Shown in pieces: positions 1 to 64,000 of a DNA stretch of 64,000 nucleotides; position 1 is the stretch's first letter, and each line of letters starts with the position of its first letter. Both the position numbers and the translations under genes were made by a program. Under the pieces are notes generated by a model. The model did no database searches. It was given only the letters and a program-made list of their open reading frames with translations, and was not told where the DNA came from. This stretch comes from Flavobacterium inviolabile. GTDB lineage: Bacteria; Bacteroidota; Bacteroidia; Flavobacteriales; Flavobacteriaceae. The stretch is taken from the NCBI RefSeq assembly GCF_013389455.1, contig NZ_CP058278.1, positions 2,852,001 through 2,916,000 on the forward strand, in the 5' to 3' direction.

Positions 1-1
1 C

Positions 2-55
2 GATCTGTGGCAAAGCGGTGAAGAATCACACATTACCGTTAGAGCGATTTTATAA
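2..55 (+). CDS. C-terminal end of an unidentified protein (truncated by window start)
   Basis: An open frame entering from the left edge reads as a natural-looking C-terminus (DLWQSGEESHITVRAIL) and stops at the TAA at 53-55. The next gene lies on the opposite strand, so the two genes converge. Only 17 residues are visible and no family can be named. The call rests on amino-acid composition and placement only. Confidence 0.4.
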   Translation, partial: DLWQSGEESHITVRAIL

Positions 56-70
56 AAAGATAAGGGGAAA

Positions 71-679
71 TTAGTTTAATTTCCCTTTACATTTTTTACA
101 GAGTTTCATTTTTGCATTATCCACTGTTGCAATCTTTTCGACAGCATCAGTCATCACACAGTGCTTGTCTTCACAATGGGGCAAACCCAAATTATGCCCG
201 AATTCATGGATAACGACCTTTTTAAATCTTGACAGCGTAATTTCAGTATCTTTATGTTGTATCCGGTAAGTCGATACGACCGAACTATTGCCGGGACAAT
301 ATGCGAATCCCATAATCCCAAAATCACGATACCTCGATTCCGGTTTTCTAATATTTCCGTTTGTATCATATTTTGTTATGGATATATCGCTGTTTGTTAA
401 TCCTAAAACATAGTCCAGCGTATCCAGATCTACCCTTTTTTGAATTCTTATAATACTATCAGCTCTATATCTTGGTGATTTTACAGCTGTATAAGCTTCC
501 TTATATAGTTTTCGCTCCGGTAAAACGACAATTTTCACATCATAAAAATTGGAAATAACTTTTGAAATTGTATCTACCTTATCCGGAGCCATTCCTTTGT
601 ATGGAACAATTCCTACCACCTTTTTTTGATGACAACCGATTAAAAATAAACTGAGAGTTAAAAACAATATGTAACGCAT
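71..679 (-). CDS. Archaemetzincin-like zinc metalloprotease, predicted lipoprotein
   Basis: A 202-aa protein with an N-terminal lipoprotein signal (hydrophobic stretch then LIGC, Cys16). It has the complete archaemetzincin signature: HEFGH at 158-162, third zinc-ligand His168, then Cys169, Cys174, Met176, and a CxxC at 194-197 exactly 17 residues after the Met. In the family the HExxHxxGxxH part binds the catalytic zinc and the four cysteines bind a second, structural zinc. The lipobox suggests anchoring in the cell envelope, whereas many family members are cytosolic. The substrate is unknown. It stands alone, convergent with the truncated gene on its left. Confidence 0.85.
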   Translation of the reverse strand: MRYILFLTLSLFLIGCHQKKVVGIVPYKGMAPDKVDTISKVISNFYDVKIVVLPERKLYKEAYTAVKSPRYRADSIIRIQKRVDLDTLDYVLGLTNSDISITKYDTNGNIRKPESRYRDFGIMGFAYCPGNSSVVSTYRIQHKDTEITLSRFKKVVIHEFGHNLGLPHCEDKHCVMTDAVEKIATVDNAKMKLCKKCKGKLN

Positions 680-724
680 ATAATTCTTTAAAATAAAACA
701 AGTTTTAAACTTTCTTAAATCTGT

Positions 725-1432
725 TTAAACACTAATAAAAGTGTTTGTAAATTGTTGGTTTGCTGTCAGGTCTTCATGATTGAGCGTCACTTTTTGCTGC
801 TGAATTATCGTTTGCGTAATACTGAGCGTTTTCAAGACATTGTCCCTGTTGATCACCAGTCCGTTTTCGCAGTCTTCATTTTCGGCATAATGATGAAACG
901 TCATCATCTCCGATTCGGTAATAACCGGATTTGATTTTACAAAACGGGCAAACCATTCAGCCCGTTGTTCCCTGACCGCTTTCGGATACAGGGTTGCGGA
1001 GGACCAGATATAGTTTTTGGCGGCATCCAGTTCCGTTTCACTTTTACTGACCTCATTCCATTGCAACTGGTATAATGTATCCGCCTCAAAGACAACCAAT
1101 GTAAAAGATTCGATTTCGTTTAAATTGATGTTGCGCCAGCTTTGCAGTACTGATGCGGCGCTTATTAGTTCCAAAACGATCAGTCCCCTGCTCATTCTGT
1201 AGGCAGCTTTCCGGGCAAGCCTTTCCTCTGCTCCGTTTAAAAGCACAACAACACGGCCTTTTTCGCTCACTGCATACCAGGTTCCGCCTGCTTTACTGTC
1301 TTTAGGATAAAAAACCTGCTGCCCGTTAACAAAATATTTTCGCGGCTCTAAAGCCGGTCTGGCAATCATTTCATCACGGTTTGAGGTAATGATGTATTTA
1401 CCGTTGCTGTTTATAAAAGTTACTGTGCACAT
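725..1432 (-). CDS. NRDE-family protein (TANGO2-like)
   Basis: A 235-aa protein beginning MCTVTFI and carrying the family-defining NRDE tetrapeptide near residue 18. The conserved Cys2 and the NRDE segment resemble an N-terminal nucleophile (Ntn) hydrolase active-site arrangement, and the protein keeps the family's typical length. In eukaryotes the relative TANGO2 is linked to haem and lipid handling; the bacterial role is not established. There is no signal peptide, so it is probably cytosolic. It is a single gene, separated by 45 bp from the metalloprotease downstream. Confidence 0.8.
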   Translation of the reverse strand: MCTVTFINSNGKYIITSNRDEMIARPALEPRKYFVNGQQVFYPKDSKAGGTWYAVSEKGRVVVLLNGAEERLARKAAYRMSRGLIVLELISAASVLQSWRNINLNEIESFTLVVFEADTLYQLQWNEVSKSETELDAAKNYIWSSATLYPKAVREQRAEWFARFVKSNPVITESEMMTFHHYAENEDCENGLVINRDNVLKTLSITQTIIQQQKVTLNHEDLTANQQFTNTFISV

Positions 1433-1571
1433 AATCTACTAAATTATAGAAATTTTCCCAAAAACAATCCGTTTACCGGTCAGTTATTTCCGGTAATTCC
1501 AATAGCCGTAAACTCACTTTTGACCAATAAAAAAAGTTTCGGAATTCCGAAGCTTTTACATCAAAAAACAA

Positions 1572-2117
1572 TTATTGCTTTAAGCACCAATACAGGATCT
1601 TGGCAATATTTTTGGCATCGTCCACACCACGGTGATGGGTTCCTTCCAGCGGAATATCCAGGATGCTTAAAGCGCCATTCATACCGGTAGGTTTTTGCAA
1701 ACCTCTGGTTTCGGCAAAGAGTACTTTAACATTGATATGCTCCGCTCCCATAGGGTAATCCAGATTGAACCGGGCACATTGTTTCTTTAGCATGTTCAGG
1801 TCGTAGGCTCCATAACTCGCCCAGGTGTATTCTTTTGGATCATACTGTTCCGTAAGTTTTTCCAACGCTTCCGCAAACGGAATTCCTTTTTGTTCCAGCA
1901 AATCCTGGGTAATTGTTGTTAATTCCGTACAAAACGCACTTACAGCGGAATGTTGCGGCTTTATTAAAATCCCCTGATTCTTCGTTATTTCACTGGTATG
2001 GCTATCCAGCACGCAAATCCCGATTTCAATAATTTCATTTTCCTGTCCGGCCGGAACCGGTCCCTGCCAGCATGTGGCTTCTAAATCTATAATGATAATT
2101 TTAGCTGTTGTTTTCAT
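1572..2117 (-). CDS. DEDDh-type 3'-5' exonuclease (ERI-1/KapD-like)
   Basis: A 181-aa single-domain exonuclease. The first motif is IIDLEATCW with Asp11 and Glu13, a middle Asp lies in YGAYDLN, and the last motif HRGVDDAKN has His162 and Asp167, which makes it the DEDDh class. The closest pattern is the ERI-1/KapD group of RNA-directed exonucleases, so a structured-RNA substrate is plausible but not shown. A terminator separates it from the slipin gene upstream on the same strand, so it is probably transcribed separately from the tRNA-like cassette, although its position beside an RNA cassette is suggestive. Confidence 0.85.
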   Translation of the reverse strand: MKTTAKIIIIDLEATCWQGPVPAGQENEIIEIGICVLDSHTSEITKNQGILIKPQHSAVSAFCTELTTITQDLLEQKGIPFAEALEKLTEQYDPKEYTWASYGAYDLNMLKKQCARFNLDYPMGAEHINVKVLFAETRGLQKPTGMNGALSILDIPLEGTHHRGVDDAKNIAKILYWCLKQ

Positions 2118-2126
2118 TTTTTATCT

Positions 2127-2161
2127 TTTTAAAAACTACGGATACCCTACCCGTAGTTTTG
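2127..2161 (-). terminator. Rho-independent terminator after the slipin gene
   Basis: Inverted repeat AAAACTACGG / CCGTAGTTTT (2132-2141 with 2151-2160), followed on the minus strand by a T-rich tract. It begins next to the slipin stop codon and closes the minus-strand cassette that starts near 5550. Confidence 0.75.
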
Positions 2162-3259
2162 TTATTTTACAAAGATGTCTTTCAACTGACCAATGATGTT
2201 ACCGCTGCCGGAAATGGTGATCTCACCAATTTTATCCGCAATTTTTTCAACGTATTCCATCTCTTTCAATTTCCATAACATCTCATTTTCTTCCATTAAT
2301 TTGGCAGTATTCAATAAACTGCGCGTTGCTGCCGTTTCTTCACGTCGCATGATGCTGTTTGCCTGTGCTTTTTTCTCGGCCACCAATACCTGGTTCATGA
2401 TTTCCTTCATATCGCCCGGTAAGATCACATCGCGGATACCGGCATCGGAAACCGTTAAGCCCAACTCACTTATTCTGGCTGCTGTTTCCTGCAAGATAAT
2501 TTCGGCAATGGCATCCTTTTTATTCAATAATTCATCCAGGGTCAAACTTCCCACAAAAGCACGCAATGCCAACTGCATCATAATATACAATTGTTTTTCG
2601 GTATCTTTATTAATAACCAATGCTTTAATAATATCGGTTATCTGATAACGTACAAAAAAATTAATGCGTAAGGCCGCTTTATCTCTCGTTAATAATTCCT
2701 GACCGGAGATCTCCATTTGTTGCTGGCGGACATCGATTGTCCGTACTTCTACAGTGGTATTATTCTTCCAGAAATAATGCATTCCAGCTGTCAATTCTTT
2801 GATGAACACACCGTTAATATACAACAATGCTTTTTCATGGCTCAAAACCAAAAAGCGGCGTACATAATTGCTGATGCGGATGTTGTCCAATAAAGTTATC
2901 GGAACAGCTTCTGTAATATCCACTTTGGATAAATCGACCGTAATAAATTCCCGTTTGATAAAACCTTTCCAAAAGGCATAACGGCCGGCTGTCATTACTT
3001 CTTTAAAGTTACCGTTTTCAAATTGCAATACAATCTGATCATCAGCTACTTCAACAACCGTTAACATAGCTGCCAATACTTCATTCTGCATGATATAATT
3101 TAATTCATACTGGGAATGAAAGGCAGTATTGTTATCGTAAATAACCACTTCCTTATTACCGAAAATCCAGTAAGAACCTTCCTGTAATACCTGAATCAAT
3201 TTCTGATTCTGGAAAACCAAAGCGGTTTGTAAAGCTTTAATATGTATTTTTTTTAACAT
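2162..3259 (-). CDS. Slipin / band-7 (SPFH domain) family protein
   Basis: A 365-aa protein. I chose the ATG at 3259 (MLKKIHIKALQ) over the longer frame from 3427, because the extra 56 residues are basic and low-complexity and run through a hairpin-rich RNA region. The N-terminal 170 residues form two similar beta-rich repeats (QEGSYWIFGNKEVVIYD, then TAGRYAFWKGF and TAGMHYFWKN). A band-7 core follows (VRTIDVRQQQMEISGQELLTRDKAALRINF), then an alanine- and glutamate-rich helical tail with the typical LPGDMKEIMNQV segment. It lacks the usual N-terminal membrane hairpin, so it may be peripheral. Slipins occur in bacterial RNA-repair operons, which fits the tRNA-like array directly upstream. Confidence 0.85.
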   Translation of the reverse strand: MLKKIHIKALQTALVFQNQKLIQVLQEGSYWIFGNKEVVIYDNNTAFHSQYELNYIMQNEVLAAMLTVVEVADDQIVLQFENGNFKEVMTAGRYAFWKGFIKREFITVDLSKVDITEAVPITLLDNIRISNYVRRFLVLSHEKALLYINGVFIKELTAGMHYFWKNNTTVEVRTIDVRQQQMEISGQELLTRDKAALRINFFVRYQITDIIKALVINKDTEKQLYIMMQLALRAFVGSLTLDELLNKKDAIAEIILQETAARISELGLTVSDAGIRDVILPGDMKEIMNQVLVAEKKAQANSIMRREETAATRSLLNTAKLMEENEMLWKLKEMEYVEKIADKIGEITISGSGNIIGQLKDIFVK

Positions 3260-3454
3260 AACTGTATTTTTTAAATTTTTAAATCTTTTTAATAAAAACG
3301 ATGGCCGTTGTTTCCTGAAAAGGACGGAAAACAAGTGGTTTACAGATCCGCAGGAATGGTTTATGGCTATATTTCTTTTCCTAAAAAAAGAGCAAACAAT
3401 AAAGCAAATCTGTTTTTCCATAAACAAAGCCTGATCTCAGGTCTTGTCAGGAAT

Positions 3455-3484
3455 GTGATTATCGACATTGCAGGCAATAATCAC
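3455..3484 (-). ncRNA. Hairpin of the tRNA-like array (possible anticodon-arm relic)
   Basis: A near-perfect 10-bp stem, GTGATTATTG paired with CGATAATCAC (one G-U), encloses a 10-nt loop that contains CTGCAAT. If the loop is closed one pair further it resembles an anticodon loop with GCA (Cys), but this needs a bulge. It is the last strong hairpin before the slipin gene. The hairpin is certain; reading it as a tRNA relic is tentative. Confidence 0.4.
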
Positions 3485-3510
3485 CAACAAGGGCACAATC
3501 GTTTTCTGGT

Positions 3511-3529
3511 GCATTTTTTAGAGAAATGC
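3511..3529 (-). ncRNA. Anticodon-arm-like hairpin with CUA anticodon
   Basis: A six-pair stem GCATTT/AAATGC holds the 7-nt loop CTCTAAA. With C32 and U33 in place the anticodon would be CUA, which reads the UAG stop codon, and A37/A38 are the usual flanking bases. No convincing D- or T-arm frames it, so it is an isolated anticodon-type hairpin inside the array rather than a full suppressor tRNA. Confidence 0.4.
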
Positions 3530-3541
3530 CAACTCGGTCTC

Positions 3542-3602
3542 ACAGACTTTTGGCCTGTAACAAAAACTACATTAGAAGTGTAGTACTCAACCGGACGAGC
3601 TA
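3542..3602 (-). ncRNA. tRNA-like unit with Arg(UCU)-type anticodon
   Basis: Read on the minus strand: TA, then a D-arm (GCTC-GTCCGGTT-GAGT, loop with GG), one base, then a perfect anticodon arm CTACA-CTTCTAA-TGTAG. The D-arm, base 26 and anticodon arm have exact tRNA geometry, and the anticodon is UCU. Downstream is a 5-bp arm ACAGG-CCAAAAG-TCTGT in the T-arm position, but its loop lacks the TTCRA consensus. There is no acceptor stem. Instead a short hairpin (3604-3617) abuts its 5' side. Confidence 0.6.
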
Positions 3603-3603
3603 A

Positions 3604-3617
3604 CGTATGTAAATACG
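3604..3617 (-). ncRNA. Linker hairpin between two tRNA-like units
   Basis: CGTAT-TTAC-ATACG, a 5-bp stem with a 4-nt loop, directly abuts the T-arm of the preceding unit (3618) and lies two bases before the D-arm of the next. It occupies the place where a 3' acceptor strand of one tRNA and a 5' acceptor strand of the next would lie. Confidence 0.6.
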
Positions 3618-3680
3618 CAGGGATTCGAACCCTTTTAAATGAAACAAGTCCCCTAAACTTGTGCGATTACCAATTTCGCA
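3618..3680 (-). ncRNA. tRNA-like unit with AGG anticodon, consensus T-loop
   Basis: Minus strand order: D-arm TGCG-AAATTGGTAAT-CGCA (3680-3662, GG in the loop), anticodon arm CAAGT-TTAGGGG-ACTTG (3661-3645), a 10-nt variable region, then a T-arm AAGGG-TTCGAAT-CCCTG with a perfect consensus T-loop. The 7-nt anticodon loop gives AGG, a Pro-type anticodon with G37. No acceptor stem can be formed from the flanks. Hairpins replace it on both sides. Confidence 0.65.
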
Positions 3681-3681
3681 A

Positions 3682-3697
3682 TTCCGTTTAACCGGAA
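3682..3697 (-). ncRNA. Linker hairpin between two tRNA-like units
   Basis: TTCCG-GTTAAA-CGGAA, a 5-bp stem with a 6-nt loop. It sits immediately after a T-arm (3698) and one base before the next D-arm (3680), which is the same layout as the hairpin at 3604-3617. Confidence 0.6.
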
Positions 3698-3742
3698 GCA
3701 GGACTCGAACCTGCAATTCATTGCTGCTTTTTTGGAAAACAG
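3698..3742 (-). ncRNA. Partial tRNA-like unit: anticodon-like arm plus perfect T-arm
   Basis: The T-arm GCAGG-TTCGAGT-CCTGC (3714-3698) is fully consensus with five pairs. Upstream, a 6-bp stem at 3742-3724 closes the 7-nt loop TCCAAAA, from which CAA (Leu) or, with a shifted stem, CCA (Trp) could be read. U33 is absent in the first reading. A D-arm is not recognisable further upstream, although weaker hairpins with 7-nt loops occur at 3773-3789 and 3901-3919. Confidence 0.5.
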
Positions 3743-3772
3743 TAAAACCTTCAAATCAAGTTGTACAATAAA

Positions 3773-3919
3773 ACTTAATACCGCTAAGCAAAGTATATTG
3801 CAATGGTGCTATACCGAAACACACAACAGGACTTGTCTGATATTTTTAAAATGTGTTTTAAACGTTGTCATGTATTACCGGACAAAGATTTCAACACAAC
3901 TACGCAGTATATGTGCGTA
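3773..3919 (-). ncRNA. Further 7-nt-loop hairpins upstream of the tRNA-like array
   Basis: Two hairpins lie between the ATP-grasp stop codon and the clearer tRNA-like units: TACGCA-CATATAC-TGCGTA at 3901-3919 and GCTTA-GCGGTAT-TAAGT at 3773-3789 (one G-U pair). Both have 7-nt loops but neither has U33, so they are weaker candidates for anticodon-arm relics. Otherwise this stretch holds no gene that I can support. Confidence 0.3.
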
Positions 3920-3937
3920 TATAAATATTTTTTCAAA

Positions 3938-4729
3938 TTATTTTTTAATCCACGCAATAACAGTGTGTAAATATGTTAATCTGACGGATTCAAACCGGGT
4001 GATATTCGGAATATGGTTTACTTCCAGTAAATATTTTGTTCCGTTATCCCCGAGGATATAATCGTTTCCAATCATGTCCATCCGGAGTTTTTCCATCAGC
4101 TGTTTCGAATCTTCCAACAGTTCCGGATCGACCGGCATAAAGCAGGCTTCATCCGGATGTATCGATTTTAGCCAGGTTGCTCCTTCGAGCTTTATCTGCC
4201 AGGCTTCGGTACCGATAATCATGATCCGGACAGCCTCACCGCTAAAGAAAGGCTCAATCACGGAAGCTTCCTCACTTTTCCAGTATCCTGAAAAACGGTG
4301 TTTGTTTTCCCCGCAGTGCCAGTTGCCCCATTTTGCCACGGTATCCGTTTGAGTATCCATCTCGGTATCTTCCGAAATAAACCCTCTGGGTGAACTAAAA
4401 CGGGAATACTGCATTGCTTTTACCAGGCACGGAATCTTTAGCCGGCAATCCATCATGCCAAGGGCATTTGGGAAACAATCGCCTCCCCATAGCGCCAGAC
4501 CGGTTATAAAATCGAAATCGTTTTCATAAATTCCATAGTACACCACTTTGTCAATGGGCAGCATCCCTACTCCGGTTTGTTTTTCCATAAACAGCGTTCC
4601 GTCTTTGATCAGTATTTTCGGTGTGGCTTGATGCCAGACGATATGGCCCTGGTAATTCGCCTGTATAATGTCGTATTCTTCCGGTTCAATCCCCACTAAG
4701 GCTATCCGGTTGTATAACAGCTTATCCAT
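3938..4729 (-). CDS. ATP-grasp domain protein (possibly R2K clade)
   Basis: A 263-aa protein with an ATP-grasp-type C-terminal half. Motifs are a basic/aromatic patch KWGNWH, then IEPFFSGEAVRIMIIG with the conserved Glu and Arg, and GNDYILGDNGTKYLLEVNHIPNITRF, where the Glu-Val-Asn is the usual metal-binding signature. The N-terminal half is probably a pre-ATP-grasp domain. ATP-grasp enzymes ligate a carboxylate to an amine or thiol through an acyl-phosphate. The substrate here is unknown. The start overlaps the 106-aa ORF by 8 bp, which implies translational coupling. From memory, a clade named R2K was described in RNA-repair and conflict neighbourhoods; membership is inferred from context and needs a profile search. 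Confidence 0.65.
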   Translation of the reverse strand: MDKLLYNRIALVGIEPEEYDIIQANYQGHIVWHQATPKILIKDGTLFMEKQTGVGMLPIDKVVYYGIYENDFDFITGLALWGGDCFPNALGMMDCRLKIPCLVKAMQYSRFSSPRGFISEDTEMDTQTDTVAKWGNWHCGENKHRFSGYWKSEEASVIEPFFSGEAVRIMIIGTEAWQIKLEGATWLKSIHPDEACFMPVDPELLEDSKQLMEKLRMDMIGNDYILGDNGTKYLLEVNHIPNITRFESVRLTYLHTVIAWIKK

Positions 4730-5042
4730 GGTACATCCGTTTTAAATGTTCCTGATCCCGTCTGCCTGCCTGTCCTAAAGAACTTCCGTTGCAATAGCCA
4801 ATATTTACAAAATCGTTTTCTTCGGTAATGATCGATTCTTTCCGGGTAACGGCTCCGGTATATCCGGAACCGTAATTGCCGGTAATTTTTTTGGTAGCCG
4901 GATCCACATTACCCCATTCCGGCGTTTTTCCATTGTAAAGCGGCTCCACAAAATAGATGATTCCTGTTTTTCCTGATTTCATTAAAAATCTTTCTGTTTC
5001 ATCAGTATTGGTTAAAAACCTTTTTAAAATGTCTGGTCTCAT
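4722..5042 (-). CDS. Orphan 106-aa protein of the tRNA-like cassette
   Basis: I do not recognise this protein. It is 106 aa, with no signal peptide and no membrane segment. A central Gly-rich stretch (ITGNYGSGYTGAVTR) and one Cys stand out. It starts 35 bp after the tRNA-Phe-like gene and overlaps the ATP-grasp gene by 8 bp, so the two are almost certainly co-translated. It could be the substrate or partner of the ATP-grasp enzyme; nothing in the sequence proves this. Confidence 0.6.
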   Translation of the reverse strand: MRPDILKRFLTNTDETERFLMKSGKTGIIYFVEPLYNGKTPEWGNVDPATKKITGNYGSGYTGAVTRKESIITEENDFVNIGYCNGSSLGQAGRRDQEHLKRMYHG

Positions 5043-5077
5043 AGCGTACCTTTTTTAAATTAAACTTCATTTTATTG

Positions 5078-5150
5078 TGGAACGGATCCGAATTGAACGA
5101 ATACCTTCTGCGCTTCAGGCAGACGTGCACACCGGGTACACCACCATTCC
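5078..5150 (-). tRNA. Divergent tRNA-Phe-like gene (anticodon GAA)
   Basis: A 73-nt cloverleaf with all parts. The acceptor GGAATGG pairs with CCGTTCC (7 bp, one G-U). The D-arm is GTGT-ACCCGGTGT-GCAC, the anticodon arm TCTGC-CTGAAGC-GCAGA with GAA, the variable loop 4 nt, and the T-arm ATTCG-TTCAATT-CGGAT. The discriminator is A, as expected for Phe, and CCA is not encoded. The D-arm differs from the common GCTC/GAGC form and A21 is missing, so it may be a specialised or decoy tRNA rather than the housekeeping copy. Confidence 0.65.
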
Positions 5151-5154
5151 GGCT

Positions 5155-5199
5155 GACTTTATGAGATTTCCGAGAGACAGTCGGAAATCCCAATAAGTC
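5155..5199 (-). ncRNA. Long hairpin with anticodon-like 7-nt loop (GTC)
   Basis: An 11-bp stem (GGGATTTCCGA with TCGGAAATCTC, one G-U) extends through a second paired block GACTTAT/ATAAAGTC. The 7-nt loop CTGTCTC would give the anticodon GUC (Asp). It lies between tRNA-Asn and the tRNA-Phe-like gene with only 4 bp to the latter. No T-run follows, so it is not a terminator. The structure is certain and the function unknown. Confidence 0.5.
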
Positions 5200-5222
5200 C
5201 GGTTCCTTTCTAAGAACTCCTG

Positions 5223-5295
5223 CGATTCCGGAAGGATTCGAACCTTCAACCTATTGATTAACAGTCAAGCGCTCTGCCAATTGAGCTACAGAATC
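5223..5295 (-). tRNA. tRNA-Asn (GTT)
   Basis: A 73-nt standard cloverleaf. The acceptor GATTCTG/CGGAATC pairs fully with one G-U. The D-arm is GCTC-AATTGGCA-GAGC, the anticodon loop CTGTTAA (GTT), and the T-arm GAAGG-TTCGAAT-CCTTC. The discriminator is G. CCA is not encoded. One terminal pair of the anticodon stem is mismatched (C-U). The other identity elements agree with Asn. It is the first and most canonical RNA of the cassette. Confidence 0.85.
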
Positions 5296-5308
5296 TTTTG
5301 TAAGGGCA

Positions 5309-5335
5309 TAAAAAAAGCACCTTGTATAAGGTGCT
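5309..5335 (-). terminator. Rho-independent terminator between the 40-aa ORF and tRNA-Asn
   Basis: Perfect hairpin AGCACCTT-ATAC-AAGGTGCT (minus strand) followed by a run of T residues. It lies 34 bp past the 40-aa ORF stop and 14 bp before tRNA-Asn. No promoter is visible between it and the tRNA, so downstream expression may depend on readthrough. Confidence 0.8.
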
Positions 5336-5369
5336 CATCAATTGTATAAGATTATCATGATCTTATGCA

Positions 5370-5492
5370 TTATGGATACACCCGTATTCGCTGAAAGTCA
5401 AATCCAGTAAGAGGATTGCTTCCGATAGTATTTTTTACTGAATTGAAATTCATTTGTAATAGTGTTTTATATGTTGCCTGTATTCTTGTCAT
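5370..5492 (-). CDS. 40-aa small protein of unknown function
   Basis: ATG at 5492, TAA at 5370-5372, product beginning MTRIQATYKTLLQ and ending RIRVYP. A strong TAnnTTTG promoter ends 23 bp upstream and a terminator follows the stop, so it forms a self-contained unit. There is no Shine-Dalgarno, which is normal in Bacteroidetes. I do not recognise the family. It weakly resembles the 36-aa ORF next to it (SN..L.G.DF...R..Y). It could be a leader ORF for the tRNA cassette. Confidence 0.5.
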   Translation of the reverse strand: MTRIQATYKTLLQMNFNSVKNTIGSNPLTGFDFQRIRVYP

Positions 5493-5515
5493 TGTTGTGC
5501 TGTAATTTTCTGCTG

Positions 5516-5547
5516 CAAAGATAAAGTTGAATTTTTCAACCGTGCAA
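5516..5547 (-). promoter_or_regulatory. Bacteroidetes-type promoter for the 40-aa ORF and possibly the tRNA cassette
   Basis: The -7 element TATCTTTG (5523-5516) matches TAnnTTTG exactly. A TTG lies about 21 bp upstream (5547-5545). The predicted transcription start is near 5509, which gives a leader of about 17 nt before the 40-aa ORF. Confidence 0.65.
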
Positions 5548-5804
5548 GTATTTTTTAATTTATTTTTCTGATTATCAAATAGTTATATATAATTTTAAAG
5601 CAAAGCAATCCCTGTCCGCTAACGAAAGCGGTTTACTATTTTTCTCAAATGGCTGTCTCTCATCTGATTACTGTTCAAGGCTATTTAGGGCTATTATGAT
5701 AATTCATTAAACATTTTTTTTCATTTTTTTATTCGGAATTCCATTCCGTAACTGTTTTTAACTGTTTTTCGCTGTTTGCAGCAACCTTTTTTGCATATCT
5801 GCAA
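5548..5804. other. AT-rich intergenic stretch without a recognised gene
   Basis: About 250 bp between the promoter of the 40-aa ORF and the terminator of the 36-aa ORF. It contains a small hairpin (CCGCTaacgaaAGCGG near 5616-5631) and T-rich runs. I see no ORF, tRNA or repeat that I can support. Confidence 0.5.
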
Positions 5805-5833
5805 TAAAAAAAGCGCCCTGAAATCAGGACGCT
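5805..5833 (-). terminator. Rho-independent terminator after the 36-aa ORF
   Basis: Stem AGCG-CCTG against CAGG-CGCT with one internal mismatch (5812-5820 with 5825-5833), then a T-run on the minus strand. It ends the transcript that starts at the promoter near 5993. Confidence 0.75.
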
Positions 5834-5874
5834 TTGCTATATTTTTAAACGTTTCTTACAATTTTGCGGATTGT

Positions 5875-5985
5875 TTAAACATCAAAATAATACCCATACG
5901 CCCTACGTTTGGCCGGGAAATCCCCTCCTAAACGATTATTACTATCCTGTGATAGTACGGCGATATGTCTTTTTTGTGTTTTCAT
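5875..5985 (-). CDS. 36-aa small protein of unknown function (or short RNA)
   Basis: ATG at 5985, TAA at 5875-5877. The product begins MKTQKRHIAVLSQDSNNRLG and ends YGYYFDV. A TACATTTG -7 element lies only 8 bp before the ATG, so the message would be nearly leaderless if translated. The predicted transcript, from there to the terminator near 5805, is about 180 nt and could instead be a non-coding RNA. Not recognised. Confidence 0.4.
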   Translation of the reverse strand: MKTQKRHIAVLSQDSNNRLGGDFPAKRRAYGYYFDV

Positions 5986-5992
5986 TCCGGTG

Positions 5993-6018
5993 CAAATGTA
6001 GGAAAAATTTCTTAACAA
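5993..6018 (-). promoter_or_regulatory. Bacteroidetes-type promoter for the 36-aa ORF
   Basis: The -7 element TACATTTG (6000-5993) is an exact TAnnTTTG match. A TTG at 6018-6016 could be the upstream element, but the spacing of 15 bp is short. Confidence 0.5.
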
Positions 6019-6045
6019 AAAAGCTCCGGATTTCCGGAGCTTTTC
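6016..6045 (-). terminator. Terminator of the T9SS-exported protein gene
   Basis: Perfect stem GCTCCGGA/TCCGGAGC (6023-6030 with 6033-6040), with A/T runs on both sides, so it can act in both directions. It lies 20 bp past the stop codon of the 1225-aa gene. Confidence 0.8.
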
Positions 6046-6064
6046 AAATCAAAAAAACGAAAAA

Positions 6065-9000
6065 CTATTTTTTAATAATTTTCCGGGTGGCGGATTTGCC
6101 ATTTTCAAAAGTGATCTGTAAAATATACATCCCTTCTGAAACTGCTGATAAATCAAGTGTATTGTTTTTATCTTCTTTTACCAGCTGTCCTGAATGGTTG
6201 TAAACTTTAACGGATTTCACCGCTGCATCCGACTGGATATTTACCACTGAAGTTGTTGGATTCGGATAAACAACATAGTTTGTTTTATCAAAATCACTAT
6301 TACCCATGGTTTCCTCAACAAGCAGTGTATAATCTTCTGCCTGACCGTAGCTTTCCGTATTACAAGGAGCGATACTTTGTGATGCGAATTTTTTAAGCAC
6401 TCTCATTCGGGTTGTTCCCAAAAAAGCTGTCTGCGGCACAGGAATCGTACCGGTTAATTCTTTTGTATCAATTCCCGTTGAGTTGCTAATATAACCCAGT
6501 TCATATCCTTCTTCCGTTTCGAACGTTCCGTTCTGATTCCAGTCGATATAAACTTTAAAATAGCTGCTCAAACTTCCATCTGTATTTCCTTTTAATTTAA
6601 TAGGATAGTTTTGTCCTTTAACAACCGTTCCGGTAATTGCTGTAAAATCTTCATAGGCCGGACTTGTCAGGGCATTTGAAGTAACATTATTAATTCCTGC
6701 AAAATTAACCAGTGTGATCGGTTCCACTCCCTGAGGGAAAGCCGGCGTACAATAAACCGGTAACAGGTTGGTAATGGTAACTTGGATTTCACCAAAAATA
6801 GCCGTATCGGCAGTAGCGGTTGCTCTTACGGTAACCACTCCGTTTGTAACGGCCGTTACCAATCCTGTAGCAGAAACCGTTGCCATGCCCATATTATTGG
6901 AAACAGACCAGCTTACCTGCTGATTGGCATTTGCCGGTAAAGCCGCAGCTACTAACTGTAACGTACCGTGATTTGTGGTTATCGCTGCCGGTACATTATT
7001 TTCTGTAGTAACCACCACGCTGGTTACCGGAACAGTATTATCCGGTGCGGCATCAATTTTAAAATTGTCGAAAGAAAGATCATAATCTCCGGCTGTTCTG
7101 TTGGCCGTTACTCTTATGGAAACATACTGCGTTGCATAAGCCGCCAGAGAGTATACTTTACTGATATAATTACCGGTTCCCTGTTCATTCTCAATATTGG
7201 TGATATTGGTCCAGGTAGTGCCGAAATCCGTAGAAACTTCTACCGTATAATTACCCCATGTAGCCAAAGGGGAATAGGGTGTAGAAAAGGCAGATTGCTT
7301 ATAGTCAAAACTCAACTGGTAGTTCGCCGGAAGCGGTCCTACATTTATGGTTTTGAATGTACCTGTCGGTGCCGTGTTGTATAAGTTTTTATAGATATTA
7401 TTACCGGTATTTCCTGTCGCACCTCTCTCGGTTCCGATTGTCCATCCGGTAGTTGTCCATCCGTTCGGAGTTGTAGTTCCTGTAAAAGGCTCCAGCCAAG
7501 GTGCCGGAGTGGTCAATATGGTCGTAAAAGATGTTTTAGTCCAGTTACTTTTATCGTTAGCTCCACACACACTTCTCACAAATACATAATATGTTGTACC
7601 GGATTGTAACTGTCCGATAGTCGCGGTTGTTTGTGTTGTTTGCAATAAAAGATCCGTTAAACCAGGAGCCGTATTGGTGTCGGAAATAAAATATTCATAT
7701 CCTCCGTTTGGCGCTCCTGCATTCGAATCGAAATTCCAGCTGATCGCCGCCTGATTCGGAGTAATTCCCGATACAGTAAGGGTAACCGGTGATAAACATG
7801 ACGGAATTGCTTCCCATACCACATCGTCTACAAATACATTCGAATAGGTTGTACTTCCTTTTCTTTTTAATCCGATAAAAGAATCCGTACCGGTATAGTT
7901 TGTAAAATATACGGTAAACTCCTTGTATTCCGTTGTAAGTTCCGTAACACTTCCAAATGGGGTAAATACTGCTGTAGCACTATTGTTATCCAGCGTTCCG
8001 ATCTGGATATTGTTTCCTGCCGTCGTAGAACTTCTTCTTGCCTTGAATCGCAATCTGTAGTTACCGGCATTTAAATTGGTTAACTGCGGGCTTACCAATA
8101 TAACGTCTACACCGGCATTATCAGTATTCGCACCGGAATTGTATAGATTCACGGCATTAGGCGTACTGCTGCCACTGGTACTGCTCGTCGCAACCGATGA
8201 AGAGCCTGTACCGGTTCCTCTGATTATTTTACTCCAGCAACCGGCTAAATCCGGTGTAACGGCATTGTCGAAGTTTTCATTAAACGCCGCAACAGGAAGA
8301 CACAAAGTGGTTAGATTTCCAACGCTTGAATAAGCACTGTTGCAACCGTTATTAGCTCTTACCCTGTAGTAATATTTTGTACTGTTGCTGATATTCTGAA
8401 CTGCATACGTCAACGCTGCCTGTGCACTAAAAGGGGAACCGGCAATCTGACTGGTAAAATTAGCATCGGTAGCCACTTCAACAAAATAGGCAACTGCTGC
8501 TGCCGATCCGCCGGCAGAAGCAACCCAATTCAAATCGAAAGAAGTTGCCATAATGTTTGCATTTGTAACCGTTCCCGGTGCTGCCGGACAGGTGGTAATG
8601 TTTTGCGATACCGGATTGGCTGCATTATAAAGCGGTCCGCCAGAGCAGGCACTGTTATAGCCAAAAACGGTAAAGGTATAAGCCGTATTTCCGGTTAATG
8701 CTGAACTCACAAACGTTAGTGATGCGGTATTGGAAACAATATAACCGCCCAGTCCTGTTCCGGTGGCATAGGTCGTACCGTTAACCGGCGGCGTTGGAGC
8801 TGTTCCCAGCGGTGTTCTCACAACCAGGTATTTGTCAACTGCCGGTGATGCCGCTTCAAACACTCCGTTAACCGTAGTTCCGGCCACTGTTAGCACTAAA
8901 TTGGATGGTTGTGCAACAGGTGCCACACATGGTGACGGTGGTGTCCATACAAAAGTATATCCGGATGTTGGCAATGAGGTTGAATTACAGGTAACACTTG

Positions 9001-9742
9001 ACGAACTTGAGGTTCCCGCTGCGGTAGCCATCCAGTGGCTGTTTGCCGTTCCGCCTGCAGACCGGTTTGTATAATCCGCATCCGAAGCGCCTCTTAATCC
9101 AACCTGGACCAGTGCCGAAGTGGGCACTCCGGTGATTTTTAAATCATATACAATGGCGACAGTATTGTTTTCCCGCAAACGAATTTGAAAATTCCAGTCG
9201 AAATAACTGCTTACAGTAGCAGAAGACGAATACGGTCTGAAATGTTTCCACTCAATTACAAACTCACGGTTTGGAGCGGTTCCCACTACTTCATATCCTA
9301 TGGATCCGGTTTTGCCCTCAATATTAAATAAGGCATTTAAATCGGAACCCACAGCACTGATTGCAGCAGTATATCCGGTACTGGTCGAGATCGGGCTTGT
9401 TAGCGACGAGCTCGGAGCGGTAGCTCCCAACGTAACAAAACCGTTTGTACTTACTTTCGCACCGGAATAAGCAATATTGTTCAGCGTAAAAGCAAACGGT
9501 ATGCTATTGTCCGGAATAGTGTAGATCACATCGTCTAAAGAGGCCGAACCGGACAACGCTGTTGCTGTTGCCAGAACTACCGGATTGGCAAGTTCTGTAT
9601 AAGTTCCCGGATTCTGGGAGAAAATGTAATTGGAAACCTGCGCAAAAGTGGTCGTTGGCAGGATAAAGAGTCCCAACAGAAAACATTTCATTTTCCATTG
9701 ATACAACCTGAGGTTGCTTTGTTTTTTGTCATTTGAATACAT
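6065..9742 (-). CDS. Large secreted FN3/Ig-like protein with T9SS type A sorting tail
   Basis: A 1225-aa protein. An N-terminal Sec signal (around residues 17-35, KCFLLGLFILPTTTFAQ) is followed by a beta-rich domain to about residue 270 and three fibronectin type III-like modules. Two MAM/choice-of-anchor-J-like lectin folds occur (one starting FNENFDN near 490, one starting LEPFTGTTTPNGW near 750). A BIG2-type Ig domain lies near 910-990 and a GEVED domain (DWNQNGTFETEEGYELG) near 1080. The last 75 residues, with YPNPTTSVVNIQ and ILQITFENGKSATRKIIKK, form the Por-secretion (T9SS) C-terminal domain. It is therefore exported across the outer membrane and surface-bound or released. It is probably an adhesin or polymer-binding protein; no catalytic domain is seen. 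Confidence 0.9.
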   Translation of the reverse strand: MYSNDKKQSNLRLYQWKMKCFLLGLFILPTTTFAQVSNYIFSQNPGTYTELANPVVLATATALSGSASLDDVIYTIPDNSIPFAFTLNNIAYSGAKVSTNGFVTLGATAPSSSLTSPISTSTGYTAAISAVGSDLNALFNIEGKTGSIGYEVVGTAPNREFVIEWKHFRPYSSSATVSSYFDWNFQIRLRENNTVAIVYDLKITGVPTSALVQVGLRGASDADYTNRSAGGTANSHWMATAAGTSSSSSVTCNSTSLPTSGYTFVWTPPSPCVAPVAQPSNLVLTVAGTTVNGVFEAASPAVDKYLVVRTPLGTAPTPPVNGTTYATGTGLGGYIVSNTASLTFVSSALTGNTAYTFTVFGYNSACSGGPLYNAANPVSQNITTCPAAPGTVTNANIMATSFDLNWVASAGGSAAAVAYFVEVATDANFTSQIAGSPFSAQAALTYAVQNISNSTKYYYRVRANNGCNSAYSSVGNLTTLCLPVAAFNENFDNAVTPDLAGCWSKIIRGTGTGSSSVATSSTSGSSTPNAVNLYNSGANTDNAGVDVILVSPQLTNLNAGNYRLRFKARRSSTTAGNNIQIGTLDNNSATAVFTPFGSVTELTTEYKEFTVYFTNYTGTDSFIGLKRKGSTTYSNVFVDDVVWEAIPSCLSPVTLTVSGITPNQAAISWNFDSNAGAPNGGYEYFISDTNTAPGLTDLLLQTTQTTATIGQLQSGTTYYVFVRSVCGANDKSNWTKTSFTTILTTPAPWLEPFTGTTTPNGWTTTGWTIGTERGATGNTGNNIYKNLYNTAPTGTFKTINVGPLPANYQLSFDYKQSAFSTPYSPLATWGNYTVEVSTDFGTTWTNITNIENEQGTGNYISKVYSLAAYATQYVSIRVTANRTAGDYDLSFDNFKIDAAPDNTVPVTSVVVTTENNVPAAITTNHGTLQLVAAALPANANQQVSWSVSNNMGMATVSATGLVTAVTNGVVTVRATATADTAIFGEIQVTITNLLPVYCTPAFPQGVEPITLVNFAGINNVTSNALTSPAYEDFTAITGTVVKGQNYPIKLKGNTDGSLSSYFKVYIDWNQNGTFETEEGYELGYISNSTGIDTKELTGTIPVPQTAFLGTTRMRVLKKFASQSIAPCNTESYGQAEDYTLLVEETMGNSDFDKTNYVVYPNPTTSVVNIQSDAAVKSVKVYNHSGQLVKEDKNNTLDLSAVSEGMYILQITFENGKSATRKIIKK

Positions 9743-10071
9743 AAATAAATAGTTTTACTGCATAGTTTTATTATTAATCCGGTAAAATTACTTATTTAGA
9801 CTAAATAAAAATAAAAGAGATTTCTTAATGTCAAAAAATTATTTTTTTAGTTAATATTTATGTGGAATTTCCGGTTTTTAATAGATAAAATAATGCACCT
9901 GCTATTTTTATCCAAAATTTTAATGGTCGTCAAAAATGCTTTGCGGCTGCACCTTGCCCGGATTTTTAAAGAAAAAATAAAGCAGGACTCCTGCAAGGCC
10001 GAATCACCGTTATTATAGGGTCCCTTTTTAAAACTTTTTGTAACTTTAAGAACAATCAAAACGGCAGCTGT
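9743..10071. other. Divergent intergenic region
   Basis: About 330 bp between the divergently transcribed T9SS protein and hydrolase genes. It is AT-rich and must hold both promoters, but no exact TAnnTTTG with well-placed upstream TTG stands out. A 70-aa frame on the minus strand (9847-10059) has an atypical composition and was not accepted as a gene. Confidence 0.4.
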
Positions 10072-11079
10072 ATGAAATCGTTTCGCTTCATTTTTTTAAT
10101 CCTAATCACAACCCACATGACATTAAAAGCACAGGACTATAAAGAAGATATACTGGGAGCCGGTTTTGAGCAAACCGTTATCCGGCAGCCGGACGACTAC
10201 GAAGGCAGCGTAATTACAACCCTGATCCGTAAAAAGGCAGTCCATACCACTAACAGGGCGGTACTGTACATTCACGGCTTTAACGATTATTTCTTCCAGA
10301 AGGAAATGGCGGAAGAATTTACCCGGCACAACTATAATTTTTATGCTGTTGACCTGCGCAAATACGGCCGCGCTCACCTGCCCCATCAAAAACTGAATAA
10401 TGTCCGTGATCTAACCGAATATTATGCCGATATCGATTCGGCTTTACAGATCATTCAAAAAGAAGGGAATCAAAAAGTACTGTTGAGCGGTCATTCAACC
10501 GGAGGATTAGTAGCCGCACTTTATGCCGATTTGCATAACGGCAGTCCGCTTTTTAGTGCTGTGTTCCTAAACAGCCCGTTTTTTGATTTCAACATGAATG
10601 CCATCGTTAAAAAAATAGGGATTCCCTATATCGCTAAAAAAGGGTTGAAAAAACCGGATAAAACCATCAAAGGCGGTTTTACAGAACTCTATGGCAAAAG
10701 TCTGCATAAAAACGACTACGGCGAATGGGATTATAACCTGAACTGGAAACCGCATATCGCTCCCGAAGTTAATTATGGTTTTATCAGGGCGATTCATTCC
10801 GGTCATCAAAAAGTAAAAGACAGCCTGACCATTGATAAACCTGTTTTAGTGCTGTTTTCTAAAAAATCCATAACCGAAAAAAAGTGGAGTGATGTCCTTT
10901 TTACCGGCGATGCAATTCTAAACGTTAAGGATATCGAATCGGGTGCCCGAAAAATAAAAGGATTAGTAACCCTTAAGCCCATTGATGGTGGGCTGCACGA
11001 TTTGATTCTTTCTCCAAAACCGGTAAGGGAGAATGTCTATAAAGTGCTGTTTTATTGGCTTGATGACTTTATGAATTAA
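10072..11079 (+). CDS. Alpha/beta hydrolase (S33-type serine hydrolase), exported
   Basis: A 335-aa protein with an N-terminal signal peptide ending near LKAQD (about residue 21). The hydrolase core shows the oxyanion strand AVLYIHGFNDYFF, the nucleophile elbow GHSTGG with the catalytic Ser near residue 143, and a late LHDLI segment that probably carries the catalytic His. It resembles serine-aminopeptidase-like lysophospholipase and monoacylglycerol-lipase relatives. The signal places it in the periplasm. It is a single gene. The substrate cannot be read from the sequence. Confidence 0.85.
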   Translation: MKSFRFIFLILITTHMTLKAQDYKEDILGAGFEQTVIRQPDDYEGSVITTLIRKKAVHTTNRAVLYIHGFNDYFFQKEMAEEFTRHNYNFYAVDLRKYGRAHLPHQKLNNVRDLTEYYADIDSALQIIQKEGNQKVLLSGHSTGGLVAALYADLHNGSPLFSAVFLNSPFFDFNMNAIVKKIGIPYIAKKGLKKPDKTIKGGFTELYGKSLHKNDYGEWDYNLNWKPHIAPEVNYGFIRAIHSGHQKVKDSLTIDKPVLVLFSKKSITEKKWSDVLFTGDAILNVKDIESGARKIKGLVTLKPIDGGLHDLILSPKPVRENVYKVLFYWLDDFMN

Positions 11080-11357
11080 TGTTATTCCGCTTTATTTTAC
11101 TATTTTAGCCAAAATAAAACTGTTAATTTTTTTTAAATAATAACACTTAATCTGTAGCTTTTAAGAACTTTTTAACAAAAAACAAGTTTAGTCTTTAAAA
11201 AAATAAGAAAACACTAATTCTCACATTATGAGAACAATTTAATTCCTAAAACAAGCTGTTTATAGTATTTTTGTACTAATATTGTTATAGTGAACCATTA
11301 CAATTTTAACATAATACTAATTCGTTAGATTTATATTATAGTATTATTAACTGATCA
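11080..11357. other. Intergenic region upstream of the hybrid kinase
   Basis: It contains a good -7 element TATTTTTG (11266-11273), 84 bp before the kinase ATG, which probably starts that transcript. The rest is AT-rich without a recognised gene. Confidence 0.45.
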
Positions 11358-13562
11358 ATGACTAATAAGCCATTAAGTACTTCCCTTTTATTAGTTTTGT
11401 TATTTTCCCAGCTTGGATACAGCCAGACTGGAAAAATAACCCAAAAAGAGATTTCTAAAATGATTACTGCTTCCAGTGATTACATGCTCAACCTGAAGTG
11501 TGAAGAATCGCTGAATCTCGCCAAAAAAGCACTGAATCAGGCCTATCAGATCAACGACAAAGCTCTTATTGCCAAAGCGTATAACATTATCGGACTGAAC
11601 TATGAAGAGTTTTCCGATTTTAAAAAGGCGATTACCTACTATGAAAAAGGGCTTCACTATGCTAATCAGACAACCAACGATACCATTAAAGACTGGCTGC
11701 ACAACAACCTGGGCAGCGCCTATTGTTTCCATAAACTTGATTTTGAAAAAGGAATTGACCATTATAAAAAAGGACTGTTCTATTCTAAGAAATTAAAGGA
11801 TACCAACGAAATTATTTATACCCGGCTGAATATTGCCAGTGCCTATTTTGAGATTAAAGACTTTCAAAAAGGAATTTACTACCTGAAAGACATTGAAAAT
11901 ATTGTCATGGAAAGTGATGAACTGGAAGCTAAAATTTCCCTTAATTCTCTTTTAGGTTCTTATTATACGCATACCAACAATTTTAAAACTGCAGAAGCTT
12001 TCTATCAGAAAGCCCTGGAGCTTTGCGAAAAAAACAAGATCGAATTCCTGCAAACCAATGCCTGTGAGCTCTACAAAGATTTTGCGCAATACTACTTTAA
12101 AATTAAGGACTATAAAAATGCCTACCTGTATCTTGACAAATACACCACTACCAAAAACAAGATCTATAACGATCAGCGGATCAGTGAGGTTGAAAAAGCC
12201 GGAAATCAGATTGAACTGGATGAATACAAAAGACAGATCAGCCAGATTGAAAGTGAAAAGCAATTACAGGCAAGAAGCTTGCATCAATCGCGAATTATCG
12301 TTGTATTGTTTATCATCACATTACTGTTTTTACTGCTCTTCCTGTTCTCTTTATATAAGAACAATGAGATCCGTAAAAAGATCAACCGCGACCTGAAAAC
12401 GGCTAATAAACAGCTTCAAAAAGCAAAAGAACAGGCCGAAGAAGTATCCCAGCTAAAATCCCAGTTCATTTCGACAATTAGTCACGAATTGCGAACACCG
12501 CTTTACGGTGTGGTGGGTATTACCGATATCATTGCCGATGAGCACAAAGAATTGTCCAACAGTTCCTATCTGAAATCGTTGAAGTTTTCGGCAAGATACC
12601 TGTTGTCTTTAGTGAACGATATTTTACAGGTTTATAAAATTGATGAAAAGAAAATAACCCTCGACAACACGGCTTTTAATGTTATTGAAGACCTGCACCA
12701 AGTAACGGACAGCCTGATGTTCCTGGCTGAGAAAAATCAAAACAAACTGACGCTTGAAGTGGACGAAGATATCCCGCAGCTGTTAATCGGCGACCGGGTG
12801 CGTTTGTCGCAGATCTTTATGAACCTGATTGGGAATGCACTTAAATTCACCCATAACGGACAGGTAAAAATCAACGTACAGCTGCTCCGGACCGAAGGCA
12901 CATTCGTTTACCTGCAATTTGAGGTAATCGACAACGGTATCGGAATTGCCGAAGCCGACCAGGAAAAGGTTTTTGAAAAATTCGTACAGATCGAACGCAA
13001 AGAAGACGACTATCAGGGAACCGGTCTGGGACTGCCTATCGTTAAACAGCTAATCGGGCTTTTTAATGGTGAAATACACATTGAAAGTGAGGAAAATGTA
13101 GGAACCAAAATGACCTTTATCATTGGTTTTGAATCCGATAAGGACAAAATAAAAGAATATACCAATGATCTGGAAGTGGATTTTGTACACCAGAAAAGCT
13201 ATAAAATACTGGTGGTGGAAGACAACAAAATCAACCAGCTGGTTACCAAGAAAATACTGGACGACAGCAATTTTGAAAGTATTATTGTCGACAACGGCTA
13301 CCATGCCATTGAACTGCTCGAAAAAGAATCCTTCGATATCGTATTAATGGACATTAACATGCCTATGATCAACGGTTTTGAAACCACCAGGCTCATCCGG
13401 GAAAAAGGCATCACGATTCCTGTTATTGCGCTTACAGCTTTCGACAAACAGGAAATATCCGAACAGGTATATGCTTCCGATATGAACGGCATTATCATAA
13501 AACCTTTCGAACCCAAACAGCTGTATCAGATGATTGTAAACCTGTGTCAGCCGGTAGCCTAA
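11358..13562 (+). CDS. TPR-containing hybrid histidine kinase
   Basis: A 734-aa protein. The order is signal peptide, periplasmic TPR repeats (about 35-290), one membrane helix near 310-330 (IIVVLFIITLLFLLLFLFSLY), a coiled coil, a HisKA domain with phospho-acceptor His376 in ISHELRTPLYG, and an HATPase domain (NLIGNALKFT, DNGIGI, GTGLGLPIV). A C-terminal receiver follows with Asp665 in VLMDINMP. It is therefore a hybrid sensor that phosphorylates its own receiver. No adjacent output protein is encoded, and the following two-component pair has its own gap of 107 bp. The signal sensed is unknown. Confidence 0.9.
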   Translation: MTNKPLSTSLLLVLLFSQLGYSQTGKITQKEISKMITASSDYMLNLKCEESLNLAKKALNQAYQINDKALIAKAYNIIGLNYEEFSDFKKAITYYEKGLHYANQTTNDTIKDWLHNNLGSAYCFHKLDFEKGIDHYKKGLFYSKKLKDTNEIIYTRLNIASAYFEIKDFQKGIYYLKDIENIVMESDELEAKISLNSLLGSYYTHTNNFKTAEAFYQKALELCEKNKIEFLQTNACELYKDFAQYYFKIKDYKNAYLYLDKYTTTKNKIYNDQRISEVEKAGNQIELDEYKRQISQIESEKQLQARSLHQSRIIVVLFIITLLFLLLFLFSLYKNNEIRKKINRDLKTANKQLQKAKEQAEEVSQLKSQFISTISHELRTPLYGVVGITDIIADEHKELSNSSYLKSLKFSARYLLSLVNDILQVYKIDEKKITLDNTAFNVIEDLHQVTDSLMFLAEKNQNKLTLEVDEDIPQLLIGDRVRLSQIFMNLIGNALKFTHNGQVKINVQLLRTEGTFVYLQFEVIDNGIGIAEADQEKVFEKFVQIERKEDDYQGTGLGLPIVKQLIGLFNGEIHIESEENVGTKMTFIIGFESDKDKIKEYTNDLEVDFVHQKSYKILVVEDNKINQLVTKKILDDSNFESIIVDNGYHAIELLEKESFDIVLMDINMPMINGFETTRLIREKGITIPVIALTAFDKQEISEQVYASDMNGIIIKPFEPKQLYQMIVNLCQPVA

Positions 13563-13669
13563 CCGATAATCCGGTTATCTTTTAAAAAAAATACGGCAGT
13601 AATCCGCAGTACATGTTTCCGATAATCGTTTAACTTTCCTACTTTTACCATTCCTTAACCACCAATCGA

Positions 13670-14350
13670 ATGATTAAAATCCTGCTGCTGGAAGACGATT
13701 TAGTACTCTCTAAAGAAATTCATGACTTTTTAAAATCAAAAGACATCGAATGCGACTGCGTTTTTGACGGAGAAGTTTTTTTCAGACAACTAAAAACCGA
13801 TAAATACAATATCTATTTACTCGATATCAATGTACCAAAGCTGAACGGATTGGATGTTTGTACCAAAATCAGGGAAACAGACAAAACCACCCCTATTTTG
13901 ATGATTAGTGCCTATGGTGATCTGACCGATAAAGTGGATGCCTTCCAGCTGGGAGCCGACGATTACCTGGTAAAACCGTTTCACCTGGAAGAACTGCTGA
14001 TACGGGTACTGGCGTTACTGCGCAGAAGCAGCACCCCGCAAAATGAAGAAGAACTGATCGTTATAGACGACCTGGAAATCTCACCGTCTACCATGACCGT
14101 AAAACGCGCCAATACCGTTATCGAACTCACCCAGAAAGAATACCAGCTGTTGTTATTACTGGCACGGGCAAAAGGCAGAACGCTTTCCAAACAAAGTATT
14201 TCCGAGCAAATCTGGGATGCACATTTTGACACCAACCTGAATACCATAGAAGTGTATATCAATTTCCTGAGAAAGAAAATTGACCGGAATTATGAAACCA
14301 AACTGATTCACACCCGCCCCGGATTCGGATATTACCTAAAAGACGAATAA
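13670..14350 (+). CDS. OmpR-family response regulator, metal-efflux associated
   Basis: A 226-aa protein. The receiver has Asp52 in YLLDINVPKLNG and the conserved Lys in YLVKPF. The C-terminal winged helix is of OmpR type (TQKEYQLLLLLARAKGRTLSKQSISEQIW, ending in the IHTRPGFGYYL hairpin). Its stop codon overlaps the start of the sensor kinase by one base (TAATG), so the two are coupled. An RND efflux operon follows, so it probably works like CzcR/CusR. The TTAAGG repeats at 15754-15782 are its likely operator. Confidence 0.9.
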   Translation: MIKILLLEDDLVLSKEIHDFLKSKDIECDCVFDGEVFFRQLKTDKYNIYLLDINVPKLNGLDVCTKIRETDKTTPILMISAYGDLTDKVDAFQLGADDYLVKPFHLEELLIRVLALLRRSSTPQNEEELIVIDDLEISPSTMTVKRANTVIELTQKEYQLLLLLARAKGRTLSKQSISEQIWDAHFDTNLNTIEVYINFLRKKIDRNYETKLIHTRPGFGYYLKDE

Positions 14351-15711
14351 TGACTTTAAAAAGACGAATAGCCGTAAACGTAAGTATTGCTTTCTCCGTA
14401 ATTTACGGCATATCCGCTATTTTCATTTATATCTCTTTTTCTTCTTTCAGAAAAGAAGAATTCATGGAACGCCTGGAAGAAAAAGCGCTTACCACAACCA
14501 AACTGTTACTTGAAGTAAAAGACATTGACAATCAGATTTTGAAGCTGATAGATCAAAATACAATCAATAAATTATATAACGAAAAGACGCTTATTTTCGA
14601 CAGCCGCTACAAACTGATCTACAGCAGTATTGACGATGCTTCCGTGAAATGGGACGTCAATTTTTTACAGAATATCAAGAAACACAAAAAAATATATTCT
14701 TTCGAAAAAGAAAAAGATGTCCTCGGGGTTTTCCACATTTACAACAATACCGACTATTATATCATCATTGCCGCCGAAGACAAATCGGGAATCAGCAAGC
14801 TCGAATATTTATACCAGATCCTGATCATTTCCTTCTTTATCGGAACCACTCTGGTTTGGCTGACAACCTATTTCTTTATCCGGAAACTGCTGGAACCGCT
14901 GGACAATTTCCAGAAGATCATTACCAGTATCTCCATTAACAAACTGAATACCCAGCTCATTGAATCCTCAAAAGCAGACGAAATTAACGTACTGTCCAAA
15001 GCCTTCAACCAGATGCTGCTGCGTATTGAAAAATCCTATCTGGCGCAAAAAGAGTTTACCTCCAATGCCTCACACGAGCTGCGAACACCCATAAGCCGGC
15101 TGACGCTGCAACTGGATAACCTGATCCAGCAGGGCGGCCATTCCGAAAACACGCTCAATTACCTCAATAGCATGAGCAAAGACGTCAGCCAGATTTCCGA
15201 CCTGATCAACTCCTTGCTATTGTTGGCCCAGATTAACGCTTCCAGCTTTAGCAGCGGTTTCCAGAAGGAACGTATCGATGAAATAATCTTCCAGGAATAT
15301 GAAAAAACGGTAAAAAACTTTACCGATTTCCAGATGAACTTCGAAATCAGCAATAGCGAATCCGACCTCGAAATCAGAGGCATCAAATCGTTACTGGAAA
15401 TCGTGTTTGGCAACCTTTTTAAAAATGCCTACCTCTACTCTTCCGACAAAAAGATCAACGTTGCCATCGAAGACAGCAACGACGGAACTGTGGTGATACA
15501 ACTCAGCAATAAAGGCGAAAAACTGCCGCCGGAAGAAGAGAAAAAGATCTTCAACTCATTCGTAAGGGGAACCAAGAACCAGACCATTCAGGGTTCCGGT
15601 CTGGGATTGCGCATTGCCAAGCGAATCCTGGATCTCCACGAAGCAAAACTGGCGTATACGTACATTGATCAAACCGGATTTCATCAGTTTACAATTATTT
15701 TTCCTACTTAA
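14350..15711 (+). CDS. Sensor histidine kinase of the metal-efflux two-component system
   Basis: A 453-aa protein. It has two membrane helices (about 9-30 and 153-175) flanking a periplasmic sensor segment of about 120 residues, then a HAMP-like linker, HisKA with His242 in NASHELRTPISR, and HATPase with NLFKNAYLYS and GSGLGLRIA. The ATP-lid region GEKLPPEEEKKIF replaces the standard D-x-G-x-G motif, a common CusS-type variation. It partners with the upstream regulator. Confidence 0.9.
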   Translation: MTLKRRIAVNVSIAFSVIYGISAIFIYISFSSFRKEEFMERLEEKALTTTKLLLEVKDIDNQILKLIDQNTINKLYNEKTLIFDSRYKLIYSSIDDASVKWDVNFLQNIKKHKKIYSFEKEKDVLGVFHIYNNTDYYIIIAAEDKSGISKLEYLYQILIISFFIGTTLVWLTTYFFIRKLLEPLDNFQKIITSISINKLNTQLIESSKADEINVLSKAFNQMLLRIEKSYLAQKEFTSNASHELRTPISRLTLQLDNLIQQGGHSENTLNYLNSMSKDVSQISDLINSLLLLAQINASSFSSGFQKERIDEIIFQEYEKTVKNFTDFQMNFEISNSESDLEIRGIKSLLEIVFGNLFKNAYLYSSDKKINVAIEDSNDGTVVIQLSNKGEKLPPEEEKKIFNSFVRGTKNQTIQGSGLGLRIAKRILDLHEAKLAYTYIDQTGFHQFTIIFPT

Positions 15712-15753
15712 TTCTTTCATAAAAACCACCTTAAATGCATTTTTAAGCTTTTT

Positions 15754-15782
15754 TTAAGGTCGGCTTTAAGGCTGTTTTAAGG
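15754..15782 (+). promoter_or_regulatory. Triple TTAAGG direct repeat, probable response-regulator operator
   Basis: TTAAGG occurs at 15754, 15766 and 15777, which is a period of 11-12 bp or one helical turn, the arrangement expected for tandem OmpR-family binding. A reverse copy CCTTAA lies near 15729. The array sits 42 bp before the efflux operon start codon, where an activator would contact RNA polymerase. Confidence 0.6.
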
Positions 15783-15823
15783 TACGTGATAGCATCTTTG
15801 TAAAGAATTTAATTCTTTTACAG

Positions 15824-17068
15824 ATGAGAGTACTACCTTTTATATGCACACTGCTATTTTTTCAGCTGACTTTTTCGCAGAAAGCGCTTACGCTAAAAGA
15901 CTGCGAAGATGCCATGCAGCAAAATAACTACCAGCTACTGGCCGAACAATACAATATCACCGCTTCCAGAGCTGCCGTTATTCAGGCTAAAATCTGGGAT
16001 CATCCCAATCTTTCCCTTGCCGTTAATGCTATTAACCCCGATGAAAAGAGATATTTTGATGCCGGTAAAAACGGGCAGAAAGCGATTGCTGTAGACCAGC
16101 TAATCCACATTGGCGGTAAAAAGAGAAATGAAATCAAACTGGCCAAATCCAATGTAGCTCTTGCCGAACTGCAATTTGAAGAATTAATGCAGGATTTAAA
16201 GCACGAATTAAGACAAAGCTTCTATGCGGTTTTCTTCGACCTGAAAAAAATTGCCAGCATCGAATCGCAGACCAAACAAATCGAAGACCTGCTGCAATCG
16301 TATGAAGTACAGGCAGACAAAGGGAACATTCCGTTAAAAGATGTGGTAAGACTACAGTCCTTACTGTTAAACCTTAAAAATGACCGTATCGCTATCCAGA
16401 AAGAAATAACCGAGCAAAAAAAGAGCCTGGTTATCCTGACCGGAATAGATGAAGAAATTGTACCATCGGCCGACGAAAATGAACTGATCCTGACCTTTAA
16501 CGCTCCAAAATATAACGAAAGCGAATTATTCAATATTGCCAAAGAAAAAAACCCGGAATACCTGAGCTCCCTGAAACAGGTGGAAAGTCAGGAACTGGCC
16601 GTAAAACTGCAAAAATCCCTTTCCGTACCGGATATCACTGCCGGACTTGCCTACGATCAGGTGGGTGGTGCGTTTAAAAACGAGGTAAACTTTACATTGG
16701 GCATCCCGCTTCCGCTTTGGAACAGAAACAAAGGAAACATTAAAGTAGCCGAAGCACAACTGGGCCAGGTAAAAGCAAACAAAGACTTTAAAACCTTAGA
16801 ATTAAAAAATGAAGTCAACGGAGCGCTTTCTATCTGGAAAGAACAAAAAACACAATATACGTCCCTGTCCAAAACCATCAACCAGAACCTTGATCTGGTT
16901 TACCAGGGCATTCTGAAAAACTTTCAGCGACGCAATATCTCATTATTAGAGTTCACCGATTTTATGGAAAGCTATAACCAAAGCACATTACAGCTGAACG
17001 AAATGAGAAAACAACTGATACTATCCGGAGAACAAATCAATCATATTACCAATACAACTATTTTCTAA
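15824..17068 (+). CDS. TolC-family outer-membrane efflux protein (CzcC-like)
   Basis: A 414-aa protein. The signal peptide ends around LTFSQ. It has two long alpha-helical repeats typical of the outer membrane efflux protein family (LTLKDCEDAMQQNNYQLLAEQYNI at the start, FKTLELKNEVNGALSIWKEQK in the second half). It forms the outer-membrane duct of a tripartite pump with the next two genes. The gap to the adaptor gene is 1 bp, so they are co-transcribed. Confidence 0.9.
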   Translation: MRVLPFICTLLFFQLTFSQKALTLKDCEDAMQQNNYQLLAEQYNITASRAAVIQAKIWDHPNLSLAVNAINPDEKRYFDAGKNGQKAIAVDQLIHIGGKKRNEIKLAKSNVALAELQFEELMQDLKHELRQSFYAVFFDLKKIASIESQTKQIEDLLQSYEVQADKGNIPLKDVVRLQSLLLNLKNDRIAIQKEITEQKKSLVILTGIDEEIVPSADENELILTFNAPKYNESELFNIAKEKNPEYLSSLKQVESQELAVKLQKSLSVPDITAGLAYDQVGGAFKNEVNFTLGIPLPLWNRNKGNIKVAEAQLGQVKANKDFKTLELKNEVNGALSIWKEQKTQYTSLSKTINQNLDLVYQGILKNFQRRNISLLEFTDFMESYNQSTLQLNEMRKQLILSGEQINHITNTTIF

Positions 17069-17069
17069 G

Positions 17070-18152
17070 ATGAAATATACATTTATAACTTGCCTGTCCC
17101 TGCTTGCTTTACTTTCTTGTCAGGACAAAGAAAAAAAAGCAGAAATAAAAGAAACCTTCGTGCTAAGCAATAAAATGCTGCAAACAACCAAAACGGCACC
17201 GGTAACCCTACAGCCGCTGCGAAACGAGTTGAATTATTACGGTAAAATCACGACCGATAACAACAAAACCATTGAAGTATTCCCGGTTGTTGGTGGTAGT
17301 GTTGCAAAAGTATATGTACAATTGGGTGATTATGTAAACAAAGGCCAGCTGCTGGCAACCATCAGAAGTACCGAAGTAGCCGATTTTGAAAAACAACTGG
17401 ACGATGCTAAAAACGATGTGATTGTGTCCAAAAACAACCTGAAAGTAGCTCAGGAACTATTTGAAGGAAAATTAAATTCCGACAGAGATGTTATTGAAGC
17501 TAAAAGCAATTACGACAAAGCCAAGTCCCAGTTGCAGCGCATCCAGGAAACGTATAAGATATACAATATCAAATCAGGTGCTATCTATGAAGTGCGTTCC
17601 CCGTTGAGTGGTTTTATCATCCAGAAAAACATCAACGAAAACATGCTGCTTCGCGACGACCGCAGCGATAATATTTTTGACATCGCCGAAATCAACGATG
17701 TATGGGCTATCGCCAATGTAACCGAAAGTGAGATCAACGAGATCAAACTGGGCGAAAATGCGGCCGTATCCACGTTGAGTTACCCTGATAAAATATTCAG
17801 CGGAAAAGTCGACAAGATTTTCAACATCATCGATCCGGATACGAAAGCCATGAAAGTGCTGATCAAACTGAATAATCCCGATTATGTCCTGAAACCGGAA
17901 ATGAGAGCATCGATCAAGATCTCTTATGTGGAAAAAGACAAAGAAATGCTTTCTGTTCCCGCTTCCGCTGTGATCTTTGACAAGAGTAAGAATTTTGTAA
18001 TCATTTATAAAGACCGGAACAATATCGAAACCCGACAGGTTGAAGTATTCCGCCAGGTTGGAGACACCGCCTATATTTCTTCCGGAATCAGTGCAGGAGA
18101 AAAAGTAATGACACACAATCAATTGCTAGTTTATGGCGCCTTAAATGATTAA
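17070..18152 (+). CDS. RND efflux periplasmic adaptor (CzcB-like)
   Basis: A 360-aa membrane-fusion protein. It has a lipoprotein signal (LLALLSCQD, Cys17), a biotinyl-lipoyl half motif (VGGSVAKVYVQLGDYVNKGQLLATI), a coiled-coil hairpin near 105-150, the second lipoyl half (VRSPLSGFIIQKNINENMLL), then a beta-barrel and a membrane-proximal domain. It links the inner-membrane RND pump to the TolC-type duct. There is no His-rich C-terminal extension. It lies 2 bp before the pump gene. Confidence 0.9.
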   Translation: MKYTFITCLSLLALLSCQDKEKKAEIKETFVLSNKMLQTTKTAPVTLQPLRNELNYYGKITTDNNKTIEVFPVVGGSVAKVYVQLGDYVNKGQLLATIRSTEVADFEKQLDDAKNDVIVSKNNLKVAQELFEGKLNSDRDVIEAKSNYDKAKSQLQRIQETYKIYNIKSGAIYEVRSPLSGFIIQKNINENMLLRDDRSDNIFDIAEINDVWAIANVTESEINEIKLGENAAVSTLSYPDKIFSGKVDKIFNIIDPDTKAMKVLIKLNNPDYVLKPEMRASIKISYVEKDKEMLSVPASAVIFDKSKNFVIIYKDRNNIETRQVEVFRQVGDTAYISSGISAGEKVMTHNQLLVYGALND

Positions 18153-18154
18153 TC

Positions 18155-21100
18155 ATGAATAAATTTATCAGAAACATAATTGCTTTTTCCCTAAAGAACA
18201 AAGCATTCACCTTTTTTTGGGTTGGAATTCTTGTCATATCAGGATTTGTAGCCTTTAAAAACATGCCCATCGAAGCCTTCCCGGACGTAACCAATACCCA
18301 GATTATTATCGTTACCGAATGGAATGGCCGAAGCGCCGAAGAAATTGAACGTTTTGTAACGACTCCTATCGAGATTTCGATGAACTCTGTTCAGAAAAAA
18401 ACGAGTGTGCGAAGTATTACAATGTTTGGTCTGTCGGTTATCAAAATTATCTTTGAAGATGATGTCGACGACTTTTTTGCCCGCCAGCAGGTAAACAACC
18501 AGCTGCGTACCGTTTCCCTGCCCGATGGTGTGGATCCGGACGTACAGCCGCCTTACGGACCAACAGGGGAAGTATTCCGCTATGTGCTGAAAAGTAAAGA
18601 CCGGGACACCCGCGACCTGCTAACCTACCAGAACTGGGTAATTGACCGTCAGTTAAGAGCCGTTCCCGGTGTAGCCGATGTAGTTGCTTTTGGCGGACAG
18701 GAAAAAACCTATGAGATCAGTGTAGATCCGGGACGTTTGTCTAAATACAACATTACACCGCTGGAAGTATTTGATGCGGTAAACAAAAGTAACCTGAACG
18801 TAGGTGGTGACGTTATCGAGAAGAACGGCCAGGCCTATGTGGTTCGTGGTGTCGGGTTGTTAAGCTCCATTGAAGACATCCAGAACATTATTGTGGCCGA
18901 TGCCGGCGGTAATCCCGTATTGGTAAAAAACCTTGCCGATGTGGCCGAAAGCTCCTATCCGCGTGTCGGACAGGTTGGTCTTGACAAGAACAACGATGTT
19001 GTGGAAGGAATTATCGTGATGCGAAAAGGCGAAAATCCGAAAGAAGTACTGACGAAAATCAAGGAAAAAGTAAACGAAATTAACGATAACGTATTGCCGA
19101 AAGACATCAAAATGGTTACTTTTTACGACCGTGATGACCTGATGAATTTTACAACCGCAACCGTAATGCACAACCTTTTTGAAGGAATCATTTTCGTAAC
19201 CGTAATTGTATTCCTTTTTATGGCCGACTGGCGAACGACTTTAACCGTTGCCATCATCATACCGCTGTCGCTGCTTTTTGCCTTCCTGTGTTTGAAAATA
19301 AAGGGCATGAGTGCCAACCTGCTGTCCTTAGGAGCCGTCGATTTCGGTATCATTATTGACGGAGCCGTCGTCATGGTCGAAGGGATATTTGTAACGCTGG
19401 ACCATCTCGCCCATAAAAAGGGTATGAAAGCCTACAACAAGCTGGCTATTGGTAGCGTGATCAAAAAAACCGGTACAGAAATGGGGAAAGCTATTTTCTT
19501 CTCCAAACTGATCATCATTACCGCCCTGATCCCTATTTTCTCTTTCCAGAAAGTAGAAGGAAAAATGTTTGCACCGTTAGCCTATACCCTTGGTTTTGCC
19601 TTACTGGGAGCCTTGCTGTTCACGCTTACGCTGGTGCCGGTATTGTCCCATATATTACTGAATAAGAACGTTAAAGAAAAGAACAACCCGTTTGTGAACT
19701 TCTGGAACAGAATCGTAGAAAAAGGATTCCGCTTCACCTTTAAACACAAACAAAAAACACTGTTCGTTTCGATAGCCTTTATGATTTTAACCTTTATATC
19801 GGCCAAGTTTTTAGGAACGGAATTTTTACCGCAGCTTAATGAAGGAGCTTTATGGGTAACGGCCGAAATGCCTATCAGTACGTCGCTTCCGGAAAGTAAT
19901 AAAATATCGGCCGAAATACGGACCATCCTGGGAAGCTTCCCGGAAGTGGAACAGGTATTGTCGCAAACCGGAAGAAGTAACGACGGAACCGACCCGAACG
20001 GATTTGGATTTGCCCAGTTCCAGGTTGACCTTTATCCGAAAAAAGAATGGAAAAGACACATATCGCAGGAACAGCTCATAGACCAGATGGATGCCAAACT
20101 GAAACAGATTCAGGGAATCACCTATAACTATTCGCAGCCGGTAATTGACAACGTGGCAGAAGCGGTAGCCGGATTTAAAGCCTCCAATGCCGTAAAAATT
20201 TACGGGGACGACCTGAACAAACTGGATGAACTGGCCACCAAAGTATTGGCACAGATCAGAAATATTGACGGTATTAAAGACGTGGGTATATTAAGAAACG
20301 TCGGACAACCGGAAGTAAGCGTTATCCTGGACAGGGAAAAAATGGCCGCTTATGGTGTTACCCTTGCCGATGCACAGGCAGTACTGGAAATGGCTTTTGG
20401 AGGAAAAACAGCCACCCAGAAATATGAAGGAGAGAAAAAATTTGATGTTCGTGTCCGTTATACAAAAGAATACCGAAAAGATGAAAAAGATCTGGCACAA
20501 TTAAAGGTTCCGACCATTGACGGCGTAAAAATCCCGTTAAAAGAGATTGCCACGATTAAAAAGATCACCGGACCGGCTTTTATTTACCGCGACAACACCA
20601 AACGTTTTATTGCCGTTAAATTCTCTGTACGTGACCGTGATTTAGGAAGTACTATTGCCGAAGCACAATCGGTTATCAATAAAAAAGTAGAGCTTCCTTC
20701 CGGATACAGCTTCGGATGGACCGGTGAATTTGAAAACCAGGTAAGAGCGACACAACGTTTAAGCCAGGTCGTACCGATCAGTCTGGTTGGGATATTCGTC
20801 TTGCTCTTTATCATGTTTGGTAACATCAAAGATTCCCTGTTAGTACTGGCTAATGTACCGTTTGCCGTAATCGGTGGTATTATTGCGCTGCACGTAACCG
20901 GTATGAACTTCGGGATTTCGGCAGGTGTCGGATTCATTGCCCTGTTTGGTATCTGTATCCAGAACGGTGTGATCCTGATATCCGAGTTCCATAAGAACCT
21001 CAAGGAAAAGCTCACGCTCAATGAAGCCATTATTGAAGCTGTAAAAATCAGAACCCGTCCGGTAGTAATGACTGCTTTAATGGCTTCCATCGGATTGTTA

Positions 21101-21256
21101 CCGGCAGCGATTTCAACCGGAATCGGTTCCGAGTCACAAAAACCGCTTGCTATCGTAATTATTGGCGGACTGATAACCGCAACCATATTGACACTGTTGG
21201 TATTCCCGATTATCTTCTGGATATTCAACAAGAAAAAGCATCAGCCAATTGATTGA
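18155..21256 (+). CDS. Heavy-metal efflux RND pump (CzcA/HME type)
   Basis: A 1033-aa protein of about 12 membrane helices with two large periplasmic loops. The TM4 motif reads DFGIIIDGAVVMVEG, which fits the HME class for divalent cations (Zn, Co, Cd, Ni) rather than the DAA motif of Cu/Ag CusA. It exports metal from the periplasm in exchange for protons with the preceding adaptor and TolC protein. The full length matches the family. A strong terminator follows. Confidence 0.9.
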   Translation: MNKFIRNIIAFSLKNKAFTFFWVGILVISGFVAFKNMPIEAFPDVTNTQIIIVTEWNGRSAEEIERFVTTPIEISMNSVQKKTSVRSITMFGLSVIKIIFEDDVDDFFARQQVNNQLRTVSLPDGVDPDVQPPYGPTGEVFRYVLKSKDRDTRDLLTYQNWVIDRQLRAVPGVADVVAFGGQEKTYEISVDPGRLSKYNITPLEVFDAVNKSNLNVGGDVIEKNGQAYVVRGVGLLSSIEDIQNIIVADAGGNPVLVKNLADVAESSYPRVGQVGLDKNNDVVEGIIVMRKGENPKEVLTKIKEKVNEINDNVLPKDIKMVTFYDRDDLMNFTTATVMHNLFEGIIFVTVIVFLFMADWRTTLTVAIIIPLSLLFAFLCLKIKGMSANLLSLGAVDFGIIIDGAVVMVEGIFVTLDHLAHKKGMKAYNKLAIGSVIKKTGTEMGKAIFFSKLIIITALIPIFSFQKVEGKMFAPLAYTLGFALLGALLFTLTLVPVLSHILLNKNVKEKNNPFVNFWNRIVEKGFRFTFKHKQKTLFVSIAFMILTFISAKFLGTEFLPQLNEGALWVTAEMPISTSLPESNKISAEIRTILGSFPEVEQVLSQTGRSNDGTDPNGFGFAQFQVDLYPKKEWKRHISQEQLIDQMDAKLKQIQGITYNYSQPVIDNVAEAVAGFKASNAVKIYGDDLNKLDELATKVLAQIRNIDGIKDVGILRNVGQPEVSVILDREKMAAYGVTLADAQAVLEMAFGGKTATQKYEGEKKFDVRVRYTKEYRKDEKDLAQLKVPTIDGVKIPLKEIATIKKITGPAFIYRDNTKRFIAVKFSVRDRDLGSTIAEAQSVINKKVELPSGYSFGWTGEFENQVRATQRLSQVVPISLVGIFVLLFIMFGNIKDSLLVLANVPFAVIGGIIALHVTGMNFGISAGVGFIALFGICIQNGVILISEFHKNLKEKLTLNEAIIEAVKIRTRPVVMTALMASIGLLPAAISTGIGSESQKPLAIVIIGGLITATILTLLVFPIIFWIFNKKKHQPID

Positions 21257-21297
21257 TTGTAAACAATTTTTTATTTGTTATTTTGGTTATTTGGAAA

Positions 21298-21325
21298 GGC
21301 CTCATCTCCGGATGAGGCTTTTTTT
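21298..21325 (+). terminator. Rho-independent terminator of the first RND operon
   Basis: GCCTCATC-TCCG-GATGAGGC followed by seven T residues, 42 bp after the pump stop codon. It is nearly identical in sequence to the terminator at 27496-27526. Confidence 0.85.
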
Positions 21326-21471
21326 ATGCCGCTTTTATTACAACGGTAAAACAGGGTTCCTTTTTTAATGATTTCATAACATTATTTGGTCTCATTTTAT
21401 ATTAACGATAATAATCAGACATAATCATCGTTTTTGTTGCTTATAAACTACTGAAAGGGTAATTTTACCTT

Positions 21472-21849
21472 GTGCAAAAAATCTATATCTACATATTAGT
21501 TTTCTTGATCGGCTCCAGTAACAGCTTTTTTCAGCAGTTCTACAAACTGCCGGTGCTGTTTCAGCATTATATGGAGCATCAGCAGCACGATGATATCGAT
21601 TTTGTAAAATACCTTTCCATGCACTATTGGGGTCAGGATGATAACGATAATGATCAGGAACGCGACATGCAGCTTCCGTTCAAAAAAATCGACCTGCACA
21701 CCGCCCAGCTTGTATTTGTTCCGCTCGACCGACCTGTTGAGTTCCCGTCCTGCCCTGTTATCTTAAAGGATCAGCGACCAATAATATACAAACCCACTTT
21801 TCATACCAATCCGGCATTAGCCTGCCTGTTCCGGCCACCTTCAGCATAA
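21472..21849 (+). CDS. Small exported protein heading the second RND operon
   Basis: A 125-aa protein with an N-terminal hydrophobic signal (IYIYILVFLIGSSNS), then a His/Asp-rich segment (HYMEHQQHDDIDFVKY and DDNDNDQERD) that could bind divalent metal. The C-terminus is proline-rich. The start codon is a TTG or GTG-type alternative, and an ATG is not available nearby. It lies 80 bp before the czcA-tolC fusion, so a role in metal sensing or delivery is inferred from context. I do not recognise a named family. Confidence 0.65.
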   Translation: MQKIYIYILVFLIGSSNSFFQQFYKLPVLFQHYMEHQQHDDIDFVKYLSMHYWGQDDNDNDQERDMQLPFKKIDLHTAQLVFVPLDRPVEFPSCPVILKDQRPIIYKPTFHTNPALACLFRPPSA

Positions 21850-21929
21850 TTGCCTTGTTAGAAAATACTTTCGGAAGTTAAAACAGCCTTGTTTTAGCCT
21901 CCCTGCTATTTATTCAAATACATCCAATT

Positions 21930-24900
21930 ATGCTTAATAAGATCATTCAATTCTCAGTTAAAAATAAACTGGCAATTGGCATCTTCACTATACTGTGGAT
22001 TCTCTACGGATGCTATGAAGTGAGCCGTTTGCCAATAGATGCCGTACCGGACATTACAAACAATCAGGTACAAATCATAACGACCGCACCGTCACTTGGT
22101 GCCGAAGATGTGGAACGGCTCATCACCTTCCCTGTCGAACAGGCCGTCAGTAATATTCCCGGATTAAAGGAAAGTCGCAGTATTTCGCGGTTCGGACTCT
22201 CTCTGGTAACGATCGTACTGGAAGATGATGCCGACATATACTGGGCACGCCAGCAGGTAACGGAACGGTTGCAACAGGTTAAAATAGACGAAAAGGCCAA
22301 TGCGCCCGAACTGGCACCCGTGACTACCGGTTTGGGAGAAATCTACCAGTATGTTTTAAAGCCGAAACCGGGTTATGAGGCTAAATATTCCCTGGCCGAT
22401 TTGCGGACAACCCAGGATTGGGATGTACGCCGGCAGTTACTGGGAACCAAAGGTGTAGCCGATGTTGCCACTTTTGGCGGTAACCTCAAACAATATGAAG
22501 TGGCAGTAAGCCCGTCGCGTTTAAAATCGTTAAACCTTACCATAACCGATGTGTTTACCGCCTTAAGCCGGAACAACCAGAATACCGGAGGTTCTTATAT
22601 CGAAAAAGGTCCTACGGTATTGTATATCCGCAGCGTTGGTCTGGCCAGAAGCATTGGCGATATCGAAAATATTGTTGTCAAAAACCTGCACAACGGTGCC
22701 CCGGTACTGATTAAAAATGTAGCCAACGTTAAAATAGGTTCCGCGGTGCGCTATGGTGCACTGACCACTGATGATAACGGCGAAGTCGTGGGCGGTATCG
22801 TTATGATGCTGAAAGGACAAAACTCTTCGGAAGTAATTAAAAACGTTAAAGCGCGGATAGCAGAAATACAGGGACGTTTACCGGATGGTCTGGTTATTGA
22901 ACCTTTCCTGGACAGAACCAAAATGGTGGACAATGCCATTGGAACCGTTGAAAAAAACCTGATTGAAGGCGCTTTAATTGTAGTGCTGATACTGGTGCTT
23001 TTCCTGGGTAATCTGAGAGCCGGACTGATCGTGGCTTCCGTAATTCCGCTTTCGATGCTGTTTGCCATTATCATGATGAACACCTTTGGCGTGAGCGGCA
23101 ACCTGATGAGTCTTGGCGCACTGGATTTCGGGCTCATCGTTGACGGTGCCGTCATTATAGTCGAAGCTATTTTACACCATCTTCACAGTGCCAAAAAATA
23201 CAAAACAGTCAATACTATCTCGCAGGCAGAAATGGACGAAGAAGTTTCGGGTTCGGCTTCCCGCATGATGAATGCTGCCGTATTCGGTCAGATCATTATT
23301 CTGATCGTGTACCTGCCGATACTTTCCCTGCAGGGTATTGAAGGGAAAATGTTTAAACCCATGGCACAAACCGTTGCCTTTGCAATATTGGGTGCTTTTA
23401 TTTTATCGCTCACGTATGTACCAATGGTCAGTTCCCTGTTTATCAGTAAAAAAATAAGCCACAAGGCAAACCTTTCCGATAGGGTCATGCAAAAACTGGA
23501 ACGTGTTTATGAAAAGGCGCTGGCAAAAGCACTTCGTTTTAAAAAAGGACTGGTTGGAGCTTCTTTTGCCCTTTTTGCGCTGGCTGTATTGGTCTTTACA
23601 CAGATGGGCGGTGAATTTATTCCGCAACTGGAAGAAGGCGACTTTGCCGTAGAAACCCGTTTGTTATTAGGGACTAACCTCTCGACCACTACCGCAACTA
23701 TCGAAAAGATATCCAAAGAGCTGAAAGCAAAATATCCCGAAGTCCAAAAAGTCGTTTCCCGCATTGGCAGCGCCGAAATCCCTACCGACCCGATGCCTAT
23801 TGAAGGCGGTGACATGATTATCGTGCTGAAAGACAAATCAGAATGGATCAGTGCCAAAACCTTTCCGGAAATGGCCGATAAAATGGCCGCAACAGTGCAA
23901 CAGGTCGCACCCGGCGTATCGACCGGGTTTCAGTTTCCCGTTCAGATGCGGTTTAACGAGCTGATGACCGGAGCCAAACAGGATATTGTCTGTAAGATTT
24001 ACGGGGAAGATCTGGACAAACTGGCGGTATATGCCGAAAAACTGGGCAGTATCAGTAAAACGGTTTCCGGAACTGCCGACTGGTATATTGAAAAAGTAAC
24101 CGGAATGCCGCAGATCGTCATCCATTACAATTGGGCAGAAATAGCCAGATACGGGCTGTATATCGACGATATTAACCGTACTGTAAATGCGGCTTTTGCC
24201 GGTGCGGTTGCCGGACAGCTCTATGAAGGCGAGAAAAAATTTGACATGGTTGTTCGTGTGGAAGATGCCGGAAGAAAGGATATAAACGATGTCCGCAATT
24301 TATTAATCGCTACTCCGTCCGGTGTTCAGATTCCGCTGTCGCAGGTAGCAGCGGTGGAAGAAATTGAAGGTCCCAACCAGATTCAGCGCGAAAATGCCAA
24401 AAGAAGGATTATTGTAGGCTTTAATGTCCGTGGCCGTGACGTACAGTCGATCGTTCAGGAATTACAGCAAAAAGTAAATGCCGAAATTAAATTTGATTCC
24501 GGTTATTACATTACTTACGGCGGTGCTTTCGAAAACCTGCAACAGGCAAAACAACGTTTAGGAATAGCGGTTCCGGTAGCTTTGTTCCTGATTTTTGTAA
24601 TGCTCTATTTTGCGTTTTCATCGCTAAAAGAAGGCGCTATCATCTACACGGCAATTCCTTTATCGGCTATTGGCGGTGTCTTTGCTTTAGCCTTGCGGGG
24701 CATGCCTTTTAGTATCTCTGCCGGCGTTGGTTTTATTGCGCTGTTTGGTGTTGCTGTGTTAAACGGTATCGTACTGATCTCGGAGTTTAACCGTATCAAA
24801 AAAGCCGGTACAATAACCGATCCGCTGCAGCAGGTCATGACCGGTACCAAAAACCGGCTGCGTCCGGTACTCATGACGGCTGCCGTAGCCTCACTGGGAT

Positions 24901-26315
24901 TCTTACCGATGGCGCTCAGCAACGGTGCCGGCGCAGAAGTACAGCGCCCGCTGGCTACTGTAGTGATTGGCGGTCTGATTACCGCTACCCTGCTCACCTT
25001 GTTTGTACTACCTGCCTTATATCTTATGTTTTATAACACAATTGATTTTTCAAAAATGAAAACAAAATTGAATTTTAAAAATAAGCTGCCTTTATTATTT
25101 TTGGGGCTGCTTTCCTCCTATATCGTACAGGCACAGCAGCCAAAAGAAATCACACTGAAACAATCGGTTGCACTGGCCCTGCAAAACAATTACCAGGTAC
25201 AGGGAGCCCGGTTAAGCGAGCAATCTGCTAAACTGCTCCAAAAAACGGCTTTTGAGCTTCCCAAAACCCAATTGGATATGGACTACGGACAGTTTAACAG
25301 CCGGCTGAACGATACCCGTTTCGGTGCCAGCCAGTCCTTTAGTTTTCCAACAGTTTACACCAACCAGAAAAAGCTGCTGCAAGAAAACTATGCTGCCGCA
25401 CAGGCTAAGACCCAACTGACCCAGCAACAGCTAAAAAGCCATGTCAGCAGTCTTTTTTATGAGCTGTTATGGCTGCAACAGAAGAAAACCTTACTGGTAT
25501 ATGCCGACAGTATTTATCGTTTGCTGGAAAACAAAGCCAACCTGCGGTTTACCAAAGGCGCTACAGACGTACTGGAAAAAGCAACCGCACAATCCAACCG
25601 GCAGAAATATACCAATCAGCTGCAGCTGCTTGCCAAAGACATCAGCATACGCCAGCAGCAGTTTAACCTGCTGTTACAGGACAGCATACCGTATGTTCCG
25701 AAGCACGACAGTTTAAAAATAGAAGTACCGGCTTTGCTATTCAAAACCGCCGATGTCGCACAGCTGCCTGCCATGCAATGGAGCCGTCACCAGACCGAAG
25801 CCGCCAAATGGCAATGGAAAACAGAACGTTCCAGAATGTTACCCGACTTTGTACTGGGCTATAATAACCTGAGCATTACAGGCATGCAAACATCCGCAAA
25901 CGGTACAGACGTTTATTACGATCGCAACGACCGTTTTCATTATGTAACCGTAGGATTGACCATTCCGGTGTTTTTTTCGGCACAGTCAGCCCGGATAGCA
26001 GCGTCCAAAGTGGAATGGCAGTCTGCACAAAAACAGCAGGAATTACTGCTGTTACAGCTAAAAACCAATTCCGGTACTGCGCTGCAGGAGGTTGAAAAAT
26101 ATACCGAAGCCCTGCATTATTATGAAACGGAAGGTTTAAAAAATGCCGACACCATCATTAAGGCTGCAAACCGGCAGTTTGAAAGCGGTGCAATAGATTA
26201 CCTGCAATGGGTACTGGTTATCAATCAGGCTATCGCTATTAAAAATGACTACCTGGATGCCGTTAACGCATATAACCAGGCCGTTATACAAGTACAACAA
26301 CTTCACAATTTATAA
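21930..26315 (+). CDS. CzcA-type RND pump fused to a TolC-family protein
   Basis: 1461 aa. Residues 1 to about 1035 form a full HME-RND pump with TM4 motif DFGLIVDGAVIIVEA (divalent-cation class). From Met1043 a complete TolC-family protein follows, including what looks like its own signal peptide (MKTKLNFKNKLPLLFLGLL, then a VQAQQ cleavage site near 1069). Such fusions are widespread in Bacteroidetes. Tethering would put pump and duct in fixed ratio, or the chain may be cleaved at the internal signal. The adaptor gene follows 8 bp later. Confidence 0.9.
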   Translation: MLNKIIQFSVKNKLAIGIFTILWILYGCYEVSRLPIDAVPDITNNQVQIITTAPSLGAEDVERLITFPVEQAVSNIPGLKESRSISRFGLSLVTIVLEDDADIYWARQQVTERLQQVKIDEKANAPELAPVTTGLGEIYQYVLKPKPGYEAKYSLADLRTTQDWDVRRQLLGTKGVADVATFGGNLKQYEVAVSPSRLKSLNLTITDVFTALSRNNQNTGGSYIEKGPTVLYIRSVGLARSIGDIENIVVKNLHNGAPVLIKNVANVKIGSAVRYGALTTDDNGEVVGGIVMMLKGQNSSEVIKNVKARIAEIQGRLPDGLVIEPFLDRTKMVDNAIGTVEKNLIEGALIVVLILVLFLGNLRAGLIVASVIPLSMLFAIIMMNTFGVSGNLMSLGALDFGLIVDGAVIIVEAILHHLHSAKKYKTVNTISQAEMDEEVSGSASRMMNAAVFGQIIILIVYLPILSLQGIEGKMFKPMAQTVAFAILGAFILSLTYVPMVSSLFISKKISHKANLSDRVMQKLERVYEKALAKALRFKKGLVGASFALFALAVLVFTQMGGEFIPQLEEGDFAVETRLLLGTNLSTTTATIEKISKELKAKYPEVQKVVSRIGSAEIPTDPMPIEGGDMIIVLKDKSEWISAKTFPEMADKMAATVQQVAPGVSTGFQFPVQMRFNELMTGAKQDIVCKIYGEDLDKLAVYAEKLGSISKTVSGTADWYIEKVTGMPQIVIHYNWAEIARYGLYIDDINRTVNAAFAGAVAGQLYEGEKKFDMVVRVEDAGRKDINDVRNLLIATPSGVQIPLSQVAAVEEIEGPNQIQRENAKRRIIVGFNVRGRDVQSIVQELQQKVNAEIKFDSGYYITYGGAFENLQQAKQRLGIAVPVALFLIFVMLYFAFSSLKEGAIIYTAIPLSAIGGVFALALRGMPFSISAGVGFIALFGVAVLNGIVLISEFNRIKKAGTITDPLQQVMTGTKNRLRPVLMTAAVASLGFLPMALSNGAGAEVQRPLATVVIGGLITATLLTLFVLPALYLMFYNTIDFSKMKTKLNFKNKLPLLFLGLLSSYIVQAQQPKEITLKQSVALALQNNYQVQGARLSEQSAKLLQKTAFELPKTQLDMDYGQFNSRLNDTRFGASQSFSFPTVYTNQKKLLQENYAAAQAKTQLTQQQLKSHVSSLFYELLWLQQKKTLLVYADSIYRLLENKANLRFTKGATDVLEKATAQSNRQKYTNQLQLLAKDISIRQQQFNLLLQDSIPYVPKHDSLKIEVPALLFKTADVAQLPAMQWSRHQTEAAKWQWKTERSRMLPDFVLGYNNLSITGMQTSANGTDVYYDRNDRFHYVTVGLTIPVFFSAQSARIAASKVEWQSAQKQQELLLLQLKTNSGTALQEVEKYTEALHYYETEGLKNADTIIKAANRQFESGAIDYLQWVLVINQAIAIKNDYLDAVNAYNQAVIQVQQLHNL

Positions 26316-26323
26316 TATTCAAC

Positions 26324-27454
26324 ATGAAACACTATATCCTGATTTTCGCCTACCTCTTTTTACTCACCGGTTGCAGTAACAAAAAAGAGACTCCGGAAAC
26401 CACTGCCGGAAAAACAGTTCCTACTGTGGTTTCCCTGACTGCCACACAAATAAAAAATGCCGGAATCGCATCCGCTTTACCGGTCGTACAGGATGTTCAG
26501 GGATCTTTATTGCTCCAGGGTTCGGTGAGCGTTCCGCCGCAAAGTACCGTAAGCCTTAGCTTCCCGTTGGGCGGCTACCTGAAACACACTGCGATGCTAC
26601 CCGGTATGTACGTTCGAAAAGGCCAGGTTCTGGCTACTATGGAAGACATACAGTTCATACAGCTGCAACAGGATTTTTTAACGGCAAAAGAGCGTTTTCT
26701 TTTAGCCGATAAGGAATACAAACGTCAGAAAGGACTGAATGAAAGTAAAGCCAGCAGTGATAAAGTTGCCGAACAGGCACATACTGAAAGACAAACCCAG
26801 CAGATCGATATGGCTTCGCTTGCGCAGAAATTACGCCTGATTGGTATCAATCCGGAAAAGCTGAATGCTGCTACTATTTCCAAAACGGTAGCCATTGTTT
26901 CCCCGATTACCGGTTTAGTGGCAAAAGTAAATGTCAATGTGGGCAAATATACTGCTCCCACCGATGTGCTGTTTGAACTGGTGGATACAAAGGACCTGCT
27001 TCTGACGCTGAATGTTTTTGAAAAAAATGTGGACCAGGTCAGCATTGGTCAGACCGTTATGGCATATTCGAACAATGACCGCAATAAAAAATACAAAGCC
27101 AGCATACAGTATATCAATACAACACTCAACTCAGACGGCGCGATGGAACTGATTTGTAAGTTCGACAAGATCGATGCGGCTTTATTACCGGGATTGTTTA
27201 TGCAGGGCGAAGTTGCCGTCCGGAACAACAAAGGTCTTTCCGTTCCGGAAGATGCTGTTGTCCGCTGGCAGAACCGTTACTATGTCTTTACCGAGCAAAA
27301 AGAAGGTACTTATACAATGATTCCGGTCGATTTGGGAAATGCCCATAACGGAATCCGGCAGATTATAGCTTCCTCAATACAAACAAACTCAAAAATAGTC
27401 GTTAAAAATGCCTATACCTTATTGACAAAATTAATGAACAGTACCGAAGAATAA
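26324..27454 (+). CDS. RND efflux periplasmic adaptor of the fused pump
   Basis: A 376-aa membrane-fusion lipoprotein (LFLLTGCSN, Cys17). Lipoyl half motifs are GGYLKHTAMLPGMYVRKGQVLATM and VSPITGLVAKVNVNVGKY, flanking a helical hairpin near 110-160. The C-terminal barrel ends with QTNSKIVVKNAYTLLTKLMN. It completes the second tripartite pump. It differs clearly from the first adaptor, so the two operons are not a recent duplication. Confidence 0.9.
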   Translation: MKHYILIFAYLFLLTGCSNKKETPETTAGKTVPTVVSLTATQIKNAGIASALPVVQDVQGSLLLQGSVSVPPQSTVSLSFPLGGYLKHTAMLPGMYVRKGQVLATMEDIQFIQLQQDFLTAKERFLLADKEYKRQKGLNESKASSDKVAEQAHTERQTQQIDMASLAQKLRLIGINPEKLNAATISKTVAIVSPITGLVAKVNVNVGKYTAPTDVLFELVDTKDLLLTLNVFEKNVDQVSIGQTVMAYSNNDRNKKYKASIQYINTTLNSDGAMELICKFDKIDAALLPGLFMQGEVAVRNNKGLSVPEDAVVRWQNRYYVFTEQKEGTYTMIPVDLGNAHNGIRQIIASSIQTNSKIVVKNAYTLLTKLMNSTEE

Positions 27455-27495
27455 TGGTACTGTACCGTTTAGATTGTTGCTTTGTTTATTGAAAA

Positions 27496-27526
27496 GGGCC
27501 TCCTCTCCGGATGAGGTCTTTTTTTG
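27496..27526 (+). terminator. Rho-independent terminator of the second RND operon
   Basis: GGCCTC / GAGGTC stem with an inner CTCTCCGGAT loop, then seven T residues. The core CTCTCCGGATGAGG is close to the terminator at 21298, though the upper stem has decayed by mismatches. Confidence 0.75.
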
Positions 27527-27560
27527 TTTAAAATTGTTTGCTTTTGCCGGAAATGAGCCG

Positions 27561-28124
27561 TTACGGTACAATTAATCCGTTTTTATAGTTCAGAATATAT
27601 TCCACGGTATCTTTTTCAGATTGCGTTTCATAGATAATTAACTGCCCGTTTTCATTTTTAAACGAACCGCTTTCTATTGTTTCGCCTTTTCTGTTTTTTG
27701 AGAAGTCCACATTCAGCAGTCTTCCATCGGCATAATGCCTTATGGTGTGGAGCTGCCCGTTATTAAAATACCAGATCCATTTGCCGTCCATTTTCCCGTT
27801 AACCAAATTTCCTTTACCGTAGAATTTCCCGTTTTGATGGTAAAATTTCCAGCTGCCAACCTGTTTTCCGTTGTCAATTTTCCCGATCTGTCTTAATTTC
27901 CCGTTTTCGTGATACACTTTGCTGGTACCGGTTTCAACATTGTTTTTAAAGCTGCTTTTCATATAAAGCCGATCCTTTTCATCATAATACCTCCAAACAC
28001 CCTGTTTTTGGTTGTTGACCATTTTTCCAACCAGCTTGCGATTTTTGCTATCCCTTTCGGAGACTATATTTTTTGAACAGGAAATAAAGATAAGTACCGT
28101 AAAAAAGTATAAAAAGATTCTCAT
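27561..28124 (-). CDS. MORN-repeat (YwqK-type) lipoprotein
   Basis: A 187-aa lipoprotein (VLIFISCSK, Cys16) made of repeated segments of the form YHENGKLRQIGKIDNGKQVGSWKFY, about six copies. This is the MORN-variant repeat of the toxin-antitoxin YwqK-like family common in Bacteroidetes. It is a single gene convergent with the RND operon. It probably sits at the cell surface or in the periplasm. A true antitoxin role is doubtful and no toxin gene lies beside it. Confidence 0.8.
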   Translation of the reverse strand: MRIFLYFFTVLIFISCSKNIVSERDSKNRKLVGKMVNNQKQGVWRYYDEKDRLYMKSSFKNNVETGTSKVYHENGKLRQIGKIDNGKQVGSWKFYHQNGKFYGKGNLVNGKMDGKWIWYFNNGQLHTIRHYADGRLLNVDFSKNRKGETIESGSFKNENGQLIIYETQSEKDTVEYILNYKNGLIVP

Positions 28125-28354
28125 TTAAAAATAATTACAGATCACCGTTTTCAAGGTGCCATTATTAGGTCGGCCGGGCGTTGTACGTAATACATCAAAA
28201 GTGTAATTGTCCCTTTTTTATGGGCGTTTTTTAAGCACAATGGAGCCTTCCCGCAAAAATACACTACTCCTTATAAAGAGCCAAACAAAAACTATGATCT
28301 AAAAGTGTTATTTTTAAGGCGTTGAATACCTGTCAAAACCTAAAACCAAATGTT

Positions 28355-29593
28355 ATGATCAGAACCGTTTCCGTACTACTGTTATTCACGCTGTTTGTAT
28401 CCTGCCGGCAGACCGCTACTAAAAGTGCCGATAAACAGCAACAGGCAAAAGATTCGCTAACAGCTACTCTTGACAGCCTTTACCGGCAAGGGTATTTTAA
28501 TGGTTTTTCGGTTGCCCTGGTAAATGAAAACGGAACGTTGTATCAAAACGGGTTTGGGTATGCCGCTGTTGAAAACAAGCGGAAATATACCGTACATACC
28601 ATTCAGAATATTGCTTCCATTTCGAAAACCTTTGTTGGCATAGCTTTGTTAAAAGCGCAGGAACTGCATGCCTTAAAACTGGATGACCCAATTAATAAAT
28701 ACCTGCCTTTTAAGGTTTACAATCCGCATTTCCCGGATCAGGAAATCACCATCAGGCATTTGGCAACCCATACTTCCGGGATTATGGACAACGATTATTA
28801 CCTGACACAGAATTATTATCTGAAACCCGGTCAGGATTTAAAAAATGTAAAGCAGACATTTGATGATACGCAGGTATTTAATGCCCCGGACTCCGTGTTG
28901 CCGTTAAATATATTTCTGAGCAACTTTCTGGCAGAGGACGGAAAATGGAACAACAGTTTTTCCAAAAACAAACCCGGAGCCATTTATGAATATTCCAATA
29001 TAGCAACCACACTTGCCGCTTATATCGTCGAACTGGCAACCGGTGAAGGTTTCGATTCGTTTACGACCCGGTATATTCTAAAGCCCTTACAAATGAATGA
29101 ATCGGGATGGAAATTTGACGCTGTGGATTTTTCAAAACACTCCAGGCTTTACGAAAATCCCAAAACACTGCTTCCCTATTATGCAATGATTTCGTATCCG
29201 GACGGTAATTTTATCACCTCTATAAATGATTTGAGTAAATATTTAACTGAATTAATAAAAGGTTTTGATAATAAGGGTACTATATTAAACAAAAACAGTT
29301 ATTCCGAATTATTCGGAGGCCAATTAAGTGCCCGGAACTTTACCGAACGGAATACACAGAATCCTTATAGCGAATCCTATAATGTAGGTATATTAATGGG
29401 AATCAGCCACACCGGAAACATCGGGCATACCGGTGGTGATCCGGGTGTTGCTTCCATGTTGTTTTTTAATCCCAAAACCAAGATCGGCCGGATCATCATC
29501 ACTAATACCAGCATAACCGACAAACCCGGAAGCGATATGTTTTACCGTATCTGGGATGAACTGGAAGCCCGTCAAAATAGTTTTATTGAGTAA
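28355..29593 (+). CDS. Serine beta-lactamase-like hydrolase, predicted lipoprotein
   Basis: 412 aa from the ATG at 28355. An upstream TTG at 28322 would add 11 residues in front of the signal and is less likely. The lipoprotein signal ends LLLFTLFVSCRQ. The catalytic motifs of class C/serine hydrolases are present: SISKT (SxxK), a YSN tripeptide in IYEYSNIATTLA, and HTGGDPG as the third motif. It belongs to the beta-lactamase/transpeptidase-like family. Antibiotic hydrolysis cannot be assumed, because peptidases and esterases share this fold. Monocistronic. Confidence 0.85.
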   Translation: MIRTVSVLLLFTLFVSCRQTATKSADKQQQAKDSLTATLDSLYRQGYFNGFSVALVNENGTLYQNGFGYAAVENKRKYTVHTIQNIASISKTFVGIALLKAQELHALKLDDPINKYLPFKVYNPHFPDQEITIRHLATHTSGIMDNDYYLTQNYYLKPGQDLKNVKQTFDDTQVFNAPDSVLPLNIFLSNFLAEDGKWNNSFSKNKPGAIYEYSNIATTLAAYIVELATGEGFDSFTTRYILKPLQMNESGWKFDAVDFSKHSRLYENPKTLLPYYAMISYPDGNFITSINDLSKYLTELIKGFDNKGTILNKNSYSELFGGQLSARNFTERNTQNPYSESYNVGILMGISHTGNIGHTGGDPGVASMLFFNPKTKIGRIIITNTSITDKPGSDMFYRIWDELEARQNSFIE

Positions 29594-30029
29594 TCATACA
29601 ACCAACCTGACACCTTTCAATACCCTGAAAAAAGATATCGCGATTTAAACATCCGTTTCCTCCCGAACCGGAATTTTGCAATCTGATTACCCCGTTTTCC
29701 AAAAATATTCCCGGAGTAATTTTTTTAGCTGTTGATAAGTCCGCCATAATACCAAAAATAAACTTCCCCGGCATTGTTTATAACCTCCGTTTTGGTTTTC
29801 GGTTTCCCCCTAACCTGTTCGGTTTACCCGTTAAAATTGCTGTTGATAATTTCTTATCCGGCTGCCATTTTCTGCTGTTGATAAAACGGTTACTTTTTCA
29901 GGAATCTATGTTGAACTAAATATATTGATGTTGTAATTTTGATAACCCCTAAAAGCACATCCTTTTGTTTATCCCAGACAAAATAGTGTTTTTCCCTTTC
30001 TATAGGTTAAATTTTAAATTCAATATATT
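29594..30029. other. Intergenic region upstream of nrdBA
   Basis: About 435 bp. It holds the promoter of nrdB and a T-rich tract. A 63-aa minus-strand frame (29583-29774) overlaps the hydrolase stop codon and was not accepted. I see no FNR-type palindrome or NrdR box pair here. Confidence 0.4.
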
Positions 30030-31004
30030 ATGTCAATATTCGATAGCAGAATTAACTATAAACCATTTGAGTACCCCGAAGTACTTAAATTCACAGAAGC
30101 CATAAACAAATCGTACTGGGTGCACAGTGAAGTCGATTTCACCGCTGATACACAGGACTTTCACTCGCATTTGAGCCATGCGGAAAAAACCGCCATCAAG
30201 CATAGTTTGCTGGCAATTGCACAGATTGAAGTAGCCGTAAAAAGCTTCTGGGGTAATATCTATGAGCATTTTCCAAAACCGGAATTCAACGGACTGGGCA
30301 GTACTTTTGCCGAATGTGAATTCAGGCATTCCGAAGCCTATTCCCGACTGTTGGAAGTACTGGGTTACAACGACGAATTTGAAAAACTGTTGACCATTCC
30401 GGTAATCATGCAGCGTGTCAACTATCTTTCAAAAGTGCTGAAAGATACCCGTTCGCAGGACAATCAGAAATATGTGGTTTCACTGATCCTGTTCAGCATA
30501 CTAATTGAAAACGTATCGCTTTTCAGCCAGTTTGCCATTATACTGTCCTTTACCCGTTTTAAAGGCTATATGAAAAATGTGAGTAACATTATCGCCTGGA
30601 CTTCTGTGGACGAGCAGGTACATGCCAATGCCGGAATCTATATTGTTAATAAGATCCGCGAAGAGCATCCGGAATATTTTGATGCCGAAACCATTGCCCT
30701 GATCCGTGAAAGTGTCAAAGATTCTATTGGAGTGGAATCGGATATCCTGGACTGGATCTTTGAAAGCGGTGAGCTTGAAATCATCAAAAAGAATGACCTG
30801 GTTAATTTTATGAAATTCCGTATAGACGAAAGTCTTTCCCAGATTGGCATTGAAAAAGTGTTTCATGTCAGCCAGGAAGAATATCAGGTAATGGCCTGGT
30901 TTGAAGAAGAAGTGTTTGCCAACAGTCTTGATGATTTCTTTGCAAAACGTCCGGTAGAGTACACAAAACACGATAAAAGTATTACGGCAAACGACCTGTT
31001 TTAA
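30030..31004 (+). CDS. nrdB: Class I ribonucleotide reductase small subunit
   Basis: A 324-aa R2 protein. Diiron ligands are visible: Glu67, Glu97 and His100 (ECEFRHSEAY), Glu in LIENVSLF, and Glu/His in DEQVHAN. Tyr104, four residues after His100, is the expected radical tyrosine. It therefore generates a stable radical that is passed to the large subunit, and needs oxygen for assembly. It is followed 26 bp later by the large-subunit gene. Its order before nrdA, and the short partner, distinguish this pair from the enterobacterial type. Confidence 0.9.
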   Translation: MSIFDSRINYKPFEYPEVLKFTEAINKSYWVHSEVDFTADTQDFHSHLSHAEKTAIKHSLLAIAQIEVAVKSFWGNIYEHFPKPEFNGLGSTFAECEFRHSEAYSRLLEVLGYNDEFEKLLTIPVIMQRVNYLSKVLKDTRSQDNQKYVVSLILFSILIENVSLFSQFAIILSFTRFKGYMKNVSNIIAWTSVDEQVHANAGIYIVNKIREEHPEYFDAETIALIRESVKDSIGVESDILDWIFESGELEIIKKNDLVNFMKFRIDESLSQIGIEKVFHVSQEEYQVMAWFEEEVFANSLDDFFAKRPVEYTKHDKSITANDLF

Positions 31005-31030
31005 TTTTTTTTACCCATAATCCTATAATA

Positions 31031-32728
31031 ATGCAAGATATTTCAAATAAGAATACGGAACCTTTTTCCGACAACAATCCCTTTCCAAAACTATGGTGGA
31101 AAAATTCCGAAAGTGAACAAATATTAAACAGAGGTTACCTGCTAAAAGGTGAAACGGTTGAAGGTGCTATCGACCGGATTTGCAGTGCTGCTGCCCGCAG
31201 ACTGTACCGCCCGGAATTAAAAGAATCTTTCCAGGAAATGATTGAGCGCGGCTGGATGAGTATCAGTTCTCCGGTCTGGGCCAATATGGGTACCGAAAGA
31301 GGGTTGCCTATTTCCTGTTTTAACGTTCATATTCCGGACCATATTGAAGGGATTACCCACAAACTGGGTGAAGTGATCATGCAAACAAAAATCGGAGGCG
31401 GTACTTCCGGTTATTTCGGGGAGCTGAGAGAAAGAGGCAGCGCCGTAACCGATAACGGGAAAAGCAGCGGTTCAGTTAGCTTTATGAAGTTATTCGACAC
31501 AGCTATGGATACGATTTCACAGGGTGGCGTGCGCCGTGGTGCATTTGCCGCTTACCTTGACATTGACCATCCGGATATCGAAGAGTTTCTTAAGATTAAA
31601 AGCATCGGAAACCCTATCCAAAACCTGTTTACCGGCGTGTGCGTTCCGGATTACTGGATGCAGGAAATGATTGACGGCGATACCGAAAAACGCCATATCT
31701 GGGCAAAAGTACTGGAAAGCCGCCAACAGAAAGGATTGCCTTATATTTTCTTTTCGGATAATGTCAATAAAAATAAACCACAGGTTTATAAAGACAATAA
31801 CCTGCGCATTAATTCGAGTAATTTATGCAGTGAGATCATGCTGCCGTCTTCAAAAGACGAATCGTTTATCTGCTGCCTGTCTTCTATGAATCTTGAGCTT
31901 TATGAAGAATGGAAAGACACCGAAGCCGTTAAACTGGCTATCTTTTTCCTGGATGCCGTATTGCAGGAGTTCATCGAAAAAACAGAAGACAATTATTATT
32001 TAACAGCAGCCAACCGCTTTGCAAAAAGACACCGTGCTTTAGGACTGGGCGTTTTGGGCTGGCATTCTTACCTGCAAAAAAACATGATTCCGTTTGAAGG
32101 TATGGAGGCTAAAATGAAAACTACGGAGATCTTTAAACATATCAGTGAAAAAGCCGACAAAGCCACACAGGAACTGGCGCGCATTTACGGTGAGCCGGAA
32201 TTGCTGAAAGGCTACGGCAGACGTAACACCACAACACTGGCAATTGCACCTACCACCTCTTCATCGGCAATTTTAGGACAAACGTCACCCGGTATTGAAC
32301 CGTTTAGCAGTAATTATTATAAAGCCGGACTTTCCAAAGGGAATTTTATGCGTAAAAACAAATACCTGAGAAAGTTACTGGAAGAAAAAGGGCTGGACAA
32401 TGAAGAAATCTGGAGAGAGATCATGCTAAACGGCGGCAGTGTGCAGCATATCGAACAGCTCACAGCAAACGAAAAAGCGGTCTTTAAAACATTTAAAGAG
32501 ATCAGTCAGCTGGAAATCATACAGCAGGCGGCCATCCGTCAGAAATTTGTAGATCAGGCACAGAGTTTAAACCTGAATATCCCTTCCGACTTACCGATTA
32601 AAGATGTAAACAGTCTTTTAATTGAAGCCTGGAAGCTGGGAATTAAAACCCTGTATTACCAACGCAGTCAAAGTGTTTCCAAAGAGTTTATCACCAATCT
32701 GGTAAGCTGTAGCAGCTGTGAATCATAG
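31031..32728 (+). CDS. nrdA: Short class I ribonucleotide reductase large subunit
   Basis: 565 aa, much shorter than the 750-850 aa usual for NrdA and lacking the N-terminal ATP cone. Active-site elements are intact: Cys96 in PISCF, Asn264/Cys266/Glu268 in NSSNLCSEI, the tyrosine pair in LYYQR, and a C-terminal CSSC redox pair. It reduces ribonucleotides to deoxyribonucleotides with nrdB. Overall activity is unlikely to be inhibited by dATP through a cone. A class III enzyme is encoded at 55152, so dNTP supply is covered with and without oxygen. Confidence 0.9.
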   Translation: MQDISNKNTEPFSDNNPFPKLWWKNSESEQILNRGYLLKGETVEGAIDRICSAAARRLYRPELKESFQEMIERGWMSISSPVWANMGTERGLPISCFNVHIPDHIEGITHKLGEVIMQTKIGGGTSGYFGELRERGSAVTDNGKSSGSVSFMKLFDTAMDTISQGGVRRGAFAAYLDIDHPDIEEFLKIKSIGNPIQNLFTGVCVPDYWMQEMIDGDTEKRHIWAKVLESRQQKGLPYIFFSDNVNKNKPQVYKDNNLRINSSNLCSEIMLPSSKDESFICCLSSMNLELYEEWKDTEAVKLAIFFLDAVLQEFIEKTEDNYYLTAANRFAKRHRALGLGVLGWHSYLQKNMIPFEGMEAKMKTTEIFKHISEKADKATQELARIYGEPELLKGYGRRNTTTLAIAPTTSSSAILGQTSPGIEPFSSNYYKAGLSKGNFMRKNKYLRKLLEEKGLDNEEIWREIMLNGGSVQHIEQLTANEKAVFKTFKEISQLEIIQQAAIRQKFVDQAQSLNLNIPSDLPIKDVNSLLIEAWKLGIKTLYYQRSQSVSKEFITNLVSCSSCES

Positions 32729-32737
32729 CAGAATCGA

Positions 32738-32776
32738 ATGATTATAATTTTTCAAATAAATTATAATCATTTTTTT
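32738..32776 (+). terminator. Rho-independent terminator of nrdBA
   Basis: ATGATTATAA (32738-32747) pairs perfectly with TTATAATCAT (32761-32770), and a T-run follows. It begins 10 bp after the nrdA stop. Confidence 0.75.
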
Positions 32777-32902
32777 AACAAAAAAAAGAAATAAATAAAC
32801 ATAAAAATAACCTGATTAGCTTGCATAATTAACCAAAACACTTTAAATTTAACTTCATATTCCTGAGAATTTCTTTGCTCCAAACAAAAATTAATTAGGC
32901 TT

Positions 32903-33565
32903 ATGAATACGTACCAGCACATTACCGAACTAAAAGCCCCACTAAAAGTACTTAATACCGATGAACAAATAAAACTGGATGGTTGCAAAACCACACTGTC
33001 CTTTAAAAAGGGCGACCGGATTTATGAAGAAGGCGCGCTAATAAACGGCGTGTATTGTATTGACAAAGGTGTTTGCAAACTGACCAAAAAGGAACAGATC
33101 ATACGACTGGCAGGCAGTGGCGATATTTTGGGTTTACAATCCATTATCGCCAAAGTCCCGGTCAATACCAGTACCTATGCACTGGAAACCATGCAGGTCA
33201 ATTTTATACCTTCCCCGCTCATTATCGAGTTATTGGAACAAAACAAATTGTTCTCTTTAAATGCTTTAAATATAATCTGTAAAGAGTTTCAGGATGCCAG
33301 CAACCTGCTGGTCAATATGGCTCAGAAAAATGTCAGGCAGCGGCTTGCCTATACATTACTCAACTTTAAAGATACTTTCGGGACTGATGAAGATGCCGCT
33401 ATCAATATTAATTTATCCCGCGAAGAACTGGCATCTATTATTGGTACAGCTCCGGAAAACTGCATCCGTCTTCTTTCCGAATTCACAAAAGAGAATATAA
33501 TCCAGCTGTACGGAAAAAAGATCATCATCAAAAATCCCACCGCCCTCCTTAAGATTTCGAAATAA
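32903..33565 (+). CDS. Crp/Fnr-family transcription regulator
   Basis: A 220-aa protein with an N-terminal cyclic-nucleotide-binding-like barrel (FKKGDRIYEEGALINGVYCIDKGVCKL) and a C-terminal helix-turn-helix with recognition helix near LASIIGTAPENCIRLLSEF. There is no N-terminal Cys cluster, so it is not an Fe-S FNR. The barrel lacks the cAMP-binding Arg-Ser pattern. Regulators of this kind (Dnr/Nnr-like) respond to NO through haem in other denitrifiers. A role in the adjacent denitrification genes is inferred. Confidence 0.85.
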   Translation: MNTYQHITELKAPLKVLNTDEQIKLDGCKTTLSFKKGDRIYEEGALINGVYCIDKGVCKLTKKEQIIRLAGSGDILGLQSIIAKVPVNTSTYALETMQVNFIPSPLIIELLEQNKLFSLNALNIICKEFQDASNLLVNMAQKNVRQRLAYTLLNFKDTFGTDEDAAININLSREELASIIGTAPENCIRLLSEFTKENIIQLYGKKIIIKNPTALLKISK

Positions 33566-33691
33566 ATGGCTGAGAAGCCTATTTTAGTAGTAAAAGCTAA
33601 CATTTATCATGTTTTATTTTAGCTATTTAGCATTATTTTGTCTAAATCTAAAAAAGCAGGCACATTATACATTCCCCTAAAAACACTAAAG

Positions 33692-34285
33692 ATGCAAATC
33701 GAACCCGATCTCTTATTTACCTGGGGAGCTATCGCTAAGGAGTTCCCGAAAAATACCGTTATTTTTTATGAAAATGATCCCGCACTGTACTTTTACCAGA
33801 TCCTGGAAGGTACTGTTAAAATGGTATATATTAACGAAGACGGAAAAGAACTTACGGTCGGAATGTTCGAAAAAGGCCGGAGTTTCGGAGAACCGCCTTT
33901 GTTTATTGACCAGCCTTATCCGGCAGCGGCAATTGCCCATACCGATACTATCATACTGAAACTTTCAAAAGAGAAATTTTTTGAGATGCTGAAAGAGCAC
34001 AATGAAATTTTATCCAAAGTACTGCAGCTGTTTGCGACCCGTATTTACAACAAGGTGGTTTTTTCTAAAAACATCATTAATCAGAAACCGGAACACAGGA
34101 TCCGTACCTTTCTGGACAATTTTAAGAAGCAATGCAGCCATCCGACAGAAAAGATCCTGATTCCCTATACCCGTAAGGAAATTGCCGATTTTACAGGATT
34201 AAGGGTTGAAACTGTGATCCGTACCGTATCTCAGATGAGTAAAAGAAAGAAAATTGAAATCAAAAATCATAAGTTATACTATTGA
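33692..34285 (+). CDS. Second Crp/Fnr-family transcription regulator
   Basis: 197 aa from the ATG at 33692 (MQIEPDLLFTWG). A TTG at 33638 would add 18 residues that are not conserved-looking. The barrel segment GTVKMVYINEDGKELTVGMFEKGRSFGE is well formed and the helix-turn-helix reads YTRKEIADFTGLRVETVIRTVSQM. There is no Cys cluster, so oxygen is not sensed through Fe-S. It lies next to an FNR-type palindrome at 34314. Either of the two Crp/Fnr proteins could bind the ATGAYT-type boxes listed here. Confidence 0.8.
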   Translation: MQIEPDLLFTWGAIAKEFPKNTVIFYENDPALYFYQILEGTVKMVYINEDGKELTVGMFEKGRSFGEPPLFIDQPYPAAAIAHTDTIILKLSKEKFFEMLKEHNEILSKVLQLFATRIYNKVVFSKNIINQKPEHRIRTFLDNFKKQCSHPTEKILIPYTRKEIADFTGLRVETVIRTVSQMSKRKKIEIKNHKLYY

Positions 34286-34313
34286 TAGCGGCAAGCGTTA
34301 GTAATGCCTGCAC

Positions 34314-34330
34314 TATGATTACAGTCATAC
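34314..34330. promoter_or_regulatory. Crp/Fnr-type palindrome TATGATTACAGTCATAC
   Basis: The core ATGATTACAGTCAT is identical to the box at 41211-41224 between nosZ and the copper genes. It lies downstream of the second regulator gene and is followed 33 bp later by TTCCTTTA, a weak -7 element, in the + direction. Confidence 0.65.
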
Positions 34331-34360
34331 CGTATACGCTAAAAATTTTCTTCCTTTATA

Positions 34361-34440
34361 CCATAAAAATAATTATTAATTCGTGTAATTTTTATGCCAA
34401 ACTCAAAAGCGGAAACAAAATACTTTGTTTCCGCTTTTTA
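34361..34440 (+). ncRNA. Candidate Fnr-box-controlled small RNA
   Basis: From a predicted start near 34362 to the strong terminator at 34405-34439 the transcript would be about 75-80 nt. It contains no convincing ORF. The upstream box-to--7 spacing equals that of the known-gene promoters in this window. The transcript would have the architecture of E. coli FnrS, but nothing of FnrS sequence is implied. The weak -7 element is the main doubt. Confidence 0.35.
34405..34440. terminator. Bidirectional terminator
   Basis: AAAAGCGGAAACAAA / TTTGTTTCCGCTTTTT hairpin with A- and T-runs on both sides. It ends the truncated haemoglobin transcript on the minus strand (stop at 34460) and anything entering from the left. 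Confidence 0.85.
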
Positions 34441-34459
34441 ATGTTAAAAGGTTATATGG

Positions 34460-34831
34460 TTACAATAAGGTTTTCTGCTGCATCATCAGGGAAATATTAA
34501 CCGCCCTTTCTTTTATTTCATTGGCTTTCTTACCGCTGAAAAGTTCATCTACAGTCGCGGTAAACAGTTTATTCCAATGCTTAAAATGCTTCACGGTCAG
34601 CGGGCTTTTATGGTGTAATTCGCGGTGCTTTACCATCGGGTTTCCTTCAAAATTTCCGGTATAAAACAAGATGTTTTCCCAGAAGTCATACATTTTAGGA
34701 AGGTGTTTTTTCCAGTTTACCCGAGCGACTTCCGTGAACAGATAGCCTATTTCGGAATCCGTTTTCACCTTTTCATAAAAAACGTTTACCAAAAGAATAA
34801 TATCTTCCCGGTTCTGAATATCTTTTTTCAT
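34460..34831 (-). CDS. Group III truncated haemoglobin
   Basis: A 123-aa globin of the trHb3/Ctb family: FYEKVKTDSEIGYLF, then WKKHLPKMYDFWENILFYTGNFEGNPMVKHREL with the proximal-type His region and the conserved Trp in HFKHWNKLF. It binds haem and O2/NO. Placed just after nosY on the same strand, with a 63-bp gap, it probably detoxifies or senses NO in the denitrification regulon. A second copy is encoded at 48605. Confidence 0.9.
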   Translation of the reverse strand: MKKDIQNREDIILLVNVFYEKVKTDSEIGYLFTEVARVNWKKHLPKMYDFWENILFYTGNFEGNPMVKHRELHHKSPLTVKHFKHWNKLFTATVDELFSGKKANEIKERAVNISLMMQQKTLL

Positions 34832-34894
34832 AAATCATACCTTTAAATTAATATGCTGACAACTTTTTTGGGTGATTCCGAAAACAAAGCAAAA

Positions 34895-35662
34895 TCACAA
34901 ATCTTTATTCTTAAACTTTCTTAAAGAGAAATAAAACGGCAGTATGGCCCACAAACACAATAACAGCAGCGCAATCAGCAATCCCCAGAACGTTCCGAAT
35001 GAATCTTTAAAAACAGCTCCGGTATAGCCCATCATGGCCGATACGTCCAATTGCAATAAAAGCTGTATTCTCGCAAGATCAATCGGGCTTAAGGCCGTAA
35101 GCCCTACCATCATTTTTTCGATAGGATATTCGGATAGCTGAAAGAGCAAAAACAATATTATCCCATCGAATAACAGAGCAAAAAACAACCAGGTCATAAT
35201 CGATATTCCAATTCCTTTGGCTTTATCACGGGTAGCAATCGAGCATAAAAAAGCCAGCGACACAAAGACTAATGTAATCAGGCAGCCCACTACGATCATC
35301 ATCATCCCGACCCGGTTTGCCGAATAACACAAAAGCGGTATACCCGACCCTATCAAAAATGCAATGACCAAACTTAATGAAAGTCCTTTAAAAAGACTAA
35401 TCCATATCTTTTTTCTTTTGACCGGCTGACTTAACAACAGTTCAATAAATTCGGAGCTGTTGTAAATATAAATTGTCGTAAAAAGTATCGACACCAGCGG
35501 TACAGTCAACAAAATAATATTCAGTATCGTGAGCAGCCCTTTTGCGGTATTGTCTTCCATCGTAAAGGCACCCCATGACAGTACGGACAATATCAGGGTA
35601 TAGACAATAACAATCTTATTTTTTAAGATGTCCGAAAGAATTATTCTTACTATGCTGTTCAT
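34895..35662 (-). CDS. nosY: NosY-type ABC transporter permease
   Basis: A 255-aa inner-membrane protein with six hydrophobic segments, starting near IVIVYTLILSVLSWGAF and ending with LLIALLLLCLWAILPFYF. It partners with the ATPase encoded just upstream (4-bp overlap). In the nos system NosDFY delivers a sulfur species and supports CuZ-site maturation of NosZ. Last of the overlapping nos genes here. Confidence 0.9.
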   Translation of the reverse strand: MNSIVRIILSDILKNKIVIVYTLILSVLSWGAFTMEDNTAKGLLTILNIILLTVPLVSILFTTIYIYNSSEFIELLLSQPVKRKKIWISLFKGLSLSLVIAFLIGSGIPLLCYSANRVGMMMIVVGCLITLVFVSLAFLCSIATRDKAKGIGISIMTWLFFALLFDGIILFLLFQLSEYPIEKMMVGLTALSPIDLARIQLLLQLDVSAMMGYTGAVFKDSFGTFWGLLIALLLLCLWAILPFYFSLRKFKNKDL

Positions 35663-36369
35663 TGCCGGTTATTTTTTAAAATATGTGCAATTCCTTTAGA
35701 TATTTTCTGCTGTTGTGTTTCCTCCCGCAGCGTTTCCACCGATTTATGAAAATGGACTTTTCCTTCCTGCATAAAGACAATCTCGGTTATAAGATCGTCC
35801 AGCTCACTCAGTAAATGCGAGGTAATTAACACCAGCTTCCCGTTTTCTTTTTCCTTGATGATCTTATCCCTCAGGATTTCGGAAGCCAACGGATCCAGTC
35901 CGGCTGTAGGCTCGTCCAGTATCAGCACTTTGGAGTTAAACAGAAAGGCCAGTGTTGCACTTACTTTCTGAATGGTTCCTCCGGACAGGGTTCCCATTTT
36001 TTTCTCCGAGAGCTTATCGATCTGAAAGGCATAAAACAAATCCAGATCCAGCGGCTGTGTACTATTGCGGATCTTTTTTATCATGTCTATTATCTGTCCG
36101 ATTGTCATGTTATCCGGATAGCGCCCGATTTGCGGCATATAGCCGATATTTTCCCTGTAACGGAATTCTTTAATAATGTTTTCGCCTTCAAATGTTATGG
36201 TGCCTGTGTCGGGAATCACCATACCCAGAATGCTTTTAATCAGTGTTGTTTTCCCACAGCCGTTTGGTCCGATAAGGGCAATGCACTCACCGCTGTTGCA
36301 GGACAGGGAAACGTCCCGGAGTACCTGCAGCTTTCCAAACGATTTGTTTATGTTTTTAATTGTTATCAT
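35659..36369 (-). CDS. nosF: NosF-type ABC ATPase
   Basis: A 236-aa nucleotide-binding subunit with a Walker A GPNGCGKTT, signature LSGGTIQKV, Walker B VLILDEPTAGLDP and the switch His in LVLITSHLL. It energises the NosY permease for maturation of the NosZ copper site. It overlaps nosD upstream and nosY downstream by 4 bp each, so the unit is translationally coupled. Confidence 0.9.
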   Translation of the reverse strand: MITIKNINKSFGKLQVLRDVSLSCNSGECIALIGPNGCGKTTLIKSILGMVIPDTGTITFEGENIIKEFRYRENIGYMPQIGRYPDNMTIGQIIDMIKKIRNSTQPLDLDLFYAFQIDKLSEKKMGTLSGGTIQKVSATLAFLFNSKVLILDEPTAGLDPLASEILRDKIIKEKENGKLVLITSHLLSELDDLITEIVFMQEGKVHFHKSVETLREETQQQKISKGIAHILKNNRQ

Positions 36370-37604
36370 ATCGGTAGCGCCCGCATCAGGGGCTTATTAT
36401 CTACAAAATTATCGGGGGTAATACTGGGCAGGACCTTTTCCGATTTGTCCAGTAAAGTGATGATAAAGCTTCTAAAGAGCAGCATCGTGGCCGGATTGCT
36501 TTCCGTAAGCACTGCAAACAGGCTTAACGGATGATACGGCACATCACCGAAACTGTCTTTATCCAGATCATATCCCTGGTATTTATCCCAATAATTTCCG
36601 TTGAACTTGTTGAGTACCAAACTTCCGTTTGTCCCTATATCGAAGGTGTTGCCTAAAAAATTATTGTGCCGGATTTCATTGTCCATACAGCTGGCCTGGA
36701 TTTTCATGCCCCAGCCGTTAGCTTTAAACACATTTTTTTCCACCTTTATCCGGGTTGTTCCTTCCATATAAATTCCGGAAGTATTTTTAACAAAGTGGTT
36801 CCCGTAAATATAACTGTCGGATATCTCTTTCAGCAATAGTCCGTAGGCGGCTTCACCCCAGTTTTCATCAAATACATTATTAATCATCCGGACATTTCGG
36901 GTAAACATGACCGCAACACCGGCACCGTTATCCCGGAAAACATTGGTAATATAGGAATCATTATCCGAGAACATAAAATGCAGTCCGTAACGGATATTCC
37001 TGGCAGCGATATTCCGCCAGATAATTGAATTATAGACAAATTCAAAATAAATACCGTCCCGGTGTCCGGTTACTTCATTGGCAATGATTTGTAAATCCTC
37101 GCTTTTCCAGCAGTGTATGCCGTTACCGATTTGCTGTTCTTCGGTAGCCGAAGCTTTTATTTTATTATGGGTGATTATGCAGTTTTTTCCATTTTGAATA
37201 TAAATCCCGAAAAAATTATTTTCGAGGATATTATGCTGAATGCGTACGTGATCTTTATTATATACCTTGATTCCGCAGGGATCCTGTAAGGCTGCATGCC
37301 CGGAATTGATTACCCGGAAACCGTCAACAACAACACTATCGGATTTAACGGAAACAACTTCATACTTTCGCTGACCGTCTAAAACCGGATATTCTTTACC
37401 TAAAAAGACCAGTTTTTTAGCAATCACGATAGTACCTTCCCTGTATATTCCCTTATGAACCAGAATTGTATCGCCGGAGCGGGCTAACTGTATCGCTTCT
37501 TTGATGGACTTCACCGGTTTATCCTTTCCTACTTCTATCTTTTTCTGTGCCGACAAAGACATGGTAGCAAAAAACATCAGGCCATATACTATTATTTTTT
37601 TCAT
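36366..37604 (-). CDS. nosD: NosD, periplasmic maturation factor of nitrous oxide reductase
   Basis: A 412-aa protein. The Sec signal peptide ends near MSLSAQ. A right-handed parallel beta-helix of repeating segments follows (for example IQNGKNCIITHNKI, IYGNHFVKNTSGIYMEG). The C-terminal DKYQGYDLDKDSFGDVPYHP is the conserved CASH-type ending of NosD. It works with NosFY in building the tetranuclear copper site CuZ. It lies in an overlapping operon. Confidence 0.9.
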   Translation of the reverse strand: MKKIIVYGLMFFATMSLSAQKKIEVGKDKPVKSIKEAIQLARSGDTILVHKGIYREGTIVIAKKLVFLGKEYPVLDGQRKYEVVSVKSDSVVVDGFRVINSGHAALQDPCGIKVYNKDHVRIQHNILENNFFGIYIQNGKNCIITHNKIKASATEEQQIGNGIHCWKSEDLQIIANEVTGHRDGIYFEFVYNSIIWRNIAARNIRYGLHFMFSDNDSYITNVFRDNGAGVAVMFTRNVRMINNVFDENWGEAAYGLLLKEISDSYIYGNHFVKNTSGIYMEGTTRIKVEKNVFKANGWGMKIQASCMDNEIRHNNFLGNTFDIGTNGSLVLNKFNGNYWDKYQGYDLDKDSFGDVPYHPLSLFAVLTESNPATMLLFRSFIITLLDKSEKVLPSITPDNFVDNKPLMRALPI

Positions 37605-38617
37605 TCTTTTAAAATTGAGTCCCAGTTAATCGTTTCGGCCGCTAAGCCGTCATTTGCTTTTTCCGCCTGTTCAGCAGTTGTAAATGCTGCTGTGTTGCCA
37701 TGCATCGGGCTTGTAATGGCGCCGCCTTTTAAATACACTGCTGTTTCAGCCGGAATGAGCACATTCTCTTTGTTATAATCGTGTACATAATAGGCTTTCA
37801 CAGCAGTGGTATGGTTTTCTTTACAATAGTTCCGCATACAGGCGATATCGTCAAACTTATAGGCTCTCCCCTTTTGAGTGATAAGCTCCGCTCCGAATTT
37901 TCCATCGGAAATGGTCATCCTGCAGAAATCGCACTGGTCAGCATTTAAGGCTATCGGAACTTCTTTACCGTTAGAACAGGAAGCCAAGAACAGCAGCAAC
38001 AGCGGCAAAATACCGTTGATGGTTTTGGTTCTTTTTAGTTTGTTTACAGCGCCTGTTTCTATCAGAAATAATGCAAACAGCAGTATTCCTGATACAATCA
38101 GCAGCCATCCTCCTGTGTCCGGTATGGAATAAGCCCCGAAATTGAGTAATTGTTTATAGCCCAGTAAAGGCGGCTGATAGGCCATTCCGGGTACTTTTAT
38201 CGCCGCATTAGGGTCTAAATTGTGTCCGTAATCATAATTCCATTTGTAAAAATCAATAGCCGAAAGGGTTCCGAATAATAGAAAGGCTCCAAACAGGATA
38301 ATAACGCCTTTTTTTCTTTTTATAAAACAGACCAGCAGCGAACAGATTGCCAGACAGGCAATGATATAAGGCAATACGGTAAATTCTATAAAATTATCGG
38401 TATGCAGGGTTTTCATTCCAATATAGTGGTTTAATCCATTGATAATATCTACGTCCCCTGCAATTTTATGGGCATAGAGTTGTAATACCAATCCCTCCGG
38501 ATATTGTGGTGCACTCAGTTCTATCCGCCATATCGGAAAGAAAATCGTAAGTAGTAAAAGTAAACTTACCAGTACCAGTATCCCTTTGGAAAACACTGAA
38601 ATCGAGTCTTTTTTCAT
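37601..38617 (-). CDS. nosL: NosL copper chaperone fused to an N-terminal four-helix membrane domain
   Basis: 338 aa. The N-terminal 200 residues have four hydrophobic segments (LVLVSLLLLLTIFFPIW, YIIACLAICSLLVCF, VIILFGAFLLFGTL, WLLIVSGILLFALFL) and periplasmic loops with several His. Residues about 210-338 form a NosL domain: lipoprotein-like LLLLFLASCSN, then CDFCRMTISDGKFGAE with the copper-binding Cys-x-x-Cys-x-Met, and AYKFDDIACMRNYC. NosL supplies Cu(I) to NosZ. The membrane part may correspond to the separate NosB-type membrane gene of clade II clusters; this is inference. Confidence 0.85.
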   Translation of the reverse strand: MKKDSISVFSKGILVLVSLLLLLTIFFPIWRIELSAPQYPEGLVLQLYAHKIAGDVDIINGLNHYIGMKTLHTDNFIEFTVLPYIIACLAICSLLVCFIKRKKGVIILFGAFLLFGTLSAIDFYKWNYDYGHNLDPNAAIKVPGMAYQPPLLGYKQLLNFGAYSIPDTGGWLLIVSGILLFALFLIETGAVNKLKRTKTINGILPLLLLFLASCSNGKEVPIALNADQCDFCRMTISDGKFGAELITQKGRAYKFDDIACMRNYCKENHTTAVKAYYVHDYNKENVLIPAETAVYLKGGAITSPMHGNTAAFTTAEQAEKANDGLAAETINWDSILKE

Positions 38618-38670
38618 CTTAATATTTTAAAGAAAAGGGAGTAAAACGATACTCCCTTTCTGGTTATTTT

Positions 38671-40650
38671 TTACTGTACGGGAGCGGATGTTTTTTTATC
38701 CAGCTTGTATGAAATAGGCACCTTGCTGTTTGCCGGTGACACTCTCAGGTAACCTGACATTTCCTGGTGCAGCGCACTACAAAAATCGGTACAATAGAAC
38801 GGGAATATTCCCACTCTTTTCGGCAGCCATTTCAACGTGATCGTTTCACCCGGCATGATCAGCGTTTCCGCATTATCGGCTCCTTTAATGGCAAATCCGT
38901 GCGGTACGTCCCAATCCTGTTCCAGGTTCGTTACGTGGAAATAAACCTCATCGCCAACTTTAACACCTTCAATGTTATCCGGTGCAAGGTGGGAACGAAT
39001 GGCGGTCATATACACATGGACTTTATTTCCTTCGCGGACAACTCTTGTATCTTTTTCATTTTTCACCGCATACGGGTGGTTGTTTTCTTCAATTTTGTAG
39101 AATTTCAATTGTCCGTTATTGCGAATCAGATCGGCCGGAGCTGCCTGTGCATAGTGTGGTTCCCCAATGGTCGGGTAATCCAGTATTAACTGCATTTTAT
39201 CGCCACTGATGTCATATAGCTGCGCACTTTGGGCAAGCTCAGGTCCTGTTGGCAAATACCTGTCTTTTGTGATTTTGTTATAGGCAACCAGGTATTTTCC
39301 AAAAGGTTTTTTACTGTCACCACCCGGAATCATAAGGTGTCCTACAGAATAATAGGTTGGAACCCTGTCCAGAACTTTAAGTGTTTTGATGTCCCATTTT
39401 ACCACTTCTGAAGAAACAAACATCGTGGTATAAGCATTTCCTTTACCGTCAAATTCGGTATGTAACGGGCCTAATCCCGGTTTTTGAACTTCACCGTGCA
39501 ATGCCGATTCGTATTTCACTACCGGAATGCCGCCATATTCTCCTTCATAATCTTTTTTAGCAATGGCATTCTGTAATTTATCAAAACTAAACACCGGAAT
39601 CAATGCGGCCAGTTTTCCACTACCGATGATGTATTCTCCGGTAGGATCAACATCACAACCGTGAGGCGATTTAGGACAAGGGATCATATAACAGATATCT
39701 TTAAATTCTGCCGCATCTAAAACCAGAACCTCATCTTTCATAACAGATTTGGAGGAATGTGTTTTTTCATCCCAGGTATTGTGGGCATATTTCACCTTTT
39801 GTTTTTTACCTTTTCCGGCTTTAATATACTCTTCCGCTTTTTTCCAGTTCACCGCCATAATAAAATCCTTATCATTTTTTGAGGCGTTAACTTCCAGCAG
39901 CGTATTGGCCTGCTCGGTATTATAGCAGGAGAAGAAAAACCATCCGTGGGATTTGCCTTTACCGGCGTGGCTCAAATCGAAATTTACTCCGGGTGTGGCG
40001 ATCTGGAATGCCAGATTCATTTCTCCGTTGTTTTTATCGACACTAACAAAGCTGATGTGTCCTTTAAAATTCTGTTTATAGGTATCAATAGACACGTCAC
40101 CATCTGTATAATCCGGCGGCACACTAAAACGGGTTCCGGCCACTACATATTCGGTATTCTCGGTAATAAACGGCGAAGAGTGATTTCCGGCACTGTTTGG
40201 CAATTCAATAATCTCAGCCGTTTTAAACGTTTTAAGATCCACACGGGCAATTCTCGGAGTGTTATTGGCATTTCCAAATACCCAGCGTCCGTCAATTTCC
40301 CCATTGGTCTGCGACATTTCCACGTGGTGTAAATCATCCCAGGGAACAAATCCGTGTGAAGTATTCAGCATCGGTTTTGTTTCTTCACTGTAACCCCAGC
40401 CTTTTTCAGGGTCCACCGAAAATACCGGGATCACTTTAAAAAGTCTTCCGGACGGTAATCCGTAAACACTTAGCTGTCCGCTAAATCCTCCGGAAACAAA
40501 ATTGTAAAACTCATCATACTTTCCTGGCGGAACATACGCTTTCTGAGCAATATCCCCGGTTAGTGCATCCGTTGAGTTTTTGGGCTTACAGGAGCCCAAA
40601 AGCGACAACATAATGACAACTAGTGTCGTTTGTATTAATCTGTTTTTCAT
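38671..40650 (-). CDS. nosZ: Nitrous oxide reductase, clade II type
   Basis: 659 aa. The N-terminus carries a Sec/lipoprotein-type signal ending LSLLGSCKP instead of a twin-arginine signal, which is the clade II hallmark. The beta-propeller has His-containing segments for CuZ (HGCDVDPTGEY, GPLHTEFDGKGNAYTT). The C-terminal cupredoxin holds the CuA ligands CTDFCSALHQEM. It reduces N2O to N2 in the periplasm. A cytochrome c gene is directly upstream and nosL follows. Confidence 0.95.
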   Translation of the reverse strand: MKNRLIQTTLVVIMLSLLGSCKPKNSTDALTGDIAQKAYVPPGKYDEFYNFVSGGFSGQLSVYGLPSGRLFKVIPVFSVDPEKGWGYSEETKPMLNTSHGFVPWDDLHHVEMSQTNGEIDGRWVFGNANNTPRIARVDLKTFKTAEIIELPNSAGNHSSPFITENTEYVVAGTRFSVPPDYTDGDVSIDTYKQNFKGHISFVSVDKNNGEMNLAFQIATPGVNFDLSHAGKGKSHGWFFFSCYNTEQANTLLEVNASKNDKDFIMAVNWKKAEEYIKAGKGKKQKVKYAHNTWDEKTHSSKSVMKDEVLVLDAAEFKDICYMIPCPKSPHGCDVDPTGEYIIGSGKLAALIPVFSFDKLQNAIAKKDYEGEYGGIPVVKYESALHGEVQKPGLGPLHTEFDGKGNAYTTMFVSSEVVKWDIKTLKVLDRVPTYYSVGHLMIPGGDSKKPFGKYLVAYNKITKDRYLPTGPELAQSAQLYDISGDKMQLILDYPTIGEPHYAQAAPADLIRNNGQLKFYKIEENNHPYAVKNEKDTRVVREGNKVHVYMTAIRSHLAPDNIEGVKVGDEVYFHVTNLEQDWDVPHGFAIKGADNAETLIMPGETITLKWLPKRVGIFPFYCTDFCSALHQEMSGYLRVSPANSKVPISYKLDKKTSAPVQ

Positions 40651-40677
40651 GATAGTAAAAAATTTAATTTAATATTT

Positions 40678-41151
40678 TTATTTAGCGGCATCATTCCTGC
40701 GCATAAATTCCAGGATCTGCCGTGCTTCATCGTCTGTAACTGCCTGGTTGGGCATGCGTACCAGACAAATTTCCAATTGTGCCTGTAGTTCCGGATCTTT
40801 ATCGATCATCGGGTCCGGGTTGGTAATAAAATTCATGATCCATTCCGGAGCTCTTCGCTCTGTAACGCCTTTCCATCCGGGACCAACTAATTTTTCATCG
40901 GAAGTTTTATGACAGGACAAACATTTTACACCGACCACTTTATCTCCCTGGTCTGCCAGGGAAGCGTCGATACCTGCTCCTATTTCTACATTTTTGAATT
41001 TTCCTTCTCCCCTTTTGGCATCATAGGCGGAAGGATCGGATGCTTGCTCCGTTACCGTTTGTTTAGAGAAATCGTCTGTTGTTTTACCTTTCTCTTTTCC
41101 ACAGGAGAGTAATAGGAAACATCCGGATAGCAATAAAAAAAATCTGTTCAT
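40678..41151 (-). CDS. Cytochrome c lipoprotein of the nos operon
   Basis: A 157-aa lipoprotein (LLSGCFLLLSCGK). A single haem site CLSCHK (about residue 78) and a distal Met in LVRMPNQ fit class I cytochrome c. It probably passes electrons to NosZ, as in other clade II clusters. It leads the minus-strand nos operon, and its promoter lies under the box at 41211. Confidence 0.9.
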   Translation of the reverse strand: MNRFFLLLSGCFLLLSCGKEKGKTTDDFSKQTVTEQASDPSAYDAKRGEGKFKNVEIGAGIDASLADQGDKVVGVKCLSCHKTSDEKLVGPGWKGVTERRAPEWIMNFITNPDPMIDKDPELQAQLEICLVRMPNQAVTDDEARQILEFMRRNDAAK

Positions 41152-41180
41152 AAGTAGTATATTTTGTTCATTTTATGATA

Positions 41181-41254
41181 CAAAATTCCTCAACTTATAC
41201 TCTTTATTGTATGATTACAGTCATACTTTACCAGAAAAACACATACTAATTTTG
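41181..41254. promoter_or_regulatory. Divergent Crp/Fnr-controlled promoter pair for nos and copper genes
   Basis: The palindrome ATGATTACAGTCAT (41211-41224) is centred 33 bp from a -7 element on each side. These are TAATTTTG (41247-41254) for the + strand and a one-mismatch AATTTTG version (41181-41188) for the minus strand. This symmetric layout puts the box near -41 for both transcripts, the class II activator position. Confidence 0.75.
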
Positions 41255-41298
41255 TACTTATTTACAACACATTAGCCTTGCTTTTCAATCCTCTGGTA

Positions 41299-41664
41299 AT
41301 GAAATTTTCTATTTACATCATCATCTTTCTCCTTATATTCAAACCTGCCTTGCCGGTTCTGAATTATATGCTCAATCGGGAGGCTATTGTAAAAGAATAT
41401 TGCCAGAATATCCAAAAACCGGAACTTAACTGTAATGGAAAATGTCATTTAAAAGCCGAACTGGCCAAAGCTTCGGCAGACAATACTCCCTATTCGGCAG
41501 AGAAAAAAATCCATACCGAAGAAACGGTCTTGTTTATCACCGATATTCCACTGTTTACTCCGGCAAAACAATTCTGGTATGTCCTTAGGAATAAGGCGGT
41601 GTATTATTCCAATTTATATGCGCTGCTAAATACTACCGCAGTATTCCACCCTCCTGTTTTCTAA
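41299..41664 (+). CDS. Small membrane-anchored Cys-containing protein of the copper locus
   Basis: 121 aa from the ATG at 41299. The frame can be opened by a TTG at 41278. A signal or anchor segment (FSIYIIIFLLIFKPALPVL) is followed by a CQNIQKPELNCNGKCHLKAEL segment with three Cys and one His, which is consistent with a soft-metal site. It is the first gene after the Fnr-type promoter and precedes a Met/His-rich lipoprotein and a TonB receptor. Not a recognised family. Confidence 0.6.
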   Translation: MKFSIYIIIFLLIFKPALPVLNYMLNREAIVKEYCQNIQKPELNCNGKCHLKAELAKASADNTPYSAEKKIHTEETVLFITDIPLFTPAKQFWYVLRNKAVYYSNLYALLNTTAVFHPPVF

Positions 41665-41746
41665 ATACTTTTTTTCGAATTGTTGTTATTTTTTTTGGTT
41701 ATACAACCGAAGAAGATGCTTATACCTAATTTTTAAAAATACTTTT

Positions 41747-42598
41747 ATGAAAACTTTTCAATATATATACCTGTTTTTCAGCCTTATTCTTCTGGCTTCC
41801 TGTTCTACAGACAATACCGATACCACAGTAACCCCGGTAAACGAAACGGCCGGACTGATCCGCATTAAAGAACTGTCGAATGAAAACCATACCATAGAAC
41901 TGTACTCCGATACCGGCATCCTGAAACAGGGCTACAATGCTATTTCCCTGAGAATAAAAGACAAAACAACCGGCCAGTACCAAACCGAAGCAGCTGTTAG
42001 CTGGACACCGGTAATGCACATGACCACAATGGAACATTCCTGTCCGAAATCGCCGGTAACAAAAGCTGCCGGTACCCAATCCTTATATACCGGGGAAATC
42101 GTCTTCCAGATGGCGCAGAACGACACGGAATCCTGGACACTCACCATTGATTATACCCTTAACGGTACCAGCTACTCTGCTACAGATACTATTGCGGTAT
42201 TCCCTTCCGAAAAACGGACGGTAAGTTCTTTTACCGGAACAGACGGAACACGCTATATTGTTGCCTATATAGCACCCAAAAATCCGGCAGTGGCACTGAA
42301 TGATATAACGGTAGGCGTTTTCCGAATGGAAAACATGATGAGCTTCCCTATTGTTGATAACTACAAAATAAAGATCGATCCCCGAATGCCGGGTATGGGC
42401 AATCACGGATCGCCCTACAATACTGATCTAACGCAAACCACACCCGGAAAACTGTATCACGGTAAGCTTTCACTAACCATGACCGGCTACTGGAAAATCA
42501 ACTTACAGCTGCTCAATGCTTCCGGTCAGGTTTTAAAAGGGGAACCGGTTACAACAGACAATCCCCAGAGCAGTCTCTTTTTTGAAATTGAATTTTAG
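41747..42598 (+). CDS. Met/His-rich lipoprotein, probable periplasmic copper-binding protein
   Basis: 283 aa. The lipoprotein signal is LILLASCST (Cys19). Two tandem immunoglobulin-like (YtkA/FixH-like) domains contain the segments WTPVMHMTTMEHSCPKSP and DPRMPGMGNHGSP, both rich in Met and His, as in Cu(I) carriers. It lies between the Cys-containing small protein and a TonB receptor, so copper capture for NosZ, NirK and azurin is the likely use. Confidence 0.75.
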   Translation: MKTFQYIYLFFSLILLASCSTDNTDTTVTPVNETAGLIRIKELSNENHTIELYSDTGILKQGYNAISLRIKDKTTGQYQTEAAVSWTPVMHMTTMEHSCPKSPVTKAAGTQSLYTGEIVFQMAQNDTESWTLTIDYTLNGTSYSATDTIAVFPSEKRTVSSFTGTDGTRYIVAYIAPKNPAVALNDITVGVFRMENMMSFPIVDNYKIKIDPRMPGMGNHGSPYNTDLTQTTPGKLYHGKLSLTMTGYWKINLQLLNASGQVLKGEPVTTDNPQSSLFFEIEF

Positions 42599-42656
42599 TT
42601 TTTCATTGCAGCAGGCTTCCTCTTGGGTATGGCCTGCTGCTTAAAATTCATTCCTT

Positions 42657-44648
42657 ATGAAAATTATCCTCACGCTATTTGCTGTTGGCTTTTCAGCGGG
42701 CTGTTTTGCGCAGCACAGTCAGACAGACAGCATAACACCGGTATATATTAACGAGGTTATTATTATCGGTAAAAAAACACCTTTATATCAGAAGCAGCCC
42801 AAATCATTAACCAGTACCGAAGATTACCTGTTACAGTCCTCAAAAGTAAACATGGTAAAAAGAGGTGCCTATGCCTGGGAACCATTTCTGAATAATATGG
42901 CTACAGAAAGAACCGTTATTACAATAGACGGTATGCGCATCTTTGGTGCCTGTACCGATAAAATGGACCCGGTTACTTCCTATGTTGAGGTTTCCAATCT
43001 TTCGGAAGCCAGTATAACTTCTGGACAGCTTGGAAGCTGCCACGGACCGACCATAGGCGGAGCAATCGATTTAAAAAGAGCCGACCGCTATAAAGGTTAC
43101 CAGGGCTGGAATACGATGCTGCATACCGGCTATGAAACCAACAATCAGCATAAAATTGCCGGAATGAACACCAGCTATAAAGACAGCCTCTGGTATGTAA
43201 ATGCCGATTTTATGCTGCGTGATGCCGGCAATTATAAAACCGGTAATAATGTGGAAGTTCCTTTTTCACAATTTACCAAATACAACCTCTCCGGTACTGC
43301 CGGCTATCAGTTTACCAAAAGACAGCTGGTGGAAGGTTCGGTAATTTATGATAAGGCTGTCAATGTGGGCTATCCGGCTTTGCCGATGGATGTATCGCTG
43401 GCACAGGCAATCATCACTTCTTTACGTTACCGGTATACCCCTGTTTCAGATTATTTTTCCGAATGGGAAACCAAAGCCTATTTTAATTCGATTGTCCATA
43501 AAATGGACGATACCAAACGACCGGTAGTGCCGATACACATGGACATGCCGGGCTGGTCAGACACCTATGGTTTGTACTCTAAGTTAAAAGGAAAATTCAA
43601 CCGACAGCAGTTTGCCGTTAACCTCAATGCCTATTATAACCGTTCGCTGGCAGAAATGACCATGTATCCGGCCAATCCGTCAGAGAATATCATGTTTATG
43701 TACACCTGGCCCGATATCCGTACGCAGTACACCGGACTATATTTAGAAGATAAAATTGCGGTAAACAGTCATTCCGATATTACAATAACAACCGGTATTG
43801 GCATACATACCAATAAAGTTGCCGATAAATCCGGGTTACAGAGTCTTCAGATTTTTTATCCGGAAATGAACGAAACCAAAAGCCGGATTTTAAAAAGTTT
43901 TGCTGTAAACTACCTGCATCGTATGACTAAAATAGAATATGGTTTAGGATTAGGCTATGGCGAAAGAGCGCCGTCTGTTTCGGAAGCTTACGGGTTTTAT
44001 TTATACAACAGTAATGATTTTTATGATTATATCGGGAATCCCGGTTTAAAGAATGAAAAATCATTTGAAGCCAATGGTCATATCCGTTATCAGAATAAAA
44101 ACCTGAGCGGAAAACTGAGCAGTACGTTTTTCTATATTAAAGATTATTATATCGGGGAAATCAATCCGGCCATACTCCCCATGACCATCGGGGCAAAAGG
44201 CGTCAAGATCTATAATGCGCTGGAACATGCCCTGATCTTTAATACCGATTTGGAACTGGAATATACCTTCACCACATCTCTAAAATGGAAAAACCAGCTG
44301 GCATACAGCTATGGACAGGATGCTTCAAACCGGAATCTTCCGTTTATCAGTCCTTTGCGTTATAAAAGCAGCTTTCTTTTTACCCGGGGTGATTTCAATC
44401 TAAACCTTATTGCTTCCGGTAATGTTGCCCATACAAATTTTGCGGCATTCTATGGTGAAGCAACCACACCGGACTATTGCATTTTTACCGTTAATTCCGG
44501 GCAGTCATTCCGTTTGGGCAGTACTAAAATTAACGTGCAGGCTGGAGTTGAAAACATCCTGGACAAATATTACACAACCTATTCCGACTGGAACGGGATT
44601 CCGCGTTTGGGAAGAAACTTTTTTATAAATGCTTCTTATTCATTTTAG
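42657..44648 (+). CDS. TonB-dependent outer-membrane receptor, probable copper uptake
   Basis: 663 aa. The signal peptide ends at GCFAQ. It has a plug domain (VITIDGMRIFGACTDKMDPVTSYVEVSNLSEASITSGQ) and a barrel ending in ...RLGRNFFINASYSF, with the terminal aromatic expected of outer-membrane proteins. Extracellular segments carry Met/His clusters (MDMPGWSDTYG, MTMYPANPSENIMFMYTW). Placement is like that of NosA/OprC-type copper receptors beside nos clusters. Copper is the inferred substrate. Confidence 0.85.
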   Translation: MKIILTLFAVGFSAGCFAQHSQTDSITPVYINEVIIIGKKTPLYQKQPKSLTSTEDYLLQSSKVNMVKRGAYAWEPFLNNMATERTVITIDGMRIFGACTDKMDPVTSYVEVSNLSEASITSGQLGSCHGPTIGGAIDLKRADRYKGYQGWNTMLHTGYETNNQHKIAGMNTSYKDSLWYVNADFMLRDAGNYKTGNNVEVPFSQFTKYNLSGTAGYQFTKRQLVEGSVIYDKAVNVGYPALPMDVSLAQAIITSLRYRYTPVSDYFSEWETKAYFNSIVHKMDDTKRPVVPIHMDMPGWSDTYGLYSKLKGKFNRQQFAVNLNAYYNRSLAEMTMYPANPSENIMFMYTWPDIRTQYTGLYLEDKIAVNSHSDITITTGIGIHTNKVADKSGLQSLQIFYPEMNETKSRILKSFAVNYLHRMTKIEYGLGLGYGERAPSVSEAYGFYLYNSNDFYDYIGNPGLKNEKSFEANGHIRYQNKNLSGKLSSTFFYIKDYYIGEINPAILPMTIGAKGVKIYNALEHALIFNTDLELEYTFTTSLKWKNQLAYSYGQDASNRNLPFISPLRYKSSFLFTRGDFNLNLIASGNVAHTNFAAFYGEATTPDYCIFTVNSGQSFRLGSTKINVQAGVENILDKYYTTYSDWNGIPRLGRNFFINASYSF

Positions 44649-44686
44649 TACACGCCAATAGTTTCTTTTTATTATTAATGCCGATT

Positions 44687-44700
44687 ATGACTAAAATCAT
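44687..44700 (+). promoter_or_regulatory. Crp/Fnr-type palindrome upstream of norCB
   Basis: ATGACTAAAATCAT, followed after 33 bp by TAGCTTGC (weak -7). It lies 84 bp upstream of the norC start codon. Confidence 0.6.
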
Positions 44701-44783
44701 GTTTTTAAAAAAATAATGCTGTTAGCTTGCGTCCCGATGCGATCCGGCAAACGGATTATTCTATGCCTTAAAATGACGAACCT

Positions 44784-45191
44784 ATGTTAAGTGATTCTCA
44801 AAAAACAATACTGTTTGGCTTACTGTTTTTCTCTTTTATATTTTACTCCTTCCGGCTGTATGACAACCGGCATACGCAATCCGGCAGCCACAATGTACTG
44901 GCGGATAACGGCAAAAAAATATGGCAGCAGAAAAACTGCATTGCCTGCCACCAGATTTACCAGCTGGGCGGCTACCTGGGGCCGGATTTGACCAATACCT
45001 ATTCTGTAAAAGGTCCGGAATATATTGAAGCCTTCTTGAGAAGCGGTACTGTGGTCATGCCCGATTTTAAATTGAACCGGACAGAAATAACAGCATTAAT
45101 AGCCTATTTGAAGCAAATTGATGCCAGCGGTTCCTCCGACCCAAGAACCTTTACGATTAAAAATAACGGAATGATTGAACAAGATGAATAG
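44784..45191 (+). CDS. norC: Nitric oxide reductase cytochrome c subunit
   Basis: A 135-aa protein. A single N-terminal membrane anchor (ILFGLLFFSFIFYSF) is followed by one c-type haem site NCIACHQ and a distal Met in GTVVMPDF. It is the electron-input subunit for NorB, whose gene overlaps by 17 bp. It lies under an Fnr-type box. This is the cytochrome-dependent (cNor) type, and a quinol-dependent norB lies at 49596. Confidence 0.9.
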   Translation: MLSDSQKTILFGLLFFSFIFYSFRLYDNRHTQSGSHNVLADNGKKIWQQKNCIACHQIYQLGGYLGPDLTNTYSVKGPEYIEAFLRSGTVVMPDFKLNRTEITALIAYLKQIDASGSSDPRTFTIKNNGMIEQDE

Positions 45192-46506
45192 TAGTAAAAA
45201 ATTTCTAATTGCGGGATTATTCCTTTTAGTGGCAGGACTGTTGTTTGGTATTACCGGAACCCTGCAATATTGTATACCCGGTTTTTTAAAAGCCAGTCTT
45301 TCCTTCGAAAAAATACGGCCTTTACATGTTTCTTCCGTGCTGTTCTGGATTATTTTAAGCGCTGTAGGCAGTGTTATCAATTATCTCCAGGAACATTCCG
45401 GACGGGAAATACGCTTTCCGGTACTGGTAAAAATTCAATTCTGGATTTTTGTGCTAACCATACCGGTCATACTGTGCTCCTACCTGTTCGGCTATTTTGG
45501 CGGCAGGGAATATTGGGAATTCCATCCGGTGCTGGCAATACCGATAGTAACAGGATGGCTGCTCTTCCTGATTCACTTTTTCAGTACGCTGAAATCACTG
45601 AAACAACAACCGGTATATGTCTGGATGTGGTGCACCGGAATTGTATTCTTCCTGTTTACCTTCCTGGAATCCTATTTGTGGCTTATTCCGTATTTCCGGA
45701 ATAACATTATAACGGATATGACCCTGCAATGGAAATCCTACGGATCGATGGTAGGCTCCTGGAACATGCTTATTTACGGCTGCAGCATTTACCTGATGGA
45801 TAAAATCAGCGGACATCAGCAGTACAGCTTTTCCAAAACGGCATTCCTGCTGTACTTTTTAGGACTATTCAATTTAATGTTCAACTGGGGGCATCATATC
45901 TATTCGCTGCCTACCCATTCCTATATCAAATACATCAGTTATGCCGTAAGCATGACCGAATTACTGATCCTGGGCCGTATCATCTATAACTGGAAAGCCA
46001 CTTTGAGCACTGCCAAAAAACACATCCATTATTTATCCTACCGCTTTCTGCTGGCTGCCGACGTCTGGGTCTTCCTGATGCTGGTACAGGCGATACTCAT
46101 ATCCATTCCGGCTATAAACCTGTACACACATGGTACCCATATCACGGTTGCCCATACTATGGGAGCGACAATCGGGATCAACACCATGCTGTTATTTTCC
46201 TTTGTATATGATATTTTCGGGACAAAAAAAGGAACTATCCGTTCCAAAAAAATGTTCGATTACGGTTATATGATGGCCAACATTTCGCTTTTTATTTTCT
46301 GTCTGTCATTAATCATAGCGGGCATACTTCGCTCCAAATGGCAGATGAATCCCGATCAGCCAGCTTTTAGCACTATGATGCAGCAACTCAGTCCGTTTTA
46401 TATCCTTTTTTGCGTTTCCGGAATTACGCTGGCAGCAGGATTCTTCCTGATACTGTATCATTTAATCCGGAATACCGGAAATAATGCTAAAAATCGGCTT
46501 TTTTAA
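45175..46506 (+). CDS. norB: Nitric oxide reductase catalytic subunit (cNor type)
   Basis: 443 aa with about 12 membrane helices of the haem-copper oxidase superfamily. Haem and FeB ligands are visible as His in RPLHVSS, FNWGHHIYSLPTH and HGTHITVAHTMGA. It reduces 2 NO to N2O. It begins inside the norC gene, so both subunits are translated together. The 87-bp gap downstream holds a separate Fnr-type box. Confidence 0.9.
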   Translation: MNKMNSSKKFLIAGLFLLVAGLLFGITGTLQYCIPGFLKASLSFEKIRPLHVSSVLFWIILSAVGSVINYLQEHSGREIRFPVLVKIQFWIFVLTIPVILCSYLFGYFGGREYWEFHPVLAIPIVTGWLLFLIHFFSTLKSLKQQPVYVWMWCTGIVFFLFTFLESYLWLIPYFRNNIITDMTLQWKSYGSMVGSWNMLIYGCSIYLMDKISGHQQYSFSKTAFLLYFLGLFNLMFNWGHHIYSLPTHSYIKYISYAVSMTELLILGRIIYNWKATLSTAKKHIHYLSYRFLLAADVWVFLMLVQAILISIPAINLYTHGTHITVAHTMGATIGINTMLLFSFVYDIFGTKKGTIRSKKMFDYGYMMANISLFIFCLSLIIAGILRSKWQMNPDQPAFSTMMQQLSPFYILFCVSGITLAAGFFLILYHLIRNTGNNAKNRLF

Positions 46507-46523
46507 AAAATAAAATGCGCTTA

Positions 46524-46567
46524 ATGACTTTTATCAGGTTTTAAAACAAATACATTTAAAATCTTTG
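46524..46567 (+). promoter_or_regulatory. Crp/Fnr-type box and promoter of the 599-aa gene
   Basis: ATGACTTTTATCAG (46524-46537) differs from the palindrome consensus only at the last base and in the loose centre. It is followed after 33 bp by AATCTTTG (46560-46567), a one-mismatch TAnnTTTG. Confidence 0.5.
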
Positions 46568-46593
46568 CTCCTTTTTAAAACCAATATATTTAT

Positions 46594-48393
46594 ATGACTT
46601 CAAACCAACTCCACACTTTTCATATTCCGGTTATGGGGCTCGCCTATACTATTGACAGCCCGATAAAAGTAGCAAAATATGGAATCGCATCGGTTATATC
46701 CGTGATGGATGATGACCTGATTGAAAGGATGAATGCCTTTTACAGTGCGAAATTCAACTTTCCGTACCAGGAAATCACCCAAAAAATGTTCGATTTTCGT
46801 GCCCACCGCATTACTTCCTACTTAAACCTGGTTGATAAAATTGTCAAACAAAAACTGGAACTTCTCAAATCGGAACTTCTCGAAAGCAAAGTCGTAATGG
46901 ACGAATATATCGCGATGCTTCCGGACAGTTCCAAAATAAAAAAGGAACTACAGGAACTGCTTAAAAACGGCAGTGTCCTTAAAGAACAGCTGAAAAGTTT
47001 TATTGATAAAAAACTGAAAGCCGGCGCTATTGATGTCAACATCATGACCAAAGTGGATAAGGATAACTTTGTCCGAAACAAACAACTGCCAATAGAGTTT
47101 AACGATGCCCATGCGGCCTTACGCGGATTTGCCAACAGTGAACTCGAATCGTCTGTTGTGCTTTCTGCAGGAATGAACCCGAGGCTGTATAGCTATTTTG
47201 AACAGTTTGCAGACTTTTATCCCAACAAGCATCAGGTTATCAAAAAGAAAATCATCCTTAAAGTAAGCGATTTCCGTTCGGCAATGATACAAGGCAGTTT
47301 CCTGGCTAAAAAAGGCTTATGGGTTTCGGAATACCGCATCGAATCCGGTTTAAACTGCGGCGGACATGCCTTTGCGACCGACGGTTATCTTCTGGGTGCC
47401 ATCCTCGAAGAGTTTAAAACCAAGAAAGCAGAACTCATACAGGCCACCCACGAATTGTTAAGCAAGGCTTTATTGCAAAAAGGGAAGAACGTACCGGAAC
47501 AACCGCTGGAACTACGCATCACGGTTCAGGGCGGCGTTGGAACAGGTGAAGAACATCAGTTTTTACTGGATCATTATAATGTAGATTCTGTGGGCTGGGG
47601 TTCTCCGTTTTTATTGGTTCCCGAAGCAACTACTGTTGATGCTGCAACCCGCGAACTGCTCAGCAAGGCTACAGAAGCCGATTTGTTCCTCAGCAACATA
47701 TCGCCTTTGGGCGTTCCTTTCAACAGTATAAAAGGAACTACCAATGATGCCTTTCGCGAAAGCCGTATTCTAAAAGGAAAAGCCGGAAGTGCCTGTCCTA
47801 AAAAATACCTGGTTTTAAACAAAGAATATTCCGAACAGGGATTGTGCACAGCATCCAAAAAATACCAGGAATTCAAATTAAACGAACTGGAACTGCAAAA
47901 AGAAGAACTTTCACGGGAAGACTACCATACCCGTTTTACCGAAATAACGGAAAAATCATGCCTTTGCGTGGGATTGTCAAATGCCGCTTTGCTTGACAAT
48001 AAAATGGATGTAAAAGGCGAACCACAGGGCGTTATCATCTGTCCGGGACCGAATATGGCCTATTTTTCCGGTGATGTATCACTTTTCAGAATGGTACAGC
48101 ACATTTACGGAAAGGACAACATACTCCCGCCAAACCAGGAAAGACCGCATTTCTTTATTAAAGAACTACGAATGTATATTGACTATTTTAAAAAAGAAAC
48201 CAGTACCCTGCTCCGCAACACGCTGAACACTAAAAATAACAAACTGGATAAATTCCACCAGAACCTGATGGAAGGCATACGCTATTATCAGGATCTGTTT
48301 ACAAACCAGGAACATTACTTTATGGCTGACAAAAACAATATATTACATGAATTAGCCGCCATTGAAGCCGAAATAACAACATATAGCCATTAA
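46594..48393 (+). CDS. Uncharacterised 599-aa protein of the denitrification island
   Basis: I do not recognise a named function. There is no signal peptide or membrane segment, so it is probably cytosolic. The middle reads like an FMN-binding alpha/beta barrel: SEYRIESGLNCGGHAF, TVQGGVGTGEEHQFLLDHYNVDSVGWGSPF and ICPGPNMAYFS resemble glutamate-synthase or enoate-reductase type signatures. Several conserved-looking Cys (NCGGH, SACPKK, LCTASKK, SCLCVG) could hold metal or a cluster. The N-terminal 150 residues are helical. It has its own box between nor and haemoglobin/azurin genes, which suggests a role under NO or anaerobic conditions. Confidence 0.7.
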   Translation: MTSNQLHTFHIPVMGLAYTIDSPIKVAKYGIASVISVMDDDLIERMNAFYSAKFNFPYQEITQKMFDFRAHRITSYLNLVDKIVKQKLELLKSELLESKVVMDEYIAMLPDSSKIKKELQELLKNGSVLKEQLKSFIDKKLKAGAIDVNIMTKVDKDNFVRNKQLPIEFNDAHAALRGFANSELESSVVLSAGMNPRLYSYFEQFADFYPNKHQVIKKKIILKVSDFRSAMIQGSFLAKKGLWVSEYRIESGLNCGGHAFATDGYLLGAILEEFKTKKAELIQATHELLSKALLQKGKNVPEQPLELRITVQGGVGTGEEHQFLLDHYNVDSVGWGSPFLLVPEATTVDAATRELLSKATEADLFLSNISPLGVPFNSIKGTTNDAFRESRILKGKAGSACPKKYLVLNKEYSEQGLCTASKKYQEFKLNELELQKEELSREDYHTRFTEITEKSCLCVGLSNAALLDNKMDVKGEPQGVIICPGPNMAYFSGDVSLFRMVQHIYGKDNILPPNQERPHFFIKELRMYIDYFKKETSTLLRNTLNTKNNKLDKFHQNLMEGIRYYQDLFTNQEHYFMADKNNILHELAAIEAEITTYSH

Positions 48394-48404
48394 TTGCTCT
48401 TTAT

Positions 48405-48439
48405 AAAAAAGGCTGTCCGTAATACGTGACAGCCTTTTT
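48405..48439 (+). terminator. Rho-independent terminator of the 599-aa gene
   Basis: GGCTGTC (48411-48417) / GACAGCC (48428-48434) stem followed by TTTTT, 15 bp after the stop codon. Confidence 0.8.
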
Positions 48440-48522
48440 GATTTCAGATTTTTTTCTATTGCTTATTGCCCTTTGCCTTTTTACCCATTGCCCTTTACTT
48501 CCCCCCGATAATTTCCGGTTAT

Positions 48523-48567
48523 ATGATTATAATCATAAAATGAAGGTATACAATCATAATACCTTTA
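48523..48567 (+). promoter_or_regulatory. Crp/Fnr-type palindrome and promoter of the second haemoglobin
   Basis: ATGATTATAATCAT is a perfect 14-bp palindrome. A -7-like TACCTTTA follows 33-34 bp downstream (48560-48567). The start codon of the haemoglobin is at 48605. Confidence 0.7.
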
Positions 48568-48604
48568 CCATACACTAAAGTTAAAACCTTAAGAATCTTA
48601 TTAT

Positions 48605-48994
48605 ATGATACGGGAAATTTTGACGCTTGAAGACATCCGGTTATTAGTAGATACTTTTTACGACAGAATCCGCAGCGATGCAATGCTGGGCAGCATATTC
48701 AATACCGTTATCGGGAACAACTGGGACCAGCATCTGGAAAAAATGTACCGTTTCTGGCAGACCATCTTACTGGACGAACATACCTATTCCGGCAGCCCCT
48801 TTCCGGTACACCTCAAACTAGCACTGAACAAAGAACATTTCGAGCAATGGGTCGCTGTTTTTACGGCAACCGTAGACAGTCTTTTTAAAGGTGAAAAAGC
48901 CATGGAAGCAAAATGGCGGGGAGAAAGAATGGCGGCGGTATTCAATGCCAAAATAGCGCATCATCAAACTGAAAATCAAAACTTTAATCAATAA
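48605..48994 (+). CDS. Group III truncated haemoglobin (second copy)
   Basis: A 129-aa trHb3 globin: DTFYDRIRSDAMLGSIF, WDQHLEKMYRFWQTILLDEHTYSGSPFPVHLKL, FEQWVAVFTATVDSLF. It is clearly paralogous to the copy at 34460 but divergent. It leads azurin and a quinol NorB under one palindrome, so NO scavenging or control of NO level is the likely job. It ends 18 bp before the azurin start. Confidence 0.9.
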   Translation: MIREILTLEDIRLLVDTFYDRIRSDAMLGSIFNTVIGNNWDQHLEKMYRFWQTILLDEHTYSGSPFPVHLKLALNKEHFEQWVAVFTATVDSLFKGEKAMEAKWRGERMAAVFNAKIAHHQTENQNFNQ

Positions 48995-49012
48995 CAATCA
49001 AAACAATTTATA

Positions 49013-49537
49013 ATGAAAAGAACATTTAGTCTATCCGTTGTTGTAACAGCTGTACTTTTTTCACTTATCGCCTGTGGCGGAAAAGAAACCAAAGAGGCGA
49101 ATACTGAAGCAGCTACCGTTACAGAAGAAACCGTTACCGAACCGGAAACAGCAGCTCCGGCAGCAGGAAATACACTGAATATAGAAAGTACCGATCAGAT
49201 GCAGTATACCACCAATGAATTAAAGGCCACTGCCGGTACCATCACCCTTACTTTAAAACATAACGGAAAAATGGAAAAATCGGTAATGGGTCACAATCTG
49301 GTGATCTTAAAACCGGGTACCGATATTGCTGCTTTTGCACAAAAGGCTGCCGAAGCCAAAGCTACCGATTACATTCCTGAATCGGAAAAAGGCAGCATCA
49401 TTGCTCATACCAAAGTTATTGGCGGCGGTGAAAGCGATACCATAGAATTTACAATAGCCGAAAAAGGAACCTATGACTTTATCTGTTCGTTCCCGGGGCA
49501 TTATGCCGTGATGAAAGGGAAACTAATTGTCGAATAA
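49013..49537 (+). CDS. Azurin-type cupredoxin lipoprotein
   Basis: 174 aa. Lipoprotein signal (SLIACGG, Cys21), an Ala/Glu/Thr-rich flexible linker to about residue 50, then an azurin domain. Copper ligands are visible: His in MGHNLVI and the C-terminal FICSFPGHYAVMKG (Cys, His, Met). The long linker suits a tethered electron carrier reaching NirK, NosZ or NorC in the periplasm. It lies between haemoglobin and norB. Confidence 0.9.
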   Translation: MKRTFSLSVVVTAVLFSLIACGGKETKEANTEAATVTEETVTEPETAAPAAGNTLNIESTDQMQYTTNELKATAGTITLTLKHNGKMEKSVMGHNLVILKPGTDIAAFAQKAAEAKATDYIPESEKGSIIAHTKVIGGGESDTIEFTIAEKGTYDFICSFPGHYAVMKGKLIVE

Positions 49538-49595
49538 GGCTCCGTGATAGTCATCCCGGATTAATCCAAGTTATTATATATCTAAAAAGAATATT

Positions 49596-51836
49596 GTGAA
49601 TAAAGAAAAAAAACTATGGATCGGATTTGCACTTGTCATGAGTATCTCCTTTGCCATTTTAGGATATTATGGTTATGAAATATACCAAGAATCACCTCCC
49701 ATACCGGACAAGATAATTGCTGACGATACTACCGTCATATTTACAGGTCAGCAAATCAAAGACGGCCAGAATATATGGCAAAGTATGGGTGGTCAGGAGG
49801 TTGGTACGGTCTGGGGGCACGGTGCATACGTAGCTCCCGACTGGACCGCCGACTGGCTCCACAAAGAAGCGGAATTTATTTTAAATAAATATGCTCAGGC
49901 AGATTACCATAAAACATTTAATACCTTAAACGATGAACAGAAAGCCGCTTTAAAAATCCGGTTACAGGCCGATGTTCGTAAAAACACTTTTGACAAAAAT
50001 ACCGGTACAATTACCATTTCGGCAAACAGAGTCGCTGCCATTGCCCATCTGAGTGAATACTATAAGGGATTGTTTATGGATAATCCCGAATTTGATAAGC
50101 TCAGAGCAGATTATGCCATTCCAAAAATGGCAATCAGGGATCCGGAAAGAATGCATAAAATGACAGCATTTTTCTTTTGGGCTACCTGGGCTACCGTAAC
50201 CGAAAGACCCAATGCCAAAGTGTCCTATACCCACAACTGGCCTTCGGAAGAATTAGTAGGCAATGTCGCCACCAAAGACCTGTTGGTCTGGTCCGGTGTG
50301 AGTATCATCCTGCTCCTTTTCTGTATCGGAATCCTGATTTTTTATCATGTTAAATCCGGAGAAACCGAAGAACTGGAAACCCCGGCGCAGGATCCTTTAC
50401 TAAAACAAGGAATGACACCGTCTATGTACCGGATTAAAAAGTACTTCTGGATTGTCAGCCTGTTAATTGTCCTGCAGGTTGTAATGGGTGTTATCACCGC
50501 ACATTATGGTGTTGAAGGCAACGGATTCTTTGGTATCCCGATCGATAAAATACTGCCTTATGCCGTTACCCGTACCTGGCATACACAGCTGGCAATTTTC
50601 TGGATTGCAACGGCCTGGCTGGCAACAGGACTTTATATTGCTCCTGCCGTTTCCGGTAAAGACCCAAAATTTCAGGTATTCGGAGTCAACTTCCTGTTTT
50701 ATGCCCTGTTACTGATTGTACTGGGTTCTATGGCCGGGCAATGGATGGGGGTCATGCAGAAATTAAACCTGATCGATAACTTCTGGTTCGGACATCAGGG
50801 ATACGAATATGTCGACCTGGGACGATTCTGGCAGGTATTCTTACTGGTCGGACTGTTTTTATGGCTGGCATTAATGATCCGGCCGTTATTACCGGTTTTA
50901 AAGAAAAAAACCGAAGAAAAGAATCTGATTATCATGTTCCTTATTTCCTGTACGGCCATTGCTTCATTTTATGCAGCCGGCTTAATGTGGGGAAGACAGA
51001 CCAATCTGGCTATTGCCGAATACTGGCGCTGGTGGGTTGTACACTTATGGGTAGAAGGATTTTTCGAAGTTTTCGCAACTGTCGTAATCGCTTTCTTATT
51101 CGTAAGGCTGGGCTTGCTAAAAACCAAAACGGCAACTTTAAACGTTCTTTTTTCAACCATCATTTTTATGACCGGCGGAATTTTAGGAACCTGTCACCAT
51201 TTATATTTTTCAGGTACTCCTACAGCCGTTATGGCGTTTGGAGCCACCTTTAGTGCGCTGGAAATCGTACCACTGGTTTTAATCGGTTATGAAGCCTTCC
51301 ACAACTATAAACTTTCCAAATCGACCGAATGGATCCGCGATTATAAATGGCCGATCTATTTTATGATCGCTGTAGCTTTCTGGAATTTCTTAGGCGCAGG
51401 GGTATTCGGATTCATCATTAACCCTCCTATTGCGCTGTATTATGTACAGGGCTTAAATACCACTCCTTTGCATGGACATACGGCGCTATTCGGAGTATAC
51501 GGCATGCTGGGCATCGGGTTAATGCTGTTTGTACTGAGAAGCCTGTACCGCCATGAACAATGGGATGAAAAACTGATGAAATTTATTTTCTGGTCAACCA
51601 ATATCGGCCTTTTATTAATGGCTTTACTAAGCTTACTGCCAATCGGAATCTGGCAGGCTGTAGAAAGCATTGAAAAAGGAATGTGGTATGCCCGTTCGGC
51701 AGAATTGATGCAACAACCCGGAATGGTAACATTAAAATGGCTCCGGGCTATCGGTGACACCATTTTCGGATTCGGTGTGCTGGCCCTGTGCTGGTTCGTC
51801 TTTACGCTTACTTTTAAAAAGAAAAAAGCAGTATAA
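49596..51836 (+). CDS. norB: Quinol-dependent nitric oxide reductase
   Basis: 746 aa from a GTG start. The N-terminal 240 residues are the cytochrome-c-like extension typical of qNor, without a CxxCH haem site, anchored by helices at both ends. A 12-helix NorB core follows (AVTRTWHTQLAIFWIATAWLATGLYIAP, TCHHLYFSGTP, HGHTALFG). It takes electrons from the quinol pool to reduce NO. It duplicates the reaction of norCB encoded upstream and may serve NO detoxification. Confidence 0.95.
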   Translation: MNKEKKLWIGFALVMSISFAILGYYGYEIYQESPPIPDKIIADDTTVIFTGQQIKDGQNIWQSMGGQEVGTVWGHGAYVAPDWTADWLHKEAEFILNKYAQADYHKTFNTLNDEQKAALKIRLQADVRKNTFDKNTGTITISANRVAAIAHLSEYYKGLFMDNPEFDKLRADYAIPKMAIRDPERMHKMTAFFFWATWATVTERPNAKVSYTHNWPSEELVGNVATKDLLVWSGVSIILLLFCIGILIFYHVKSGETEELETPAQDPLLKQGMTPSMYRIKKYFWIVSLLIVLQVVMGVITAHYGVEGNGFFGIPIDKILPYAVTRTWHTQLAIFWIATAWLATGLYIAPAVSGKDPKFQVFGVNFLFYALLLIVLGSMAGQWMGVMQKLNLIDNFWFGHQGYEYVDLGRFWQVFLLVGLFLWLALMIRPLLPVLKKKTEEKNLIIMFLISCTAIASFYAAGLMWGRQTNLAIAEYWRWWVVHLWVEGFFEVFATVVIAFLFVRLGLLKTKTATLNVLFSTIIFMTGGILGTCHHLYFSGTPTAVMAFGATFSALEIVPLVLIGYEAFHNYKLSKSTEWIRDYKWPIYFMIAVAFWNFLGAGVFGFIINPPIALYYVQGLNTTPLHGHTALFGVYGMLGIGLMLFVLRSLYRHEQWDEKLMKFIFWSTNIGLLLMALLSLLPIGIWQAVESIEKGMWYARSAELMQQPGMVTLKWLRAIGDTIFGFGVLALCWFVFTLTFKKKKAV

Positions 51837-51845
51837 GTCTTTTAG

Positions 51846-51906
51846 TGGGGATATCCGGAACGCTTTCAGTAATACAAAATGAAAGTACTGTTTCCGGATC
51901 TTCCCA
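51846..51906 (+). promoter_or_regulatory. Structured hairpin upstream of nadA
   Basis: An imperfect hairpin with an 8-bp core ATCCGGAA/TTCCGGAT, an outer GGGG/CCC block and an inner GCTTTCA/TGAAAG block. It fills the gap between the qnorB stop and the nadA start. No T-run follows, so it may be a processing site or 5' UTR control element instead of a terminator. Confidence 0.4.
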
Positions 51907-51923
51907 ATTAAAATAACAACAGT

Positions 51924-52856
51924 ATGAATAAATCATTTTTAATCGCGGAAATAAACCGGTTACGCAAAGAAAAAAATGCGGTAATCCTGGCACATTATTA
52001 CCAGCACAACGATATTCAGGAAATTGCCGATTTTGTGGGCGACAGCCTTGAACTATCCAAAAAAGCTTCCGCTACCGATGCGGCGGTCATTGTATTTGCA
52101 GGAGTGCATTTTATGGCCGAAACAGCAAAAATTTTAAACCCCGATAAAAAAGTACTCTTACCGGATGCCGATGCCGGTTGTTCCCTCGCCGACAGCTGTA
52201 AACCGGAAGATTTTAAAAAATTAAAAGAACAATATCCCAACCACACCGTTGTGACCTATATTAACTGCTCTGCCGAGATCAAGGCACTGAGCGACATTGT
52301 GTGTACGTCATCCAATGCTAAAAAAATTATTGCCTCAATACCCGAAGAACAAAGTATTCTCTTTGCGCCCGACAGGAATCTGGGCAACTATCTCCGCAAG
52401 GAAACCAACCGGGATTTACTGCTCTGGGACGGTTCCTGCATTGTTCACGAAGCTTTCTCTTTTGATAAACTTGTCGCCCTCTATACCAAAAATCCAACCG
52501 CTAAAATAGTAGCTCATCCGGAATCTGAAAGCCATATTCTGAAAACAGCCCACTATATCGGTTCGACCTCCGGGATACTGCATTATATAAAAAACGATCC
52601 ATCACTGATTTTTATCGTCGCCACGGAAGCCGGTATCCTGTATCAGCTTTCAAAAGAAGTTCCGGAAAAAACACTTATTCCCGCACCATCACAGGAAGAC
52701 AATACCTGTGCCTGCAGTGAATGTGCTTTTATGAAAATGAATACACTGGAAAAATTATGGCTGTGCCTGAAAAATGAAAGCCCGGAAATAACGATTGACG
52801 AACCGTTACGAAACAAAGCTTTACAGCCCATACGCAAAATGTTGTCCCTTTCATAA
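51924..52856 (+). CDS. nadA: Quinolinate synthase
   Basis: 310 aa. Cluster Cys positions are seen in [21 protein letters not shown] and [15 protein letters not shown]. The N-terminal LAHYYQ motif and [13 protein letters not shown] agree with NadA. The enzyme condenses iminoaspartate with dihydroxyacetone phosphate using a labile 4Fe-4S cluster. It is paired with nadB 11 bp downstream. nadC is not in the window. Confidence 0.95.
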
Positions 52857-52867
52857 ATGTTTTAAAA

Positions 52868-54382
52868 ATGGAAAAAACAGACATACTCATCATAGGCTCC
52901 GGGCTGGCAGGTTTATTTCTGGCCATCAAAACGGCTCAGAAACGCCCGGATCTTTCCATTGTTATCATGACCAAATCCCTGGCCGATACCGGAAATACCC
53001 GTTATGCTCAGGGCGGAATCGCCACAGTGACCGATCTGGTAAACGACAGCTACGAGCAGCACATACAGGACACCCTGAGTGCCGGTGGCGGCTGTTGCAA
53101 TGAAAAAATTGTCCGCATGGTCGTTCAGCAGGCTCCGGACAGAATAGAAGAACTGCTCACTATGGGCATTGCTTTCGATACAAAACCGTCCGGAATCTGG
53201 GATCTGGGACTGGAAGGCGGGCATTCCCGCAACCGTATACTGCATCATAAAGACATTTCCGGACTGGAAATAGAACGGAAATTACTGGCGGTAATCCCTC
53301 AATTACCCAACATCCGGTTACTGGAAAACCAGCTGTGTGTTGACCTGAGTACCGAAAAAGACAAAACAGATCAGGAATATTGTTCCGGTGTTTTCTATTT
53401 TAATAAAACCAGACATCGCATCAAACATATCCGGGCAAGATCCATTGTACTGAGTACCGGCGGTTGCGGTCAGCTTTTTAAAAATACCACCAATCCGGAG
53501 GTTGCCACCGGCGACGGTGTTGCCATGGCCTATCGTGCCGGGGCGGCAATTGAACAGCTGCACTACATACAGTTCCATCCTACTGCGCTTTATGAAGCAA
53601 ACAAACATCCTTTTTTCCTGTTATCGGAAGCATTGCGAGGCTTCGGTGCCTATGTTGTGGATGAAAACCAAAAGCGTTTTCTTTTTAAATATGACACCCG
53701 CGGCGAACTCGCCACGCGGGATATCGTATCGCAGGCCATCAATAGCGAACTGGAAAAAACTGGCAAAAAACACGTCTATCTCGATTGCAGACACCTTGAT
53801 TACGACGCGTTCTACCGGCACTTCCCGACCATCACCGATTATTGCCGCACTATCGGGTTAAATCCTCAGGAAGACCTGATTCCCGTGGTACCGGCAGCAC
53901 ATTATCAGTGTGGCGGTATAACCGTAGACCAGCATTCCCGTACAACGGTTAAAAACCTGTATGCCATCGGGGAATGTTCCTGTACCGGATTGCACGGCAA
54001 AAACCGCCTCGCGTCCAATTCGCTGCTGGAAGCCCTTGTATTTGCTCATCAGGGATCGGAACACATCTGCAAGACCATTGATACCATTGCCTTTTCATCC
54101 CTGATCTTTATGAATAAGCAGCAGTCCGTTTTACCAGACAATCCTGATTCCGGATTTGCGGCATTAAAAGAAGAATTGCAGCAGGCCATGACTGCTTTTT
54201 ATACCGATAAAGAAGCCAAAACAGCATTAAATACCATCAAACAGCTTAAAACCACAGCCGACCAGATTAACAGTAAGCAGAAAATCACACCGTCTTTTAT
54301 CGAACTGATCAACATGCTTACCGTAGCCTCTTTAATTGTCGAACAAACCAAACATTCTAAAAACGTCACCCCACTGACTTAA
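52868..54382 (+). CDS. nadB: L-aspartate oxidase
   Basis: 504 aa. FAD-binding GSGLAGLFLA at the N-terminus, RYAQGGIATV, HPTALYE and the C-terminal GECSCTGLHGKNRLASNSLLEALVF are characteristic. It oxidises aspartate to iminoaspartate. It can use fumarate in place of oxygen, so it works anaerobically. Together with nadA it makes quinolinate for NAD. It is located between NO reductase and RIC. Confidence 0.95.
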   Translation: MEKTDILIIGSGLAGLFLAIKTAQKRPDLSIVIMTKSLADTGNTRYAQGGIATVTDLVNDSYEQHIQDTLSAGGGCCNEKIVRMVVQQAPDRIEELLTMGIAFDTKPSGIWDLGLEGGHSRNRILHHKDISGLEIERKLLAVIPQLPNIRLLENQLCVDLSTEKDKTDQEYCSGVFYFNKTRHRIKHIRARSIVLSTGGCGQLFKNTTNPEVATGDGVAMAYRAGAAIEQLHYIQFHPTALYEANKHPFFLLSEALRGFGAYVVDENQKRFLFKYDTRGELATRDIVSQAINSELEKTGKKHVYLDCRHLDYDAFYRHFPTITDYCRTIGLNPQEDLIPVVPAAHYQCGGITVDQHSRTTVKNLYAIGECSCTGLHGKNRLASNSLLEALVFAHQGSEHICKTIDTIAFSSLIFMNKQQSVLPDNPDSGFAALKEELQQAMTAFYTDKEAKTALNTIKQLKTTADQINSKQKITPSFIELINMLTVASLIVEQTKHSKNVTPLT

Positions 54383-54401
54383 TAATTATATTTTTTCAAC
54401 T

Positions 54402-55133
54402 ATGGAAGCCAATACTAAAATAACTATCGGAGAAATTGTTGCTCAGGATTTCAGAACTGCAGCCTTATTCTCAAAATACGGAATCGATTTCTGCTGCAAA
54501 GGGCACCGCACTTTGGAAGAAGTCTGTACTAAAAAAAGAATCGACCAGGACATGCTTCAGGACGAACTCGAAACGATCCTGAGTAATAATGAATCGGAAT
54601 CTATTGATTACCGTTCCTGGCCTCTGGATTTATTAACCGATTATATTGAAAAAACCCATCACCGGTATATCACCGAAAAAACGCCGGTATTACTGCAGTT
54701 TCTATCTAAATTGTGCAAAGTGCATGGCGAAAGACATCCGGAACTGTTTGAAGTAAATACGCTCTTTTCCGAATCAGCAGGCGATCTGGCAGCACATCTG
54801 AAAAAAGAAGAACTGATCCTTTTCCCGTTTATCCGGAAAATGGTCAATGCACAGCTCTACCACCATCCTATCGAGCAGCCGCATTTCGGCAATGTCGAAA
54901 ATCCGGTAGCCATGATGAAAGAAGAACACGATACCGAAGGGGAACGCTTTCGCAAAATTGCGGCAATAACCGATAACTACACCCCGCCTGCCGATGCCTG
55001 CAATACATACCGGGTAACCTTTGCTATGCTGGAAGCCTTCGAAAATGACCTGCACAAGCACATTCATCTTGAAAACAATATCCTTTTTCCGAGAGCGATT
55101 GCACTGGAAAAAAATTTTGAATCCTATACCTAA
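54402..55133 (+). CDS. Iron-sulfur cluster repair di-iron protein (RIC/ScdA/YtfE)
   Basis: 243 aa. The N-terminal ScdA domain reads TIGEIVAQDFRTAALFSKYGIDFCCKGHRTLEEVC with the Cys pair. A hemerythrin-like domain supplies the His/Glu ligands (THHRYITE, GERHPELFEV, HLKKEE, EEHDTEGERF, HKHIHLENNILFPR). It repairs Fe-S clusters damaged by NO or oxidants, which explains the placement with nitric oxide reductase and Fe-S enzyme NadA. It shares an operon with nadAB and the class III reductase. Confidence 0.9.
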   Translation: MEANTKITIGEIVAQDFRTAALFSKYGIDFCCKGHRTLEEVCTKKRIDQDMLQDELETILSNNESESIDYRSWPLDLLTDYIEKTHHRYITEKTPVLLQFLSKLCKVHGERHPELFEVNTLFSESAGDLAAHLKKEELILFPFIRKMVNAQLYHHPIEQPHFGNVENPVAMMKEEHDTEGERFRKIAAITDNYTPPADACNTYRVTFAMLEAFENDLHKHIHLENNILFPRAIALEKNFESYT

Positions 55134-55151
55134 CCACCAAACAGCGCCAGT

Positions 55152-57287
55152 ATGAAAAAGTATGTCATCAAACGAAACGGTATTTACGAACACTTTGAAA
55201 GCTTTAAAATAAAGGACGCCATCCAAAAGGCCTTTCACAGTGTTTCCCAAACTTTTGATCCGGATATTTACGATTCGGTATTGCTGCTGCTGCAACAGAA
55301 AAACCTATGGGCGGTAGAAGACATTCAGGACAGCATTGAAAGAGCGCTATTTGACCGGGGTTACTTTGATGTCATGAAATCCTTTATGGTGTATCGGCAT
55401 ACGCGAAAATTACAGCGCGAACACATTAACGGACTCAATGACGATACTACTTATGTAAACAGTACCCAGACGATAGAAGAATACATCATGCAGACCGACT
55501 GGCGCATTAATGCGAATGCCAATACGTCCTATTCCAATGCCGGGCTGGTTAACAATACCGCCGGGAAAATCATTGCCAATTACTGGCTGGACAAGGTTTA
55601 TTCTAAAGAAGAAGGATATGCCCATCGCAACGGTGACCTACACATACACGATCTGGACTGCCTGACCGGGTATTGTGCCGGCTGGAGCCTCAGGGTTTTA
55701 CTTGATGAAGGTTTTAACGGTGTTCGCGGCAGGGTTGAAAGTAAAGCCCCCTCCCATTTCCGGGAAGCGTTGGGGCAAATGGCAAACTTTTTAGGGATTC
55801 TCCAGAGCGAATGGGCCGGTGCCCAGGCATTCAGCTCGTTTGATACCTATCTGGCGCCCTATGTTTTTAAAGACCAGCTTTCTTTTGACGACGTGCTGAA
55901 AGCGATCCGCAGCTTTGTTTACAACCTGAATGTTCCGGCGCGCTGGGGACAATCGCCGTTTACAAACATCACGTTAGACTGGGTTGTTCCTGCCGATTTA
56001 AAAGAGCAGATCCCTACCAAAAACGGGCTGCACCTGTTTACCGCATTAGAAAACGAAAAGCTGAACCGTCTTGCCGGCGAAAGGAAAGCCGGAAAACTTA
56101 CAGACATGACCTACGGGCATTTTCAGCAGGAAATGAATCTTATTAATAAGGCCTATTATACGGTGATGACCGAAGGCGATGCCAACGGTCAGCCGTTTAC
56201 CTTCCCGATCCCGACCGTAAACATTACGGAAGATTTTGACTGGGAAGGAGAAAATACCGGACTGTTGTTTGAAAACACTGCAAAAATAGGTTCTTCCTAC
56301 TTTCAGAACTTTATCGGCAGCCAGTATATGACCGATGCTGACGGAAACAAAATTGAAAACCCGAATGCTTACAAGCCCAATGCCGTACGCAGTATGTGCT
56401 GCCGCCTGCAACTGGACCTGAGAGAGCTTTTAAAACGCGGTAACGGCCTTTTTGGCAGTGCCGAAATGACCGGCAGTATTGGCGTGGTTACGATCAATAT
56501 GGCGCGTCTGGGCTACCTGTATCAGGGCGATCAGCAGAAATTGTATGAACGCCTGGACGAACTGCTGTTAATAGCAAAGACTACGTTGGAAAAGAAACGG
56601 GCTTTTATCCAGCAAATGTTTGACCGCGGTCTGTATCCGTATACCAAAAGGTACCTGACACATTTCCGGAATCATTTTTCGACTATCGGTGTAAACGGTA
56701 TGAATGAAATGATCCTGAATTTTACCGCGCAGCAACAGGATATTACCAGTGCTTCCGGAATACGGTTTGCTTCGGAAATACTAGATTACATCCGGCTCCG
56801 GATGACCGCCTTTCAGGAAGAAACCGGCAATCTGTATAATCTTGAAGCCACACCGGCAGAAGGAACGACCTATCGTTTTGCCAAAGAGGATAAAAAGCGT
56901 TTTCCGGACATCATCCAGGCAGGACAGGGAGAAAATATTTATTATACCAACAGTTCGCAGCTTCCGGTGAGTTATACGGAAGATCCGTTTGAGGCGCTGC
57001 TTTTACAGGATTCCCTGCAATGCAAATATACCGGCGGTACCGTACTGCATTTATACATGCGGGAAAAAATCAGTACCCCGGAAGCCTGTAAAAACTTTAT
57101 TAAAAAAGTACTCGTCAATTTTAAACTCCCTTATATCACGGTAACACCGGTTTTCAGTATCTGCCCGGTTCACGGTTACCTGAACGGGGAACACGAATAC
57201 TGTCCGAAATGTGACACACAACTATGGGAAGCATATCAACTTAATTCAACAATATATGAAAACACAACAACAGTTTCTGGAAAGTGA
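55152..57287 (+). CDS. nrdD: Anaerobic (class III) ribonucleotide reductase catalytic subunit, without its glycyl-radical tail
   Basis: 711 aa. An ATP cone occupies residues 1-90 (YVIKRNGIYEHFE...). The central barrel shows HIHDLDCLTGYCAGWSL and FTNITLDW. The C-terminal zinc region ends CPVHGYLNGEHEYCPKC. In most single-chain NrdD proteins the RVxGY glycyl-radical segment follows the CPxC within about 15 residues. Here the frame ends 24 residues later and the segment lies in an overlapping ORF. It reduces ribonucleotides anaerobically. Confidence 0.9.
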   Translation: MKKYVIKRNGIYEHFESFKIKDAIQKAFHSVSQTFDPDIYDSVLLLLQQKNLWAVEDIQDSIERALFDRGYFDVMKSFMVYRHTRKLQREHINGLNDDTTYVNSTQTIEEYIMQTDWRINANANTSYSNAGLVNNTAGKIIANYWLDKVYSKEEGYAHRNGDLHIHDLDCLTGYCAGWSLRVLLDEGFNGVRGRVESKAPSHFREALGQMANFLGILQSEWAGAQAFSSFDTYLAPYVFKDQLSFDDVLKAIRSFVYNLNVPARWGQSPFTNITLDWVVPADLKEQIPTKNGLHLFTALENEKLNRLAGERKAGKLTDMTYGHFQQEMNLINKAYYTVMTEGDANGQPFTFPIPTVNITEDFDWEGENTGLLFENTAKIGSSYFQNFIGSQYMTDADGNKIENPNAYKPNAVRSMCCRLQLDLRELLKRGNGLFGSAEMTGSIGVVTINMARLGYLYQGDQQKLYERLDELLLIAKTTLEKKRAFIQQMFDRGLYPYTKRYLTHFRNHFSTIGVNGMNEMILNFTAQQQDITSASGIRFASEILDYIRLRMTAFQEETGNLYNLEATPAEGTTYRFAKEDKKRFPDIIQAGQGENIYYTNSSQLPVSYTEDPFEALLLQDSLQCKYTGGTVLHLYMREKISTPEACKNFIKKVLVNFKLPYITVTPVFSICPVHGYLNGEHEYCPKCDTQLWEAYQLNSTIYENTTTVSGK

Positions 57288-57432
57288 ACCGGACAAAAGA
57301 AGTAAATGTCTGGTTTATACAAGAGTAATGGGCTACCACAGACCGGTAGAAAGTTTTAATATAGGAAAAAAAGGTGAACACCAGCAACGCACACATTTCA
57401 GCGAAAGTAAGACCAAAAGGACCGATCTATAA
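57256..57432 (+). CDS. Separate glycyl-radical domain of class III ribonucleotide reductase
   Basis: A 58-aa ORF starting MKTQQQFLESEPDKRSKC, with the canonical glycyl-radical motif TRVMGYHRPV (Gly26) and the trailing FNIGKKGEH typical of NrdD C-termini. It overlaps the end of nrdD by 32 bp in the +1 frame and the start of the activase gene by 59 bp. It probably docks on NrdD as the radical-bearing part. I read it as a natural split, not an error, because it has its own ATG and N-terminal extension. Confidence 0.8.
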   Translation: MKTQQQFLESEPDKRSKCLVYTRVMGYHRPVESFNIGKKGEHQQRTHFSESKTKRTDL

Positions 57433-58090
57433 TATCACGCCTTTTACCTTACTGGATTACCCGGATAAATCAGCCTGCATCGTTTGGTTTGCAGGCTGTA
57501 ATATGCGGTGTTTGTATTGTTATAATCCTGAAATTGTACTGGGAAAAGGCACATTGGATTTTGAGGATATTTACCGCTTTCTCGAATCCCGGAAAGGACT
57601 GCTGGACGGCGTTGTGCTTAGCGGCGGTGAATGTACGCTGCACCGTCATCTCCATATTTTTATTACTACAATCAAAGCCATGGGATTTGCAGTAAAGATT
57701 GATACAAACGGATCTAATCCATTGTTATTAAAACAATTACTACTCTATCATCTAATTGATTATGTCTCATTGGATTTTAAAGCATTACCCAACCAATTTC
57801 AGCACATTACCCAGTCGGATTTATTTTCAGATTTCGAACAATCATTATCATTATTACTCACTGCCGGAATACCTTTTGAGATCCGGACGACGGTACATTC
57901 GGATCTGATTCCGGAATCGGATTTTATCCGGATGGTTGATTATCTGGAAGAAAAAGGATATACCGGAAATTATTATATACAGCATTATATGAATAATGTC
58001 CCGACGCTGTCAAAACTGGATGTTTCACAAATCAAATTAAAAAAAGAAAACTTTTACAGCTCGAAAATCTGCCTTATTTTTAGAGAATAG
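57374..58090 (+). CDS. nrdG: Class III ribonucleotide reductase activating protein
   Basis: A 238-aa radical SAM enzyme. The Cys motif GCNMRCLYC (Cys42, Cys46, Cys49) coordinates the 4Fe-4S cluster, with SGGECT nearby for SAM. The start is a GTG at 57374, inside the glycyl-radical ORF. It cleaves SAM to produce the glycyl radical in the reductase. It is about 60 residues longer than minimal NrdG and resembles the PflA-like subgroup used with this NrdD type. Confidence 0.9.
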   Translation: MNTSNAHISAKVRPKGPIYNITPFTLLDYPDKSACIVWFAGCNMRCLYCYNPEIVLGKGTLDFEDIYRFLESRKGLLDGVVLSGGECTLHRHLHIFITTIKAMGFAVKIDTNGSNPLLLKQLLLYHLIDYVSLDFKALPNQFQHITQSDLFSDFEQSLSLLLTAGIPFEIRTTVHSDLIPESDFIRMVDYLEEKGYTGNYYIQHYMNNVPTLSKLDVSQIKLKKENFYSSKICLIFRE

Positions 58091-58122
58091 TTCTCCCTGC
58101 TGTCCATCAAAAATAATCTGAA

Positions 58123-59334
58123 ATGAAAAAAAGCTGGTTTATTGTCTGCCTTATTAATTTTTTCATAGCTTCCCTCATGGGGGCTTTTCTCCGGCTTTCC
58201 CAGCTAACCCCGCTGCCTTTTGATTATACTTTCCTGCTGCACGGGCATTCCCATACCGCTATATTGGGATGGCTGTATCTGGTGCTGTACGGATTATTAC
58301 TACATCATTTTGTACCGGAAAAAGAACGGGAAAAACCGTATTATAACCGCTTATTCTGGCTGACACAAGGTTCCGTTTTCGGAATGATGGTCAGCTTCCC
58401 GATCCAGGGTTATGCCTTGTTTTCAATATTTTTCTCAACAGCTCATATCTTTTGCAGTTACTGCTTTTGTTATAAAATCTGGAAAGAGCAAAAAAGCCAA
58501 TCCGCTTCCGGCCGGAAACTGCTGAAAGCTGCTCTTGTGTTTATGCTTGTATCCACTGCGGGCGTGTGGTCACTGGGAATCATCGGCGCTACGGGTATTA
58601 AAAATCCTGCCGTATACCAATCGGCAATACAATTTTTTCTTCATTTTCAGTTTAACGGCTGGTTTCTCTTTGCTGTACTGGCATTGTTATTCAATCAGCC
58701 TGACAGCAATGATGCCGATCACATTAAAAAATTCCGTTATTTCTTTAACCTGCTCATCCTGGCAACCATACTAACATTAGGATTACCGCTAAACTGGTAT
58801 TTTCCGAATGCCGTATTGTACTGGTCGAATGCCGCCGGAGTACTGTTGCAGTTTATTGCCTTATTGCTTTTTTATCAGCTTTGCCGTATTCCTTTGCTGC
58901 GCTATCTTCAGGACAAACCGTTCCTTATCCGGTTACTGGCTGGTGTCGGCCTGATTTCTTTATTGCTGAAAATTGCCCTGCAGTGCTTTACGATATGGAA
59001 TGAAATAGCCGAAGCTTCCCATTATATCCGGAATTTTACCATTGGTTTTATCCACCTCCTTATGCTCGGGATCATCAACAGTGCCGTTTTTCTGTTTGCA
59101 GCAGCAAATCCTGCCTTAAATTTTTTAAACAATAAAAAAAGCCAACTTGGGCTTTTCCTATTCTTAAGCGGGTTTCTGGCTACAGAAATACTTCTTTTTT
59201 TACAGGGCAGCTATTTCTTTTTCGGCAAAGGAACCATCCCCAATTATACGGTACTCCTATTTAGTTTTTCACTGCTGCTGCCTTTAGGATTAATAGTATT
59301 GCTTTTAAAAATCCTCAAAAAAAACAAACCATGA
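58123..59334 (+). CDS. Polytopic membrane protein with His-rich first loop (haem-copper-oxidase-like)
   Basis: 403 aa with about 12 hydrophobic helices. LLHGHSHTAILGWLYLVLYG near residue 38 and FLHFQFNGWFLF and HYIRNFTIGFIHLLMLGI place His residues inside helices, as in haem-copper oxidase subunit I or NnrS-type proteins. I cannot assign a function. It follows nrdG by 33 bp and overlaps a CopD-like gene by 4 bp, so it belongs to the anaerobic/denitrification operon. Confidence 0.65.
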   Translation: MKKSWFIVCLINFFIASLMGAFLRLSQLTPLPFDYTFLLHGHSHTAILGWLYLVLYGLLLHHFVPEKEREKPYYNRLFWLTQGSVFGMMVSFPIQGYALFSIFFSTAHIFCSYCFCYKIWKEQKSQSASGRKLLKAALVFMLVSTAGVWSLGIIGATGIKNPAVYQSAIQFFLHFQFNGWFLFAVLALLFNQPDSNDADHIKKFRYFFNLLILATILTLGLPLNWYFPNAVLYWSNAAGVLLQFIALLLFYQLCRIPLLRYLQDKPFLIRLLAGVGLISLLLKIALQCFTIWNEIAEASHYIRNFTIGFIHLLMLGIINSAVFLFAAANPALNFLNNKKSQLGLFLFLSGFLATEILLFLQGSYFFFGKGTIPNYTVLLFSFSLLLPLGLIVLLLKILKKNKP

Positions 59335-59780
59335 ATTACCATCATCTTATATTGATCGTTCATCTTCTTGCTGCCTGCATCTGGGTAGGCGGTCACCTGC
59401 TGCTGTGTCTCCGGTTCCTGCCACAGGCCATAAAAGAGACAAAACCGGAGATCATTACCACTTTTGAAAAAAAATATGAAGCCATCGGTATGCCGGCTTT
59501 GCTGTTACTGCTGCTCAGCGGACTCTGGATGGCTTTTGATTTCGGAATTCCGGTAAAGCAGTGGTTTACTTTTTCCAGTCCCATAGAACGCGTAATCTCT
59601 GCCAAATTGCTGTTACTGCTGCTTACGTTCCTGTTTGCCTTATGTGCCCGTTTTTTTGTTATCCCAAAGCTGAATAAAGACAACCTGAACGTGATGGGAC
59701 TGCTTATCATTTGTGTTACACTAACCGGAATGGCAATGCTGATATTGGGCTCTACGGTGCGATACGGCGGGATTCATTAA
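59331..59780 (+). CDS. CopD-like small membrane protein
   Basis: 149 aa with four helices. HHLILIVHLLAACIWVGGHLLL has the two His and the VHxxAxxxWxGG pattern of the CopD/DUF2269 family, which is connected with copper or haem handling. It overlaps the preceding gene by 4 bp. It is the last gene of the + strand operon. Confidence 0.75.
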   Translation: MNYHHLILIVHLLAACIWVGGHLLLCLRFLPQAIKETKPEIITTFEKKYEAIGMPALLLLLLSGLWMAFDFGIPVKQWFTFSSPIERVISAKLLLLLLTFLFALCARFFVIPKLNKDNLNVMGLLIICVTLTGMAMLILGSTVRYGGIH

Positions 59781-59784
59781 AATA

Positions 59785-59829
59785 GAAATGCCCCGGTAGG
59801 ATTAGTCGATAATCCTACCGGGGCATTTC
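59785..59829. terminator. Bidirectional terminator between convergent operons
   Basis: A perfect 20-bp inverted repeat GAAATGCCCCGGTAGGATTA with its complement around a 5-nt loop. It lies between the CopD-like stop (59780) and the porin stop (59842). Confidence 0.85.
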
Positions 59830-59841
59830 TGCGGCACAGCA

Positions 59842-61119
59842 TTATTTTGCCGTTGTGAATATTCTGGGATTGATTTTTATCATAAGCCAGGCCCAGTTGT
59901 TATCCAGTCCTTTATTTCCTGATTTTAAAACTTCCAGTGTGCCGGAACCGAACATCTGGGAATAACCACCAGTAATGGTTATGTTCTTCTGGAGGGCATA
60001 CGCTGCCGTAATGTCTATTTCGGTACCCAGATAGGAATCTATTTTTTCGGTTGTCTGCTGCGGATCAAGTACCGTTGCCGCCGTCATAAAAAGATGCGGC
60101 ATCATGTTGAACTGCCACTTATCCTGCGAATATCCCAGTTTCAGGAATACATCCTGCAAGCCCACTGTATTTTTATAGTTCCCTACATAGAAGTAATCCA
60201 TAAAGCCGTTAAAACCGTGGTTGGTTCCGAATATCGGGTTAAACGATTTGTTCTTTGCATCCGTATTGTCCTGTCCGGTACCGGAAAGGTATTCATAACC
60301 GGCTCCAATGCTTACTTTACTGGTCAAGGCATAATTAAGTGTAAGCCCTGCATAAAAGGCACGAACCGTCGCATTATCCGTTGCCATTCTCGTTTTTCCG
60401 GTTTGTCCGTACAAGCCTAAATCTGCCGTGATACCGCTCTTTTTATAGGACAGATACGTTCCGAAGGTCTGCAGGTTGTTTTCCCGTAATTCGGTTGGAG
60501 CTGCTTCATACTGAAAGCCCGTATTCAGAAACAGCAAACTCATTCCCAATGCATCAAATGTGGTGTGGTACCAGGCATACTGCATGTGCTTGTAACTTGT
60601 TGTGTACAGATCGCGGTACAGTTTTTCGGCATCCGAATTTAAAGCAAAACCCAAATCCAGCTGGTGCCGGTCCGGTTTAAAAGAGATCAAAAGGGCATCA
60701 TGGCTTTGCCCCTGCTGTGCCCAATCGATCTCACCCATTATCCTCTGATTGTCATAGGACAGTACCTGCCTGCCCAATTTTACCGACCATTTGGGGTTTA
60801 GTGCATATTGCGCCCAGGCTTCATAAAGGGCTATCCCGTTTTTATCGGACACGGCCGTTGTGGGCACATCTCCCCAGACTCTGATATTCTGCAGGGTTAC
60901 TACCGCTTTTAATTTTTCGTGCCGGTAATTTAAATTCAAACGGGACCGCTGGGATACAAACGAAGTGGGTAGTGCCCCGTCCTTCATCAGCTCTTTAAAG
61001 CCGTTGCGATACTCATAACGCGGTCTTAACTGTATATTCGCGTCAAATTCCTGGGCACAGGCGCCCGAGCCTATTATTAAACTGAATAACAAGCCTGTTT
61101 TTTGTACTAATTTCATCAT
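59842..61119 (-). CDS. Alginate-export-family outer-membrane porin
   Basis: 425 aa. The signal peptide ends SGACAQ and beta-barrel repeats follow (RPRYEYRNGF, SRLNLNYRHEKLKAVVTLQNIRVWGD, KLGRQVLSYDNQRIMG). The family is the alginate-export-type barrel, frequently found in Bacteroidetes nir clusters. It ends the nirK operon. The substrate, perhaps nitrite or nitrate, is not visible from sequence. Confidence 0.8.
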   Translation of the reverse strand: MMKLVQKTGLLFSLIIGSGACAQEFDANIQLRPRYEYRNGFKELMKDGALPTSFVSQRSRLNLNYRHEKLKAVVTLQNIRVWGDVPTTAVSDKNGIALYEAWAQYALNPKWSVKLGRQVLSYDNQRIMGEIDWAQQGQSHDALLISFKPDRHQLDLGFALNSDAEKLYRDLYTTSYKHMQYAWYHTTFDALGMSLLFLNTGFQYEAAPTELRENNLQTFGTYLSYKKSGITADLGLYGQTGKTRMATDNATVRAFYAGLTLNYALTSKVSIGAGYEYLSGTGQDNTDAKNKSFNPIFGTNHGFNGFMDYFYVGNYKNTVGLQDVFLKLGYSQDKWQFNMMPHLFMTAATVLDPQQTTEKIDSYLGTEIDITAAYALQKNITITGGYSQMFGSGTLEVLKSGNKGLDNNWAWLMIKINPRIFTTAK

Positions 61120-61122
61120 GGT

Positions 61123-61725
61123 TTAATGGTGTTTTGCTGCCTCAGCAATAATGTTACGAACCGTTTCGTCATAGCTGATGCCAAGTCCTTCCTGCTGAAA
61201 AGTTAATTCTCCGCCGGTGTTAAAAACACTGATGATGTTAGAATGCGAAAAGTCCACAGGCGTTATCTTTTTATAGTTTACCGCCAGTACCGCTGCAAAT
61301 TCCCGGGTATTTTCTTCCGTTGACCGAAGAAACAGCCATTGCTCCCCTTCCATTTTGTTTTCTTTTGCAAATGCTTTTAATCGTTTGGGCGTATCGGTTT
61401 CGGGGTCGATACTCACCATAATCAGTCTGACATCCTTTTTGATGTTTTCCGGCAGCCGCTGCTCGATATGCCGCATATCTGCTATTAATCTGGGACAGGC
61501 GGCCTTACAGGAAGTATAGATCATGACCATGACCAGAACTTTTCCTTTAAGGTCTTTCATTTCGATCTCTTTATTGTCCTGAGTGGTCCATCTGGAAGGC
61601 AGGTTATAGATGGAAAGTCCGGAAAATTCCCCGGCTTCCGAAAGTCTTTCCGGGGTTTGTTCCTGGGAATTACAATGTTGTATCCCGGCAAGGATTATCA
61701 GTAATCCTAACAGTATTTTTTTCAT
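61123..61725 (-). CDS. SCO1/SenC-family copper chaperone
   Basis: A 200-aa thioredoxin-fold protein with a signal peptide (LLIILAGIQHCNSQ) and the metal/redox motif TSCKAAC (CxxxC) plus SHSNIISVF with the third copper-binding His. SCO proteins deliver copper to cupredoxin sites, so it is likely used for NirK. It lies 3 bp upstream of the porin gene. Confidence 0.9.
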   Translation of the reverse strand: MKKILLGLLIILAGIQHCNSQEQTPERLSEAGEFSGLSIYNLPSRWTTQDNKEIEMKDLKGKVLVMVMIYTSCKAACPRLIADMRHIEQRLPENIKKDVRLIMVSIDPETDTPKRLKAFAKENKMEGEQWLFLRSTEENTREFAAVLAVNYKKITPVDFSHSNIISVFNTGGELTFQQEGLGISYDETVRNIIAEAAKHH

Positions 61726-61735
61726 GTTGTTTGCT

Positions 61736-62557
61736 TTATTGTTCCGTTAAAAAAGTTGTTGTACTTTTTATCAAATCTTTTTCAGGGGCTATATCCCGGG
61801 CACATCGAAATCCCAGGTTTCGTGTTGAATAATTCGCTTTTAAACTGCCCCGGAAGGCATATCGCATAAAAGCGGCATAATTCATCAGGTCGGTTGCATT
61901 TACAGCACCGCTTCCGCAAAATAAACTGGTATCGGTGTCCTTGTCTTTTCTGGACTCGCCGGAAAGCAGTATGCTGTTAAAATCGGAGGTCCATTCCCAA
62001 ATCAGGCCGTGCATATCGTAAACGCCCCAATAGTTCTTAAAGGTCTGCCCTATGGCATTGTTATACGTTTTTGACTTTTCATACCAGCTCAGTATGTATT
62101 TGTTGTATTCTTCTCTCGTCCGGGCATCTGCTTTTTGTTCATCTGCCATGGCTACATATTCCCATTCGTCCATTGTGGGCATGCGTTTTCCCTGGCATTC
62201 ACAATATTTTTTTGCGGCAAACCAGGAAACATTGGTAACAGGAGCATCACTTTTATTCGCACCGTAATCAAAATCATTTTTCCAGTAGGATAAATAGCTT
62301 TTATCGGCAAAAATGGCTTTAATTCCGAAACGGGTATATTCCGGTTTCCGGTTTACGAAATTCAGATATTCGGCATTGGTTACCGGATAAACATCTATTT
62401 TGAAAGAGGAAACAGCTACCGGTTTTTCGGTGGTAGCACCATAAAGGGGAACAAAAGTCCCCCCTTTTATGGTTACCATTTTTGTTTCCTGTGCATTCAG
62501 GAATACGGTTATAAAACCGATTATAAGACTGACAACAATTCTATCGGGCTGATACAT
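61736..62557 (-). CDS. Formylglycine-generating-enzyme-like protein (SUMF1 fold)
   Basis: 273 aa from the ATG at 62557. The longer frame would invade the upstream cytochrome gene and begin before the signal peptide. Signal peptide, then the SUMF1 pattern GGTFVPLYGATTEKPVAVSSFKIDVYPVTNAEYLNFV, PVTNVSWFAAKKYC, GLIWEWTSDF and the final NLGFRCARD. Proteins of this fold accompany nirK in Bacteroidetes. Whether it makes formylglycine is unknown. It could act as a maturation factor in the periplasm. Confidence 0.85.
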   Translation of the reverse strand: MYQPDRIVVSLIIGFITVFLNAQETKMVTIKGGTFVPLYGATTEKPVAVSSFKIDVYPVTNAEYLNFVNRKPEYTRFGIKAIFADKSYLSYWKNDFDYGANKSDAPVTNVSWFAAKKYCECQGKRMPTMDEWEYVAMADEQKADARTREEYNKYILSWYEKSKTYNNAIGQTFKNYWGVYDMHGLIWEWTSDFNSILLSGESRKDKDTDTSLFCGSGAVNATDLMNYAAFMRYAFRGSLKANYSTRNLGFRCARDIAPEKDLIKSTTTFLTEQ

Positions 62558-62573
62558 GGCTGTTTTTTTTACT

Positions 62574-62999
62574 TTATTTTTTACCTCGCTGTGCTTTGAC
62601 CATTTCCGGGCTGACCTTTTTACCGCTATTGCCCCAGTTGCCGTACACATAGGTCAAAACATCTGCAACCTGTTCATCTGTCAAGCCTTGTGATGTCATC
62701 ATTGCATTGTACTTTTTACCGTTTACCGTTATCTCACCGCTCAGTCCGTTAAGAACTGTCCGGATGGCACGATTAGCGTCTTTATTCAGATAATCCGAAT
62801 TTGCCAGTGGCGGAAAAGCACCGGGTACGCCCTGACCGTTAGCCTGATGGCAGGCAATACAGGTCTTGGCATAGATACTTTTTCCTTTATCGGTATTTTG
62901 CATATTGCTTTTTGCTGCAGTTTCTTTTACCGGAGCAGTAAAAGCGGTCAGACCAATTGTAAAACAAGCGATCACGACTCCTGCTATTACTTTTTTCAT
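62574..62999 (-). CDS. Cytochrome c, paralogue of the NirK C-terminal domain
   Basis: 141 aa. Signal peptide (VIAGVVIACFTIGLTAFTAP), haem site CIACHQ and the ligand Met in NAMMTSQ. The domain is nearly parallel in sequence to the C-terminal domain of the adjacent nitrite reductase (both read AFPPLA.SDYLN and [11 protein letters not shown]). It is a likely local duplication, and an electron donor to NirK. Confidence 0.9.
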   Translation of the reverse strand: MKKVIAGVVIACFTIGLTAFTAPVKETAAKSNMQNTDKGKSIYAKTCIACHQANGQGVPGAFPPLANSDYLNKDANRAIRTVLNGLSGEITVNGKKYNAMMTSQGLTDEQVADVLTYVYGNWGNSGKKVSPEMVKAQRGKK

Positions 63000-63011
63000 G
63001 ATTTTATTCTT

Positions 63012-64000
63012 TTATTCGTGGATATCTTTTAATTTTTGTGCCGGTTTGCTTCGTTCGGCTTTTACCATTGCTGTGGTTACATTGGTTTTATTATTGCCCC
63101 AATTGTTGTACACATACGTCAATACATTGGCAATCTCATCGTCTGTCAGGTTCTGGCTGGTCATCACGCTGTTGTATTTTTTACCGTTTACCGTTATTTC
63201 GCCTGTCAACCCGTGCAGTACTGCATTAATTGCTCTTTTTGTATCGGCATTCAGGTAATCTGATTTGGCCAATGGCGGAAAGGCGCTTGGGATGCCCTGT
63301 CCTTCAGACTGATGGCAGGCAAAACAGGTTCTGCCATAGATTTCTTTACCGGCTTTAAGTTTTTCGTCCAGTGTTTTGGGAGCAACCGCTTTGGGTGCGT
63401 CTTTTTCTTTAGGCATATTCTGGATCGTTCCGCCTTCCGGTAAATAGATTCCTTCCTGTACCGTTCCTGAATAGACATTTTTATCCTGCTCGCCTTCTAC
63501 TTTCAGCATACCTAAAGCCCCTTTGTTAAACGCTCTGAAAATGGAATGATCCACCAGGATAAAGGTGCCCGGAACATCAACCTTAAATTCAACAATTGCA
63601 GCACCTCCGGCCGGTATTAAGGTGGTCTGTACATCTTTATTGATAACGCTTCCGCCTTCGAGGTATACTTTATCGAAAATTTCACCGATCACATGGAAGG
63701 ACGATACCAGGTTCGGTCCGCCGTTACCCATATAAATACGGACTGTTTCTCCTTTTTTTGCCGTGATGGCATTGTCCCCGGTTATAGCGCCTACTTTACC
63801 GTTAAAAACAACATAGTCCGGTTGTTCCTTGATTGCTTTTTCCATATCGAAAGGCTGGGTTCCCTGATCGCCATAATTTCCTTTGGTGTAGAAATCACCC
63901 TGCATTACATAGTATTCCTTGTCTACCGGAGGCAATCCGCCTTCGGGCTCTACCAGAATTAGCCCATACATACCGTTGGCAATGTGCATCCCCACCGGAG
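63012..64000 (-). CDS. nirK: Copper nitrite reductase with C-terminal cytochrome c domain (5' end beyond window)
   Basis: Partial: the frame runs off the right edge. Visible are the type 1 copper region [20 protein letters not shown], the second cupredoxin domain ([40 protein letters not shown] with type 2 copper ligands), a linker and a class I cytochrome c domain with CFACHQ. It reduces nitrite to NO in the periplasm. The fused haem domain can feed electrons directly to the type 1 copper. It heads the minus-strand nir operon. Confidence 0.95.

Follow-up and report, generated by a model that had tools for sequence, protein, structure and literature searches.

A tRNA array, a tRNA-mimic RNA and a slipin gene in Flavobacterium inviolabile behind a putative tRNA-shortage-sensing leader

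The locus and its relatives

The window, meaning the whole 64,000-nt stretch of Flavobacterium inviolabile DNA that was analysed, carries a short tRNA array, two overlapping protein genes, a structured RNA and a slipin gene. All parts of the locus lie on the minus strand and are listed here by their positions within the window.

5611..5669, minus: conserved upstream block, an ATGA-GAGACAG-TCAT-type hairpin and a second hairpin CCGCT..AGCGG (leader alignments)
5646-5661, minus: GAGAGACAGCCATTTG of the upstream hairpin (sequence)
5516..5523, minus: promoter-like -7 site TATCTTTG, with CTTG 21 bases upstream (sequence; conserved in leader alignment)
5370..5492, minus: leader ORF, 40 aa plus stop, overlapping the anti-terminator-like arm GGGTGT (same-place ORF in 62/67 distinct leaders)
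5310..5336, minus: intrinsic terminator GAGCACC..GGTGCTTTTTTT before the first tRNA, a putative attenuator terminator (sequence; helix with two-sided changes)
5222..5295, minus: array tRNA-Asn(GTT) (RF00005, 71.9 bits)
5155..5200, minus: tRNA-Asp reduced to a hairpin, array-type anticodon loop GACTGTCTCTC kept (hairpin read by eye)
5077..5150, minus: array tRNA-Phe(GAA)-like gene, anticodon loop CTGAAGC (G37) (RF00005, 52.4 bits)
4722..5042, minus: ORF106, uncharacterised protein family (homologues, no Pfam domain)
3938..4729, minus: ORF263, RimK/synapsin-type ATP-grasp protein (profile comparison)
3560..3845, minus: slipin-linked structured RNA (relatives' alignment; weak YrlA match)
2162..3259, minus: slipin (SPFH/Band_7), 365 aa (Band_7 match)
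2132..2160, minus: hairpin with T run directly after the slipin, closing the slipin unit (read from sequence)
1572..2117, minus: RNase_T-type 3'-5' exonuclease, exoA (domain match; frequent slipin neighbour)

The pieces named in an initial annotation of this DNA lie on the minus strand where it had placed them: the real tRNA-Asn, the divergent tRNA-Phe-like gene, an ORF coupled to an ATP-grasp gene (ORF106 overlaps ORF263) and a slipin gene followed by a probable terminator. Its statement that the window holds no RtcB likewise stands, two rtcB loci being found elsewhere in the genome at a distance of about 1 Mb. The leader (promoter-like site, 40-aa ORF and terminator; 5310-5523) and the tRNA-Asp hairpin were absent from that annotation. 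TAnnTTTG is the Bacteroidetes promoter consensus, and the 16-base pattern of the upstream block has a single mismatch-free occurrence in the organism's own genome. The slipin scores 89 bits with Band_7 (PF01145; cut-off 23.6), and its alignment is matched by stomatin chains in the PDB (best E 8.9e-20).

Relatives were surveyed through a slipin scan, the named loci being the best 80 of 393. A recurrent order of tRNA array, repair genes and slipin was found among them, the slipin following tRNA arrays and standing beside an Rnl2 ligase, an RLIG1-like ligase, cREC, a phosphoesterase and exonucleases, which supports the RNA-damage context proposed earlier. The initial annotation had named absence of this gene order with tRNA-like RNAs from other genomes as grounds for abandoning its reading; the order is conserved in relatives, and that objection therefore falls. 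RNA ligases, cREC, phosphoesterase, exonucleases and ATP-grasp proteins are optional members of the operon. Among the best 80 of 393 loci, exoA query matches occur in 40 (exoA and exoB queries cross-match), the ORF106 family in 19 and the ORF263 family in 16; RtcB adjoins the slipin/RNA pair in two relatives (G186 and G063). The 56 homologues of ORF106 have no Pfam domain, and those few for which an organism is named come from Flavobacterium.

The window array has shrunk to tRNA-Asn, the Phe-like tRNA and the tRNA-Asp hairpin, with no ligase adjoining. Its two tRNAs fall short of the many tRNA genes at high density that define a tRNA array unit; relatives contain such units, for example L019, where 16 of 17 tRNAs form one cluster. 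These comparisons point to an operon that is conserved in Flavobacteriales and of which the window locus appears to be a reduced copy.

Some ORF263 homologues carry the name ATP-grasp RimK-type, and the structure model of ORF263 has a pLDDT of 92.6. In hhalign it was aligned over 211 columns (probability 93.7%, E 1.9e-7) with a RimK/synapsin-type protein, itself matched by Synapsin_C at 5.9e-13 and by the RimK family at 1e-14, below the cut-off of the latter; weak Pfam matches among 25 ORF263 family members were to TTL (4), Ddl (2) and RimK (2). R2K-clade ATP-grasp proteins are known from RNA-conflict neighbourhoods, and R2K_3 proteins do occur in relatives' loci. Neither ORF263 nor the 25 family members gave an R2K Pfam match, and hhalign returned a probability of 0.3% against one R2K_3 protein. 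Judged by profile, ORF263 resembles the RimK/synapsin-type ATP-grasp proteins and not R2K.

The leader and the array tRNAs

Ribosome-mediated attenuators of the amino-acid operon type comprise a leader ORF, an anti-terminator arm lying under the ribosome and a terminator before the genes. The same elements can apparently be recognized here: a promoter-like site, short ORF and terminator precede the first tRNA in 53 of the best 80 of 393 loci, and 62 of the 67 distinct leaders found in all have a terminator before the genes and an ORF that spans an arm complementary to the 5' arm of the terminator, ending 10-32 nt past the arm start. The terminator follows this arm at a distance of 40-60 nt in 63/67 distinct leaders. 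In the 62 distinct leaders with a first ARAGORN tRNA, the T run is at most 30 nt away from that tRNA in 45 and at most 220 nt away in all 62. Placement of leader, terminator and ORF is kept across two families.

Across 60 leaders, the terminator helix has 16 cells with two-sided changes versus 4.0 when shuffled (0/500). For the anti-terminator helix, 92.5% of cells are paired versus 21-63% when slid, with no covariation above shuffles (score 219/500; two-sided changes 257/500). Taken singly, 34/67 leaders reach p 0.05 for this pairing; in the window alone, the pairing of GGGTGT with GCACCT does not exceed that of shuffled leaders (p 0.425). The lineage of L063 and L065 has a different yet complementary arm pair, AAGGAGAT with ATCTCCTT. 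Third-position bias in the leader ORF is modest (682 vs 533 and 432 differences).

The leader of an amino-acid operon attenuator concerns one amino acid, whereas the Flavobacteriales leader names nearly the whole downstream tRNA set. Array isoacceptors are matched by leader codons in 342/348 locus-isoacceptor pairs, compared with 89.1% (maximum 94.3%) for arrays exchanged at random among loci, and at the amino-acid level in 339/344, versus 92.4% permuted and 80% nucleotide-shuffled; the loci in these counts share ancestry. Leaders of the Flavobacterium type match in 172/172 amino-acid pairs versus 95.7% permuted (0/2000), and those of the Chryseobacterium type in 142/145, not above permutation (p 0.26). 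One of three contrasts looked at was informative in that Arg CGN codons occur in 17/18 leaders with tRNA-Arg(ACG) versus 19/39 without it (p 0.0009); the codon for Leu(TAG) is found in 32/32 leaders with that tRNA and 21/25 without, and that for Arg(TCT) in 19/19 and 34/38, so that both hardly discriminate. With this anatomy and codon content, the leader of the tRNA array has the look of a sensor for scarce tRNAs.

The array tRNAs are extra, non-housekeeping tRNAs with isoacceptor-specific changes at N37, which is altered in Asp (24/24), Pro (29/29) and Gln (16/16) and likewise in Glu; Asn, Lys, Tyr, Cys and most Arg-TCT array tRNAs have the housekeeping-type N37. Both window tRNAs are strongly unlike the genome's own tRNA-Asn (two genes) and tRNA-Phe. 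Most array genes are called full cloverleaves by ARAGORN, and in G134 the array tRNAs have scores between 68.7 and 29 bits, generally lower than those of the housekeeping tRNAs. The array could be thought to aid particular codons in normal growth, the attenuator matching supply to demand. Each isoacceptor that occurs in arrays is represented by only 1 to 4 housekeeping genes in the window genome, but the other isoacceptors are alike in this; given that altered N37 is unlike simple duplication and that codon supply does not need the RNA ligases, cREC and exonucleases beside the arrays, this explanation is very improbable.

The slipin-linked RNA

The initial annotation had described a series of defective tRNA-like units before the slipin. 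TRNA-like segments are indeed present at ~3560-3745 (62 bits, E 4.4e-15, with a model built from 18 relatives, the window left out), but instead of broken tRNA genes they form part of a single conserved structured RNA, apparently under constraint. This RNA, about 280 nt long, consists of a 5' stem-junction domain, a tRNA-mimic module, a second T-arm and an anticodon-arm-like hairpin, with two-sided changes in 28/55 pairs (0/500 shuffles). In 79 of the best 80 of 393 loci the 900 nt on the 5' side of the slipin contain a T-arm motif, the sole exception (L189) being cut by a contig end.

The mimic module shares with YrlA (RF02553) the permuted order of T-arm, capped acceptor hairpin and D-arm, and differs in its second T-arm, its 5' domain, the lack of a Ro60 partner among those sought and scores that are sub-threshold wherever tested. 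The window RNA scores 25.3 bits against YrlA, below the gathering score of 69, and relatives' slipin loci gave a sub-threshold match in 16/16 tested (E up to 0.28; best 47.4 bits). RF01705 (Flavo-1) was matched below threshold in 3/16 loci (31-36 bits, cut-off 42), 170-250 nt upstream of the slipin. At the window copy every Rfam 15 family stays below its threshold; in several relatives pieces of the RNA are called above threshold, as tRNA only. Ro60/Rsr (TROVE) has no match in the organism's own genome and a match in 1/20 relatives tested. With its compensatory changes and module order, the RNA is best described as a distantly YrlA-like tRNA mimic.

The initial annotation had also offered a decoy role. 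On such a view array tRNAs and mimic RNA would serve as targets that anticodon nucleases bind or cut in place of the real tRNAs, and array tRNAs would need no use in translation. The capped acceptor arm of the mimic accords with such a role, as does the suggestion that the YrlA tRNA-like domain could be a competitive nuclease inhibitor (Hughes et al., 2020; PMC7790460). The Asp anticodon-loop sequence is moreover kept without an ARAGORN tRNA-Asp in 18/67 distinct leader loci; seven of these contexts were viewed, and by eye they resemble bare hairpins, with only the outer stem in L174. Bait would nevertheless be expected to retain the loop that a nuclease targets, whereas N37 is altered in Asp, Pro, Gln and Glu; most array genes are called as full cloverleaves, though the G134 scores run low, and a match between leader and isoacceptors is expected of replacement tRNAs, less so of bait. 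A decoy may suit the slipin-linked RNA above all; for the tRNA array it is not the best reading, and as an account of both it is unlikely.

Array content varies between loci, and no ARAGORN tRNA lies 7.6 to 0.56 kb before the slipin in 25 of the best 80 of 393 loci, a count in which some contigs are cut and the arrays of L207 and L214 lie farther up. The Asp anticodon arm of the arrays is also found in 6 viral contigs; it is tRNA-like by eye in 3 of them, although ARAGORN calls no tRNA at these places. Mobile-element tRNA arrays have been called putative anti-defence systems (PMC12803027), and the locus might on this model be a phage- or plasmid-derived cassette decaying neutrally, with the slipin adjoining by chance. 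Against this stand the leader architecture common to both families, the strong two-sided changes in the slipin-linked RNA, the near-constant T-arm motif and the failure to find the exact 22-base 5' element of that RNA in viral contigs; such an origin is rather improbable.

A proposed tRNA-replacement operon

The reading preferred here, at a probability of about 0.6, is that the locus is a reduced stress-inducible operon for tRNA replacement and RNA repair, placed behind a ribosome-sensing attenuator. Transcription would start from the TAnnTTTG site and a ribosome would translate the leader ORF. With all tRNAs available, the ribosome at the stop codon would cover the AGGTGC-like arm that the ORF overlaps, allowing the terminator to form and keeping the array off. 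If a tRNA named by the leader were cut or depleted, or translation blocked, the ribosome would stall upstream, and the free arm could pair with the terminator 5' arm, letting transcription run into the array. Spare tRNAs would then be made, in which position 37 is altered in chosen isoacceptors and which may therefore resist the nuclease; such resistance would not be general, because many array tRNAs keep housekeeping-type N37. Where present, ligases, end-processing enzymes and exonucleases would repair or clear fragments. The slipin would be made with the tRNA-mimic RNA, which may tether a nuclease or exonuclease to the membrane or serve as a decoy. A more ambitious version, put forward tentatively at slightly under even odds, is a multi-tRNA damage sensor with altered-loop tRNAs and ligases, plus a Ro60-free Y-RNA-like mimic with a membrane slipin; one leader peptide would check each replaceable tRNA for integrity as its codons are read in turn, and failure of any one would release the spare set.

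A functional parallel is provided by the trn operon of Anabaena, a large extra tRNA array that is reported to be silent in normal growth, induced by translation inhibitors and repressed by TrcR together with rtcB, the slipin-family gene alr0740 and the rimK-annotated alr3303 (Wang et al., 2023; PMC10272220). In Anabaena these genes lie apart and are under a repressor, and the terms 'leader' and 'attenuat' are absent from that text, whereas in Flavobacteriales array, repair genes, RNA and slipin form one stretch behind an attenuator-like leader. The Salmonella rsr-yrlBA-rtcBA operon, which answers tRNA cleavage and includes a tRNA-mimic Y RNA (Hughes et al., 2020), is similar in its RNA and in the RtcB beside the slipin/RNA pair of G186 and G063. 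It differs in having Rsr where a slipin stands here, Ro60/Rsr being unmatched in the F. inviolabile genome and 19/20 relatives tested; real tRNAs are also included here, and the window lacks RtcB. Mycobacterial tRNA array units and phage clusters share dense tRNA variants with changed anticodon arms, and anticodon nuclease resistance has been proposed for phage tRNAs (PMC12803027; PMC10264068); the present arrays are by contrast chromosomal, small, tied to a slipin, an RNA and repair enzymes, and provided with a dedicated leader.

The slipin-linked RNA is conserved and strongly covarying, yet its window copy falls below every Rfam 15 threshold. If the proposed reading is true, the operon would join tRNA arrays, RNA-repair operons and Y RNAs, usually separate topics in bacteria, and the purpose of chromosomal tRNA arrays, called unknown in the M. 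avium array paper (PMC12803027), would become testable. It would also give these bacteria a simple way to sense tRNA cleavage without a protein sensor and a built-in answer to tRNA-cutting toxins.

Organization and conservation of the slipin operon

On the minus strand, reading from 5669 down to 2132, a conserved upstream block, a promoter-like site (TATCTTTG), a 40-aa ORF and a terminator are followed by tRNA-Asn, a tRNA-Asp that is no more than a hairpin, and a tRNA-Phe-like gene. ORF106 and ORF263 come next, then a structured RNA, the slipin gene and a closing hairpin.

Operon features in the window
5646-5661, minus strand: upstream element GAGAGACAGTC, perfectly complementary to the anticodon loop of the array tRNA-Asp
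5165-5189, minus strand: array tRNA-Asp anticodon loop, kept as a hairpin
4722-5042, minus strand: ORF106
3938-4729, minus strand: ORF263
3560-3845, minus strand: slipin-linked RNA
2162-3259, minus strand: slipin (SPFH/Band_7)

The genome comprises 3.9 Mb in a single contig, and the closest named relatives of its slipin belong to Flavobacterium. That these genes form a cassette, as the initial annotation held, is borne out by conservation of the operon in relatives. Arrays of up to 16 tRNAs per cluster lie 5' of slipin, the slipin query, run on 246 genomes of this order, had matches at E <1e-70 in 31 (its own included), and ORF263 was matched in 10 of 150 genomes, again including its own, two of the ten matches being weak and partial. 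A contig search gave 393 candidate slipin loci, of which the best 80 were named; these derive mostly from Flavobacterium and Chryseobacterium, with two otherwise labelled MAGs. Query matches on the slipin strand within 10 kb on each side, some contigs being cut, included several nuclease and ligase families; no ligase was found beside the window's own copy of the operon.

Neighbours of slipin (loci with a match, best 80 of 393)
exoA exonuclease: 40/80 (exoA and exoB queries cross-match)
exoB exonuclease: 39/80 (exoA and exoB queries cross-match)
phosphoesterase: 20 or 25/80, depending on the query
ORF106: 19/80
ORF263: 16/80
RNase H-like: 15/80
Rnl2 ligase: 13/80 (family match TIGR02307, 1e-61)
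cREC: 13/80 (family match PF20274, 1.4e-20)
RLIG1-like ligase: 12/80 (family match RLIG1, 8.2e-8)
R2K_3 ATP-grasp: 5/80 (family match 1.1e-23)

One Flavobacterium locus (L014) has, at 2793-6588, two large ORFs between tRNA genes 5' of the array; by eye they resemble an NTPase and a TPR protein, and they were matched in one of these 80 loci.

Membership of ORF263 in the R2K clade of ATP-grasp proteins was considered and rejected, as no R2K match was obtained with Pfam models, in an hhalign comparison with an R2K_3 protein or among family members. Its fold model has a pLDDT of 92.6, and a search of its profile against solved structures led nowhere. The fold model of ORF106 was set aside because four of five models had a mean pLDDT of 58-63 (best 82.3). 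Neither protein had a credible match in PADLOC, PHROGs or NCBIfam, where slipin gave only sub-threshold matches to HflK/HflC, phrog_200 and PDC-S64.

Leader, array tRNAs and codon content

A pattern search of 103 loci returned 76 leaders, 67 of them distinct since the set holds some places twice, as named and unnamed copies. The upstream block, the promoter-like site, from which transcription would start, and a terminator 5' of the first tRNA are common to the aligned leaders. An arm complementary to the terminator lies 40-60 nt 5' of it in 63/67 distinct leaders, and in 62/67 a short ORF overlaps this arm and stops 10-32 nt past its start, mostly 22-28 nt before the terminator arm. In an alignment that omits the four leaders with other arm distances and three duplicates, the terminator helix covaries, to a degree reached by 0 of 500 shuffles. 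The anti-terminator helix is paired in 92.5% of cells, its covariation not exceeding that of shuffles, and two loci (L063 and L065) carry a different arm pair with complementarity kept. Taken singly, 34 of the 67 leaders pair at p 0.05, and the window's anti-terminator pairs no better than shuffled leaders (p 0.425). The arrangement suggests that ribosome position on the ORF would switch between the two helices. The leader peptide shows weak conservation and a modest third-position excess; weak conservation is expected if codon content outweighs sequence.

Codon content follows the arrays. Within a table of 22 codon boxes, a leader codon is read by the array isoacceptor in 342 of 348 cases, the exceptions being three for Trp, two for Thr and one for Arg-ACG, against a mean of 89.1% and a maximum of 94.3% when arrays were permuted between loci 2000 times; these counts are not independent draws because the loci share ancestry. 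At the amino-acid level, 339 of 344 pairs matched over 57 loci, compared with 79% and 74% in the wrong frames and 80% with shuffled nucleotides. Flavobacterium-type leaders matched in 172/172 pairs, a level reached by none of 2000 permutations, and Chryseobacterium-type leaders in 142/145, which is not above permutation (p 0.26). CGN codons for Arg occur in 17/18 leaders with tRNA-Arg(ACG) and 19/39 without (Fisher p 0.0009, uncorrected, one of three same-amino-acid contrasts); the other two, for Leu(TAG) and Arg(TCT), scarcely separate leaders with and without the tRNA.

The array tRNA-Asn and tRNA-Phe are extra copies, as the window's genome has two normal genes of each, with sequences quite unlike the array copies. 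Position 37 was compared with the housekeeping tRNAs of that genome in the arrays of 56 loci, 314 distinct tRNAs in all, counting 7-nt loops more than 560 nt from slipin and each sequence once. It is U in 24/24 Asp (housekeeping A), A in 29/29 Pro, 16/16 Gln-TTG and 15/16 Arg-ACG (housekeeping G in each), and U or G in 16/16 Glu (housekeeping A). Leu-TAG (13/29 changed), His (10/29) and Phe (11/24) are mixed, and Tyr (22/22), Asn (21/21), Lys (18/18), Cys-GCA (12/12), Trp (5/5) and Arg-TCT (19/20) are as in housekeeping tRNAs. Most tRNAs of the changed set read codons whose first base is C or G; Phe is an exception. Housekeeping Asp and Pro loops were normal in a second genome (G134; 30 of its 70 tRNA matches covered). 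Evasion of anticodon nucleases has been proposed for phage tRNAs with altered anticodon loops, as outlined in PMC10264068, and array tRNAs may likewise be nuclease resistant. The array-type Asp arm also occurs in six viral contigs, appearing tRNA-like by eye in three, with no ARAGORN call there.

The 11-nt complement between GAGAGACAGTC and the Asp loop is the longest complementary match in 39/67 distinct leaders; reversed-sequence controls gave longest complements of 9-10 in 51/76 and 11-13 in 8/76. Eight of the 67 leaders carry GAGTAACAGTC instead, without a compensating change in the Asp loop. At 18/67 distinct leader loci the sequence of the loop persists with no tRNA-Asp called by ARAGORN, as a hairpin in the contexts inspected. 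Loci noted in this connection, besides the window, are L174, L190, L197, L201, L212 and L228. The idea that the element marks a regulon in the window's genome was rejected: it has one exact match there, and a single two-mismatch match against one in the control.

A tRNA-mimic RNA 5' of slipin

The segments initially read as defective tRNA-like units proved to be parts of one RNA, and their interpretation as decayed tRNA genes was rejected given a shared, covarying structure. Across 15 aligned RNAs (the window and 14 of 17 relatives, L171, L182 and L229 omitted), 28 of 55 pairs show two-sided changes; all five covariation measures exceeded all 500 shuffles, and slid versions gave at most nine such pairs. 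The RNA comprises a T-arm, a capped acceptor hairpin and a D-arm, with strand entry at the anticodon-stem position, and resembles in architecture the YrlA tRNA mimic as sketched in PMC8394870. YrlA gave sub-threshold matches at 16/16 slipin loci, and pieces of the RNA were called tRNA above threshold at several of them. Flavo-1 (RF01705) reached 31-36 bits, short of its cut-off of 42, in 3/16; these matches lie about 170-250 nt 5' of the slipin start, and a relationship between Flavo-1 and the 3' portion of the RNA is possible.

Sub-threshold Flavo-1 matches
L029: 1251-1325
L032: 1249-1322
L033: 2764-2837

A model (R1), built from the 18 of 40 spaced relatives judged alignable and excluding the window, gave the window's RNA a score of 62 bits (E 4.4e-15) and weakly scores tandem tRNAs too (5162-5338 in the window, E 6.3e-5). 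Across 148 genomes of the order its ten best matches (E <1e-13) all lie directly 5' of slipin, and weaker ones include ordinary tRNA clusters. All 15 strong-slipin genomes among the matches listed have, by coordinates, a match directly 5' of slipin; a sixteenth, G199, is not among them. An exact 22-base 5' element of the RNA occurs in 10/246 genomes, always 5' of slipin. Matches at E 4e-13 to 6e-12 on G117:C35, G091:C1 and G106:C100, from a family with weak slipin matches only, may represent either normal tRNA clusters or a further tRNA-mimic RNA.

Ro60 had no match in the window's genome and a match in 1 of 20 relatives. In that relative's contig (G152:C1:835409-840589), a TROVE (Ro60) gene with an adjacent R1 match and RtcB nearby lies about 30 kb from slipin and may be a neighbouring operon of the classical Ro60/Y RNA/RtcB kind. 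RtcB was found in 18/20 relatives; in eight of the 20 (G063, G077, G088, G152, G154, G160, G186, G297) its coordinates place it no more than about 30 kb from slipin. The contig order in G186 is RtcB end, RNA, slipin, and in G063 the RtcB match begins about 0.6 kb past slipin. Two rtcB loci are present in the genome of the window itself, the first accompanied by what we take to be two nucleotidyltransferase-like ORFs. The other (L120, 9456-12226, at about 1.856 Mb), where RtcB is followed by a presumed PrfH-like release-factor ORF, is a second RNA-repair locus.

A probable response to tRNA loss

The operon most likely answers tRNA loss: under control of the predicted attenuator, depletion would release expression of spare tRNAs and repair functions, among which ORF106, ORF263, the slipin-linked RNA and slipin would presumably act. 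No description of this operon was found among the titles and abstracts listed, the subscription literature lying mostly outside that search. In function, the Anabaena trn operon comes closest; as described in PMC10272220, a single repressor controls it together with rtcB, slipin and rimK. The parts of the Flavobacterium operon that may be new are the proposed multi-tRNA attenuator and the Ro60-free slipin-linked RNA.
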